A program made the position numbers and the translations under genes. A DNA stretch of 64,000 nucleotides from Clytia hemisphaerica (lineage: Eukaryota > Cnidaria > Hydrozoa > Leptothecata > Clytiidae): the NCBI GenBank assembly GCA_902728285.1, contig CACVBU010001193.1, positions 248,001 to 312,000 on the forward strand. Reading direction: 5' to 3'. Positions 1 to 64,000 of this stretch are shown piece after piece. Within the stretch, counting starts at the first letter, position 1. Each line of letters starts with the position of its first letter. The notes under the pieces were generated by a model, which saw only the letters and a program-made list of their open reading frames with translations, had not been told where the DNA came from and did no database searches.

Positions 1-1848
1 GCCATTATCGGAAGTTCATCTACAGTCTGAACCTGTTCCTTTTGTGAAGAAGTTGAGTCCATGCAAACGTTCAGCTGTAAGTATTTTAGATTAATCTTTA
101 ATTCATTGTGGGGGAATTTTTTCCACTGCTGAGATCTTGATTCACAGAACACTTGTATTCCTCAGAAATTACGAGTTTTATTATTCAGGTTTTCTCTGTA
201 GGATGAAGTTTCCCTTTATCTTTGAGGGCATATTTTACTCTCACAACTTCTTTTTTCACAAAAAAAACTAATCTAAGGTTTAACATGATCACTGTTTTTC
301 TCTTTTGATATAGGGATGAAATTTATAACAATCTTTCAAAGGTCTTTTACATAAGAAAGAGTCTAGGTGTTAAAACAGCTCTTGAAAGAACGTTGAAACA
401 TTGTTTTTTATTGCGATGGAAAATTGAACCTTTCCTTTACAAACAAATGAAAGATATAAAAGGCTAGTTTTCCCTAATGGAAAGATTAAGGTCGTAGGTC
501 TAATTTTTATTCTTTTGAGGTCGAATAAACACCAAGAGAAGAAATTTCTCTAGCTTTCACAAGCTTCTGATGAATAATCTTTCTGAAAATTAAAAAGCAA
601 TCAAAAATTTAACACCTGCTTCTCTGCTTACATTTTCAGTTTTCTTCATTGTTTTCTTTTCTTGTTAAGAAAAACTATTACAAGTTCCAAAATATTTCCC
701 TCTCGTGCGTTGTGTTTAGAAAAATGCATGTAAATTTCCACATATTATTTTTCGTGTCATTTTAAAATATGATAAATATTATTTGATGAAATAATTTTCC
801 CTTCTTTGAAGCTTCCCATCTGGTCGCGGTGACTGGTGCAAAGTTTCCCCCTATTTTTGTTGATCCTGTTTTTTGAAAAACAGGTCCCATAGATCAACAC
901 CATATGCTCTTTTTCCTGTAGCCTGATATTTAGATTAATCCGGCGAAAACATTTGAAGTATTATCCATCTTGTGAATATTATTTTCAAGTTTTCAAGGTC
1001 ACTAATCTTCTGAATATGTTTCTACTTTCTTTGTAGGATTATCTGGGAGATCTATTAATTTCCATGTGTTACAATCCGACTTCAAGTCAGATTAATATTG
1101 TCGTGATGAAATGTACCAATTTGAAAGTGATGGATATCACGGGAAGCTGCGGTATGTTTCTCTATTAGTTTTGATCTCCCTTGCCTTTTCATTTTATTCA
1201 TTCATTAAAAACTGACCAAAATGGTATAAAGATGACCATGATAAAACTTTCACATACAATGTCACACGCAATTTAAGAATGATAATGTTTTCATTCACAT
1301 TGTTCATTCCTATAGAAGCCCTCAAAATATCTTTAATCCCATTGCGTACCTTTCAAACTTATCTTTGTCACGGAGAAAAGTTTACAAAATCATAACTATT
1401 GACGAAAGCCAGTCCGAAAGATAATCGTTTACAATTCTCTAACAAACAAATCAATCTACTAATGTTTCCTTATTCTAATGACCTACTACTGTCTTTTCTG
1501 GTCATGTTGTTAATTTGTCATTCGATTTTTCCTTCGCTAGATCCGTATGTCAAAATCTACCTAGTCTATTCTGGCAAACGAATCGACAAGAAGAAAACGA
1601 GCATCAAACGGAGAGCGCTCAACCCAGTATGGAATGAGAATTTCGATTTCGACGTTCCCATTGATAAAATTCGTGAGATTTCTTTCATTTTAACTGTAAC
1701 AGACTTTGACCGCTTATTACCGAACGAAGCTATCGGACAAGTGATTATTGGTTACCGGACGGCTGGTACTTCTCTTAAACATTGGACTGAAATGATGAAT
1801 CATCCCCGCAAACCCATTGCTATGTGGCATAAAATCATCAAATATTGA
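1..1848 (+). CDS. Synaptotagmin family protein, 3' part (C2B domain), three exons
   Basis: Three exons join in phase: 1-76 (donor GTAAGT), 1037-1151 (donor GTATGT) and 1541-1848 (stop TGA at 1846-1848). The 5' part lies outside the window. The joined peptide starts in the C2A-C2B linker and gives a full C2B domain: GDLLISMCYNP, then a Ca-binding loop 1 segment NLKVMDITGSCDPYVK, a polybasic strand KRIDKKKTSIKRR, LNPVWNE, a loop 3 segment TVTDFDRLLPNEAIG, and the typical C-terminal helix HWTEMMNHPRKPIAMWH. Aspartates in both loops are kept, so Ca-dependent phospholipid binding is plausible. Family members act as Ca sensors for vesicle fusion on synaptic or secretory vesicles. The exact paralogue is not decided; the C2B resembles the synaptotagmin 1/7/9 group. 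No clear AATAAA follows the stop. Confidence 0.88.
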
Positions 1849-2499
1849 AATCTCTCCGTTTCTGTTAACGCACTCATGGGTTATATTTATGTGTATAAAA
1901 ACAACTTCAATTTTTTTCTGTGCACCACTGTACAACTATGTCAAGGGGTCGTATTTTTTCTTGCTATATTTTTATTAAGTCAAAGTAACGGGATCGCTTT
2001 CGGTTATATTATCTTTCGTTGGCTGTAATAATGTCGTGATGAGGTCGTCTTATGCAAGAAAAAACATTTATTTTTTAACTTATTTATTTGATACAATTCA
2101 CAAGTGTATAAAATTTAATTAGATTTAGTAGGGATTTTTTGTTCTCAAATTTTATTTGAACAGCAGCGACTTGAGTTTACGTGCCTCATGATCGAAGGGA
2201 TGAGAAAATCTAACAGGATAGATATTTGAAGCTTCTGATGAAGAAGGATAATTCTTATAGAATATATAATTCCATAGAACCCAGCAAGGCATAGAATAGC
2301 ATAGAATGAAGTTACAAAAAATACCACGGCTTAACGTTCTGATCTACTACGATTTTAAATCTCAACGTCTGACTGGTTGGCTGTGGTTTTGAACAAAACA
2401 TTCTGTTAATCTGATCCTTTTAAGGGACGAATGGGATTAAGCTGTTCTTTTTTTTTCAAATAATCGCCATCATAAATCAATGCGTAGGCTGGAGCTTTC
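1849..2499 (+). other. 3' flank of the synaptotagmin gene
   Basis: AT-rich sequence with no convincing open frame. It probably holds the 3' UTR of the upstream gene. I see no canonical AATAAA signal and no repeat structure. Confidence 0.4.
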
Positions 2500-2501
2500 T
2501 A

Positions 2502-2735
2502 CACGTTTTTTTGTAAGAACATCCAAAAATTTTGAAGCCTTCGGATGTTCTTAACTTTTTGAGTTTTAAGTCTAAAAATGTTCTTAACATGTTCTTATTT
2601 TCGCCATTTTTTGAGTATTTTTGTTCCTTTTCTTAAGAAAATGGGTGTTTTAGAGTCCGCGAAGCCTTTAAAAATGTTCTTAACTTGTTCTCAACATTTT
2701 AGCCACCGAAACCTTATGTTCTTATAAAAAACGTG
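2502..2735. mobile_element. Tc1/mariner-type MITE with TA target site
   Basis: A 234-bp element flanked by TA dinucleotides (2500-2501 and 2736-2737). Its ends are inverted repeats of about 21 bp: CACGTTTTTTTGTAAGAACA on the left, and CACGTTTTTTATAAGAACA when the right end is read on the minus strand. The interior repeats the word TGTTCTTAAC several times. No coding capacity. TA duplication plus short TIRs fits a non-autonomous Tc1/mariner derivative. Confidence 0.72.
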
Positions 2736-2737
2736 TA

Positions 2738-5067
2738 TCTTATTTCTAAAAGAACACAAGGAAGAATCTTGATCTCGCATTGATGCAAGACGATTTGATC
2801 CCACACTATGCATGCTTTATTAATAGACGATACAAACTCACTTCATAACTGAGCTCTCCTTTTTATGAAAAGGTAATAATCAGATGATATCCTATTTATT
2901 TTTGGTAAAACAAGAATGCTATCAAACTTCAATTACATCTCTCTAGCATTAATAAATTGAAGTCGCTGCTGTTTCATAATGCTTACTGTATAGTTGAAAG
3001 TAGCCAAAGACGCACTTTATACTTTTGAAATATTGTTGCTTAGCTACCACTCTTAGAAGTTCAAAGTGATTTTCAACTTCTAATAATTTCCAGAGGAAGA
3101 TTTTTTTCTTTCCCTTGTTTCTATAGCAGTGGATACGAAGGGGTGTGGCGTTGGAATGAGTGGACTATTGTTTAAAGCTTTCCATTCGTCAACTCTAAAC
3201 AATTCTGAATAAAATTTTACTAAAAACTATATTTTTCCTCTGTAAATTTGTAAGAATTCTAGAATTTTGTGTTTTTTTTTCATTTGTAAACTTTGTCTTG
3301 ATGTAAAAAATCATTGAACGAAATGATTAACCTGAATGAAAAAGAAATAGACTAATGGGAATTAAAAACCTAATTAAGTATTATTTGAATTAATTGCCAC
3401 TGCTAGCTGATTTACTTTAAACGACTGCATGCTATCCTGCTTTATCGATTACAATTAGTCTCTATTTTTTCAGGCAGTAATTTAAGTCAGGAGTCCGGCA
3501 GACTTGAAACCCCGTTGATTCCGATTACACATACCGATTTTTCTTACCTCTTTTGGATCAAATCTTCCATTCAAAAGGTTGTGACTTTCGATCCTAAAAT
3601 GATATAAAAAATTCAAACACACTTATGAAATCAGTGATATTCAAAATTTGTTTTAAAATCAAAATTTTCAATTACCATTAGTGGATACCCCTTAAAACCT
3701 ACAAAAAATACCCTCTATCTCAAAATTTAAGTCGAATTTTAGGCTGATACTTTCTGTGTTGTAAGTACACTGTCTATGGTTTTCTTCCCTAGCAGTGATG
3801 TTTTGTAGAAACTAGTTTTCAGTCTTTCAAGAGGAATTAGATCATTGGTACCTAAATATTTTTAAAACTGCGTTAAAATCAAAATGCACCTTAAAACCTA
3901 CACTACTGCACCTTCAAACCTACAAGCAATGAGCTCTTACTCACAACTTACTGAAACTGTGAAATTGCAAGCCAGGTGCTGAGCCGTGATTCAATTGATC
4001 AAATACTGGCTAGAAATCCATTCCCAAAACAATAGTTGTATTAAATCTCCATCAATAATTTGTGACATGCAATATGACCGTGTTTTGAGAAAGTCGATTT
4101 TCAGATTTAATTGGCCACTACCATAAATGAGCTTTAAAATAGAACTTTGAGGGCCGTACGATTTCTTTGGGGTCTAACCATGAAGAAGAAAATTATTTTT
4201 TCATACCTACCATAAGTATAATATAGAGGTTTTATGACCTTAGATTCAATTGTGTAATCTCTACAATAAAGGTCATAATATTTTGATAATTTTGGTTATT
4301 TTAACGTTTTTCATAATTTAAAGTTCCGGCGAGAAAGTCGATTTTGGGCTATCTCTTTAATTTAATCGAATATTTCAATTCGGAAGGGGTTGGCAGACTT
4401 ACAGGCTATACTCTGAGCCTTATTGGACTATTTTAAGTCTTAAGTCTCATGTTAAAACTCAGAGTTAAAACTCTACCCTTCCAACCTACTTTAGAGCACT
4501 TACAAATCGATTGTGGTTCAAAAACTTCCCGGTGGATTTCCCTTTTTTCTCAAATATTATGACCTTGATTGTAGGTCCGACAAACTTGATTTTTTGAAGG
4601 GATTTTTGATAAAATTTTGAATAAATATCTTCGAATTTTACGACACTTTGAGATAATCGAAATTCTCGAAATTAGGTATTTTATAAAAGTACATTTGTAG
4701 GAGGTCAAAACTATAAAGATACATCCGATTTTTACTATAAACCCAAATGGCTCGTGTGGGGTCATATCTTGTCCCAAAGTTTACAAATTTGATTTGTTTT
4801 GAAGTTCAAGTTGAAGTTCATTTCGTAAAGTCTTTCTTTCTTTTTAAACACTATCAAAAATATTTAAACTCTGAGGTACAAAAATACTATGAAAATATAC
4901 TATGGATATCTCTCTAAAATTTGGTTGTATAAAAATTGAAGATTATAGAATATAATGTAGAACATAAAAAAGATAATATAAAATGTACAAAGTGACTACA
5001 AAATAAATATATTAGTTGGAACTAACCAACTTTTTGTTAACAGTTACTCCCCTGTGTCACAGACCCG
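2738..5067. other. Intergenic AT-rich DNA, no gene seen
   Basis: No exon with paired splice sites or conserved protein signal was found. The stretch 4318-4440 (GCGAGAAAGTCGATTTT, then GGCTATACT...GCCTTATTGGACT) loosely resembles 33490-33615, suggesting a diverged dispersed repeat. The words CCTTAAAACCTAC and GACCTTGATTGTAGG recur imperfectly. Nothing else is supported. Confidence 0.35.
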
Positions 5068-5070
5068 GTA

Positions 5071-5491
5071 GGGCTTCGGCAAATTTTTTTTCGGTACATG
5101 GACGGGAGTATCATCGACGGTCGGGAGTATCTCATCTTTGTTGTTTGGTATTGTTGTTTGGAATTGCTTAGGTCAGGGTTGCTAGTAACGGCTCGAATTT
5201 CAGTCAGGTTAAAAAAGGGGCAATTTTACCCATATTATAATAACATTACTCCCGTCTTTTTTGTCATTCTATAAGTATTTCCAAATTTTGTGTTCTGCTG
5301 TGCGAGTGTGGCTCAACGGATAGCGCGCTGGGTTTCTGATCAGAAACTCTTTCATTTGGTGGGTTCGAACCCCGGTCGGGTCGATATTTCAAGATTTAAG
5401 ATAAGTTTAAGATACTCTCGCCCGTCGATGATACTCCCGACCGTCAAGATGAGATACTCCCGACCGTTGATGATACTCCCGTCCAATTTTG
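5071..5491. mobile_element. Composite inverted-repeat element containing a tRNA-like segment
   Basis: The left part (5089-5139, GGACGGGAGTATCATCGACG onward) reappears inverted at about 5437-5486. Further inverted copies of the GATACTCCCG word lie between 5410 and 5440. The left about 190 bp is nearly identical to the left part of the MITE at 24228-24485, so both belong to one family. Here the right half differs and carries a tRNA-like segment with Pol III boxes. Either a SINE inserted into a MITE, or this is a distinct subfamily. Confidence 0.6.
5302..5386 (+). repeat. tRNA-derived (SINE-head-like) segment
   Basis: An A-box-like sequence TGGCTCAACGGATAGCGC begins at 5309, and a perfect B box GGTTCGAACCC lies at 5362-5372, about 50 bp downstream as in a tRNA gene. 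The T arm folds (GGG/CCC around TTCGAAC). The anticodon region is a perfect 5-bp stem with an even-numbered TGATCA loop, and the acceptor stem does not pair. It is therefore read as a tRNA-derived promoter or pseudogene rather than a working tRNA. Confidence 0.6.
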
Positions 5492-5673
5492 ATCCCCATT
5501 GGGATTTTGATAGAAATTTTTATCACCGTTGTGAGAATAACTCTAAGGAAAGGTCAGAGCGACAGTTTCCATACAATAAAGGAACTCTATAAAACTCCAT
5601 AGTAAAATTCCACGAAAGTCTGTTCCAGCATTTTGGATAAGAGTAAATTTGACCCAACGAATAAAAGCTCCCT

Positions 5674-8600
5674 TCATCCGTCATCTCTTTCAACGTAAAC
5701 GTACGACGTCGGTAGATGAGGTTGAACGAAAGCGGCTGAACCCCTGGTTGCCGCAGGGTGCACCAGAAATTGTGGCCTCCCCGTCGGTTGGAGGATGGGT
5801 GTAGTTGGAATTAGAGGTGGATGCGTTGGATGTGTGAATTGTCTTTGTCGTGGTGGGTAGATGGAAATTTGACCTGGTGGTGCGGAGGAATGGGGTGGTG
5901 GGCGGTGTAATTGAAGGAAGGCTGGGTGGCCAGGTTGTACGTATATGCCAGTTGGTACAAGCATTGGTGTTCGAACTGAAAAAAAGAACAGTGTAAAAAA
6001 TACATTTGAGAAATAGGGGAATTAATATGTGTGATTTTCAATGAAATTTGTGATTTTATTATAAAGAGCTCTTTAACAAATTTGCCAATTTCTTTCAGTA
6101 TCACGTAAAGTGAAAGCATTTTAGATAATCTAACCATGGCAAAGGATAGCCCTTGACCAATTATACATTAATAATTATAGAGCCAGATAATTTATGCAAG
6201 CGGTTAAAACTTTTTGGCAACAATAGTTGATGAATCTTTACGAGAAAATAAACATACAATAATGAGAAAAAATGCGGCCAATGAAATGTACCTTGTTGTG
6301 AAGATACAGTTGACACTTTTAATCCTTCACTCTCAAAAAGTTGACCACCTGTAGTTGGCGGGTGACGAACCAACGATACAGGGTAGCGCGGTCGGTTGCC
6401 AGGGTATACAACCGCTGGCGGTGGGTGCCGCATTAAATGTGATATTGGTGGAGAAGGGTGGCGATGTGCTTCCTTTTGAACAGGTATCAGTTGTAAGCCT
6501 CCCTCACCTTTGACAGGGATAATGGGTATGGTGCCCATTTCAGTATTGATGGCTACCAGGTTGTTGTCAGCTTCCTCCTTACTGTTGCTTGACAGAGAAT
6601 GTAGGGTGACTTCTCCATTAATGATTTGGTTGAGCAACTCGATCGGTACGTCTAATGCAGGTTTCAGGGCTGGTTGGCCATCTTGCTTTTGTGGAGGCTT
6701 ATTTTCTGGCTGCTTGACATCAGTGGCATCAAGGTGATCCCTGATGTTCATTTGCAATGGAATAGCTTTGATGTTCGGTGGCAATGATTTTAATGCTAAT
6801 GATGAAATGACCGGTATGTTCGAAGGAAGGCAAGTAGTTCTCTCCGAGTCCATATTTCCATCTTCCTTCTTTGTATCATATATTTCCGTTGTTTTGATTG
6901 GTTTGATGGTTCGCGGTGGATTGTCTGATTCCAAATTGCTGGTGGATTGGCGGACCGTTTCTACCAGCTGTTGTAATGGTGATCCTATTACGAAATGATA
7001 CGGATGCTAAACTACATTCATTATTTTCAGAATATTTGGTATGCTTGATTAAGTGCATCAAACGATGTACAACGTGTCGTCTACAGGCAAAGAGGTAAAG
7101 CAAAAGTCTTACGTCCTTTAGATGTATCTTCAATTTTTTTATTTTTGGATAATTGGAGATTTCCGAGTGAAGGCGACAGAACATCAGTATGTGAGGAAAC
7201 TAAAGGTCTCTTCTTGTTGAAGTTGCCGAACATTTTACGTTCATGCATATCTTGACGATCTAGAAGGGAAAAACATAGAAAGAATCAAAGGATGTTCAAA
7301 ATATAGATGCTTCAAAAAGACATCAATCTTACTTATTTATATCTATGACTATGACCTTTAAAAATCGATTCCTATAGTTTCATAAAAGATTTAAGCCAAG
7401 GGCATCTTATCTGACTCTTCTTGAAGTAAAAAACAAGCACAATGCATGTTGGACCTACCTAATGCAAAATGTAGAATGGAAATAGAAAAATAAGTAAAAT
7501 AAGAAACGTATAGGGACTGACAAAAATAAACAAATGGTCATCAAAATTCGACAAAAATACGAGAAATAGTTTATTAGCAATTCTTGAGACTTAGTTTTCA
7601 AGCAAGGGTAGGCAAAATCCAAAGAAAAAATAAATGTATTATATTTTGAGTTGCAATGATCCATAATGTTCCAATTAGATCTGATTAGATTGTTAAAAAC
7701 TAATTTTACAAACAAAAGTTTTTGTTTCATACGGCGAAAACAGTTCCGGCTTCAAAAATCATTTTGATGGTTGGCATTGTTATCAATAATGTTTTTGTGT
7801 GAAAATCAATCTCGAGAAAATGCCAAAAAACCGGGGTTTCCAGCATATTTCCGCCGGAAATTTTTTTTTGTCGAAAATCGGGCTCCATCACATTTTAGGC
7901 ATTACCATTTTGCATCATTGTGCAAAAAATCGAATGAGCCAATCCTGAGAAAAGCTTGCATTAGACGGGCGGACGGAAGAAACTTAATTTAAAGGAACTC
8001 CAAAAAGACACAGGTGATTTGATACCGAGTTTAAATGCAGCCGGTGTTCGAACCAACGTGGCAGCAATATGAAAGGATTACCTATAGATTGTGGTTCACC
8101 TCCTGTCCAGGTTCCAGCTACCATGGGAAAACGATGAGTTTTTTGTTTCTTTAAATTATTGAAGTCGCCAGCTAAATAAATTTTTTTTTTCGAGAATTAA
8201 ATACATTGGGTCTTTCGAAAATCTAAAATCCCAATGAGTAAAATACTTTAATGGGATAAATTTCCGCCGGGATTAAATTTAGCAGATTTCGCGGATTTGG
8301 GTGTCATCCACGAAAGAATGGAAAGGCCTTATCCGCGAAATACTTTTGAGAAAAACTCGAAAAATGTAAAATAACAACTTTTATAATGTTTACGGGCAAC
8401 AGAGAAGCGCTAATAATGCGTATTTCGACAGCAAACATGCATAATTTGGTGTAAAAAGGCACAAAATATTGAAAATATTGTCTTCCTAAACCCCGCGAAA
8501 ATTTATCCCGTAAAAAGATAATATTTAGGGTCTACACATGGGGTTACCAGATCAAAAAAAAATTGCCTTATAGTAGGGGGCCACACACAAAGGAATACAG

Positions 8601-11600
8601 CCGCTTTAAGACAAACTAACTGTCAGCTCTTTACTGTGATTTGACCTCAAATCTTATCTTGATCGTACTGACGTCGGTATGATTTTGAACTTCGAGCGGC
8701 TATATTTCTTTGCGTGTTTTAGTCAGAGAGTTGTTGTAATACATTTTTTTGCTCTCTCAGATGGTATCAATCATTTTCGTTTATTTTGACTTTTGAAAAT
8801 CAGCTATTTCTCTACCCCTTATTTCCCTTGCAGTTTTGCCTATGGCGTTACTATTTTGGTCATAAAAAGGGCCTAATCCGCGTCCTCCCTCTCAAAAATA
8901 TCTTGTAATATACTGTTCTTTGGAATAGACTAAAAATGGCTAGGTCGTAGAAAAGATGTCACGGGACCTAAGGCTTGGCCCCCTACTATTAGAAATGAAT
9001 TCGCAAAACTAAACCATACGAGCCAATAAAAGTTGCTTACGTCTGCATATTTCGACGGAAGTGACAGAATGATTGCGAAAGTCTTGTTGACCCAACATAT
9101 CTAAAATGTATTGAAGTTGAAAAGATGTATCAATCTCGAACAGCAACAACTTAAGAAAAATCTTCATTGGAAATACAAATACCATGACAAAAGAAATGAA
9201 AAAGAAAATAGACATTTGAGAAAACTTTAATATAGACTCTTACCTAATTCTTGAAGGATTTTAATCTATAAAGAAAGATATACGACAATGATTCCCAAAT
9301 CTTTCGAGAATCTTTTTGAATTTGAAAATAAAAGAGGGCTGTAATGTCGGGGAAATTCCCAAAAGACAACCTTACATACAATTTTCCGTAAAATTCTTAA
9401 CCCTAACAGCCCTAAGCCTAGTTTTGAGTTTTAAGCAATTTAAGCTGGGCTTTAAGTCATGTTTCACAATTAAATCATAAAACCTGATCTAGACAACCTA
9501 CGAGCCTCAAATCTGCACAGGAACTCTTAATAAGATTTTATTAAAAGTCTGGAAATTTCTTCGAAATATACGTAAAAAACAACAGCGTGGTAGATTCTAC
9601 ACACCCCTTCGGAGCTAAAAGGAAAGAAAGATTTTACATGCATGTGAAAAAACATAACACAATTCACAACAAAGATAAATTTTGTTTGGCCAAAGTGGAA
9701 TAAGAACAGAAATTAACTTGAGCTCAGTAGAAATGTCAACATAAATCTCACCTTTTCAGCACTGAGTATTTGAACAATAGAATTGTATTTCTTCTCTGTA
9801 GCTATCTTTAAAGCTGTTTTACCAAACTGAAAGAGTTTAAAGGAGAACAAGCTACATGCTGAATGGACCTACCTGAAGATTGATGTAATAAGACAATTGA
9901 GAACATGGCAACATTAATATGATAGTGCAGAATAATACATGAACAATTAGAGAAATCTAAGAAAATCTGTTTTCCGGCAATTCTCGGCTGTTCTGGCGAT
10001 TTTTAGAAAGTTCCGACTACCAAAATCAGTTTCGTTGAAAATTGAACCATGCTTAATCTTGGACATTCTTATAAATAATGTTTTTGTTTGAAAAAACGAA
10101 GAAAAATGAAAAAGTCCATTGAAAATCTGCGATTTCCAGCATATTATTTTCTGTCATTTTCAGCCGGTAAACAATTTTTGTGAAATATTTTAGGCATTGC
10201 TAGTATTGCTTTGAGCAAAAATTAAGAAAAAACTAATGATGAAATCTCGAGAAAATGAAAAAAACCTGGTTTTCCGGCATATTTCCGGCATTTTCGGCCG
10301 GGAAAAAATGTTTTTCGAAAATCGGGCTCCGTCACATTTTAGGTATTGTTATTTTGCATCAGTGTACAAAATTTCATTAAAAAATATAAAGTACAGCTCG
10401 CAGTGATCAAAGCACTTTTTCTCTGTGAGACGGAAAATTTCTTGATAGAGATATTTAGTTATACAGTGACACCCGCAGGCCCCACCATGGTTGGGGCGGA
10501 GGGCCAGAAAATTTTCAGATATTTTACCCCCTAGAGGTTGGCTAGAAAGGCACTAAAATTTGTTAATTAAAACAATTCAGAATGTTCTTAAAATGCCTAT
10601 CATACAGTTTTAATACAAGATTTCTTTCTGATGGAATTATTCTAGAGAATAAAATCACCATTTCTTGCTAAATGACCATTTCTGACTGAGATGGAAAACT
10701 TTGACAAAAATTTCTGTGAGACGGAAATCCGTCTGAGACGGAAGAACTTTGATCACTGAACTCGAGAAATTCAAGAAATACTGTCTTTCCGGCGAAAATA
10801 GGTTGTTCCGGCGATTTTTAAATAGTTCCTGTTTCAAAAATCAATTGTATTGAAAATTGAAACATGCTTGATGGTGGGCATTGCTATTAATAAATTTTTG
10901 AATGAGAAAAAAATAACCAATTATAAGGAAAAAGTCCAATGAAAATCCAGAAAAACGGCGATTTCCGGCATATATTTCCGGCATTTTCGGCCGGAAAAAA
11001 ATTGTTCTCAAAAATCAGACGCGGCCATGTTTTGGGCATTGTTAATACGCATCTTTGAGCAAATAATCAGAAAAAGCTAATGATAAAATCTCGAGAAAAG
11101 TTGGTAACAGACGAACGGACGGACGGACGAACGGACGAACGAACGAACAAACGGACAACGGTTAACCTCCAGGTCGGTCCAAAAAGAGTGATCCTGATGT
11201 AGGCGTGCTTTGTCGAACAAGACTTGTTTTAACCATATTTGGAAAAATGAGAAAACCTGTTCGAAGTCGGTAAATTTACGGTTTTACCATCGAAAAAACG
11301 ATAAAAAAAGAATTTTTGAGCTCACCTTATTTTTGAGGTCAGTATTGGCTCCAGCTTTGATAAGGATTAAGCAGATCTCGAATTTGTTTGCTTCAACTGC
11401 CCAATGTAAAGGCGTCATCTTTAACTGTAGTTAGAATGACAAATGACGTATTTGGAGAAGCAAGAATAAGTCTCAATGAAAAGTGAACGGTTAAATCTTT
11501 ATAAAACCTTTAAGTGTAGCTTAAATTGTTACATCCCTGTATCTCGAATCCCCATTGGCTGAAAATTAGCTCTCAAGTGAAGCCATATTTTCATCCATGT

Positions 11601-13482
11601 TGTAAACTCACTTAAGTCTCATCCCACTGGAAAAGTAAATGTAATTTTGTGAATCCCTGAGAATTTCTGATTTTTGAACAACAGAAGAACAGAAACAGAA
11701 ATCCCACATCCATTAACCCTATTTTTATCAGGGGGGGGGGGTGTTTTCCACCAGGCTGGCACTCTTTTGCTAATAGCTCACTGAAAAAAAAATTTAACAC
11801 TCTGAAAGTTTTTGACTTTTAATATAATCCTATTAGGAGCATGTATACCAAATTTTACAATTATACACCGACCAGATCAGGTTTTATGACTTTTTTGTGC
11901 AGGCATATCATAAAATCCAGCTAAAACCCTGTAAAATTCCGAAATCTTAAATTTATCATAACTTTTGATTTAGGCATCCAACCAATTTCAAATTTTGACA
12001 GGTTTTAGGTATCAATAATAACATTTAAAAAATATTCAAGAAAATTTCAAAAACTGCTGACGTCATCAAAAATGACGTCATTGTTTTTTGAAAAAATTTG
12101 CTCATTTTCTGCATGGATTTTAAACGTCAATTTTATTAGTATGTTAAAAACCGGCAATTATGTTAAAGATATTCTTTTTGGCTTTTAGAAATTTAAAACA
12201 GAATTGAAATATCTTCATTAGTTCAACTTTAATTGCTATTTTATTGAATGGTACTTTTTCATTGGTCAGCGATAATTGTGGAACTTTGTGATGACGTCAT
12301 CACATTTTTGATGACGTCATCAACCCAAATTTTTTTCTATGAACTCCTTTTATGATAGAGAACATTTCTGCCAAATTTCAAGTCCATATCTTTTCTAGAT
12401 CAAAAGTTATGCAAGGCTGGTGGAAAACACCCCGCCTTGAGAATACAAAAACCGAAAAAGCCTGATAATAATAGGGTTAAAAGCAGCTGTGACATCTAAT
12501 TTTATAGTCTAATCTTATTTTCAGCAATTTGTGAACATTGTGCAGCTAAAGACTCACCATATCGGTAGCATTGATGTGTGCACCACCAGACACCAGTAGT
12601 TTCACAATCTCCATGTGGCCATGTTGACAAGCAAAATGGAGAGGTGCTTTATCCACCTGTACACGAAATTTACATTAGGAGAAAATTCATTCGATTAAAC
12701 ATTTTGAGTTATAAAAAAATGTAGATGTGTGGATTGGGTGGTAGAGTGCTAAAGAACGAAAGCTCCACCATATGTAATCTATCAGAGTTTTTTTACCTAT
12801 GCAGTAGGTGCGTCTTGCAATTCCTGCATTAATAACACGTACGCGTAATTTGTCGTTCTTTTTGTCTATTTTTAGTAATGCAGGATTTTTAGGATAGAGA
12901 CCCTATATGTGTAGCACAGAGACATACACCAGATGCATATCTATTAATATTTATAGAGATGATAATTCAATTGATTACAAGTACGTTTTCAACTACCTTA
13001 GTTCGACTATCTCTGTTGATGCCAGATTTGATGAGAATTTCTGCTGTGCTTGTATGTCCATAGATTGATGCCAGATGAAGTGGAGTGGTCCCTAGCTAAA
13101 ATGAAACCAAAAATTATCAAAATTATTATTAATGACTACCACATTTCAAATTTTCTCATATCCATCAACTTTTTTCCTTTATGTCCTACCACACGCTGGG
13201 AAATATTTTCTCTATCAGATTTAAAAAAAAATTGATAAGCCCAAAATACGAATTGTATAGTGGATTTAAAAACAGGTCATCATACCCATGTCCCCATACA
13301 CTGAGGCAGAGAAACACGATGTGACCTACCCAGTCAGTGGTGAGAGGAGCACCATTTGTCATCAACTGTTTGACTTCTTCAGTATTTCCATTCCTGGCAG
13401 CTTCCAATAACCGTTTACCGAGATCATTCACCACACGATTACTGCTGTGATGACCACCTGTTGATGACATATCCTCATACAA
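5674..13482 (-). CDS. GABPB: GA-binding protein beta homologue (ankyrin-repeat transcription factor subunit), ten exons
   Basis: Exons in transcript order are 13482-13330, 13095-12997, 12656-12558, 11424-11326, 9826-9752, 9265-9244, 9100-9041, 7259-7113, 6984-6292 and 5975-5674. All junctions are GT-AG and phases are continuous, giving 582 aa (578 if the second Met at 13470 is used). Residues about 15-176 are the GABP-beta ankyrin block: [72 protein letters not shown]. Three exons are exactly 99 bp, one 33-aa repeat each. GABP-beta binds the ETS protein GABP-alpha through these repeats and supplies the activation domain in the nucleus. A basic patch NKKRPL in exon 8 may be the NLS. Exons 9-10 encode a long Pro/His-rich tail; no C-terminal leucine zipper like that of vertebrate GABPB is obvious. 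Vertebrate proteins are about 395-450 aa, so this one is longer. Confidence 0.88.
7735..7985. repeat. Intronic dispersed repeat of the TTCCGGC/CGGCCGG family, copy 1
   Basis: Lies in the GABP-beta intron between exons 7 and 8. It shares words with copies at about 9965-10380 and 10765-11160: GTTCCGGC, GGCATTG, TCTCGAGAAAA, TTTCCGGC, CGAAAATCGGGCTCC and TCACATTTTAGG. It ends in a short GACGGGCGGACGGA stretch, like the GACGGACGAACG tail of the last copy. No coding capacity; superfamily unknown. Confidence 0.6.
8242..8519. mobile_element. Short inverted-repeat element (GGGATAAATTT family)
   Basis: The left end (8251 onward) ATGGGATAAATTTCCGCCGG matches the minus-strand reading of the right end (8491-8511), ACGGGATAAATTTTCGCGGG. 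The interior repeats GCGGATTT/CCGCGAAA words. About 280 bp, non-coding, inside the same GABP-beta intron. Exact borders and target duplication are not clear. Confidence 0.5.
8571..8988. mobile_element. 418-bp MITE, TIR TAGTAGGGGGCC, TTA target duplication
   Basis: Starts TAGTAGGGGGCC after TTA (8568-8570) and ends GGCCCCCTACTA before TTA (8989-8991). A second inverted match lies inside: CAAAGGAATACAGCCGC against GAGCGGCTATATTTCTTTG. Non-coding, located in the GABP-beta intron between exons 7 and 8. Confidence 0.65.
9244..9265 (-). CDS. GABPB: 22-nt microexon (exon 6) of the GABP-beta gene
   Basis: Bounded by TTTATAG acceptor and GTAAGAG donor on the minus strand; it encodes IKILQEL plus one base. 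It enters in phase 0 and leaves in phase 1. Skipping it would put exon 7 into a frame that reaches TAG inside exon 8, so it is required for the long product. Confidence 0.7.
9965..10380. repeat. Intronic TTCCGGC/CGGCCGG repeat family, copies 2 and 3
   Basis: Two consecutive diverged copies of the repeat also seen at 7735-7985. Both contain the ordered words TTTCCGGC, GGCGATTTTTA, CATGCTTAATC or its equivalent, TCTCGAGAAAATGAAAAA and CGAAAATCGGGCTCCGTCAC. They sit in the intron between GABP-beta exons 5 and 4. Confidence 0.55.
10765..11160. repeat. Intronic TTCCGGC/CGGCCGG repeat, copy 4, with GACGGACGAACG microsatellite tail
   Basis: Best preserved copy of the family. It starts near TTTCCGGCGAAAATAGG, contains TTTCCGGCATTTTCGGCCGG, and ends TAAAATCTCGAGAAAAG followed by a GACGGACGGACGAACG-type tail at 11108-11160. 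A consistent 3' microsatellite suggests a retroposed (SINE-like) family, but no Pol III boxes were recognised. Confidence 0.55.
11717..12476. mobile_element. 760-bp TTAA-flanked MITE with four TGACGTCA palindromes
   Basis: Flanked by TTAA at 11713-11716 and 12477-12480. Ends are CCCTATTTTTATCAG and, on the minus strand, CCCTATTATTATCAG. A second inverted pair GTGTTTTCCACCAG lies just inside (about 11740 and 12410). TTAA duplication with CCCT-type ends is typical of piggyBac-like elements. TGACGTCA occurs at 12058, 12073, 12292 and 12312. It sits in the GABP-beta intron between exons 4 and 3. Confidence 0.75.
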
Positions 13483-13636
13483 TCAATAATCATTGTTGGC
13501 CTTTTTTAATTTATTATGTATTTTGCACTGAAAAGATAAACGAATATAAACAATATAATCTTCCATTGGTACACCAAATAGAGAAAGACAAAACAAGTAT
13601 ATAGACCAGTATTTATCTCGTATTACAATAAATCGC

Positions 13637-14575
13637 ATGGTACACTACGAGTGCACACAATTACCGCTTTATCAGCTGCAAATTTTTGCCAACACTTATA
13701 ACGAACAATATCTATGTCAGAATTGCGTGCGTATAACACGATCTCTAATGAGTAAAATAGGTGAGAACTCGTATCATATGATGCAGAGGGAGATTGAGAA
13801 GAAGGACGACGTCATTAAAAAGCTCAAAAACCAGCTAGCCAAGAACTGCAGCCTTAAGAACGATATCGAAAACATCTTAATCAATAAGATGGCTGACTTT
13901 GAAATAAAAACCAAGCAGATTATAAAAGAAGAAATAAAGCAAACGACGAGTTACATAGAGAAAACATCAGAAAAAACATACGCTGAAATAACTAAGAAAC
14001 ACAAGGATAATTTCAAATCAGCAGTGAGAGAACACCAACAAGAAAACAAGAATGAAGAAAGAGACATCGAATCAAGAAAACGAAATATTATTATACATGG
14101 AATGGTGGAATTAGAGGTAGACAACAAAGAGGAACAACAGGAACAAGACAAAATAGATATTGAAGGTATACTAGGTAACATTGGCGTTCAAGATATCAAA
14201 CCGTCCCACCATCATCGCATTGGACAAAACCGAAAAGGGCTACATTGGCGTCCAATCAAGTTGATCTTAAAAAGTATAGAGGAAAAAGAACGGATAATGC
14301 AAAATCTGCATAAGCTGAAACGATTCAATGAAATTGGTGGCTTTGGCATCACAGACGACTTCACCATCAACGAAAGAAAAATTATTAAAAATATGTGCCA
14401 AAAGGCGAAAAAAATGAATTCAAAAAATGACGATTTCGTTTGGCATGTAAGAGGAAGCCCTAGAACAAACCTTCGCCTAGTTCGAAAACCTAGGACAAAG
14501 ACCAAAACAACGTCTTCTCTTCTGTCCATATCTTCTGACGACTGGACGACAGATGAAGAATTAGACAATTTATAA
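13637..14575 (+). CDS. LINE ORF1-type protein with partial PHD finger and RRM-like domain, no ORF2 adjacent
   Basis: 312-aa open frame. Residues 3-30 keep the second half of a PHD finger (HYEC ... CQNC); the first Cys pairs are missing and the usual Trp before VHYEC is Met. Residues about 45-145 are lysine/glutamate-rich and probably coiled coil. Residues about 148-282 match the nucleic-acid-binding core of non-LTR retrotransposon ORF1 proteins: RKRNIIIHGM, HHRIGQ, then VWHVRGSPRTNLRLVRK. Residues 292-312 are an acidic tail. No endonuclease/RT ORF follows; the next gene is on the other strand. AATAAA lies at 14630-14635, 55 bp past the stop. It is either a truncated retrotransposon remnant whose ORF is still open, or a co-opted ORF1. 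An upstream exon supplying the missing PHD half cannot be excluded. Confidence 0.72.
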   Translation: MVHYECTQLPLYQLQIFANTYNEQYLCQNCVRITRSLMSKIGENSYHMMQREIEKKDDVIKKLKNQLAKNCSLKNDIENILINKMADFEIKTKQIIKEEIKQTTSYIEKTSEKTYAEITKKHKDNFKSAVREHQQENKNEERDIESRKRNIIIHGMVELEVDNKEEQQEQDKIDIEGILGNIGVQDIKPSHHHRIGQNRKGLHWRPIKLILKSIEEKERIMQNLHKLKRFNEIGGFGITDDFTINERKIIKNMCQKAKKMNSKNDDFVWHVRGSPRTNLRLVRKPRTKTKTTSSLLSISSDDWTTDEELDNL

Positions 14576-14629
14576 ATCTAAAATTATTTCGTAGAGGTCG
14601 ATAGACCTGTGAAATATAATTCTATGAAT

Positions 14630-14635
14630 AATAAA
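14630..14635 (+). terminator. Polyadenylation signal AATAAA after the ORF1-like gene
   Basis: AATAAA 55 bp downstream of the ORF1 stop. The next 500 bp to the stop of the minus-strand gene hold no gene and no poly-A tract of the kind that would end a fresh LINE copy. Confidence 0.45.
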
Positions 14636-15026
14636 GACAATCGTTTTAAAGATCAGTAGAATAAATCTTCAGTATCAAAATATCAAGGATATGTCAATAG
14701 TTTTCGTTATTTTTTGATGAAAGTATTTCTTATGAGCTTCTTATCGCAATCAAGTAAAAACAGTCGCTCTTATGAAATTCTCTTCAGACCATCATGATGG
14801 TTTCATAATTAATATCTATGGTCTAGTGTAATCCAAACGCATCACCAAACGTGGATATGAAGTTCTTCCAATTCACTGTCTCTGTTCAGCCAGCAGACAA
14901 AAATTCTTTCTCAATTGTCAAGTTCTCGTATTCCACTTAGATGAAAAGTACGTGATTTCGAGTCTCGCCGTTTCCATTAGTTTTCCAACGGATATGATGG
15001 CTGGTACAAAGAGAGACTGTATTTAC

Positions 15027-15032
15027 TTTATT
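15027..15032 (-). terminator. Polyadenylation signal (minus strand AATAAA) for the 446-aa gene
   Basis: TTTATT on the plus strand, about 180 bp beyond the stop codon at 15213. It is the nearest canonical hexamer on the minus strand in that 3' flank. Confidence 0.4.
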
Positions 15033-15212
15033 GCAAAACCAATGGTAATTGTTTCATGGGAAAATTAGTCATAATAAAATGAAAACAACGATCACAAATT
15101 AAAACGACAAAAAAGTGACAACAAAAGATGTATTTATATTAACGCAATAACGTGATTTTGTACACATATGAAAAACAAAAGACAGAAAGGGAAGCTGGTT
15201 GAATTGTCCTTG

Positions 15213-16553
15213 TCAAGGTTTGACACCAAGGTATGTGAACAGAGAGGAGGGCAAATTTTTCTTCAATAAATGCTCATGGCTGAATGAAGTCAGAACGGCT
15301 TGCCTTGAAAAGTGTTTCAAAGAAATCTTATCCTTTGTAAAGTGAACATTTTTCGACACTTTGATAAATAGTTTTTCATTCTCACTAAAGGCATATGCGA
15401 ATTCTGTCATGTTCCAGTTGAGTGCGAAAGCAAAGAATGCACCACTAATATGGAGTGGAATTTCAGCTACTAATTCGTCAGTTTGAAAGTCGACAAGGAG
15501 ATAGTGAACGGTTTTTCTGTAGACACGGTACAAAATGTAATGACGCCCCAGACGTTTGATGATTCCATCCATATGGTAGTAATTATGTTTTCTTTCATTC
15601 ATATTGATCTCTTGTAAGACATTTACTTCACCTTCATCAAAGGTCACTAATCGTTTTAATCCCGATTGCTTAGCACTATTTGACACGACAAATAATGTGT
15701 CTTTACACTCAGGAAAAGTTTGAAAGTATTCACAGTCATTTAATTCGTAAAAATTCAGCTGGCTACCGTCACGAGAATCGCATTCGCAAACCATGAACTT
15801 CTTTTCTTGTCGAATGTCACCAAAGAAATAGATTTTCTCTTTAAAACAGACCACATCAGGAAATCGATGTAATGTTATACTGTCATCACTTAATCCAAAA
15901 GCTACTCTTTGAGATGACCAAATTTTGTGATCAGATGTGTGAATAAAATCAATAATACAATATCCGCTATATTTCATTGGCCCGATAGGACAAAAAGGTG
16001 ACACTCGGTCATGAGCAAGCACCATGAACTTTGTGACTTCTTTATCTTGTGAGATCTGTTGTACACGAACTTGATTGAACAATTCATTGTAGCCTTTCAA
16101 AGTAACGTCAGGTTTACGATTGCAATCGAGGAAAATCTCCTGGTCTTTCTTCTTCAAGAAATCGTCGTCAAAATAAAAATAATGCAGATCAACACTGGAC
16201 ACCTTCAGTTCTTCGTCCTCATCTGGTGAAAAATTGGTCACCGAATGTACCATCTTTCTGCTCTCCGGCTCAAAATGAAAATCTTCTTTGGAAGTATCCG
16301 GAACGACTGGACGTTTTATGAGAACATCTTTTTTCTTGAGATTCAACGTGTCTTTATCAAAAGATATAATCTGCAAATGAATCTCTTCATGGGCGAAATT
16401 TCGACGAAAAATAACATAGTACTCGCCACTATGGTCGAAACTTTCAGTCAGTTCTTCGAAAGTAAGGAAATCTTTGCCATAAGCGATAGCTGGAATATCT
16501 TGATTCCGATCAAGTTCAGATGGAAAGAACATGGAGTGTTTGATAGTTGCCAT
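15213..16553 (-). CDS. Uncharacterised 446-aa protein, intronless CDS
   Basis: Family not recognised. The start is taken at ATG 16553 (MATIKHSMFF) because an acceptor-like TTTTCTTTTAG ends at 16570, 16 nt upstream, so the further 22 codons of open frame are probably intron. The protein is acidic, lacks a signal peptide or membrane span, and shows recurrent short hydrophobic strands ending in charged turns (for example EKIYFFGDIRQEKKFMVCE, KDTLFVVSN, RHYILYRVYRKTVHYLLVDF). That pattern would fit a beta-propeller-like fold, but no kelch or WD signature is seen. It lies about 500 bp downstream of ERCC4 on the same strand. Frame openness over 1.3 kb supports a real gene. Confidence 0.68.
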   Translation of the reverse strand: MATIKHSMFFPSELDRNQDIPAIAYGKDFLTFEELTESFDHSGEYYVIFRRNFAHEEIHLQIISFDKDTLNLKKKDVLIKRPVVPDTSKEDFHFEPESRKMVHSVTNFSPDEDEELKVSSVDLHYFYFDDDFLKKKDQEIFLDCNRKPDVTLKGYNELFNQVRVQQISQDKEVTKFMVLAHDRVSPFCPIGPMKYSGYCIIDFIHTSDHKIWSSQRVAFGLSDDSITLHRFPDVVCFKEKIYFFGDIRQEKKFMVCECDSRDGSQLNFYELNDCEYFQTFPECKDTLFVVSNSAKQSGLKRLVTFDEGEVNVLQEINMNERKHNYYHMDGIIKRLGRHYILYRVYRKTVHYLLVDFQTDELVAEIPLHISGAFFAFALNWNMTEFAYAFSENEKLFIKVSKNVHFTKDKISLKHFSRQAVLTSFSHEHLLKKNLPSSLFTYLGVKP

Positions 16554-17051
16554 GTTTTCTCTGTTGCTTCTAAAAGAAAAATACGAAAAACATATTTTAA
16601 TATCGATATTATCATGCACGAACTTTCTGATGACTAGAATTAATGAATGAATCTAGCAATGCTATCAGGAACGTTCAAAGGAGAATTTAGAATGAAAGTT
16701 TGGAGTTTAACAAAAGCGAATTCAAATAGAATAGTTGACTAGGTTGACTAATTCAAAAAGCATCGCAAAAAATTCACGGGCACAGTGACGCTTAGAGAGA
16801 ACAAGACAAGACAAGAAGTTAGTAAGCAAAAGTTCATTTACTACAGTACAGTTGTTTTTAGCTATAAATCGAAAAATACAATGGATAAAAAAGGAGAAAT
16901 AATTAACAAAATTTTGTTCACTGATATGTTCAAAATTTCCTTCCTAATGCATATCAAAAACTCAAAAAAAAGATGGAAAAAATAGCAACGCATCAAAACT
17001 TCCCTAAATATGGCATAAAATAGATGGCTCCCAATAAAATAACAACAAAAA

Positions 17052-19562
17052 CTACTTTTTCCTACGTTTCATTTTAGGTTGAGTGACGTCATGCTTTTTA
17101 TGAATGAAATTACTCAACAGTTTGGCATTGTTTGCATTACCAAGAACATCACTGATAGTTTTCTCATCAGTGTTCATTAATTCTTTCATGGTATTGAATT
17201 TGTTCAAAATGTGACGGCAGTTCTTCATGTTGACGCCAGGTAAGCGATCCACCAGATCTTGTTGAATGATATTGTAGAAATGGTTTTGTTGACCGGCACC
17301 CTCGACTCCAACAGCCATCGCAACTTCTGCATTTGGTTCATCAGCATTCGATTTCAAATCCTCGAAGATCTCAGCAGTCAGCTGTGGGCTTTGTGACCAG
17401 ATAATACGGAGTTTTGGGAAATGAATTGTCAATAAGGTTAATTTGGATGAGATATTTTGCAAACTGATTTCGTTTTTCAATGATCCTTTTGCTTGCAATG
17501 AAAACGATTTCGACTCGTTGAATTCAATTAATAAAACAGGTTTCCGATAAAATCGCGTCATTGAAACACACTGTGTGTACAATCGTCCATTGTTCAATGA
17601 ACCAATCAAATCAGAGACACTTTTACGCTCAACACAAATATCAGGAGTCAAGATATAGTCACCAACCTCCAGAGTTACTGGCAACAACTCGATACCACGA
17701 CAATACAACATGTTGGGTAGCTCACTTCCGAATTCACGCATATCAACCACAATGTTGCGGGTTTTTGCATTTTGAACATCTCGTCCACCTGCTTTACGAG
17801 AGCTTACAACGGTAGCAGAAGCTTTGGACGCATCTCGAAGACTACTCTTAGCTGCTTGTGTTTTGGCTTGTCGTTCCTCTGGAATAACCATGTCAGCTTT
17901 TTGACGAATTAAAAGCTCGAATGCATCTTTTTCTTGGCGCAAGGATGTCAAATAGCGTTGTTCTTCAATGGAACTACTGTAGAAGAGAAAATATACTCGA
18001 AGAGGTATTCCTGGTCGAGACGCTTTGAATACCTCAAGTTGACGAACAAATTCAACAGATGCATCAAACAAAACAACATAAGTTGGTTCAAATTCATAGA
18101 GTGTTTGGAACAAACTGTAATGGTCTGCACTGCCATGTAACGAATGAATGATGAGAGGATTGGTATTCAAATCAAGTGAAAATTTGCTATCGTTATCTTC
18201 CTCATCTGATTTGCCTTTGTCACCTGCTTTTTCATTGTCAGAAAATTTGCTAAAGTTCATTGAAAAGTCGCTATCAGTCTCTTCAGCAGAGCCACTATGA
18301 TAGCCGGTTGAAAGCGCACTCCTTTCATATTGCCCTTGTAAGAAACTATCAATACCATGGCATAGAACTTGACTCAGCTGATAAGAAGTTCGGTCATCAA
18401 CCGCACAAACCAATACCTTTTTCTCATCCTGATTAACCTTTTCCTTCTCAATTTCATCCAAGATCTCTGTGAGGATTTCCCACTTTGGACAAGGCTCTGG
18501 TTTGCCCTTTTTAACAACTTTTCCTTTCTTATCTTTCTCAGGGACTCCCATCACTCGCTCTTTTGCATTGACATAAACAGTGTTAGCGGCATCAGTTAAC
18601 ATCCACATACTCTTTTTATTTTTCTCATTTTTCTTTAAAGTGTCAAGAAAGTTATAAAATGTCACACAATCATACTGAGTAAGGTAGGAGAGTAAAGTTC
18701 TAAGAACCCGAATGTCAGAAACGAGTTCTTTTGTTCTGTTTGCCAACTCATTCCAGACTGAATCTAATTGAACTTTTAACATGCGATCAAAAGTTCTATT
18801 TAAGGAGTTCTCCAAAGTGAAGTGATCAGGATCTAAGTTTGGTACAGCTCTCTTCAATTCACGCAAGGAGATGTTCAGCAAGTCTAACAAAGACAATTGA
18901 ATAGCTCTCATTTTTGGTGTGATTTCAATGTTCACCTCAATAACATCAGGTTTATGTAATTCAAGGCAAGCAGCAATCTCATTGTGAAAACGTGGTCTTA
19001 AAAAGAGATGTCTTATGAAAAGCAATTTCATCACACGTTCCACTTGACAATACCCAGCCATGAAAGCAGTTGGTATGTCACTGAAAGCTTTGATAAACCC
19101 ATCACTGTTGTGCTCACGAAACATCCGCAAAATGAAACTCTCCTGACTTGATTCTGCTATCTTGTGTGCACGTGTTACTAAAATACCAGTAATGTAATCA
19201 ATTGGAACTCTCTTAGTAAGCATATCCATGACCAATATTTTTGATGAAACAAAGAAAACACCTCCTTGGAGGTAAAGTTGTCGACGTTCTTCAACTGAAC
19301 TATCTGAAATTACTTTAGGTAAATGTTTAACATCAAGTGCACTGAGTTCATTAAGGAAATGGAACTGTTCTTCTGGAATGGTATTGAGTACAAAAACCAA
19401 ATTGTCTTGTTTACAAAATGTTTGAACAACTTTCAAAAACATACGGTCAAGGCCAAGTCCTTTAGCTAACACAAGCAGTCCATCATCTTCCATGATTTCC
19501 AGGAAAAGTTTGGCTTCCCAATCCAATAATTGATGATCATCTTGGTGGCTGTCTACTTCCAT
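17052..19562 (-). CDS. ERCC4: DNA repair endonuclease XPF (ERCC4), single exon
   Basis: 836 aa (human XPF is about 916 aa). Residues about 1-590 form the degenerate SF2-helicase-like region (LFLEIMEDDGLLVLAKGLG, YLQGGVFFVSSKILVMDML, ITGILVTRAHKI, VLRTLLSYLTQYDCVTFYN). Residues 603-740 are the ERCC4 nuclease: NIVVDMRE (D607), EVGDYILTPD (D635) and ERKSVSD (E645, R646, K647, D651), then GSLNNGRLYTQ. Residues about 763-815 are the tandem helix-hairpin-helix (LPGVNMKNCRHIL, VLGNANNAK) that pairs with ERCC1. The complex cuts 5' of lesions in nucleotide excision repair and acts on crosslinks. All catalytic residues are present. The CDS has no introns, unlike the vertebrate gene. An acceptor-like GATTTCAG ends 30 nt upstream of the ATG, so a 5'UTR intron or trans-splicing is likely. 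Confidence 0.96.
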   Translation of the reverse strand: MEVDSHQDDHQLLDWEAKLFLEIMEDDGLLVLAKGLGLDRMFLKVVQTFCKQDNLVFVLNTIPEEQFHFLNELSALDVKHLPKVISDSSVEERRQLYLQGGVFFVSSKILVMDMLTKRVPIDYITGILVTRAHKIAESSQESFILRMFREHNSDGFIKAFSDIPTAFMAGYCQVERVMKLLFIRHLFLRPRFHNEIAACLELHKPDVIEVNIEITPKMRAIQLSLLDLLNISLRELKRAVPNLDPDHFTLENSLNRTFDRMLKVQLDSVWNELANRTKELVSDIRVLRTLLSYLTQYDCVTFYNFLDTLKKNEKNKKSMWMLTDAANTVYVNAKERVMGVPEKDKKGKVVKKGKPEPCPKWEILTEILDEIEKEKVNQDEKKVLVCAVDDRTSYQLSQVLCHGIDSFLQGQYERSALSTGYHSGSAEETDSDFSMNFSKFSDNEKAGDKGKSDEEDNDSKFSLDLNTNPLIIHSLHGSADHYSLFQTLYEFEPTYVVLFDASVEFVRQLEVFKASRPGIPLRVYFLFYSSSIEEQRYLTSLRQEKDAFELLIRQKADMVIPEERQAKTQAAKSSLRDASKASATVVSSRKAGGRDVQNAKTRNIVVDMREFGSELPNMLYCRGIELLPVTLEVGDYILTPDICVERKSVSDLIGSLNNGRLYTQCVSMTRFYRKPVLLIEFNESKSFSLQAKGSLKNEISLQNISSKLTLLTIHFPKLRIIWSQSPQLTAEIFEDLKSNADEPNAEVAMAVGVEGAGQQNHFYNIIQQDLVDRLPGVNMKNCRHILNKFNTMKELMNTDEKTISDVLGNANNAKLLSNFIHKKHDVTQPKMKRRKK

Positions 19563-19592
19563 TTAGATGTTTTAAGATTCTTTGTTCATTAG

Positions 19593-20268
19593 CTGAAATC
19601 AAATTAAACCGTAATGATATACTAGACAATATGAGTGAACACCATGAGAAATAATACATCTTAAAAAGGTTAGTGGTTCAAAACGATAAAATTTGAATTT
19701 AAATATTCATCATCTGCCACTGGTTGAAATTTCAAGTTTGTAGCACTTTCAATACATATCAAGAAATATTACCTGATAAAGGGGTAAATAAAATTTTAGA
19801 GTAATTTATATTTCATTTTTATATTCATATCAATTCTTGTTATTTTATACAGATAACATTGAAAAGAGAACTCTTATTTATTACATGTGTGATATAGGTG
19901 TAATATAATAATACAAGTATCACAGGTCTGTGTTATACACCACAGAATGCGAAACGCAAGCACATGAATAGATTTTGACCTTTAAAAGGGTTCTAGATCA
20001 ATAAAATACCTTCAGTGTGACATTTTTTATAATATCTTTTGTATTTTACAGTAGTTGAAGATGATCTGTGACCTGTGACCTGTGATCTGCATTTCAAACT
20101 GACAATTGGCATAATATGATCTAGAATGCTCTGAAACTTGAACATCTTGCAGATGGCAAAAATGACATCCTGAAATAGAATTCATTCTACTTCTCTGACA
20201 TTTATTGAATCCAAAAATCAAGACCTCAGAGTCACACTGGACATCAATATGACATACCTTAATAAATA
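19593..20268. other. Upstream flank of ERCC4, no gene seen
   Basis: AT-rich promoter-side DNA. It contains a short run of overlapping CTGTGACCTGTGACCTGTGATC words near 20068. No exon is supported. Confidence 0.4.
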
Positions 20269-20600
20269 AGGGAACTTATTTTGGCAGGAACTAATTTTGG
20301 CGGATTTGGAAAATTTAGACGAAATTCACCAAAATTAGTTCCCGCTAAAATTAAATATTTTGCTCACTCGCCAAAATAAGTTCCCACCAAAATTAAATGT
20401 TTTGTTTTTTTGCCTAAATGAACTGTAAAATTCAGTTGCTCAAAATAAGGCAAAATAGAAAAGATTTACGCTGTCATTCGCCAAAATTAGTTCCCGCCAA
20501 AATTTAGAAATTTTGCCATTCACAAAAATAAGTTTCTGCCACCAAAATTAAAAAACTTTTAGGATTTTCGTTGCCCGCCAAAATATTTCTCTTAAGGTAC
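20269..20600. mobile_element. Inverted-repeat element of CCAAAATTAGTTCCCGCC words
   Basis: The left end TACCTTAATAAATAAGGGAA and the right end read on the minus strand (TACCTTAAGAGAAATATTTTG, from about 20600) match imperfectly. Inside, TATTTTGGC(A/G)GGAACTAATTTTGGCG faces several copies of CGCCAAAATTAGTTCCCGCC. A related fragment with CGCGAAAATTAGTTCCCTTAAG lies near 46372. Non-coding MITE-like family. Confidence 0.55.
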
Positions 20601-20894
20601 ACATACAAGATCAAATTCAAAAAGTAAAGAACATAAGTGCATAGATCTATCCAACCTTCAAAATCGAAGAAGGTAGAACTGATGCTTAACTTATAGAAAT
20701 CTTTGGCAATTCCACACTTGGATTATTGCTAACCTGTCAATACCAAACATAAAAATATCTTGAAGGGATATCTTTCACAAGAGGTGAGAGGGTCCTCATT
20801 TGTTAAACTCCCCCCCCAAAAGTATAAGACATCTATGACCAATTGCTCAAAAGACCTTTTAAAAACCATTTAGACATCTTCCTTAGCAACTGTA

Positions 20895-21756
20895 CCGTCA
20901 ACAGCTCTAACTTGGGACGATTGGTCAAAACATGGGATTGTTGATATCTGGACTGCGTTTTCACTTACTGTTTAATTTTGACAACAAGTTTATTTTGATA
21001 CTTTAAAACCAAATTTATCAATCAAACTTTCACCATCCCATAATCAGTAACCAAATGTATTTTTAACCCTTTGGATCTGCACATTATTTTGGTATTTTAG
21101 GGTTCCTTGACACCTAGGCGAATGAAGAATGACTTTTTGATGGTCTGAATACATACTTTAAAGTTAATGATACTTTGCTCCTAGCAACCAGACTAGGTTG
21201 CCTAGCAACCAAAATTTCTGAAAAATATTTTTTTTTCGTCAATTTTCAACTTTGGAGTCATCTGAAGAGTTGATTAGTTGAGTTTAGACTAAAAATATCC
21301 ACACAAATAAGACCAAATTTAGTACTGACCAAATGCAGAAAAAATATTGTAAGAAGCTTGTCTACTTTCCAAGATATTGTAAGAAGCTGAAAGTCAAAAG
21401 TGCTAAAAATGGGTAATTTCTCCTTAGAAAATTAGTAAGGCTATTTTAACCTGTGATAGAGACTGAAAAAATCAATATTTTTGCTCTTACAAACCACTCA
21501 AACACACATGGTTTTCAGATGGGTATATTCTCACAATTTTCACAATTTTCCACAGAAAAACGGACTTTTTTATATCTGTGTCAAACAAAGGCTTGCGCGA
21601 ATGCCCACGACCACATTTACGCGTTTCTTGCTAGATTTGTTCCGTACTCACATTATTTGCTATCTATGATTTGCAGTATTTTAATTAAATGACTTTGGAG
21701 GTTTAAATTGCAGTCCAATGTTTTGTAAGATAGTCCCAAGTTAGAGCCGTTGATAG
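20895..21756. mobile_element. 862-bp TA-flanked inverted-repeat element
   Basis: TA at 20893-20894 and 21757-21758. Left end CCGTCAACAGCTCTAACTTG; right end on the minus strand CTATCAACGGCTCTAACTTG, followed on both by GGAC. A further single copy of the terminal word (CCCAAGTTGGTGCAGTTGACGG) lies at about 23192-23214. No transposase frame. TA duplication suggests a Tc1/mariner-related MITE. Confidence 0.6.
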
Positions 21757-22281
21757 TACTGGACGAGCCACTGCTTGCCAACTATTTCCAAAGAGGTTAT
21801 TCAGCTGTAATTAAGTATACCACCTACACGACCCTGTTGCGAAGCACTGGACTGTCCACAATCAACCCGTGCCAACCAACCAATCCAATGGTAAAAATCT
21901 TTAAATAATAATGTCAGTTTCTTTTTGTTTTATTAAAATTTTCAAAATCACCCTCAGATTGAATCAGAAATGATATTTGATGGCAAAGTTAGAATTATGT
22001 TTCATGTTTTATGTTAACTCATTAACTTTTTAGCTACAATTAAGTTCTTAAAACACTGTCATTGATTATCTGTTATCATGAAAAATGAACTTCTTCTACC
22101 TACTACTACACTACAGTCCAGTGGCATTGTGGTCGGGGGAGGGGGTGTCAAAGATTCAGGGGCGACAAAATCAACAAATGAGACTAGACAAAATAACCTT
22201 TATTTCTTTTTTCAAAAACTTTGCGCCCTTAGCTTGCTAGCTAGCACCCCATAGAATTCAGAAGGGCATCAAAGTTTTATA

Positions 22282-22739
22282 CCGTGAGTGGTCCTAAATC
22301 CGATAGCCCTGCCTAAATCCGACCCCCCCCCAAATAATTACTATGAAAAAAAATTCTATGTTTACAAGCATTCTCTCTACAAGTTGAACAATAAACTGCA
22401 AGAACTCTCGAAACAAAACATCTAATAAGATGACTATAATGTCAAGATGTCAATTAATTTGATCAAAAAAGTGTGAGTTAAAAATAATTACCTCTATCGA
22501 ATCCGTTGCTCGTGTTTAAAACGTTAACAATTTTGTAATACTGTAGAAAATTATGTTTTGTATAAGAAGCAATTATTGTTATTTGGTTCAATTGGTTCAG
22601 TGTATCAATTCTCTCAGTTTAGTTGACACTTTAGTATCTTCATTGCGTCACAGCAAAAGGTTTGTTTTTATTTTAGTTTGTATCTTTGAAAGACCCCATC
22701 GGATAAAGGCAGGGCTGTCGGATTTAGGTCCACTCACAG
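22282..22739. mobile_element. 458-bp TA-flanked MITE, TIR GTGAGTGG(T/A)CCTAAATCC
   Basis: TA at 22280-22281 and 22740-22741. The ends match for about 38 bp: CCGTGAGTGGTCCTAAATCC at the left, and CTGTGAGTGGACCTAAATCC on the minus strand at the right, both followed by GA(C/T)AGCCCTGCCT. Non-coding, with a C run in the left half. Confidence 0.68.
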
Positions 22740-22743
22740 TAGT

Positions 22744-23027
22744 TACTCTTAGGTTCCAAATAAACGGGGGGGGGGAGGTTCGAATAAACGGGGGGACCTA
22801 ATTGCCGGGGGGGGGAGTTGGAAATTGTAATTCTGAAACCCAAAAATAAGGTAAAAATAGGCTAAAATCATGCTATTTAGAGCAAAATAAGGGGCCTTCT
22901 CTTTAACAGCTGAAAATATTCTTAGAGATTAATAAACGGGGGGGGTCCTAATAAGGTCCAGGGGGCTTGGAAAGTTTTCGAAAAATTAACAAGCGGGGAG
23001 GCCCGTTTATTTGGAACCTGAGAGTAC
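22744..23027. mobile_element. G-run-rich inverted-repeat element (GGTTCCAAATAAACGGG)
   Basis: The left end has AGGTTCCAAATAAACGGG; the right end on the minus strand has CTCAGGTTCCAAATAAACGGG. Inside are several AATAAACGGGGGG blocks and G runs of 8-10. It abuts the preceding MITE almost directly, so the two may be nested or tandem insertions. Confidence 0.55.
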
Positions 23028-23700
23028 TGCCTACAGCCCCCAAAACATTGATTAAATCTAAAATTTCTCTCAAATCCAGAGGAAAAGAAGTTTTACAAAA
23101 ATTTCTGCTACATGCAAAACTTTAACATCTCTACTTTATTTCCAGAAAGTTCTTTTTCAAAATTTTCAATGGAATGGCCGTCCCAGGTTGCGTCAGATAG
23201 TCCCAAGTTGGTGCAGTTGACGGTATAACTATAATCCTGGTTGTTAAAATGCAGGTTTTGGGCCCCTAAAAAAGAAAATAGAAAATACAAGAAAAGAAGA
23301 CTAGAAGAAGAGTCAGCTCTATAACAGTCTCCTATATCAGGATTAGAAATTAGGCTACAGTTGTGTTACCTCTTTAATCTTTTCCTTTACAACAATACAA
23401 TGTTGACATGTACATTGACAAGTAATCCCTGAGAAAAGTTTTTATAGAAATCTGCAACAAAAACGAAAGTGGTCTCTTCTACGGATTGCTTCCCAGCGCT
23501 CCTTTCAGCTGTTTATCAAATTTCCACCAATGAGGTTGCCACATTTCAAACAGCCCTTCTTTTTGGCACCCGTGGCCTTTCAGTGCCTTCAAAATCTTAA
23601 ATATTTTCATTTTGAAGAATAGGTGCAAAAAAGTGAAACATAGAAAAGTTTCATTTTTCATTGCATTAATCGAAATGGGGGGGGGGGGGAATCTCACTAG

Positions 23701-23970
23701 TTCGACAATGTAGTTATTCGACAGTACATTTGGTCGAACAACTATTCTGTCGAACTAGTGAGCGCTCACATATTCGACAGACCACATGTTCGACGTTTAC
23801 AAGTCCGACACATTGTTCATTTGTCGAACTGGTGAGGTGTCGAACATCTAAGCACCCAGTTGTTCGACACCCAGCTGTTCGACACTTACTTGTTCGACCA
23901 ATGGATGTCGAACATCTAAGCGCCCACTTGTTCGACATAGCAGTTGATCGACAAACCAGTTGTTCGACAA
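23701..23970. repeat. Array A of a degenerate TTCGACA unit in both orientations
   Basis: About 14 exact copies of TTCGAC or its complement GTCGAA in 270 bp, plus variants. They recur roughly every 15-20 bp, the clearest run being TTCGACACCCAGCTG then TTCGACACTTACTTG. Apparent open frames here are by-products of the repeat. It faces array B at 24697-24990. Confidence 0.75.
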
Positions 23971-24227
23971 CCATTAATTGCATGTTCTTGATATGCAAGT
24001 TACGCCATATTACGTCATTTTCCGAAAATAACGGAATTTTGCCTCTGTGACTTAGAAAATCAGAATTCAAAAAAAATATATATATACCCATATTGTACTT
24101 GGTACCGTGCTGTTCTTACCTAAATATTTCGCTTAGACAAAAAGCTTCTAATTTGACAAAACTTTTGTGAAAATGAGGTATCGGTAGCGGTAACTAAACA
24201 GTTACATATTGAAGTATTGAAGGCGCC

Positions 24228-24485
24228 GCAAATTTTTTTTCCGTACATGGACGGGAGTATCATCGACGGTTGGGAGTATCTCATCTTTGTTGTTTGGATT
24301 TGTTGTTTGGAATTGCTTAGGTCAGGGTTGCTAGTAACGGCTTGTCACTGTGCCGGGTGCATACTCGGTGCCTTGGGCCCCGCAGGGTTGCTAGTAACGG
24401 CTCGAATTTCAGTCAGGTTAAAAAGGGGCAATTTTACCCATATTATAATAACATTACCCCCGTCCATGCACGGAAAAAATTTGCG
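24228..24485. mobile_element. 258-bp MITE with 8-bp target duplication AAGGCGCC
   Basis: AAGGCGCC occurs directly before (24220-24227) and after (24486-24493). The left end GCAAATTTTTTTTCCGTACA and the minus-strand right end CGCAAATTTTTTCCGTGCAT both continue into TGGACGGG, giving TIRs of about 28 bp. It shares about 190 bp, including GGTCAGGGTTGCTAGTAACG, with the element at 5071-5491. The piece GGGTTGCTAGTAACGGCT is present twice inside this copy. Confidence 0.75.
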
Positions 24486-24696
24486 AAGGCGCCAACTATG
24501 GCTGTTAAAAATCTTTCGATAGGCAAATGAATTTAAAAAGATCAGAAAATGGCCCGGAAAATGCAAAGTTGAGAAACGAACCAGGCTGGTACTGTGTAAT
24601 AAAAAATGAGAATAATATTTTTTGATGCTTTTTTCACGGGGACAGATCTTAGTTTATTTCAATGTTTTGTCTTACGACGGTTCCTTAACCTCGCTA

Positions 24697-24990
24697 TTGT
24701 CGACAAGTGGGTGTCGAATAAATGAATGTCGAACATGTAAACGTTCAACTGTTCAACACCAACTTGTTCGACTGTCGAACAAGTAGGTGTCGAATAAATG
24801 GAAGTCGAACATGTTAATGGTCAACTGTGCGACATCCACTTGTCCGACAATACTGTGAGTTGTCGAACAAATTGATGTCGAACAACTGGTCCGTCTATCA
24901 TCTGGGCGCTCAATTGTTCGACAACTCACTTGTTCGACAAATTTGCAAAAATGTCGAACAAGTGAGTTGTCGAACAATTGAGTTGTCGAA
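24697..24990. repeat. Array B of the TTCGACA unit, containing a perfect 31-bp hairpin
   Basis: 13 exact GTCGAA/TTCGAC words in about 290 bp. The clearest period is 16 bp (TTCGACAACTCAATTG, TTCGACAACTCACTTG). 24909-24939 and 24952-24982 are perfect inverted repeats of 31 bp with a 12-nt loop. The outer edge of B, read on the minus strand (TCACCTATTCGACAACTC), resembles the outer edge of A (TCACTAGTTCGACAATGT), so A and B may be the long ends of one foldback element of about 1.3 kb. Confidence 0.75.
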
Positions 24991-25146
24991 TAGGTGACAT
25001 AGCACCGATGGGGGATTTGGAAAATTTTCTATGTTTAGTTTTTTGCACAAACCCCTGTAACTATGGGCGAGCACCCTGTTGCTAAGATGTTGGCTTTAAA
25101 TCGAAAATGAAACCACTTTACAATGAAAGTAAAATCAGTCTGTACT

Positions 25147-25750
25147 CAGTCGGGTGTTTAAGATAAAAACAATTATTGCTCTTTTCGGAAATTATTGCCG
25201 AAAACGGCAATTTTTTTAACGATGAAATGCTGAATCAGCAGAAATACAAAAAAGTAAATAAATGAAAATTGCTGTTTTCGGCAATTATTGCCGTTTTTGC
25301 AAATAAAAGTTGATTTTATTATTGAGCACGTGGTATTTGACACCCGCGCGATAAGTAGGTCCACTGTGCCTCGTTTAGTATTGTTTTCAACTGGTTTTCG
25401 TTGGAAATGCAGATAGCAAAATCAAGTCTTATATAAACATACAATTTACAACAGGGGTTTTGTTATCTCTTTCTGGCTGTGTTTCGGCATCGATGCAGGA
25501 TCTTTTAACATATTATTTTAGAACTTTTCATGTTATTGAGCAGCGAAAAATTGAAAAAATCACTTTTAGAAATCCGAAAAACCTTTTTCTCAATGCAATT
25601 TTACTATTTTCAAACACCTCTGACATCTTTGCCCTTAAAAGGACAACACATTTTGCTGATTCAGCATTTTATTGTTAAAAAAATTGCCGTTTTCGGCAAT
25701 AATTTCCAAAAAGAGCAATAATTGCAGTTTTTATCTTAAACACCCGACTG
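25147..25750. mobile_element. 604-bp inverted-repeat element, TSD GTACT
   Basis: Direct repeats GTACT at 25142-25146 and 25751-25755 flank near-identical inverted ends of about 95 bp (25147-25240 and 25654-25750). These begin CAGTCGGGTGTTTAAGATAA and end at TGCTGAATCAGCA; the only clear indel is 3 bp. A third partial copy of the GCCGTTTTCGGCAAT word lies inside. No transposase; superfamily not assigned. Confidence 0.82.
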
Positions 25751-25755
25751 GTACT

Positions 25756-27402
25756 CCAAATCCCGTAATCTATATATACGAGTTTAAGACTAGCTATATA
25801 TATAATAATATACTGTCTAAAAGAATTAGTATGGCAAAATTCCTGAATTTTCTGATTTTCATCTTCTTGATGGGAAGGCTTTTCGGCAGTCAGAAGTGTC
25901 TTTTTTCCATGCATGAAAGTACTAGTTACTCGGAGGAGTACTCCAATCCAGTCGAATTTAATCAAAATTATTGCACACTACTGTATGTATTTCTATTCTT
26001 TAATTAACATAAACTTTACAAAAAGTTATTCTTGCCAATGTAACATAAATAATAAAGAGAAACATTAAAACACTTGGGGAAAAACACCACACCAATTGAA
26101 AAAAAATTGTGGGGGGGGGCCATATATTCCAAAGATGGGGGCACCGTTTCAAGAAATTGACTTTTGCATATGGCCCCTGCAGAAAGATTTTCCCACAACG
26201 CCACTGCTACAATCAGGAGATCTGTGACATCAAAAGTCAAAAAATAAAATGGAGCCAAAGCAAAACAGCTTCCCCGATTTCAGCTGGGATTTGCGCGGGA
26301 AATTCAATGATTTTATACTCAGTATTTTAAGGAATGGGCCGAGGTTGCCCCATATTTGCGCGGGAAATATTGAATGACTGAGATTAGGACCAGCTCGACT
26401 CGACGTTGGAAAAAGTTTGAAAAAATAAACCTTATTGTGGAGCAACAACAAATTCGAATACAAGTAGATTGGTGTCGAAGTTGCAAGGCACGTTGGGAGA
26501 CTGCACTGCCAAATTAATTCGAAAGTTTTCATTAGTCAGCAGTCAGGCAGTCAGGCAGTGTGTTCTTCATTTATCGATCACATCGATCATATTGACCATA
26601 CTTAATTGGTTAGTGAAAAGGGAAAAGCAGCTCCACAAGTCTACCGTAATTCAGGTGATTATACTTTTTTCTTTGATTTTTTTTTCTCCATTATAATTAA
26701 GAATACCGCAAAAGTGCAGTTTTTGGTTAGGTTCATACACGGCGACTGGCTTCTCCTTACATAAACAAAGGATGCTCAGTTCTATTATTGAACAGTCTGA
26801 CTAAGAGTCCTCAGCTCAGGTTAGAACTGTATTTTATACTGACACACAGTTTTTCAGATAAAGTGTGTTAATCCGGCGTGAACCATTATGATGGCACAAG
26901 ACCAGCGCACTCTCACCAGAAGCAGCTGGCCGAGAGATTTTTTAGAAATATGTGTTCTTACTGGTTCTTATTTTCTAGGAGACCACATGTTTTACCGTGA
27001 GATCATCAGGTAACTTGCATCAGTGGAGGCAGACATGCATAGGTATGACCTTCATCTACTTTCATCACGCTATGACCTTCAATTTTTATATACAATAATG
27101 TGTTCTTATTTCTAGGAAACTTTTATCACACTATTTTGTCTCCCTAAACTTATTGCTACTTTATGGTTGGATGTGTTCTAAAATCTAGGAAAGACATTTT
27201 GCTAAGATATACTTGTAAGATATTTGTTTCTTTCCGCGAAAGATGTGTTCTCTCATCAATTTTTTCTTGATTATACCACTAACTCCTTAAAAGATGTGTT
27301 CTGAAGCTTTCTAGGGTTACCTAGACAACAAGAGCTGATTTCTAGCTGATAAATTTTCGAAGATCTTATCAGAACAGATCAAAATTTCAAGTTATAGTCT
27401 GT
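25756..27402. other. Repeat-rich intergenic DNA, no gene seen
   Basis: Contains a direct repeat TTTGCGCGGGAAAT at about 26291 and 26356, and G runs near 26110. Between 26950 and 27315 five copies of ATGTGTTCT are spaced 60-130 bp apart, several followed by TCTAGG. No supported exon. Confidence 0.35.
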
Positions 27403-27702
27403 TACCCCCTGTGGACGACATGGATTTTCCGTAGCATTTTGCTTTTGAAAAATTTCAGGATTTCCATAACATTCAATATTTTTTATGGGAAAATCTTGGA
27501 TTTTCCGATATTTGACAAGAAAATAGAGCAAATTTTATGGATTTTCCAATACTTAGTAATAGAATAGAGCAAATTTTATGGATTTTTTGATACATATAAC
27601 TAAATAACGTGGAAAAATCCTGGATTTTCAGAAACCTTCTCAAATTTCTCAGGATTTCCAAGTGAAAAAAAAAAATCCAAAAAACCTTGTCCACAAGGGA
27701 TA
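27403..27702. mobile_element. Imperfect inverted-repeat element ending CCC(C/T)TGTGGAC
   Basis: The left end TTACCCCCTGTGGACGACAT faces the right end GTCCACAAGGGATAA. The interior holds two to three direct copies of AGAGCAAATTTTATGGATTT about 65 bp apart. It touches the SINE that follows. Borders are approximate. Confidence 0.45.
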
Positions 27703-27935
27703 ATGGTTTTTTTCTGGAACTACCCATTGTGGAATTGATACCTAGCACAGTCACCGGCCGACAAACTGACAGGATTCTGTAGTTTCTGTCTACCCAATTC
27801 CTTCCCATCACATGGCATGGGTTGGCTCGGGCGAAGGTACATTTACTTGCCAAGTGAATCACATTACCAAGTGGGAATCAAACCCTGAACGGTAGTTAAG
27901 ATTGATAATAACCACTACACTACTGCGCCTACTGG
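27703..27935 (-). mobile_element. tRNA-derived SINE
   Basis: Read on the minus strand, the element starts GGCGCAGTAGTGTAGTGGTT with an A box (TAGTGTAGTGGTTATTATC, plus 27904-27922) and a B box GGTTTGATTCCC (plus 27873-27884) at tRNA spacing. A unique body of about 150 bp follows, ending in an A-rich stretch (CCAGAAAAAAA). The head resembles the TAGTGGTTA type of tRNA A box. Standard SINE architecture; no target duplication was fixed. Confidence 0.7.
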
Positions 27936-28179
27936 GTTAGGTTCATAATAACCAGACAGTACTAATCGAACATTGGATTGTGATCGAAGTCATCAGTAAT
28001 GATCGATAGGTAATAATCAAAGGTAGTCAGTGACCACCTATTGATTATTCTATCGGTGATTGAATACTCCCTCACCTCCAAATCATGGCATTCCGTAAGT
28101 TGGTCTAATATCGACATCCCTTTTCTAATTTCGACACCCTTCTTTGAAGATGGGAACAATAGGAAGGTCAGGATCACTG

Positions 28180-29605
28180 ATAAATAAAAATGTTTCCACT
28201 CTGCTTGATAAGCAAAGAAAAATAGTCTCCATCAGCGATTCCAACCTTCCTAATTAATCCTATCTCTTAAGAAAGGTGTTGAGATTAGAAGACGGATGTC
28301 GGCATTGGACGAACTTACGGTTTTCTTCTACCATTTTTTATTTGTTCGATGATTTTGATTACTGTTCGATTACTTTTGATCATATTGAATACATTCGATT
28401 ATGTTGAATATGTTTCCTGAAGCAACGTGTCAGATTCTGAAACCAAGTTTATCTTGTCCAATAAAAAAAACACTTTTGTTTTCTCCGACCAATCAGATTG
28501 CGCGATATGAGTTACTTGAGGTAACCTGGGCGAACACTCAAAATGGCTGGGTGATTACTGAAGGTTATTCTTTATGGGTGGTGCTTCTTTTTGCCCTTTG
28601 GTTTTAGGTCAATCTTTTTGGTTTTTCTTAAAGATAAATGTATATATTTTCTTATATGTAATCAATTGGTTATTGAAGAAATCAATTATTATTGAAGTAA
28701 TCAATTGGTTATCGAAGTTATTTTAGTAATCAACAATCAAAGTGCTCAACCAGTTATTGAGTCTCAAAGGGTTGTTAAGAAAGTGATCTTAATAATTAGG
28801 TAAAAAAAGAGAGAGCCATCTAAAGTCCATTTGCTTTTAAAGTGTGCACTGTGATGAAATATAAACAAACCAAAATAGACCCTATTGTGGAGAAATACCA
28901 AACTTTGCGAGAAAAGGAATATGATTGATTTTGTCATGTTATTAGCTCTCAAATGTTTAAAGCTCTAATAAGATAGATGGTGATCAAATAGTGACAATCC
29001 AGTCTAAAAATCAGTTTTGTTCAGCTCAGAGTGCCAAGAAAGGTTAAAGGTTTAAAATTGTATATATTTTTGCTGTCTTACTACAATAAAGAGGGAAAAG
29101 AAAATCACACGTGTATTTTGATCGGAATAATGACTAATATTGCTTAGGGCTAGCCATCAGCGATGTTCGGTTCTAGAAACCCGTTTGAAATATTTTTGTG
29201 AAAACGTAGTAGAATCAGATTTAAAATGAAAAGTTTTGAAGTCTTGTCGGGGAAAAAATCGCGAAAGGGATTTGAAGGGTCATCAGGGTTGACCAAAAAT
29301 TGGACTTTTTCTCATTTGGGTGCTATAAGACTTCATTTTTGGTTCAGAGGTACTTTGATTATTAAATATCCCATCAGAAGCTGTTCAGTGAGAGTATGGT
29401 ATTTATGGCCTGATTTGAATTTGTTTATATTGGTTTGAATTTTGTGCCAAAAAAGCCCACTTGATAAGGTAGCCAATCAGATTCCTTCATTAGGTACCCC
29501 CAGGCTGGAATCTTGCAATCCCTTTGATTTTTGAAAAAACCTGTCATGCTGTGACAAAATGGATACTTTGAACAATTTTAGGCAAACTTACACTAGATTT
29601 ACCTA
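28180..29605. other. Intergenic DNA, no gene seen
   Basis: Only short random frames. A cluster of TCAATTGGTTAT(T/C)GAAG words lies at 28658-28720. Nothing else is supported. Confidence 0.35.
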
Positions 29606-29609
29606 GATA

Positions 29610-29801
29610 TCAAACTAAGGAACCTGATAAAATTGCTTTAAAAAACTTCAGATTCAATATTTTTGATTGAATTTGGTAATTTATTCCAAAATGTTGTTGC
29701 AGTAGGAACAAATTAGTTTTATACCCAAGAATTCTCCTTATCTTTTGTTGAAAATTGTCATCCCTTAAAGGTTTTGGTAAAATAGACAATAGGAATTGCA
29801 A
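29610..29801 (-). pseudogene. LINE fragment, RT C-terminal tail
   Basis: The 63-residue minus frame (LPKPLRDDNFQQKIRRILGY) aligns with the end of the RT protein at 41015-42598 (LPKHSRDGNNFQQKLGRILA). It continues with weak similarity to the last 30 residues. It is an isolated decayed piece of the same LINE family. Confidence 0.6.
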
Positions 29802-31170
29802 TATTGTTGTGACAGCCTAGCCTAGTCGTTTCAGGGATGTACTATTTTCCCAGATGCACCTTTGGTTAATTTTTGAACCACCTCAAAAAGTGGTTCCTTG
29901 GTTTCAATTTTTTTGTTAATACCTGATCATAGTAGCAAAGCGTTCAGATTACTAATTCAAACTATGAACCCGTTCATTGTTAAACTCAGATGGATGGTAC
30001 AATTCCAGAATTTATAAAACACACATAATCTTTTAATTCCCAAACAATGGGAACTAACCAATGTCTGCTTTCTTTATTGATTTGATCGTCTAACTTTTGC
30101 TTGTCTATCTTCCAGGCTTCCGGTAAAAGATTGCCAGAATGACGGCACCAAGCTCATCAGGTGATTTGCAGTGTTTTTTCCAAGCACCCAAATGCCCCCG
30201 TTAGACGGTGGCATTAAACTCAATTCAAATTGAGTTCATAGATAAATTCTATAAATTCATTCAATTTTAACCGTTTTAAAGTGCTAGTTAAGACAAAAAT
30301 ATGCTCAGCTTTCTGAACCCCCCACCAGGGCTAGCCCTGGACCCACAGGGGGCTCAAGGCGCCCCCAGCCTCTGATATCGCGGCTTACGCCTTTGTTAAA
30401 AACTCAATTTGAAAGTAAAAACGGAGGCATTGCTTGGTGCTTGGAAAAATCCCTGATTTGACATACTGATCAATATTGCTTGTTTGCAGTGAGTGAGGGG
30501 TTAAGGTTGGCTCAACAACCTATCTTGGAGCCCAATTTTTTCACTTATACTTTTGCCATTTTTGCCCTCGTTCCCACTTCCACCACAATCAAGTTAAAAC
30601 ATTGCAAAAGATGTTTTAGCTAACTTACGTTATGCAGCATTTCTTTCAATACGGGCTCGAAATAGTGGTCCTTCTCAGCAAAATTTCACATCCGTTGAAC
30701 ATGGTATCAGCCCCCCCCAGAAATCTGAAGGGCACCTAGGCCAGGTTAGTAGAGGGGGGCTAATGCCTTGCAATTCTTTGGGGTTACCTATTCATTAAGG
30801 GTACCTAACTCAAAGCAATTTTTCAAGGGGACCTAAATTGCTGGGGGCACCATGCTCAATGGGGGCACCTGAAAAGTGGGCTGAAACCATGGTCGAAGGC
30901 GACGGAGCTTTTTTTAGGTCTTTATTTTACATTTTCAATCGGTACAACATAAGTTATGCCATCTGACTTATGCCGCATCTTTCGAATAGATTTATTCTCT
31001 AGTTACGTACATTATGTAAAAAATAAAAACAAATATTCAAATGGAAAGTGATTTCTAGGCTTAATCTTTCTTTTTATTCCTTGGTGGATCATTTCCCAAA
31101 TTTCATTCATTCTGTATCATTGTCCAGTGTGAAAATTGTTGTAATTATCTTTAAAATGGGGGTGACTTAC

Positions 31171-31459
31171 TTGCTCCAAACTGCTTGGGACCTTTTGATT
31201 GTTCTTCCTCAATCATGCCCACAAGGTTCGAATTCGGATTGTGTGGATGGTGTTTGCGCTTGTTGTGGTTTGGAGAAGATAAATGATTGGGTAGTGGTCG
31301 ACGGTGCTTTGTGCATTGCGGAATGTGGCGTTTAGGTGTGTCAATGTTTATGTGGTCGTTTGTTTTGAAATCAACACTCACCATATTTGAGTCGTAGAAA
31401 ACTAGTCGTTTCAATGTTGACTTTTTTGTTGTTGGCTCTTCATTAAGAGATACTTTGGC
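31171..31459 (-). CDS. Possible orphan coding exon (96 codons), function unknown
   Basis: On the minus strand a GTTTTAG acceptor (ending 31460) and a GTAAGT donor (starting 31170) bound a 289-nt stretch that is open in one frame throughout: AKVSLNEEPTTKKSTLKRL at the start, GMIEEEQSKGPKQFGA at the end, with a His/Asn/Pro-rich middle. Partner exons were not identified. A piece near 30627-30672 (KDHYFEPVLKEMLHN before GTAAGT) could be another exon but its phase does not fit directly. This could be a lineage-specific gene or chance. Confidence 0.3.
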
Positions 31460-33590
31460 CTAAAACATGAAAAAATTTCCCCCATGTGAATTAATCCCCC
31501 AGACAAGGAAAGTTATGGGCTTTCTTTCTTTGGTTTTCTTCATTCTGCCCAAATTGGTGTCAAGTAAAAGATTTGAGACTGAGAGTGAATATTTGATGTT
31601 ACTGGTGGATCTCGATCCATCACGGAGTCAGATAATTGACTACATATGCCATCACCATCAGAAGCCAAACACATTGGTGGAGCTGAGATTTTTTATGCAA
31701 GACACTAAATGAATCCTGTTACACTTCAACCTCATGAACAGGTTGTTCAATCAAGGATAACTTGAGCGTCCTTCTTTACATGATCACAGCTGGTCCGTCC
31801 TTCCCATTGACTCCTTGGTTATGCGCGTTGTTCTTCCACTAGATCGCCTAAAAGTTCTTTACTATGTCGTAACTATTTCTAAACTCAAAAGCCACCCTCG
31901 TAATAGATATCGTATTGTCTACTGGACTCCACTTTCAATAAAGGGGCCCCCCATCGAAAAACCAATTTTCTCTAACGACTAATTTTTAGGCGAGAGCTTC
32001 GCATATTCATTTTTGTTTTCAGTATTTCGAAGATACTGTAAGCTGTTATCTAGATTGTTCCAAATTGCAGATCATTTTGCTCGTTCCATTGATTGGATCG
32101 AATTTGGAAGATAATGAGTCCGTCACAAACAAATAGTACAAACACTAAAGGTAAACCTGCCAGGAGGAAAGAATCAAAAATAGTATTAACAAATAATGTC
32201 AAATTGATGAAAAATGAAAAAAAATCGAACAGAAAAAAAACTTTTTTAAATGATCCGGACAGAATTTCCTTTATCAGTCAGTCGGAAACTTAACCAAATG
32301 TCTTTACAAAGATTATTGGCCATCATTTCATTCAGACCTTTCGGTTTCAAACTGTCAGTTTCGATATCCAAAATCTCCTTCAAAACAGCCAAAATCTCTT
32401 CTGCGATACGGTTCTTTTAATTCTAACGTTGTAAAGTGTTATCTGAAGTGCTGTATTTAATGTCAAAATTGCCACCATGTCCTTGCTGATCTTTTTATTT
32501 CTTCTGTTCGATAACCTGTCAGTTGGTAGCATGCTCAAAGACTCATCTGTACGTTTGTTTACGTAACTTCCCTCCTCAAATTCTTTGATAATTTCACAAT
32601 GCGTTTTGGATAATTCTTGTTATGTTGTCAATATACTTTCCATAGACGTCAGTTGAAGAATTTGATCAGGGGCTCGCGCATTGATTTAATATATTCAAAT
32701 ATAGCTAGCACCAGAAAGAATATCGCCATCAGTTTTAGATGACCTACCCAAAGTAAGAAAGTGTGCATACAATTGACTAAAACTTATTTATGTTTTAAAC
32801 AATTAGAACAGCTTATCGGACTTCTCCATGGCAAAGATCATGTTTTGGTTATTCTATGTTTTCAATTATTATAATCGGACACTGCTTTTGGCTTGGTGCT
32901 TTCTTCATTCTATTCAAGCCAGGTTATAAACGACTCGATTCAGCCATCAGCCACACACATCTTGCCACAAAGAACACAATTTGTCATTTCTGGACAAGAT
33001 TAGTTTACTTTACTTAAAAATACGTCTTTCAAACTAGCATTGTAGAATCGCTTGCAAAAGCGGTGTTGAAAATAAGACTTATTTAAATGAATGTTCTAAA
33101 TGATTTTGCATATATTAGCGAGTTTGTGTGTTTTTCTTCGAGGGAGACGGCTAGCTTTCGATTTGTCAAAATTGTTACTGACCGAGGACGACAGTAAATC
33201 CTTCCTTGATTGTGTGGGTCAGAACTGCAGGTTATTTCAAATCGTTGTCACTCTACCGTCCTCAAAAAAGGCATCCATGATTTGTTTCAGAATTTCTTCA
33301 ATGGTGCTCATTTCTGTTGATATTTGTTTGTCAAGGCAAGATTGCTTTTTGACTAACGGATTTTATTTCTTTATAACATGGGTTACATGGTACTCTAACA
33401 AATAAATAAGACGACACACTACTGACAAAAAAATAGATCTTTCCGCTACAATCAGTGCCATAATATATTGGCTCTTTTGGCTAATTTACCATTTTTCGAA
33501 AATTGAAGTTCAAGCGAGAATGTCAGGCCTTCAACTTGATTTCATCGATTATTTCTATCTGGGTGGGATTTATTGGTTTCTAGGCTATAT
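31460..33590. other. Intergenic DNA, no gene seen
   Basis: No exon with consistent splice sites or family similarity was found. The frame around 31780-31950 (for example LPLDRLKVLYYVVTISKLK) looks protein-like and may be a transposon scrap, but I cannot identify it. Confidence 0.3.
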
Positions 33591-33591
33591 T

Positions 33592-35159
33592 TCAAGCCCT
33601 ACTGGACTTTTTTTTGATTTCCCCTTTGTTCATTGCACCAACGATATCATCTTGAATTTTCATAAGCAACGTTTCGGTCGAGTGACGTTTGCGAAAGCCA
33701 GATTGGGTTTGCTTATATATCTGATGTTGGTCGATGTAGTCTACGATTTGTTTTGCCATTAAACGTTCAAAAAGTTTGGAGAGTATGGGTAACACATTAA
33801 CAGGTCTAAATTGATCTGGAGTGGTGGATTGTTCTGTTTTCGGAATAGGTGTTACTTTGCCGATTTTCCACTGTTGATGAAAGGTGTTTTCGGCAATACC
33901 TGTGTTGATTATATGCGTGAGTGGAGATGCGAGATGATCAGCAATAGGTTTGATGAGTGAAACTGGAAGATTGTCGTATCCAGAAGAGCAGTCAGTTCGG
34001 AGATTCTTGATTTCTTTGACTACTTGTTCATATGTGACGGGTTGCAATTCGAATTCATGCTCGACATCTGTAGCAAGATCTTGAAGAAGGAGCTGGATTT
34101 CCTCGATTGAAGTTGGCTGTGATCCAAGGATTCTAGGAGCTGTGGAAATGTAGTGATTGTTTGATTCGGAGGGTTGAATATTGATAACACTTTTCTTTGG
34201 GTGGAGGATTCGGTGAATTAGCTTCCAGACTTCTTTCGGTTTTTTAGATGAGTTTATGATAGAAAGTTTTTTTGGTGTGTTTGACGTGTCTTTTTAGAGT
34301 ATTTCGAGCTTCTTGGAATTCTATCCAGTCGGAATCTGATTTCGTCTGATGAGCTTTTCTTGACAGGCTTTTTGTAAGTTACTGATCATTAAGTTCTTCA
34401 TCCAGGGTGCTTGTGGACGAGTGACTTTTATTCTTTTCAGAGGTGCATGGCGTTCGATGCAGTTAAGTAGTAAATAGTTCAGTGTGTTTAAAGTATCATC
34501 AGCGCAATTTGTCGCATAAACGAGGTTGAAAGGAACGGTGGCGGTATCAGCAACATACGCAGGTTAATCAAAGTTTCTCATGTCACGGATTATCTTATGC
34601 CGAGGTTCGAATCTCGCAACACGGGTGTTCATGCAGGCGTATACAGCATCGTGGTCGCTGATTTCCGGAGTCGGAAGGACGTTACAGAACTTCACTTTGC
34701 ACGAGGAGTTCGTTGAGATGTGATCGATGAGGGATACTCCTTTGCGAGATGGAGAGTTGATATGTTGGGTTAGGTCGAATGAACGAAGGGTTTCAAGGTA
34801 AGAGTCTTTGAATTGGGAGTTAAAAGGTCGATATTAAGATCACCAGTTATCACAACATCATCAGTCCAATCTAGAGTAAAATGAAATCTTCTATTATTGG
34901 GGCCTGCATAATGAGATTTGTTCCGAGGTAGAAAACATCCAACATAATCTAGATACTGATCTGGAATTTTCAAAGGTTCCCATTTTGAGGCAAAGGTAAC
35001 GACATCAGGATTCAGGCGAATTTCCAGGATTTGGAGCTGATTGAGTTTCAGAATGTGCCTTAGGCTCGAAAAAAGCAGACAGGAGGTCTGGGGCCTTGTA
35101 AACAGCCCAACCAACTGGTCCAGGACAGTCCTCGTGTGGTCTATGGGGCAAAGCCCCAA
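33592..35159 (-). pseudogene. Decayed LINE (endonuclease and 5' part of RT), frameshifted
   Basis: On the minus strand the order is endonuclease then RT. 35159-34770 carries the GDLNID motif of an apurinic-type endonuclease. After a frame change, 34790-34640 reads SLIDHISTNS then ISDHDAVYA. The linker has several stops. 34047-33592 is the RT N-terminus (SSGYDNLPVSLIKPIADHL, KVTPIPKTEQ, FRPVNVLPILSKLFER, QSGFRKRHSTETLL). It breaks off before the catalytic YxDD block, so the element is dead. It is a different LINE lineage from the one at 41 kb. Confidence 0.8.
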
Positions 35160-36219
35160 GAAAATTATGCCTTTTTGTGGAATTAAGTGCTACAATATCA
35201 AATATTTGAAGACATTTTTCACTAATTTACCTTTTTCCATAGCTAATTTTATTTTTCATAAAGATTGAGTTCCAAAACTCAATTAAAGATTCAGTTTCTG
35301 CTACCGTTATCCGGTAGCAGAAAACCCCTGGAAATATGAATGGGATTTGGACCAAGCCTTTCTTTGTATTTCAGAAATAATGCTGGCATCAAAGTCTTTT
35401 TGCAATGTAAACAGTATAAATGATAACTATAACTTTCCAGTGTTTTGGATAGTAATCTTCCAGTCATTGATGTCATAATTCTCTTTTGTCATCAATTCAC
35501 CAATCTTTTCCTTGATTTTAGTGGGGATGACATTATGGCTAAAAGGAATGATGAAGCTCTTAAATAAGTTTGTAATATGTTAATAATCATTCAAAGACTG
35601 GATGATTGGAAATTATTTTCCTTCCATTAATAATCAAGTCATTGCTAATCCCATCAAAAAAAGTTACAAAGATAAGGACAATCTCAAATCAATGTCGCCT
35701 AAGAAAAAGTTAATTTTTTTGAGGAAAAAGTGGAAAATTTACATAATTGGCCATATAATCTTCATTTTTTATCTAAAAAGGTTGAAATTTTGAGGGTTGG
35801 TCATAATTGATGGCTTATACCCAAAAATGAAAAAAAAAACTTGAAAAAGGTTTGTTATTTGAGGTTAATATGACAATTTATAGACTTTTGTTAACCTCAA
35901 AATATAGAGACGCTTATTGAATTATTGGGGAAAAAATTATTAGGGAGTCATCAAAAAGGCTTCAAATATCAAGCTTGTTTAAAAAAGGTTAGAGATTTCC
36001 CACAAGGAAGGTGCAATTCATGAGGTTAAAAAAATGGTAACAAGTAACCTCACATTCTTAACCATATCTTCTGCTAGCATGTGTATTAAAGTTATGGGAC
36101 AAAAGTAGAATGATACTAGAAGTTTAGATCAATAGGGTTTTTATGAAATTGACAATCTTTGCTCTAACGTAGGGTTAAAAATTGAGGTTAAAATTAGAAC
36201 TCTATGTTAAGGAATGTGA
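35160..36219. other. Intergenic DNA with TGAGGTTA/TAACCTCA words
   Basis: Between 35870 and 36190 the word TGAGGTTA or its complement occurs five times; the same word is dense at 40.7-43.4 kb. A minus-strand stretch at 35450-35560 (EKIGELMTKENYDINDWKI) looks coding but is interrupted and unidentified. Confidence 0.4.
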
Positions 36220-36415
36220 CACTGCAAAAACCTAATTTTTATTTTAAGAAAAAAATTACTTGTTTTAGGAAATATATTTCTTACATTTAGAAATCAAATT
36301 TTGTCCATATGGCTAGGAAAAAATTACTTAGATTAAGAAACCATTTAAGAAAATTATTTTTTGATTCAAGAAATCGTCGAAGAAGGATAGGAATATTGTA
36401 ATTGGGTAATTCTTA

Positions 36416-36544
36416 ATATTCATGACGTAATCTTTCAAACGGAAACACCCTAAAAAGACCGGTTTGGATTTTGAACAATAAAATCGGTGGCAAACGCCCG
36501 GTCTTTTTCGGGTGTTTCCGTATGAAAGATTATGTCATGAATAT
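36416..36544. repeat. Long hairpin: 47-bp inverted repeat with 35-nt spacer
   Basis: 36416-36462 (ATATTCATGACGTAATCTTT onward) and 36498-36544 are inverted repeats with 3 mismatches in 47. Similarity extends a little outward (AATTGGGTAATTCTT against AAGCCCAATTTTTG). It could be a small foldback element or a precursor-like RNA hairpin. Confidence 0.75.
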
Positions 36545-37451
36545 CAAAAATTGGGCTTGATAAATCATTGAATAATCAATATATTTTATATTTTTTTATA
36601 CATCAGTTTTTATCTTTCTACTTTGGTATATAACGAATCTGTAAATGTAAATATAAATGTAAATATATGACTTACTATAATATGAAACATGAAAATAAAA
36701 CGATATAAATGTCAACAATAGTTTCTTAATAATTTTATACTAATTATCGACGCACAATTCGAAGACTTTTCGAACTAATCTATTACCAGAGCTTTAATCT
36801 CACATAATATTTCGGTGAACATTTTAGTCAGCTATGTGAATCTCTTCATTTTATTAATTGACAATTATTGCATCGTTATTTGATTTTTCAGAATTATGTC
36901 AACGATATTGAATGGTTAGTAAAAGTTTCTTTCAGGTGGTGTTGCTATTTACAGTTAAAAAACATATCATCGCATCAAAACAAAAAAGACATTAGTCACA
37001 TTTTTCTATTTTGAGAAAAATGCAAATAAATGCAAAGGTTTTTAGAGCTAAAAAGCCTAGCAACAAAAATGTGATTTCAGTCTTTTTAACTCAGAATCTT
37101 TCATTTTTTTTGTATAGTAAAATGCATTTAAGGCATTTAAGGCTTTTTAGATTTGAGAATTTCCTAGTGGATAAGGCTTTAAAAGTACAACTCAATTTTT
37201 AAAAAAGGTTACAGGCAAGGCAAAAGAGGTCAAATTTTGGTAGATAAGGCTTTCTAGACCTGAAGAATGTCCCCTTGAATGTGAATCCACCAGCAGCCCA
37301 TTTTTGATAAAATGTGAAGTCTTTTTAGTTTTGATGCGACAATATCTAAAGGCTAAAATATGATCAAAAGAAAAGGTGACTTGGAAACAGAAATAACTAT
37401 ACAGTGGCACAAAGAGTTTTCACTCCTGTTTTAATGGATGTTTTTAAAGAG

Positions 37452-39828
37452 TCATTCTAGGAACTTTTCTAGTTTTTCAATACGTTCTTTGGTCTGTTCG
37501 GTGATTGTGGATGCACTATCCATGAGGACCAACCGTTGCAAAACTTCTAGCCCAATCTTGTGAGAATTGGGGTAGTATTGGTCCAAGACGTAAAACAATG
37601 AGATGTAAGAAATAACAGCAAGATCGTAATCTTTGAGTTGAAATCTGGAAATAATAATTCCATCTTTGTAAAGATACACATGATGTGTATCATGTAAGAA
37701 GACCAGATAATCACACTTGATACGTTTCGTAAGCTTTGCATCCTCACAATCCTGTAGAAGAGAAGAGAGCGAAAAACTAATTTAAAAATGGTTCAAATTG
37801 CAAAAGATCTGAAAAATCTGAATACATATTTTGACATAATTTGCACTCGTTCTTTGAACTCGTGAAAATTCCCTTTTCTCCTTTGTTACTAGCGAATAAT
37901 AGTTTATTACACTCCAAACCATGCTATTACTAGTACTAATCTGAGTGTCTGAGCAAAATTTTCAACAAAAATAAATTATTACCTCAACTTGAAAGACAAT
38001 TTGAGTGGCGGCGGGAGCTTTCTTTTTGCCTTTGCCTTTCTTTTCAGGAAATATCATTTCCATGTGTTCAATTAGACATGCCAGTTTGTTACCTAAAAAA
38101 TAAGATTAAAATCTCATGTTGGAAGAGTTTTACCTCCATGACAATCATATTTGGAAAATCACATCTTACAGGGCATTAAACCATTATAAACATTACCTAC
38201 CCCTTTTAGAAAATTAGTTAGGCGATGGCATGTTCTTAGTACTCAAAATTATAAATAGCTATGTAAAAAAGGATTACCTCTATCCCTCTATTACCAAGAC
38301 ATTTGGGGCAAAGAAAATTTAAAATCCCTAACACCGATATCTTGATACTTCTAAAAAACAATACCTATGTAATGGACTCCAAGGAATGTTTGAGAGGGGG
38401 AGAGTTGTAATCCCTTCTCTCGTTCTCAAGCTGGCTATAATACTAGAATAAAGACAATTTTGGCAATTTTTTGCAGCATTTTCGTTATGACTGTACGTCT
38501 CTACTCTAGGGTATTTGATGGAATATCTGCACCTGGTAATACTCTTTCAGAACAGCAATTGAAGCATTTGGTCAATTCAGAGGACTGGAACTACTATGTC
38601 CAAAGTACTAAAAATGGCAGAAATGGTCAAATATTGGAGAATTTGGCTTTGCATTGGATATTGGTGCATTACATATGCCTTCAAAGGTCAAACCCTGAAT
38701 TATAAGTTTACACTGTAGGATCTTAGGAAAACATTTCGTTTCTCTTTACACAAAGCAACAATCCAATACGAAGCCAAAATTTCCAGTATTTGACCATTTC
38801 TGTCAATTTTAGTTCTTTGGCCAACTTGGTTCATACTAGGTCCAGTCCCTTAAATTGCTTCAATTGCCGTTTTAAAAGAGTAGTACCAGGTGCAGATATT
38901 CAATTGATTTTCAAAAAATACACTAGAGTAGAGACATACGGTCATAACGAAAATAGTGCTGAAATTGTCTAAAATAAACCTACTGTGCTTCACCACTGTA
39001 GCAGCAGATAAGAGGCCTTCCTCTACTGCTTGGAAAAGTATCGGCTCCACCTTATTGTTGAGTCGGTCAACACATCCTTGCATATATGTAAGTGGAGGTT
39101 CTTTGTTTGATCCAATAACTCTGTGAGCTTCCTCAATAATCTAAATAAATAACACAATCTATGTACAAGTTGCTTTTGATATCTAAACAGAAGAATAAAG
39201 AGCAAACATAATACAATTCGAACTTGGATTAATTAAAGAAAATTAAAAAGGGAAAAGAAAACTTAATTCAATGAAAAACTGAAACATGGGCAAATCATAT
39301 GGTCTGAAATAGGTTTGTTAGGGAAGAATGAGACTTTTCCTGAGAAAAATTCTAGTAAAAAGTAACAAACTGGAAGAGCCTTTTATTCAGTCCCAGGACC
39401 AAATTACAGATCATACCAAAATAAAATCCCTCAGGGACGCTATGAAGCTTTTAAAATCATTTCATTTTATTCGTTGTATAGGATAGCACAGAAAAATAGC
39501 TTTTGCTGACAAAAAATAAAGTTGGCTGGCAAATTCAATAATTAATTTTTTTTCAGGCACTTTTGGTTAATAAACCACCTTAAAAAATTTAACAAACAAA
39601 ACTAACCTGAATGTGACTGGTTAGAAATATTGGGTATTTGTCGAACAAAAAGTTGGGTTCGATCCTTTTTCAGTTTTCGTAAAAATTCTCTGCGACTTTT
39701 AAAATCCAAGTCTAAGTACATGAACAAGGATTCTTGTTTTGGATTCTTTTTCTTCTGAAGTTTATCCAGGTAAGAGAAGTATCTTTCCTGCACGGAATTA
39801 TCCTCAGCTACATCACCAATCTCTTCAG
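37452..39828 (-). CDS. Unknown multi-exon gene, 3' part (five exons)
   Basis: Exons in transcript order are 39828-39607, 39439-39417 (23-nt microexon), 39140-38984, 38092-37983 and 37751-37452 (stop). All have GT-AG borders, and the phase series 1-1-0-1-0 is consistent, giving about 270 aa. Peptide landmarks are ERYFSYLDKLQKKKNPKQES, RREFLRKLKKDRTQLFVRQI, EPPLTYMQGCVDRLNNKVEP, a lysine-rich KKGKGKKKAP, and the C-terminal block CDYLVFLHDTHHVYLYKDGI then YISLFYVLDQYYP. The last block loosely resembles the C-terminal domain of SAM-domain proteins of the SAMD3-like group, but I do not claim orthology. Exons upstream of 39828 were not found. No signal peptide or membrane segment is seen. Confidence 0.6.
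38452..38970. mobile_element. Foldback element with arms of about 218 bp inside an intron
   Basis: 38452-38669 and 38752-38970 are inverted copies with scattered mismatches, separated by about 82 bp. Shared landmarks are TTTTCGTTATGAC, GTCTCTACTCTAG, AATATCTGCACCTGGTA, AGAAATGGTCAAATA and TTGGCTT. Almost the whole element is inverted repeat. It lies in the intron between exons 38984-39140 and 37983-38092 of the unknown gene, and its right arm ends only 14 bp inside the donor site. Confidence 0.8.
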
Positions 39829-41014
39829 CTGAAAAAATAAAATAATTTACAGATAAATGAAAGTTTATATATCAATACAAAGTTTTTCTTAATCATTTAT
39901 CGAAATTTGTTTAAGAATTGATAACGCATAAATAATCCCCACAGTTTGAAATATGCCAAATACTCTTGGGTACCTAATAGATGTTAGAAGAAATCTTCAT
40001 AAGCAGGTTGAAATAAAAATGCTCTAGGCGAGTAAAGGCTTATACCTGGGTGGAAATTTTCAATAAATCAATTACTGGGAACTAAATTGTTAGGTATCCG
40101 AGAATATGTTAAGAGAAATCAATAAGACCATTGTGCGGAAGGGGGCCTGATCCCTCTTCTTGTATCCCCCAACCTTGAAAAATGCCGACCCCCCAATATA
40201 CCTTAAAATTAGAGTTATTGATTTTTTTTCTTATAAAGAAAGTGCCTATAGAAAAAATAAATATGATCATATTCCACTTAGAACGTGAGTTATTGACCCT
40301 TTCTTCATTAAAAACTTTAGGTGCGCTAAACCTGGGAAAACAGATGTCAAAAAACTTGATTGGCTAAAACCCCGCGGTCTAAAATATTCCAAAAAATAAT
40401 TTTTTTTAAAATGAGGAATCGAATAAGTCAGTTAAGTATTGAAGGATTTATTTCCTTGATTCAAGTAACTAAATTATTGCATTTTGAAATTATTTCTTGA
40501 ATTAAGAGGAAATTTACTTAAAATAAGTAATCTTCAATATTACTTAAAAAATAGGTTTTTGCAGTGGAGAAATTTGCTTCTCTAATTGACCTAAATAGTT
40601 CTATTCTATTAAAGCTACAGGAACAAAATTACTTTTTAAAAGTTTTCATAAAGTAACTAAGCTAAAAAAATATGAAATAGACCAAATAGGTTCTTAAAAT
40701 GAGGTTAAACAACCTGAAAAAGTAGGATGTTTTAGCTTATACCTTCAAACTTAAACAACTGAACGAAAAACGTTTGAGGTATACTACGATAAAAAGTTAA
40801 CCTCAAAGATTTTTAATTCAGACTTAATTAAGACTTAAGCTTTACTTTTAAGCTCAGTATTGATATCAAAAACAGATTTATAAGTCATTAAAGTATACAA
40901 CAAAGAATTAAAAAACCCTATAAGCCCAATTCACAAATAACCTCACTTTTGGTACCCAAACTAAGATATTAACCTCATTTTTTCTACTTTACCTTGTTCC
41001 TCAACCATTGAATA

Positions 41015-42598
41015 ATGGATCCCACTATTTTTATCACACAATTTTCCCTTTTTATGAGGTTATCTGAAAGCTTAAAATCAACCCCTTTCTCAGGTACTTG
41101 TGTCTCTCAAGTTAATATACGAGACCCATCGAAAGCCACTGGCCCTGACAAGATACCATCTCGATTTCTAAAAGAATTTGCTCTTGAACTCACACCAGCA
41201 TTGACATTGTTCTTTGTAAACTCATTAAGCCAAGGAGATCTGCCATCTGATTGGCGTCATGCATTTATTGTACCAGTCTATAAAGGGAGTAACAAAGTAA
41301 GAAGTTCACCTGAGAGCTATCGTCCAATATCGCTTACATCAATCTGTTGCAAAGTAATGGAGCATATTATCTACAGTAGTATCATGAAACACCTAAACAA
41401 GAACAACATCCTATCTGACGAGCAACACGGTTTCCGAAACAACAGATCTTGTGAATCGCAACTCCTTATCACAGTCAACGACTTTACAGTAGGCTTGAAT
41501 GATAAACAACAAATTGACTCAATTTTGTTAGACTTTTCAAAAGCCTTTGATAAGGTAAACCACTACAAACTTGGTCTCAAGCTCAAGCATTATGGAATCA
41601 AAGGGAATTGCTTGAAATGGATCGTTTCATTTCTCAAAGATAGAACACAACAAGTTGTCCTAAACGGATCATTTTCTCAACCAGCTGATGTTCTGTCTGG
41701 CGTACCCCAGGGAACTGTTCTGGGGCCCCTTCTTTTTCTAATTTATGTAAACGACATGCCAGCTCTCCTACAGTCGTTACTGAGATTATTTGCAGATGAC
41801 GCATACTTGTATAGATGTATTAAATCAATTTCAGATATGTACCATCTCCAAGAAGATCTTGATAAACTGCAAACTTGGGAACGAAACTGGGACATGGAAT
41901 TCCACCCTCAAAAGTGTAAATTGTTATCAATCACAAACAAACTGAAGCCCATTTCAACCTCGTACACAATTCACGGTGAGGAGCTTGAATCCGTCGAATC
42001 GGCAAAGTATCTTGGTCTTACACTCCACAAAAAGTTGAGGTGGAACAAGCACGTTTCATCAATATGTACCAAAGCTCACCAGAAGAGATGTTTCTTACAG
42101 CGAACACTTCGTCGTTGTTCAAAGAAAGCAAAAATTCAAGCTTACAAGACGTATGTTCTGCCAATGATAATGTACGCATCTAGTGTATGGAATCCTACAG
42201 GTCCATCCAACTCTGGTCTGCGAGAGGAGCTTGAATCAGTCCAAAGAAAAGCAGCTCGTTTTGTGAATAGTGATTGGTCCTACGAGTCCAGCCCTACAGC
42301 AATGATCAAAAAACTTGAATGGATATCAACTGAACAACATCGCAAAATTGCCAGCATTATGATGCTTCACAAAATTATCAACAAAAACATTGCAATTCCT
42401 ATGACAATTTTGCCAAAGCATTCAAGAGATGGAAACAATTTCCAACAAAAATTAGGGAGAATTCTTGCTTACTCAAACTCATTTGTTCCCACTGTGACCA
42501 AATATTGGAATAAATTACCAAAACAAATTCGAACTATAACATCTGAAGATTCAATTAAATCAAAATTGTTAGAAGAGTTGTTGAAAAATAAACTTTGA
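41015..42598 (+). CDS. LINE reverse transcriptase (5'-truncated non-LTR retrotransposon, CR1/Jockey-like)
   Basis: 527-aa open frame; homology starts near residue 35 and the N-terminal leader is probably flanking DNA. Motifs in order: ATGPDKIPSRFLKEFA (41-56), SYRPISLTSI (101-110), DEQHGFRNNRSCESQLL (135-151), LLDFSKAFDKV (171-181, catalytic D173), SGVPQGTVLGPLLFLIYVND (228-247), and the FADD active site (259-262). The C-terminal region has VQRKAARFVNSDWSYESS and the KLPKQIRTI tail of CR1-like elements. The upstream endonuclease and ORF1 are missing, so it is a dead-on-arrival copy, yet the RT is uninterrupted, implying a fairly recent insertion. AATAAA at 42876 and a GATA repeat at 42957-42972 mark the 3' end. 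Confidence 0.92.
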   Translation: MDPTIFITQFSLFMRLSESLKSTPFSGTCVSQVNIRDPSKATGPDKIPSRFLKEFALELTPALTLFFVNSLSQGDLPSDWRHAFIVPVYKGSNKVRSSPESYRPISLTSICCKVMEHIIYSSIMKHLNKNNILSDEQHGFRNNRSCESQLLITVNDFTVGLNDKQQIDSILLDFSKAFDKVNHYKLGLKLKHYGIKGNCLKWIVSFLKDRTQQVVLNGSFSQPADVLSGVPQGTVLGPLLFLIYVNDMPALLQSLLRLFADDAYLYRCIKSISDMYHLQEDLDKLQTWERNWDMEFHPQKCKLLSITNKLKPISTSYTIHGEELESVESAKYLGLTLHKKLRWNKHVSSICTKAHQKRCFLQRTLRRCSKKAKIQAYKTYVLPMIMYASSVWNPTGPSNSGLREELESVQRKAARFVNSDWSYESSPTAMIKKLEWISTEQHRKIASIMMLHKIINKNIAIPMTILPKHSRDGNNFQQKLGRILAYSNSFVPTVTKYWNKLPKQIRTITSEDSIKSKLLEELLKNKL

Positions 42599-42956
42599 TT
42601 GTATAATGCTAAAAATAAATTATTTAATATTTCTAATAACGTTAATTAATGAAGATACATTATAATATTTTATAGTATTTTATCATTACCCACCTAAAAT
42701 TCACAACTATATTACTTTCTTAGCATTCAATTCAACCAAACTCATAAATAATCTCATAACTTTAATCTCTTAGTCTTAAGTCTTACACTTTCCAAGCTTG
42801 GACACACTTATCACCCCCCTTTTCTTGTTAGCCCCTTGACTTTTAGAATGATTTTAATATTTATTGATATTTATGAATAAAATTATTTTATTAAACAATC
42901 TTGTATTTTATATGTAGCGAAAATGGGCCTACGGGCCAAATGTTACTTAAATATTA

Positions 42957-42972
42957 TAGATAGATAGATACG
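42957..42972 (+). repeat. GATA microsatellite at the 3' end of the LINE
   Basis: ATAGATAGATAGATA directly follows the LINE 3' UTR. CR1/L2-type elements often end in short tandem repeats rather than poly-A, so it marks the element's end. Confidence 0.6.
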
Positions 42973-43749
42973 AGTTAACCTCACTTTTTATACCAAAATA
43001 TAATTTTTCATGTTTAGTTGTTTTTGATAATAGGCTACTGTTTGTCTGATATCCAAAATTAGACTGAAATATCATTGCTAACCTCACAATTAGGGTGTTT
43101 TTGTGAAATAACCTCAAATTTTACACCCTACTTGAAATGTTAACCTCATTTTTTCTAGCCTACCTTGTTGCCCAATCATTAAATAGTAAAACCCAATCAT
43201 TTATTTTTACTTTAACCTCACATTTCATACCAATTTTGGTCTATCTTTAAGGACCATTAGGTTAACCTCAGTGCAAGTTAACCTCATATTCTTAACCCTA
43301 CTTTAACCAAGAATATCTCTTTAAATTCAACACTTAACCTCTATAATGTATATATCATTGTGAACCTGAATAAATTTTGAGTAAAGTAGCAAATAAAAAT
43401 AAGTTAACCTCATTTATTTATCCTTTGTTAAAGTCAAAAAAGTTATTTTGAAAAAGTTAGGCGATTTTTGGGGGTTTTGACTTGAGATGGTCCATAATTA
43501 AAGAATATAAAGTTTAACTTACATTTTACACTTATCAGCAGATAACAGCCTCACATTTACTAATAGGATCATTAATGGCTAAAAGATCAGGCAAAAAAGA
43601 AAGAATCCAAACCTAAAAGAAAAATATCCCAATTTGTAGTATACTGTATACAACTTTTGAATTTAATATAACACTGGTGAGGGTGTTTCAATCAGATCTA
43701 TCAATGAAAACTCTTAAAATTTGAGAGAAAGATGAAATTGGATTTTTCA

Positions 43750-43890
43750 GGTGGGAGTTGGAAGGTTTTATAAATTCAGGTGGGGGTTGCCCAAGAAGGT
43801 GGGGGTTGAGTAGTCCTCAATTTTCAGGTAGGGGTAAGCCTATGCAGTTGAGGGTGACTTTTTTAGGTGGGGGTTGGAGGGGTGTTGCCC
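43750..43890 (+). repeat. Cluster of AGGTGGGGGTTG words
   Basis: Five approximate copies of (C/A)AGGTGGG(G)GTTG in about 140 bp, separated by 20-35 bp. G-rich on the plus strand. No ORF value; adjoins the broken integrase-region fragment. Confidence 0.5.
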
Positions 43891-44110
43891 ACTATGCTCA
43901 TACATGATCTTGTATAACTCTGTCGGAGGCACAATCTGATCTGTATTCTTTGTTTTCTTCAACAGGATTCCTTTCTCGTTGATCTTTAGTCTGTGAAAAT
44001 ACCGGCATCAGCCCTCTGCACTTTTTGGGCCATTGCTCCGTGATCTTTACTCTTGGGTTGATTCCTTGTTGTACTGTTTCATAGACTGACATGTTGGTAT
44101 TTCTCAGCTG
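43891..44110 (-). pseudogene. Retroelement fragment: region before the integrase and zinc-binding segment, frameshifted
   Basis: On the minus strand, one frame reads MSVYETVQQGINPRVKITEQ then WPKKCRGLMPVFSQ. After a frame change near 43990 the other frame reads RINEKGILLKKTKNTDQIVP then PTELYKIMYEH. This layout matches the linker before, and the start of, the H2C2 zinc-binding region of LTR-retrotransposon integrases. It is short, frameshifted and truncated, so non-functional. Confidence 0.5.
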
Positions 44111-44159
44111 GGCTGCTTTTAGGTCTTTAACATCATATATTGTCTGTCATGGGAATATT

Positions 44160-45975
44160 ATAGAGCAATTCGTTCGAGAAGCTGATCAGCGGCTTTGATT
44201 GGATTGTTATAAAACTGTCCATTACCCAAGTCAAACTCACTGTTTTGTTCTTTTAATACTTTTTGAGGATTTTTTAAGATTTGTTGATAAAGCGGTTTCT
44301 GTACTGCATTTTGGTAGAGTCGAAGCATAATCTCGTTCGAGAAGATGATCAGCGGCTTTGATTGGATTGTTATAAAACTGTCCATTACCCAAGTTAAACT
44401 TACTGTTTTGTTCTTTCAATACTTTTTGAGGATTTTTTAAGATTTGTTGATAAAACAGTTTCTGTGTACTGCATTTTGGTAGAGTCGAAGCATAATCTTG
44501 TTCGAGAAGCTGATCAGCGGATTTGATTGGATTGTTATAAAACTGTCCATTACCCAAGTTAAACTCACTGTTTTGTTCTTTTAATTCTTTTTGAGGATTT
44601 TTTAAGATTTGTTGATAAAACGGTTTCTGTGTACTGCATTTTGGTAGAGTCGAAGCATAATCTCGTTCGAGAAGCTGATCAGCGGCTTTGATTGGATTGT
44701 TATAAAACTGTCCATTACCCAAATTAAACTCACTGTTTTGTTATTTTTTTTAATACTTTTTGAGGATTTTTTAAGATTTGTTGATAAAGCGGTTTCTGTG
44801 TACTGCATTTTGGTAGAGTCGAAGCATAATCTTGTTCGAGAAGCTGATCAGCGGATTTGATTGGAAAGTTATAAAACTGTCCATTACCCAAGTTAAACTC
44901 ACTGTTTTGTTCTTTTAATTCTTTTTGAGGATTTTTTAAGATTTGTTGATAAAACGGTTTCTGTGTACTGCATTTTGGTAGAGTCGAAGCATAATCTCGT
45001 TCGAGAAGCTGATCAGCGGCTTTGATTGGATTGTTATAAAACTGTCCATTACCCAAGTTAAACTCACTGTTTTGTTATTTTTTTTAATACTTTTTGAGGA
45101 TTTTTTAAGATTTGTTGATAGAACGGTTTCTGTGTACTGCATTTTGGTAGAGTCGAAGCATAATCTCGTTCGAGAAGCTGATCAGCGGATTTGATTGGAT
45201 TTTTATAAAACTGTCCATTACCCAAGTTAAACTTACTGTTTTGTTCTTTCAATACTTTTTGAGGATTTTTTAAGATTTGTTGATAGAACGGTTTCTGTGT
45301 ACTGCATTTTGGTAGAGTCGAAGCATAATCTCGTTCGAGAAGCTGATCAGTGGATTTGATTGGATTGTTATAAAACTGTCCATTACCCAAGTTAAACTCA
45401 CTGTTTTGTTCTTTTAATACTTTTTGAGGATTTTTTAAGATTTGTTGATAAAGCGGTTTCTGTGTACTGCATTTTGGTAGAGTCGAAGCATAATCTCGTT
45501 CGAGAAGCTGATCAGCGGCTTTGATTGGATTGTTATAAAACTGTCCATTACCCAAGTTAAACTTACTGTTTTGTTCTTCCAATACTTTTTGAGGGTTTTT
45601 TAAGATTTGTTGATAAAGCGGTTTCTGTGTACTGCATTTTGGTAGAGTCGAAGCATAACCTCGTTCGAGAAGATGATCAGCGGCTTTGATTGGATTGTTA
45701 TAAAACTGTCCATTACCCAAGTTAAACTCACTGTTTTGTTATTATAATACTTTTTGAGGATTTTTTAAGATTTGTTGATAAAGCGGTTTCTGTGTACTGC
45801 ATTTTGGTAGAGTCGAAGCATAATCTCGTTCGAGAAGATGATCAGCGGCTTTGATTGGATTGTTATAAAACTGTCCATTACCCAAGTTAAACTCACTGTT
45901 TTGTTCTTTTAATACTTTTTGAGGGTTTTTTAAGATTTGTTGATAAAGCGGTTTCTGTGTACTGCATTTTGTTGG
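44160..45975 (-). repeat. 165-bp tandem array (11 copies), open as a 55-residue protein repeat on the minus strand
   Basis: The GATCAGCGG landmark recurs at 44184, 44347, 44512, 44677, 44846, 45011, 45180, 45345, 45510, 45675 and 45840, so the unit is 165 bp. Exceptions are two 169-bp units with an expanded T run (about 44745 and 45079) and one 163-bp unit. In one minus frame every unit is open and reads about LGNGQFYNNPIKAADQLLER, then DYASTLPKCSTQKPLYQQIL, then KNPQKVLKEQNSEFN. Length changes of 4 and 2 bp break the long frame into segments 45720-45064, 45056-44730 and 44722-44237. Copies differ by a few substitutions. Family unknown; it sits inside a decayed retroelement area. Confidence 0.9.
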
Positions 45976-46240
45976 TATCCTTGAAGATCAATTTAGATAG
46001 TTCGTATTTATCGGATTTTACGACCAACTAGGATTTTGAGCCTTTAGGGAAATATCCGAGGTATGGACCGATTCTCTGATTCTTTGCCCACCATTCCAGA
46101 AGAGATTCAAGTTGACCAGCTGCACTAAAATCTTCATCATACGCGACTTGGTTGGCGTCCTTCGAACTGATGCTTTCTAGCAAGGGGATGAGAGCGTAGA
46201 GCGGTATTGCTACTGGGTCCTCTTGAAATTTCATAGCCAC
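45976..46240 (-). pseudogene. Reverse transcriptase fragment, degenerate active site
   Basis: The minus frame reads DPVAIPLYALIPLLESISS, VAYDEDFSAAGQLESLLEWW and GPYLGYFPKGSKS, then a stop, then LVVKSDKYELSKLIF. This is the catalytic and downstream region of a retroelement RT seen in invertebrates, where YADD normally precedes the SAAG motif. Here it is YDED, with an in-frame stop after GSKS. The fragment runs straight into the 165-bp array. Confidence 0.6.
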
Positions 46241-49200
46241 CAGTGATGAAGAGTCGCGAATTTGACGAATTTGACAAAAAAGGTGTTACTGATGAAGGTC
46301 GCAATTTCAGGGCAGATTATTTGTACGTTTTATGAATCATCGCTCCTAATTTTCGCGGTAGACACCCAAAAACGCGAAAATTAGTTCCCTTAAGGTATAA
46401 GGGGCGGTTTCACGTTTTGCGGAGGAGCAGAATCATGCCTTTTTTCGGGCGGAGTGGCTGAAATTGACGAAAATTTGGACGGGATTCTGGAAATTAGGTC
46501 CTATGTCGACGGAAAATTGGTCTGTTTCATTCGGGAAAAACGACATTAGGCGATCGGAGTTTCGGAATTTGGAAAAAAAATATTCTAGAATTGTGGAATT
46601 TTTTGACTGAAATCGATAACTTTAAAGTAATTTTCGATTGCGGAATTTTTGTGCTAATTCAGACGGTTTGACGGAATTTAAGGAAAAGATTGAGGGTATG
46701 GTGGAATCGGGTACCTCTTAAAACCACCCCCCCTTCCGTTATAGTAATGGTCATGATGTTTTTGTGTCTTATTCGGCATTGAATTGGTTTTTCTTGACAA
46801 GGTTGAACTGCTATCCACTGTTCACTAATAGATCTTTTTTTGGGGTACGAATTGAAATAAACAACATTGTTGTTGCTCGCATTTCAATATACCTTATTTT
46901 AGATACAATAAGGGCATTAAAGTTTGCATTTAAAGTTTTGTCTCTGTTCGTCAAAATGATGGATATGAGAAAGATAGGTTTTTCTTCTTCTTAAGTCGAA
47001 ACAGTAGGAGGTGGGCGTTCCGTCCCGCATCGTAGGGAAAGCTACATACCTGAATGATTGATGATGTAGTTCACCCTTAATGACTTAATGATAGAGCTTT
47101 AATAATCCCATTATGCTTTCAATCAAATTGTAATAAAAACTATAACGAAACTATTACAATCAAGAGTAAAAATCAATGATTAATTCGATTTTATCTTTTA
47201 AGTGGGTGGGTTTTACTAAATTTTACGAGTATTTGCGTCAATGATTCATTTAGTAGTCATTTTAGTTGCTATAGCACAACGGCTTTCGTTTTATTGGAGT
47301 ATTGGGTGGCTGATCATTTCTTGCGCAATACACGCCAACTCAATCCCTTCCTTCTCCTTGCATAATATAACCTTTCCACAAAATTTACCATAAATACCTC
47401 AGAATAATAACTATTTATTGGTGGGGAGACGAATATTTACATCAATTTATTTTAATGAACGGTATTTCTGTTCTGTATATTGGACTGACGAAAAATAATT
47501 CAGCAAGATATGCCAATAATCTATTTTTGCATAAACGGTGGTCTGTGAAAACAAACATTTAGGGAAATTCGGGAAACATTATATTTCAGTTACGAGATTC
47601 ATAAAGCTTCTCTACAGTTTTTGGTCCTCCTCTGTACTGTGCAAAAATGCTGTAACGTTATGACATTTTTGTCTTTTTTCAAAAAGAGAGTTTCTTTGTA
47701 TTGCTATTCAAGACCGACTTTCCTCGTATGACCATTTCAAGGGTTGACTTTGCAAATTATTATTGAGATCCCGATTGAGATCTTACAATTTCGTAATATA
47801 GACCTTCGCGGTCAAATGATAAAGTTGATCGTTAATTTTCCCTTTGTTATGAAAAAATACCAATTGAATCTTTGCGAATTACTTTGGTACCAAAAATGCT
47901 TGGATAATAATGTTATTAATTTATAATAGGTAGGTGATTATCACAGCAAATTGAATTAAGCATTTCAAGGTATTGTTGAAAATTGCTTTTTTGCTAATTG
48001 GATTGAAAAGTTGGTCACATTGCCAAATTCATGGTCATTAAGTCATTACACTTTTAAGTATACTGCACATTAAAGCGCATTTATAATCATTAGCAAAAAA
48101 ATGCCAAACTTTTACTAAAATGCAAAAATGCAGCTCTAATTTTGCTGCTCCAGTATCAAATTGAACATGCTTTTAATGGCTTTCCATTGGACAATTTGAT
48201 CACATGACGACTAGTTTCATCGGTTTCATCAACGGTTACAGAAGGTGCTCAAAAAAATTTTATGGAGAGCAATTATTCCCATAAAAGAAATAATGACAAA
48301 AGAAACTCTCTCCGCCGTTTAGTGAAAGTACCTTTTGCAACCGCGTTTGTTGTTGCATTTATTTCCCTCTTTTTCTTTTTGTCAAAAAACATTGAAAGGA
48401 CTTTACATACTTCAAACATGACGCAAAAATGAAACCTCTTTGAAATTGTCCCAAGCTATCTTCTTAACTTTGCTTAAAAAACTCAAAGATATTGAATATA
48501 AGTTTTCTTTGTAATACTAACTATTTGGGATTCTTAATGAGTTATGAGGTATAGTTAACAAGTTTTCGAAAAGCTTTTGATCGGATAGCTTACACCAGAC
48601 GTCACGGTAACGTCTATTCTACGACTTTTTCGAATGTTTGGAGCCCAGGTTTTGGGGCCTAAATTTTCAACTTTTTGACATCACTTTAAAATTTCGGAGC
48701 TCTTGAAGCGAAAAAAATCAGATTTGCGTCAACACTCTAGTGAAAGTCTTCTTTTTCCCCGAAAATCATATCATCATAAAATCAAAAGTAGAACTCACCA
48801 AGAAATTCTTTTGGTGAGGTAATCGCAAACTGATTCAAAAAAAACTTGAAACATTGAGGGCTAAGTGAAGCAAGTCATGGAATGGCTTTGTGATCAATTT
48901 GAATCACTCCATCACCACTTTTCAATAAGTTTTTATGGGACTTTTTTTGTGTTCAACCAACTGTCTTTTCTGTGCTGTTTATATTATGTCAAACGACTGA
49001 TTTGGTTGCTTGTCAAGATCACCCGAGTAACTAATTCGGCTAATCGGTCGCCAGGAAACCCCGATGAGCGCACAATTTAGTTCATACAGTGAGAAACTTG
49101 TTAAAATACTACGAACAGAACACTAATTACGCTGACGGCTGGGTTAAATATGTGCCCCTTTATAAAACTCAATTGACCACGGCCTTTCGTTTATTTACGA

Positions 49201-50886
49201 TTTTAGGATCGAAAATAAATTATTATCCGTCGCCTTTGATTTTGATAACATCAAAGTCAAATAAATATTTGTGCTAGTGAGCACAGAATGCCATGCATAA
49301 GCATAGACCATTTCACGGTCATTGGCAATCGCGCCTAACCAGGACCACCGCGCTTCGATGACAACTTTCTGTTGATCTGACTGAAATTTTGGGTATATCT
49401 AACCAACGGGAAGCCGTTAAAGATGCAGTCAGTTCTGACTGCATGTAATTCATCATACCGTAAGATGGCCTATAATCATGCTGGAACATGAAGTTGGAAC
49501 AATACTGTTTCCTAGCCTCGGCTCAAATTACTTTATGGCTCAGACGTTTCTGGTGGGGTGAAGGTAGTAGATGCGATTGCAATATGGTTATCTCTGTTTG
49601 GAAAAAATGCTTCAAACATTTTTTGTTGAAAATTAATTTTCTGAATGTTGAAAAGTGACAAATTTAATTTTCGCGATCATTAGAAAACTAATTTGTGTGA
49701 GTTTAATGTACATGATGCAAGGAAGAATTGTTTTTGTTTTTTCCGTTCTTGTTATGCGTGAAACAGATCAACGTCCGAAGTATCATCCATCATTTGTCAT
49801 CAGGTGACCTCAACTTTTTCCTTTGAGGTCTGATTGTGGTTTGATTTCCTCATTGATGATCCGGGATTGGAATTTTTTCACTGCATGAAACAAATTTTGC
49901 AACATCAACATATGAAAGCGTATTGAATCGTGGACGTGAAAATATTTATAATTGACTCCTTCTTCATATTTAGAAAGGTACTTCACCACGACTGTTATTT
50001 TATGGTTCGTGTTTTTGATATTGTGCGAGCGGTGATTTTAAATAAATTTTCATCGTTTTGATGGATGATTTAGTTATGCGGTTTGAAGGCCGAGGCACAT
50101 ATCAATTAAACAAATCACCCTCAAACTTCATTAGTTTTTGCTCAATAACAAACACTAATTTCTAATCATCGTCACCAATTTAATTTATTAGTCTGAGAAA
50201 ATTCGAAAAAATTGAATAATGAAATCCAACTGACTCATCCTGTGGTCTTCGTTCACAAGGATGCGTTTTAACCTGTCAAATTAAAATTTCCTTTCTCATT
50301 TTTAAGAAACTTAAGCGTTCCACGTACCGCGTTCGAGCTGAGGGCCAAAATGTTAGAAAATGCTAAGTAATGGACTTCTTTGAGATTTTAATTTTTCGAC
50401 AATGAAACGTCAACGAGTGGGCAAGAAAGACCAACGGTTTTTTGGTCGTCAGTAGAACTGCCCTCTTTGTGAATAGATTTGAAGTTACAATACCACCTTA
50501 AAAATATTCGTGCAGTAAGACTAATATAAACCCCTCATCCGCCAACTATCACGTCCATTCAAGAATGGGCATTATGATCAGTTTAAGCTTTAAGTACCCC
50601 CTGTATGTGTCTTTCTCTCCTGCTTTTCTCAGTTGGTTGGTTTGGTTCCTCAATCTGTTTCACATTGAGAGAAGAATACTGTTCTAGAAAATGTTCTGTC
50701 CCCTTGTTTGTCTATTTGCCCAAAAGACGTTAAGTTGGGTCTGTAGACTAAATTGGTTCGCTTTTATCTGAAAAATACTTTTGTTCTCCGAATGCCTTCC
50801 ACCCCCTCCCTTTGACCTGAGCCATTCTTAAAGATACAAATTTGATGGTCGTTTAGAAGATATTTTGATACCTGTACAATTTCAAG
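46241..50886. other. Intergenic DNA, no gene seen
   Basis: 46372-46400 carries a CGCGAAAATTAGTTCCCTTAAG fragment related to the repeat at 20269-20600. 46402-46736 is bounded by weak inverted G/C-run ends (AAGGGGCGGTTT, AACCACCCCCCCTTC). From 46.75 to 50.88 kb I found no exon, tRNA or clear repeat. It may hold distal regulatory DNA for the bHLH gene, but nothing in the sequence shows this. Confidence 0.35.
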
Positions 50887-50891
50887 GTAGT

Positions 50892-51860
50892 CCAGGGGGG
50901 GGTCAGTGTACCAGAAGGTGGCATGTATCCTGGGGTGGGTGGGTGTTTGAGAAAAAAATTTGTCATGTACTACCTGTGTACTATAATTGGGGTGTTGGGT
51001 CCAAACTCGATTTTGATTTTTACTACCTGTGTACCAAAATAGGGGTGTTAGGTCCAAAATTGATTTTGATTTTTACTACCTGTGTACCAAAATAGGGGTG
51101 TTGGGTCCAAAATCGATTTTGATTTTTACTACCTGTGTTCCAAAATAGGGGTGTTGGGTCCAAAATCGATGTTAACAGTGTGGAAACAAAAAGGTTAAGA
51201 AATTATCTGCTAAAATAGAAATGTAAAGTTGTTCTATTATAAATTGATCAAGCCAAGTTTGTCCAAGATCATTCTTCCAAACTTCTTGGAATGAATTGAA
51301 ATCCTACCAGATCCCACTGAAATGAAGGTTTATCGAGTCAATGTAAACATTTGAACATTTGAATTCAAACATTCAACATTCGTACATTAGAGGTGCCAAC
51401 TTTCACGCATTGGGTGTGAGACTCATGCATTTCTACATGGTCTCACGTAATTTTTGAAAAGTTTGATTTCTCACCCATTTTGGATTTTTTAGAAAAATTT
51501 TACTGTTTTTCCGATTTTTGGAAAAAAGTTTTCCCAATTTCCCGATTTCCCAATTTTCCGAAAAATAGTTTTCCCGATTTCCCGATTTTTGGAAAAATGT
51601 TTACCCGATTTTCCGATTTTCGGAAAAAAGTTTCTCTATTTTCCGGATTTTTCAAGGTAGTACCCGGTAGTAAATGGGGGGTATGGGTTGGTTTTGGTTT
51701 TTTACCAGGTACTACCTGGGTAGTAAATAGGGGGTATGGGGTGGTTTTGGGATTTTTCCATGTAGTATGGTGTACTTCAGGGGTGGGTGGGTGTCAAGTT
51801 TTGAAAAATACCTTGTAGTACACATACATGCCGCCTTCTAGTACACTGACCCCCCCCTGG
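50892..51860. mobile_element. 969-bp inverted-repeat element, TSD GTAGT
   Basis: Direct repeats GTAGT at 50887-50891 and 51861-51865. The ends match as inverted repeats over 37 bp with 2 mismatches (CCAGGGGGGGGTCAGTGTAC, then C/TAGAAGG(T/C)GGCATGTAT). The interior has a 53-bp tandem repeat, a run of TTCCCGATTT(C/T)CCGATTTT words (51535-51650), and repeated TAGTAAATGGGGGGTATGGG. No transposase. Confidence 0.8.
50968..51172 (+). repeat. 53-bp tandem repeat, four copies
   Basis: TACCTGTGTAC starts at 50971, 51024, 51077 and 51130, exactly 53 bp apart. Each unit is TACCTGTGTACCAAAATAGG, then GGTGTTGGGTCCAAAATCGA, then TTTTGATTTTTAC, with few substitutions. Lies inside the 969-bp element. Confidence 0.85.
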
Positions 51861-51865
51861 GTAGT

Positions 51866-54800
51866 CAAGTGTTATCTGTCTTGCAGATTTATTTTCTGAT
51901 TTGTTTTCTGATTGTCATTTTGACCAGTTGCTTGCACACGTGCCATTATTTTCAAGAACATCTTTTGAAAGCTCATTTGTCGCCGAGAGCGAAAAAAACA
52001 GCGCGTGCTATGCTCATCAAAATAATATCAAATCAACATATCATTTCCACTATTTTTTTCTTCACTATCAGCCAGTGAATAAAGTCTTTTTGATTTCACT
52101 TTTTTTTGACGAGATACACAGCAGGGCTTTTGAAGTACCGCTGTAAACGTCAATCCCCTGTCATCTTACGCCGTATAATCTTGAACAAATAACAATTTTC
52201 AAGTACTTGTTTTTTACGACAATTTGTTATGATGAGGATCTGAGCTGGACATTTAATACTTTTGGTATGTTAACATTCTGATGTGATTATAAATGACCAC
52301 GATAGAGTTTAAAAATGTGTTAAATCTTGATATGAGTGAATTGAAACTTAGAAACTTATGTTCTTTCTATAATATGGTCTTTAAACTTACAAACAATGCT
52401 TCTAGATTTATTACGAGAAAGCTGGGGAAGTAGCGCTCTGGCTGCGTTCCAATCTTTAAAAAGTCAAATAGTTCGATACCCTGCAAAAATGGTTGTAACA
52501 CAGTAAATCCGTATACATCGCTTCAAGTCGTCTCCAAATAAAACTATTAAGCTGATAATCAATCTGCACGGACAGAAAAAAGCAGCAAACTTTTATGATA
52601 TAAAAAACATCAACCAAAATCTTACAACTACGTTACGACTCCCTAATGTTATCACTCCCTGCAAAGGAACGTGTAACCAATACTGATTTTCATAAATTGC
52701 TAACGTTGTTAAGAATAATTTTATTCGTGAATTTTGTAGGGGACGCGTAGGACCTCTCCAAACTTAAGAGTGAAATTAATTTGACCTCATTTTAAAATCT
52801 GTTCCGACACACTGTACTTAATCACTAGTTGAAATGATTCGTAACACAACCATTTCCACCATACAAATTACCCTCGGAACGATCGCCCCTAGATAATTGG
52901 TCCGAAGATAGTTATATCTGGGTACAGTAGTAGTCCTCCCGACAATGGTCACCATAGGAAATTTAAATACCCCTGTCTATACTGTCTATGTGCTTCAATG
53001 GGTGTCAAAACCCTGGTAAACCTTACTTTCTAACATTTCAAAAATGATTCTTGAGAAAACGAATTAGATTATTATTTAGGAGTGATCAGCTGTTTGGATT
53101 TCACTGGATCAAATTGGGGGTGTACAGCAAAGAAATTAAACCCATGTTCGCTTTATTAGTAATGGTTTTGAATTATCTGTTTGTGTTGAGGAAGCCATTT
53201 CTGATTGGTAGAAAGCTGACACGAAGAATGAATGAAGATTTCAGGATTTTCTTTTGTTTCATTTTGGAAATTATTTGGGAGGGCCAGTGAGATTAGCGCC
53301 AGTGCATAGGAGTTGTGTAATATATTATTTAGTAATTTGATGTCGTAAAACTTTATGGTCGTTTAATGGTGATTAATGTAAAACTTCAGGTGTCAAACAT
53401 GGCACGCGTTTGTAAATCATTACGAATGCATTAGTTGTTTGTACAAATATTTGCAAGCAAGTAGGCACAAGCAGCTCGCAGCCTCATTTCATTTGTTCCA
53501 CCATATAATTAAACATTCAAATTTCTGATCAGAAGAAATGATAAGCTTCTTTTAGTTAACTTGTGATTTTCTTGGCTAATCTTCTTTAAGTACATGCAAT
53601 GGTCGAACAAGAACGTACCTTGTTTATTCGAACAAAAGGATTGTAATAGAGGAATTTGAAAAACCCCTCCTGCGGTCACCTTCTTCATTACAAGGCATCC
53701 GGTCGGCACAGAGAAATCAAAAAAACATTGCTAGCTAAACTGGGTCGTTTATATTAATGACTAATTAAGTAATGACAATCATCTTAATTAATGTAGCATT
53801 TTAGTCTGCTATTATACCTAGAGCATGGAAAGTAATTTAATCAGTTGATACCGGAAATCGGGTAATAGGCTTTAGTTTCCAGGTAACCACTCTGCTAAGT
53901 CGAAAATTACAAGATTTATCAAAAATAGATTCGACATTTTTATCCGTAAATCCGTTTTTAATTCAAGCGTTCGTTTTTATCAATCTATATCTGTAATGTG
54001 TCAAATTTTGTGTACAGTTCTTATAAACTCTCTAATCCTACTTAATGATGCAAAGATCTGTGGCAACATTATTGAATATATATTCATTTATTTCTGCTGA
54101 TATTTTAATGATTTTCCTATTTTGTTGATAATGAGGATGTGGTATCAAGACTGTTGCCTCTATTATAAAAGTCGACACTGTTGTTGATAACTAAAAAATA
54201 ATAAAATTTTATAAGATCTTACTTTAACTGAATAACTTATTCGATTTTTACTTTAAGAAAATAATCTTGAGAGGTCTATAATATACATTTGAGATATATT
54301 TAGAATTGAATCACTCTCTCTATTTCGTTTACCAAAGAAGATCCACCTTATAATTAGGTGATTTTCCCGGTTCAAAAGGGGGATGGACAGAAGGGTTCCT
54401 TCCCTGACTTGAAACTTATTTATTAAAGCATAAAAGGTTATGTACTATTTTATTTACTAAAAGACACAAAAGAAATTTCTCCCGGAGGGTCATTTTCCTG
54501 AGGAGATGCATATGGGCGGATTGAATGACAAAATGATTCCGTCAGTCAAAGTCAATATTTAAACTTTTTGTCAGCTTTTGTGACAAACTTCTTTTCATTG
54601 AAACTTGACCCTACTACCCCTTTATTGGAACACATGTTTAGGACTCATGTTGCAACGTACACAAGGAGTGTCATCTACATGTTAAATACATCTATATGAA
54701 ACATTTTGTTTTTAAGAAAATGAAATTGCAGAAAAATTTAGTCAATATGGAAAAGTCAAGGGTACCTTTAAGGGATTAAAAATCTTTCTCTGAAGTCCTT

Positions 54801-57800
54801 TATCCTTTGAGGGATTTTACTATTCGAAAAAATGTATTTCTTTTGCTTCTTTATTTTGTTGGGCTCTCTGAAGGGGAATTTTCACATCCTCATCCTAAAT
54901 GATATTGTTTTCAAGGAGCTGCACAGCCTTCTTCACTCTCAGTCAGACGTTAAGCCAATTAATTTCTAATCAAATCATATATGTTTCGCTGGTTAAGTAA
55001 AAGTGTACATCACTCCCATTGCAGCTGAGTTATCCTTTTAACAGAATTTGCAAGTTTTGTAAACAATTTCTATAAATTCATAATGAGTCATGACAACTCT
55101 TTCAATTTAAAAATTTTTAACGGAGTGAAATTCACTCCGGAAACATCGCGGTTTACAATAATTACTTTTAGTCTAATCGTTTTGAAAAGTGAGCTATGAC
55201 CTGTACTAATGTTCCTTAATTTGATTTTGATTTTCACGAAACCACAAATAATTTACAAACTTTGCAAACCACAAACCCAACGTTTTGAAAGATAAATTTT
55301 GTCGTCGGAAAATTTATAGGAAATTTTATAGGAAATTTGCCTTAGCGAAAAATTAGAAATTGCCACATTCGACCAACCCGAGAAACTGTTAAATTCAAGG
55401 AATGAACTGATCTCGAAATGTCGGCATGTGAATAAGTTCACCCTCAAACTCCACGACACCAAAGACTGAAATGACGTCAATTGCTTTGACGAAGACTCTA
55501 CAGTGCACAGTATATTTTTGTAAACTTGAAACGAATTTTTGTATAGAATTTTTGACTGAAGATCGTGACGAAAAGTTGCGTGAAACTTTAAGTATCAAAC
55601 AATTCTTATCTCAACTTCAATTTATTGTGTAGGAAATTTTAACAAATTTAATTTTCAAAAAGTTTTTGTGATATGTGCAAGTTTCGTGGTCTTTCAATTG
55701 CAAAATAAAGCTTTCTTCCATTAGCATGGACTTATATTTCTTGCCTTTGGAATCTTTTCCCAAAATGTTCAAAAGGTAATCACGCAGCCAAATCATGGTT
55801 ACATTAATCTAGCAAGTATTCCTGGTGTACAGGCAAGACTTCCATTTGACTTAAATAAATGTACACATCTTATTGATTGAAGTCGGAATCCGTTCCCAGA
55901 CTGAGAGGGGGAGGTTTAAAAAGCTGCAGATTTCCTTAATGATTTATAGAAACCTATAAGCAGAATTCTATATTGCTTGAAAATCTGAGCTCCAGACAAT
56001 TTTGTCCCTAAATTGCCTTGAGTTCCAAGGGGAGGGGGTTACGATATTTGTAGTTGGAATCCCAAGGGTAAGCTCACAAAAAAAGCTCCTCGTTACGGTT
56101 GAACTGCTTTTTTTTTGTAGAAAAGCCTATTATTTTTTCAAATGGATGATTCAAAGGCCCTTCGGGAAGAATATTTTCCCGATGAATGAAAGGTGGTCAA
56201 TTATTTTCATGTTTGTATTTCCTTGGTATCTCCTATACAGCAGTAGACACGGCGCAAAGTAACAGTAAAAGTAGACCCAGACAGGCGAATATATTAAAAA
56301 GTCTTTTCCTTTATGCACATATTCCAATCAAGATGTCGGCACTTTTCGAATGGAGGAAGTCGTGTAGAGCTATTGGGAAATACAATGTCATCTAGTGATC
56401 GATTTTTAATGTTCTATGTCACTTATGAACCTCTTTAAATTCAATCAACTGTCCTCAATGCAGGAAACTGTATAGCGACTTGACGAGGGAAATTCGAAAT
56501 GATGCCATTATCCTGTCTAATTTTCATTCACAATTATTATAAGAGGGGTTAATCAAACGTCCCGATTTTCCATAATTTCCGATCAAAGAATGTTTACTTC
56601 TTCAAGGAAAATATATTGGCACTTTATTTCTAGTTTATTCTAAAATAATGTGTTGCTAATTGTTTTGTTCGGCCCATGTCATGTGTGTTCATATCTTTCC
56701 TGCAGGGAACTTCTTTGTCATTGCTGACGTGAATATTTATATTGGCCCATTCCAAAAAATATCTATGGATGCATGATGGTGGTGGTTCCGTAAAAAAACC
56801 TTCTCTAGTCGTTAGGCTCCGAGGAAATCTTTTTGAAAATACCCAACCGTAAGGAAACTTATTTTGGGGAGCTACTCAAAATACTAGATTATTATTATTT
56901 TGGTGAGAATTTACTTGTTTTGTCAAGATTGGTTCCCTTAAGGGAATTCCCGAGATATTTGGGGTCATTTCTGCTGAGGGAATATTATATTTATGAATAC
57001 GTGAAAATGTTGTTTTTTGTTTGCAGTATTTTCAATAAGAATTGTTTTCTTTTTTCTTTCTCGACTCAACTTTTCTCCAAACATTTGCATCTGCAGCTCG
57101 GCATAGGTGTCAGCTATTATTCATGTTTCACTTTTCGTGCAGTAAACGACAAGGACCCGTGTTTATTTCAATTTGGTTTAAAGTCAACTTAAATTCGATT
57201 TGAGCCTCGTTGTAAATTCTAAATTGAATATTTACAATTTTAATGGTTCAAAGAAGAAAAGAGAGATGGTCCTTTTGACACGTGCCCATCATTTTGTCAA
57301 ATTTTCTTAAGCTTCTTACTAAATGCGATTTGTGAAGTTCATGTTAATTAAAAGAAGGGTGTTATCGTTGAATTAACGTTTGCAACAGTCTAGGGTTTTA
57401 TTCTCGGGCATAGAAAGTAACTATATCATTGAAGATTTTGTCTTATAAATTCCATTAACGTCTTACATTGATCGTCTTTGTTGCTTGACTTTCAGTCAGA
57501 AAGTTTGATAATCCCTTATGATTCCAAAGGAAAATGACATAATTTTGAGTTTGATTGGAAAACCTTGGTGTTTTGAGTGTCAATTCGTCTTGTCTCTTGA
57601 TTATTGATGAAGCCTTAACAAATATTAGTCTTGTCTACTCCTCATTTTATTGCACACCTTCATATTGAACCTGCTAACTCCTTATACCCCTTACATTATT
57701 TTTGGACCTACCCGGAGGTCCTATGATTTTTTGCACAATGATTTTGCACAGCTTTTTTACCCCCAGTAAATTGCCAATTTTCTGCCAGAAATGTTCAAGA

Positions 57801-60010
57801 CTTCCACAAAAAACACTTTTTCTTGAGGTGTGTATTACATGGTAAATTTAGATTGGGTTTGGATCCTAACCTAGAAATGCCTTAAAAATATTTTAAGTTG
57901 AATTTTCTGAGAAAGTTGAGAATACCCATGATGAAATGGAAGAAACGTGTATTTTATCAGTCTTTTTATGGGCCCTTATAACACAGATTGTGAATATTGC
58001 ACATTTATGTTAGAGAATTATTGAACTATTGAATGTGTTTTAAAATACTCATAAACGTGTTTTTACACCGCATATTTTTCCCGGTGAGTACGGGGATGTG
58101 TAATTCTCATTGTGTGAAGTTGATGATCCGTATTGGCATTTTTTTAGATCGGTACATCGGTAGTAGGGAAAAAAATAAATGGATAATCGGTATTTCATGC
58201 GCATCTGGGTATTTGTAACTTTTTATGTCGGTATTTCGGTATTTTCGGTATCAAATATCATGTGAAATCAAGAAATCATGTTTTTCATCATTGAAATTTT
58301 TAAGAGATACAAGGTAAGGGGAGTCTAGAAAATCTACATAGAAATGCTGGTACAAAATATCGAGATTTTCAATGAGAAAGGAAAGTCAAGCCTTGGGTGG
58401 GTACAAGATATTGAAATCGATCGGTATCGATATTTGAGCGAAAAAGGGTACTTAGGGTAGAAAGTGTCGGTATTACGAAGTCTCGTACGTCTCTCACTCT
58501 ACCCTCTTTCACCTTACGCAAATCAAATTTACTTGCTGATGAGCTCTTACTAGCTTCCGACTCTGTCAGCTCACTTTGATCAAAGAATTCCTTGCTATGA
58601 CGCTTTAAAAACAGCACAGAGCTTTTCAAAACGACTTGTAAAGGTCCAATAGTATTTCTAAAAGTATAAAACTTCTTATAAACTTCCTAAAATTACATCT
58701 TACACTCTTGCAATTTGTTAAAATGGGACAAAAGGTATATTTTGGGCCAGCGACCAACCAGTAATCAGACAAAAGTTCGTACAATACCAATATATTTTCG
58801 TGCCGGTAAATTTAGAAAATTCTGTAGATATTGGGTCTGTTTATATACAATAAAATACACTACCGCACGAATCAAAACAAAGTCTGGCGTACTGATTACC
58901 CGAATAATTATATACTTTATATACTGTCGTCGAAAGGTAAGGTAAAAAGGGGGCAAATTAGATGCCAACCAGAAAATATGTAGGAGGAAAGATTTTTAGG
59001 CTTTAAATCAATGAAATATACTGTACCTATTTATACCTTGCTCAAGGCCGACTAGGTAGTCAGGCAAAGTTCCTCGGTGGGACCAATTGAGGCCTCTACA
59101 GCCCTATTATTTCGTGCACTTTAAGGTAAATTTGTCCTTTTTTCAATGTCATACTCAGAATCATAAAAACGGGAGTTAACTCATATTCAGTTGTAAAAGT
59201 TTCACCTTTTTTTAGACAATACCCAATTTTGTGACTAAAATTTTCGAATTTTCAATCAAAATTCCATGAAATTTGGGGGCTAACAGGTTTCGAAAATTTT
59301 TCAAAAATAGGAATATTCTATTTTGCGTCATTGTTGAGAACTAAAGGGGTTTTCATTAAGATTTTTTTCGCCTTGTTTGTCAAAATTTGATAATTCGTTG
59401 AAAATACATTATCTTGAACTGACCGAAGTAGTCTTGCGGTATTACTTGACTAGGGTGCTATCGAAATTGTTTTGCATGAAATGGCGGCGGTACGATGCAC
59501 TGATAACGTTAAGTAGTTGGCGGGGAATACAAGGTAAACGAGAGCGGTAAACACGCAGCGAGACGGCCAATTAAGAATAAAGGTTTGAGTTGAAGTTGTG
59601 AACAGTTCGAAGGAGACAAGTTGAAATCAGTGCAAATGAGAAGTGATAAAGATTTCTCGAAAGTCTAATAGACTTGCTTTGAATAATAAAGGTTTTTTTT
59701 ACTCTTATAAGATTTATTTTGACCGTAATCTTAACGAGCTGAGATGAAAAAAAATCAAAGTTAAGAAGCTTCTTGTCACCGATAGATTACTTTGTTAGCC
59801 TCGTTTTGTATAAAAAGTTGGAGTTTGGGCTGTTTGAAAAACTTTCGCCAAATAACGACTTTGTAACTATGGTTTCCATAGAAAACTAATTAGTTCTAAA
59901 CGACATTTTTCAAATTTGTCATCTTAAGTGTTAATAAAACATAATAGCGCTTCCATTTAATGATCCCAGGGAGAAAGGGCGCCTCGTTTACATTCCATTA
60001 ATTCAATTCA
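51866..60010. other. Large intergenic region upstream of the bHLH gene, no gene seen
   Basis: About 8 kb without convincing splice-consistent exons or repeats. A minus frame at 58629-58440 (FFDQSELTESEASKSSSASK) looks compositionally coding but stands alone. The 5' flank of a developmental gene is a reasonable place for enhancers; no specific site is claimed. Confidence 0.35.
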
Positions 60011-60014
60011 TCGA

Positions 60015-60019
60015 CCAAT
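60015..60019 (+). promoter_or_regulatory. CCAAT box of the bHLH gene
   Basis: CCAAT lies about 70 bp upstream of the TATA box, a usual spacing for a CCAAT element. Confidence 0.35.
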
Positions 60020-60085
60020 CAAATTCGTTCGCTTTATGATTACACAGGAAATTTAATGAGAATAGAACAATAGGCGCACGCGCCG

Positions 60086-60093
60086 TATATAAA
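60086..60093 (+). promoter_or_regulatory. TATA box (TATATAAA) of the bHLH gene
   Basis: TATATAAA set in a locally GC-rich stretch (GGCGCACGCGCCG) in otherwise AT-rich DNA. Transcription should start near 60115, just before a noncoding first exon that ends at a GTAAGT donor (60198). Confidence 0.7.
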
Positions 60094-60114
60094 TGCTCGT
60101 GCTAGCCTCGAGAT

Positions 60115-60480
60115 CAATCAAAATAGTGAGTGACTCGCTTTCAAGAAGAGGTTCATCTCGTTTTCAAGAAGAAGGCGCAATCCTATCTCGTTTTCACGTA
60201 AGTATTTTTTTGTATCAATCTCACTTCGGTGAAAATTCTCATCTTGATGTCGAGGTTTGCTTTCGCCTACCTCATATTCATGTCGAGGTTAAGTTTTTCT
60301 TTCATTTCCTGACACCGAGGTTCTTTTTCTACCTCACTTCCAAGTTCAATTCTAAGAAGCGTTTAAAGGGAAAGAAAAAGCCATATTTTCCAAACATTTT
60401 ATTTTGCTACGTGTGGAAGAAGAAGACGCTCAAATTCAACAAAATGTCTTCCTTTTGCAAATTCAGGCTTCACTTACATC
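60115..60480 (+). other. 5' UTR exon and intron of the bHLH gene
   Basis: Predicted noncoding exon about 60115-60197, donor GTAAGT at 60198, intron to 60464 (acceptor AAATTCAG), then 16 nt of UTR before ATG 60481. Exon 1 holds three copies of CTCG(C/T)TTTCA, two followed by AGAAGA. An upstream ATG at 60093 opens a frame through the intron and is unlikely to be used. Confidence 0.55.
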
Positions 60481-62068
60481 ATGAATACGCAAACTTTGAT
60501 CAATGCTTTGGAAAGTCTTCCCACCGGAAATTACGAGTTTGCAGAAGTGAGGTTCGATGGCTCACCTGATGAAACAGATTCCATGGGAAGTTGTTGTGAT
60601 TCGCCCAACCGAAGCTCCGAAGGCTCCCTTTCACCCACACCCAACGAATCATCGTGCGATGACGAATACTTCGTTTTCCCCAAGCATGAAGACAATGCTG
60701 ATTCCGATCTCAAACTTCAACGCAAAATGGAATGCAAAGTCAAACGAAACGAACGAGAAAGACGCCGTGTTCGCAGACTTGCTGACGGTTTCAAAAAGCT
60801 CCGTGAAGTTGTGCCAGGGAATTATAAAAAGCTCAGTAAATTGGATACCCTTCGAAGAGCTCTTGATTATATGTCGAGCTTATCGGAGATCTTGGATGCT
60901 CAAAACAATGGCAGATACGACCACTCCTTCAACGGGATGGCCTTTATCAAACAGGAAAGAAATCAGGTAAATATATGTTTTAGATATTTTAGAGCTCTTT
61001 TCAAAAGTTTTTACTGGGGACTTTCGAGAAACATTTCCCGCGAATTTTTGGCGCTTATTTACTTACTTATGCGCTCTTTTACAAAAAATGGCGCGTTTTT
61101 CAAATGCTAACACAAACATCTGATGACAGGATTTGTAAAGGATTCATAAACTTTCACACTTGTAGTAATTGACCTATGGGAAAATATAAAGACACTAATT
61201 TCTACAGAAAATAATTAAGAAAATTGCCGGGGTAATTAGCTCTCTACACAAACTTTGTTGTGGTTTTCAAAGAAAACGAAAGAAAAAAATCAATCATCGC
61301 AGTAATGTTCTAATTAAAGATGTGTACCAACGCGAAAAATTAGCTGGCCCTTTGCAAAGGGAGCTTTTTCATTATTTGATCAACTAAATAGTTTTTCACC
61401 TTTAATTCCTTGAAATAACTGATTTTAAATTCGATTTAAGGTCAGATTATAACTTATCAAAATTATGCGCACGACGCGTGCCCGGGAAATGAGATTTACA
61501 GATAAATTGAAATGGAGAGATTTTTATGATCTTTTAAGACTTTTTCAAGAAAAAAAACCATGATGTGATTTGTGAAAAATAATCCAAAAGTAAACGATTT
61601 CATTGTATTTCAATTTTCTTTTGTTTCGAAGTAGACAATCTGATTTGATGTTTCAAAAGCGCTTTTTCTTTTTCATAAAAATCTTTAATAAACTGATGAC
61701 ATTTTGATGAACAAAAAGACAGTGGTCACCTGTAGACTTGTTTTGTTCTTCACTTTCTAATTGACTTTGAATGTTTGAAAATACGCGATGACTCACCCAT
61801 CCTCTTCTCATGCAAAACAATCATTGCATAATTCCTCATTGATAACATTTCCCTTTTTCTTTTTTAGTTTCCACACGACTTTCCGTCATGCAGTCCACCC
61901 AACTACCACCCGAACACGATTTCATACACGCCAAGCCCTCCCGAATGGTCTTCGCCCATCTTCGAACAAAAACACGCCCCTCATTACACACCTTACACCC
62001 AGCACCACCCTTACTATCCAGCTCAGCGCCCATCCATGTTGATCCCTTATCCACAATATGCAGCATAA
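60481..62068 (+). CDS. ASCL: Achaete-scute-like bHLH transcription factor, two coding exons
   Basis: Exons 60481-60966 (donor GTAAAT) and 61868-62068 (acceptor TTTTTAG, stop TAA 62066-62068) join in phase 0 to give 228 aa. Residues 88-138 are the bHLH: basic region KRNERERRRVRRL with the E-box-contacting Glu, helix 1 FKKLREVVP, and a loop and helix 2 KLSKLDTLRRALDYMSSL, the ASCL-type arrangement. Residues 30-75 are Ser/acidic. The C-terminus is rich in Pro, Tyr and His (for example HYTPYTQHHPYYPAQ). It is expected to dimerise with an E protein on E boxes in the nucleus and promote neural or stinging-cell fate, as in cnidarian ASH genes. Exon 2 is short but ends cleanly. Subfamily could also be a divergent relative of ASCL. 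Confidence 0.88.
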
Positions 62069-62199
62069 GTTTCACCACTCGAATTATTTGCTGATGGAAA
62101 TTGCTGGTTTTGAATCAATTGAATGAATCATGTGACGCTGACCGCCCCTTGGAAACACCCTACAAAGCTGCTACTGGAATCAAGATGGACATTGGAATC

Positions 62200-62340
62200 A
62201 ACTCAAGACTGAAGAAGACTCAAGACGGTTCTGACGCAACCACTGGAATCAATTGGACCCAACTCAAGACTCAAGACTTATCTATGGACCCGACTCAAGA
62301 CTCAAGATTATCGAATGGACCCACTTCAAGACTCAAGACC
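62200..62340 (+). repeat. ACTCAAGACT repeats in the bHLH 3' UTR
   Basis: Seven or so copies of (A/G)ACTCAAGA(C/T) occur in about 140 bp beginning 130 bp past the stop, together with repeated GGAATCAA and TGGACCC words. One more ACTCAAGACTGAGG-like copy is near 62427. It leaves an 85-codon spurious frame. Confidence 0.7.
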
Positions 62341-62818
62341 CAATCCCAACCTGTTTAGGTGATCTGGAATCTGCCTAAACAATTTTTAAAGACTTTTCAT
62401 TTTTGTCATATTTTTTATGTAAATAGACGCTCAAGACTGAGGCACATTTGGTACCTTTAACATTTTAAAAGAAAATTCTTTGTAAGTACGATTTTTTAAT
62501 ATAAAAGAGAAATTTTTATTGGATGTGATGAGCCTACTAACGCTGTATGTGTTTGACATCACGATATATTATATTATATGAAATGATGTAACTATAACTT
62601 TGTAAACTATTTTTTAATATATGAAAAAAGCAAATTAATAATTGTGTACTTTTTTATTGGAGACTAGATATTTTTATTTCATTAATTGAAGAATGTTTTA
62701 TGGACTAATTTTGTAATGATTTTTTACGTTTTTCATAAGATTTTGAATAATGTTTTTAACAGTATGAATGAAAAAGTGTCATTTTTTATCTGCTGCAAAC
62801 TACAAAACTCTTTTTTTC

Positions 62819-62824
62819 AATAAA
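62819..62824 (+). terminator. Polyadenylation signal AATAAA of the bHLH gene
   Basis: First canonical AATAAA after the stop on this strand, 750 bp downstream, directly after a T run. A long AT-rich 3' UTR is implied. Confidence 0.5.
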
Positions 62825-62879
62825 ACCTTTCATGCATTGCGAAATATAGTAATATGTAAGACCGTAAGAAAGTTTGCTT

Positions 62880-63195
62880 AAAGGAAATTTTTCCCGGGTG
62901 GGGGGGGGGACTCGATTCAAAAACGGCCGTATGTGCGCCCCAAAAGTAGGGCTTTGAAAAAAAATCGGACCCTTACAATGCAGAGAAAATTTAGCCGAAT
63001 TTGAGTAATTTTGGGCTAAAAATTAACCCTTCGTGCGTTTTTTTCATCTTTGACCGTTTTAAGGCAAAATAGGTTCAGACAAATTTTACACCCTTAGAGT
63101 GCACTTTTCTCATCTTTGCTTATTTCGACCTATAAAGTGCACTTTGGGAAGCTTGGTTTACCTCGAGTGCCCCCTCCCCCGGAAATTATTTTATG
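62880..63195. mobile_element. Possible inverted-repeat element with G/C-run ends
   Basis: Left AATTTTTCCCGGGTGGGGGG then ACTCGATT faces right CTCGAGTGCCCCCTCCCCCG then GAAATTATT. Imperfect arms of about 30 bp enclose 250 bp of non-coding DNA. Borders uncertain. Confidence 0.4.
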
Positions 63196-63819
63196 GATGT
63201 CCCTTATTTACATAACTTAAGTACAAAATACTGAGGCTTTAATTGTCAAGGGGAGGGATATTTAAACCCTGAGCATTAACACTTCTTAATCTCGACGGTA
63301 GAAAAGGGTCTTCAAAACCCAAAAAACGTTTTTCTTTGCAAAAAAAAGGCCGCTGTTCCTAATAATCCTCATAGATTTAGGCTGCTCGGTGTCTTTGGGG
63401 CTTAACGGTACATTTGCCACATACAATGGTTGCTAGGGAAATATTCCATATCCTCATTCCCCCAGGAGTAAGCTAACGGTTTCGGGCCTCTCAAAATTTG
63501 GGACTATGGAGTGGTTTGAAATGTTCTCAACTTTTGAGATGGGATTAAGCAATGAAGTATAAGCCTGAACCATCTGGGGCTGGAAGCTATGCCATCAACA
63601 AATAATATCTTTGGATTAGCTTAATTTGAGGCTACTTTTTTCCTAAGTTGTTTTCACACAGATGCCAGATTAAAAGTTACACTCGAAGAGAGTTATGGAT
63701 ATACCATTTGAAAGTGGAATTATTGCAATTATTCTGAAATGTCTGCTATTATTGTTTTTACGGTTTTAAAATCTTAAGAAAAGTTTCTAAGTTTTGTTTT
63801 GGATGGAATATTTCTTTTA

Positions 63820-64000
63820 CTACAAAGTGCGTCAGATGTTATTTACAAAGTGTGTTGATTTTTATTACAAAGTGTGGTAGGTCAATTATTACAAAGTGTG
63901 CTAGGTATTACAAAGTGCGTCAAGGTGTATTACAAAGTGTGTTAGGTATTACAAGGTGTATTACAAAGTGCGTTAGGTATTACAAGGTGCGTCAAGGTGT
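63820..64000 (+). repeat. Minisatellite of TTACAAAGTG(C/T)GT units, cut by the window end
   Basis: About nine copies of TTACAA(A/G)GTG(C/T)G and close variants at intervals of about 11-32 bp, tightening toward the end (GGTATTACAAAGTGCGTCAA). The array continues beyond position 64000. Confidence 0.85.

Follow-up and report, generated by a model that had tools for sequence, protein, structure and literature searches.

A probable minisatellite made from a gene exon fragment among transposon debris in Clytia hemisphaerica

The array and its surroundings

The DNA analysed here is a stretch of 64,000 nucleotides of the hydrozoan Clytia hemisphaerica, which we call the window. It contains a head-to-tail array, located by TRF, whose extent, units and flanking features are collected in Table 1. 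A preliminary description, made from the sequence alone, had reported a 165-bp array of about eleven copies, and the TRF result agrees with it. The period of exactly 55 codons given in that description holds for the eight units (out of eleven) that have exactly 165 bases, but not for the two units of 169 bases, u6 and u8, nor for the partial last one, u11. The consensus of the unit's frame on the minus strand is CSTQKPLYQQILKNPQKVLKEQNSEFNLGNGQFYNNPIKAADQLLERDYASTLPK. It was said to be open in every copy, but this is the case for seven units only (u1, u3, u4, u5, u7, u9 and u10), the frame being broken in u2, u6, u8 and u11. The array is therefore not a series in which every unit is open and in frame, as a repeat protein would have it. 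What it does have are the features of a minisatellite or satellite, that is, units placed head to tail, highly identical among themselves and with common variants spread among them. The genome search found the array only once in the 417-Mb assembly.

Table 1. Coordinates of the array, its units and the neighbouring features in the window.
Feature	Position	Strand	Remarks
Tandem array	44170-45971	minus	TRF: period 165 bp, 10.9 copies, 95% matches
Unit u1	45966-45802	minus	open
Unit u2	45801-45637	minus	two stops
Unit u3	45636-45472	minus	open
Unit u4	45471-45307	minus	open
Exon-derived part (example, u4)	45322-45471	minus	150 bp; in-frame homologue of exon 1 codons 22-71
Junction part (example, u4)	45307-45321	minus	15 bp, TCGACTCTACCAAAA
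Unit u5	45306-45142	minus	open
Unit u6	45141-44973	minus	169 bp; 4-base insert and frame break
Unit u7	44972-44808	minus	open
Unit u8	44807-44639	minus	169 bp; 4-base insert and frame break
Unit u9	44638-44474	minus	open
Unit u10	44473-44309	minus	open
Unit u11	44308-44170	minus	partial; 2 bases lost, truncated
RT-encoding element fragment	45972-46345	minus	broken at the array boundary; relatives in C224, C805 (two), C39 and C879
Spacer, Ty3-like fragment to array	44136-44169		34 bp
Ty3-like element fragment	43898-44135	minus	different element; relatives in C628, C810 and C265
Dispersed repeat	43600-43896		abuts the integrase-region fragment; copies up to 95% identical; 43600 is the query start and the repeat may reach further left

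An open frame of this length had been considered unexpected for a random satellite. When random 165-base pieces of the window were closed into a circle, 6109 of 19323 had at least one open frame among the six, and with such frames so common by chance an open frame counts for little by itself. In codon usage the array frame scores 6.9, which is also below the 90th percentile (7.2) of the 3623 open pieces lying outside the main ORFs. What does stand above chance is that ten gene copies in other parts of the genome are 78-83% identical to the unit (E 6.5e-27 to 3.0e-36).

The array had been placed between fragments of a reverse transcriptase (RT) and of an integrase region, and the relatives of both flanks elsewhere in the genome bear this out. 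Pfam was run on five ORFs of these relatives, of which three were matched and two were without match; RVT_1 was found in locus L039 (E 1.6e-7) and Integrase_H2C2 in L045 (E 5.8e-13), where rve_3 is matched as well. The left fragment corresponds to the part of a Ty3-like element between RNase H and integrase, plus the start of the integrase zinc-binding part. As for the window's own pieces, the RT piece has no Pfam match and no confirmed match in IMG/VR, and the integrase-region pieces have no Pfam match or one at chance level.

Other repeats are found in the neighbourhood. The segment 46401-46751 comes from a dispersed repeat that is abundant, with copies about 75% identical, and to it belong 34 of the best 40 of 815 candidates for the right-flank query. 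An open ORF of 528 aa with an RVT_1 reverse transcriptase domain occupies 41012-42598 on the plus strand, nested inverted repeats with arms of 52-72 bp that are 79-88% complementary, which we take to be MITE-like, lie at 38457-38975, and a 53-bp tandem repeat of 3.8 copies lies at 50968-51170. Among the relatives of the flanks, L040:1174-8167 (C805) is apparently a large inverted repeat, whose two arms have their ORFs and RT fragments in common.

The repeat unit and exon 1 of a gene family

The genome searched comprises 417 Mb in 951 contigs. The whole array gave 26 places, namely itself and 25 others, and one unit gave 27 matches, of which 11 are in the array (95-100% identity), ten are at 78-83% and six at 71-74%. 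The ten matches at 78-83%, which span unit bases 16/17-165 as given on the plus strand (150 of 165 bases), are the ten nearest genes and will be called group A. In the seven loci that were read (L002-L008) the homologue is always in the frame of the array, inside a long ORF starting MASRF. The exon-1 segment is in frame in all ten group A genes, and its translation is without stop in 29 of 29 loci, these ten included. The array is thus an in-frame homologue of exon 1 of a nuclease/NTPase-like gene family, and on the minus strand 50 of the unit's 55 codons are read as in the original gene. The earlier proposal of an expanded protein segment was correct in that the unit derives from protein-coding sequence, but not in assigning that segment to a retroelement, since the unit is in none of the seven loci read with relatives of the flanks.

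In the ten nearest genes the unit segment is single, one of them having also a second, partial copy 540 bases upstream. In a tree built with six of the open units, these form one branch (support 0.93) and stand together with group A against the other genes (0.93). No copy more than 83% identical was found outside the array in the assembly, so that the gene of origin is either missing, extinct or left out of the assembly. At a threshold of E <= 1, neither the start of exon 1 nor exons 2 and 3 are matched anywhere in the window, and for this reason a working gene of the family at the array is not supported.

The comparison with the genes also accounts for the length of the unit. Its minus-strand bases 1-150 are codons 22-71 of exon 1. 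Past codon 71 the gene at L013 reads GCT GATTCAGCACTTT TCGACTCTACC whereas the unit reads GCT TCGACTCTACC, so that 13 bases have been lost, and this frame-shifting deletion is present in 10 of 10 complete units. The junction consists of 11 bases of downstream exon 1, which are no longer in the frame of the gene, and of AAAA, behind which the next unit starts. Four of the seven genes read have exactly the 11 bases that come after the deletion, and the remaining three deviate from them at one or two positions. Judging from this alignment, 50 codons of the open 55-codon frame are inherited from the exon, and the other five are accidental, made by the junction. About 1 in 4 junctions of 15 bases should be free of stops and leave the unit length divisible by three (0.745 x 1/3); since the 15 bases are a junction behind a frame-shifting deletion, the 55-codon period was closed by luck.

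The join between the exon fragment and the RT element can be located as well. At the break, the window reads GATACCAACAAAATGCAG and the genes read GATCCAACAAACTGCAG or GATCCAACGAATTGCAG; the RT element reads GATACCAATATC in L039, GATACCAATTTC in both copies of L040 and GATATCAATATC in L042. The bases CCAA are common to the RT element and the genes and therefore mark the join. In L039, L040 and L042 the RT reads on through the site that is occupied by the array in the window. The unit and exons 1-3 are absent from all seven loci with relatives of the flanks (L039-L045; 5 + 3 relatives), these having been taken from the best 40 of 815 candidates on the right and the best 40 of 192 on the left.

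The gene family itself is large. With exon 1 as protein query, 143 matches were obtained, 11 of them in the array and 132 outside, and the latter merge into at least 121 places on 84 contigs (E <= 0.001; weakest E 5e-4). The gene at L013 (5060-8179), predicted from ORFs and splice-like borders only, would have three exons of 210, 310 and 235 codons with GT-AG borders, and in four of four members listed (L031, L033, L034 and L037) exons 1 and 2 form one ORF of 542-581 aa. Besides its complete exon 1, the member L015 (C89) has a partial second copy limited to codons 1-55 (L015:5581-5417), which lies about 540 bases further upstream. Exon 2 contains a P-loop (Pfam Bac_DnaA, 24.0 bits versus a cut-off of 23) and a D...EIK pattern, which is presumably a PD-(D/E)XK motif; the nuclease models HSDR_N_2, NucS_C and PDDEXK_4 are matched below their cut-offs. 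The matches in PADLOC were weak: the P-loop end of the L031 ORF is matched by RTasNERD-Hel (7.8e-7), and the nuclease-like part of L013 exon 2 by PDC-S26 (2.4e-4), Nhi (0.0022) and AbiO (0.0029). These weak Pfam and PADLOC matches would agree with a protein in which a nuclease is combined with an NTPase or helicase. A family profile of nine ORFs (four that span exons 1 and 2 and five from exon 2 only) gave no confirmed match in IMG/VR and three weak ones in PDB, the best being DnaA (E 0.0094). In the libraries used, the family has no clear named relative and its 210-codon N-terminal part has no known match. We think that a large gene family of this kind is a more interesting lead than the array and deserves a study of its own.

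The repeat had not been recognised in the preliminary description, and the search for a protein match to the 55-aa unit in outside collections gave nothing convincing either. There were no matches in PDB or among phages. In Pfam no family was matched by one unit, and ORFs of two or three units gave matches only below the curated cut-offs; in PHROGs one unit gave none and longer ORFs gave weak ones. The 21 pattern matches in IMG/VR and the 82 in prokaryote genomes were not confirmed. A single plasmid match, at E 8, was taken as chance.

Changes between units and growth of the array

A recount from the alignment, with gaps set explicitly, gave 4 synonymous and 16 non-synonymous changes between units, two neighbouring changes in u7 being counted apart. 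In the absence of selection 20-28% of the changes should be synonymous, and the 4 out of 20 observed agree with this (binomial p 1.0 for an expectation of 20% and 0.80 for 25%), so that the synonymous bias by which a protein repeat might have been recognised does not appear. The NG86 means over 50 codons of the seven open units (out of eleven) are dS 0.047, dN 0.042 and dN/dS 0.88, for which the bootstrap gives a lower bound of 0.26 and an undefined upper one; with six units the ratio is 0.83. By the same method, dS is 0.316 and dN 0.034 within group A, a ratio of 0.107 (bootstrap 0.04-0.22), and dS is 0.847 and dN 0.135 from the array to group A, a ratio of 0.16 (0.06-0.29). For the array branch the three-point method puts dN/dS at 0.31, the bootstrap range being very wide (0.05 to undefined); branch estimates are rough because group B distances are saturated at synonymous sites.

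Between the array and group A, 3 synonymous and 10 non-synonymous differences are fixed, a count that under-records synonymous sites because group A varies there. Their ratio does not differ from that within the array (Fisher p 1.0), and hence they do not show a constrained stem. On the whole, change between units looks neutral, and mild constraint is compatible with the dN/dS bound of 0.26.

The variants also tell something about how the array has grown. A change of G to T at unit base 61, which turns GAA into the stop TAA, is common to u2, u6 and u8, which are not adjacent. Two of these three carriers, u6 and u8, share in addition four extra bases, the expansion that the preliminary description had noticed in two units. 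There are 2 differences between u7 and u9 and 3 between u6 and u8, and from these likenesses the pairs u6-u7 and u8-u9 seem to go back to a single duplication. As the stop is common to three units, copying went on after the frame was broken.

Interpretation and comparison with known systems

We think that the array is very probably a minisatellite made from a fragment of a gene exon and lying in transposon debris. This reading is built on what can be read in the DNA itself, namely the origin of the unit, its frame, the deletion, the shared stop, the identity of the flanks and a pattern of change that fits neutrality. The array would read like a protein because its unit was once part of a gene, and it is probably without coding function of its own. 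The starting material may have been codons 22 to 79 of exon 1, from a family member that the searches of the assembly did not recover. Next to the remains of a Ty3-like element, this fragment would have been attached to a broken RT element at the CCAA that both have in common; the sequence itself shows the join, and microhomology repair or a template switch may have produced it. The 13-base deletion together with a duplication junction would have created the 165-base head-to-tail unit, and unequal exchange or slippage could have brought it to 11 copies, a process that would have continued past the break of the frame. In our opinion, the array illustrates how a repeat unit born from an exon can pass for a mysterious protein.

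A different history, in which a gene of the family had its N-terminal segment expanded in frame into a repeat protein and later decayed, comes close to the decaying repeat-protein gene that had been put forward earlier. It would explain the period that is a multiple of three and the seven open units out of eleven, and the partial second exon 1 of L015 indicates that duplications do occur in this part of the gene. We consider it quite unlikely, however, given that the last five codons are out of the gene frame behind the 13-bp deletion, that the ten nearest genes have the segment once, that the other exons and the exon-1 start were not found in the window, that copying continued after the shared stop and that the changes have no synonymous bias.

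In fruit flies, tandem gene fragments at Su(Ste) give rise to small silencing RNAs, and the Clytia array, with its tandem gene fragments among transposon scraps and its exact stretches of 20-32 bases in common with 10 of 10 group A genes, might be taken as a young silencing locus, whose small RNAs would match these genes and damp the nuclease-like family. This seems to us very improbable, as the overall identity to the family is only 78-83% and nothing in the sequence requires a small-RNA role. That the array is a segment of a flanking retroelement, as its position directly between RT and integrase-region fragments of the same orientation had suggested, is extremely doubtful, because the two flanks come from different elements, the unit and exons 1-3 were found in none of the seven loci described above, and the RT is continuous across the site in three of them.

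Returning to the exon-derived minisatellite, arrays of satellite or minisatellite type derived from gene or transposon fragments are a known kind in general. The Clytia array resembles them in being head to tail, with units about 95% alike and variants spread among them. Change within it looks neutral, with a dN/dS bound that leaves room for mild constraint. It differs from them generally in that its source is an exon of a multigene family, recognisable at 78-83%, and in being the sole array found. In a narrow search of open-access papers, we could not name an identical case, and the available portion of PMC8122249 has no mention of satellites made from exons. The Helentron-borne arrays of the Pacific oyster (PMC7492417) are comparable as short satellite-like arrays. 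Theirs are dispersed in the genome, whereas an array multiplied together with a mobile element is not what is seen in Clytia, where one array is present in the genome and no repeated carrier element was found. Tandem copies related to a protein-coding repeated family are also a feature of Stellate and Suppressor of Stellate. The Clytia array is set apart from that system (PMC8412255) by an identity to its family of about 80% and by being known from sequence alone.
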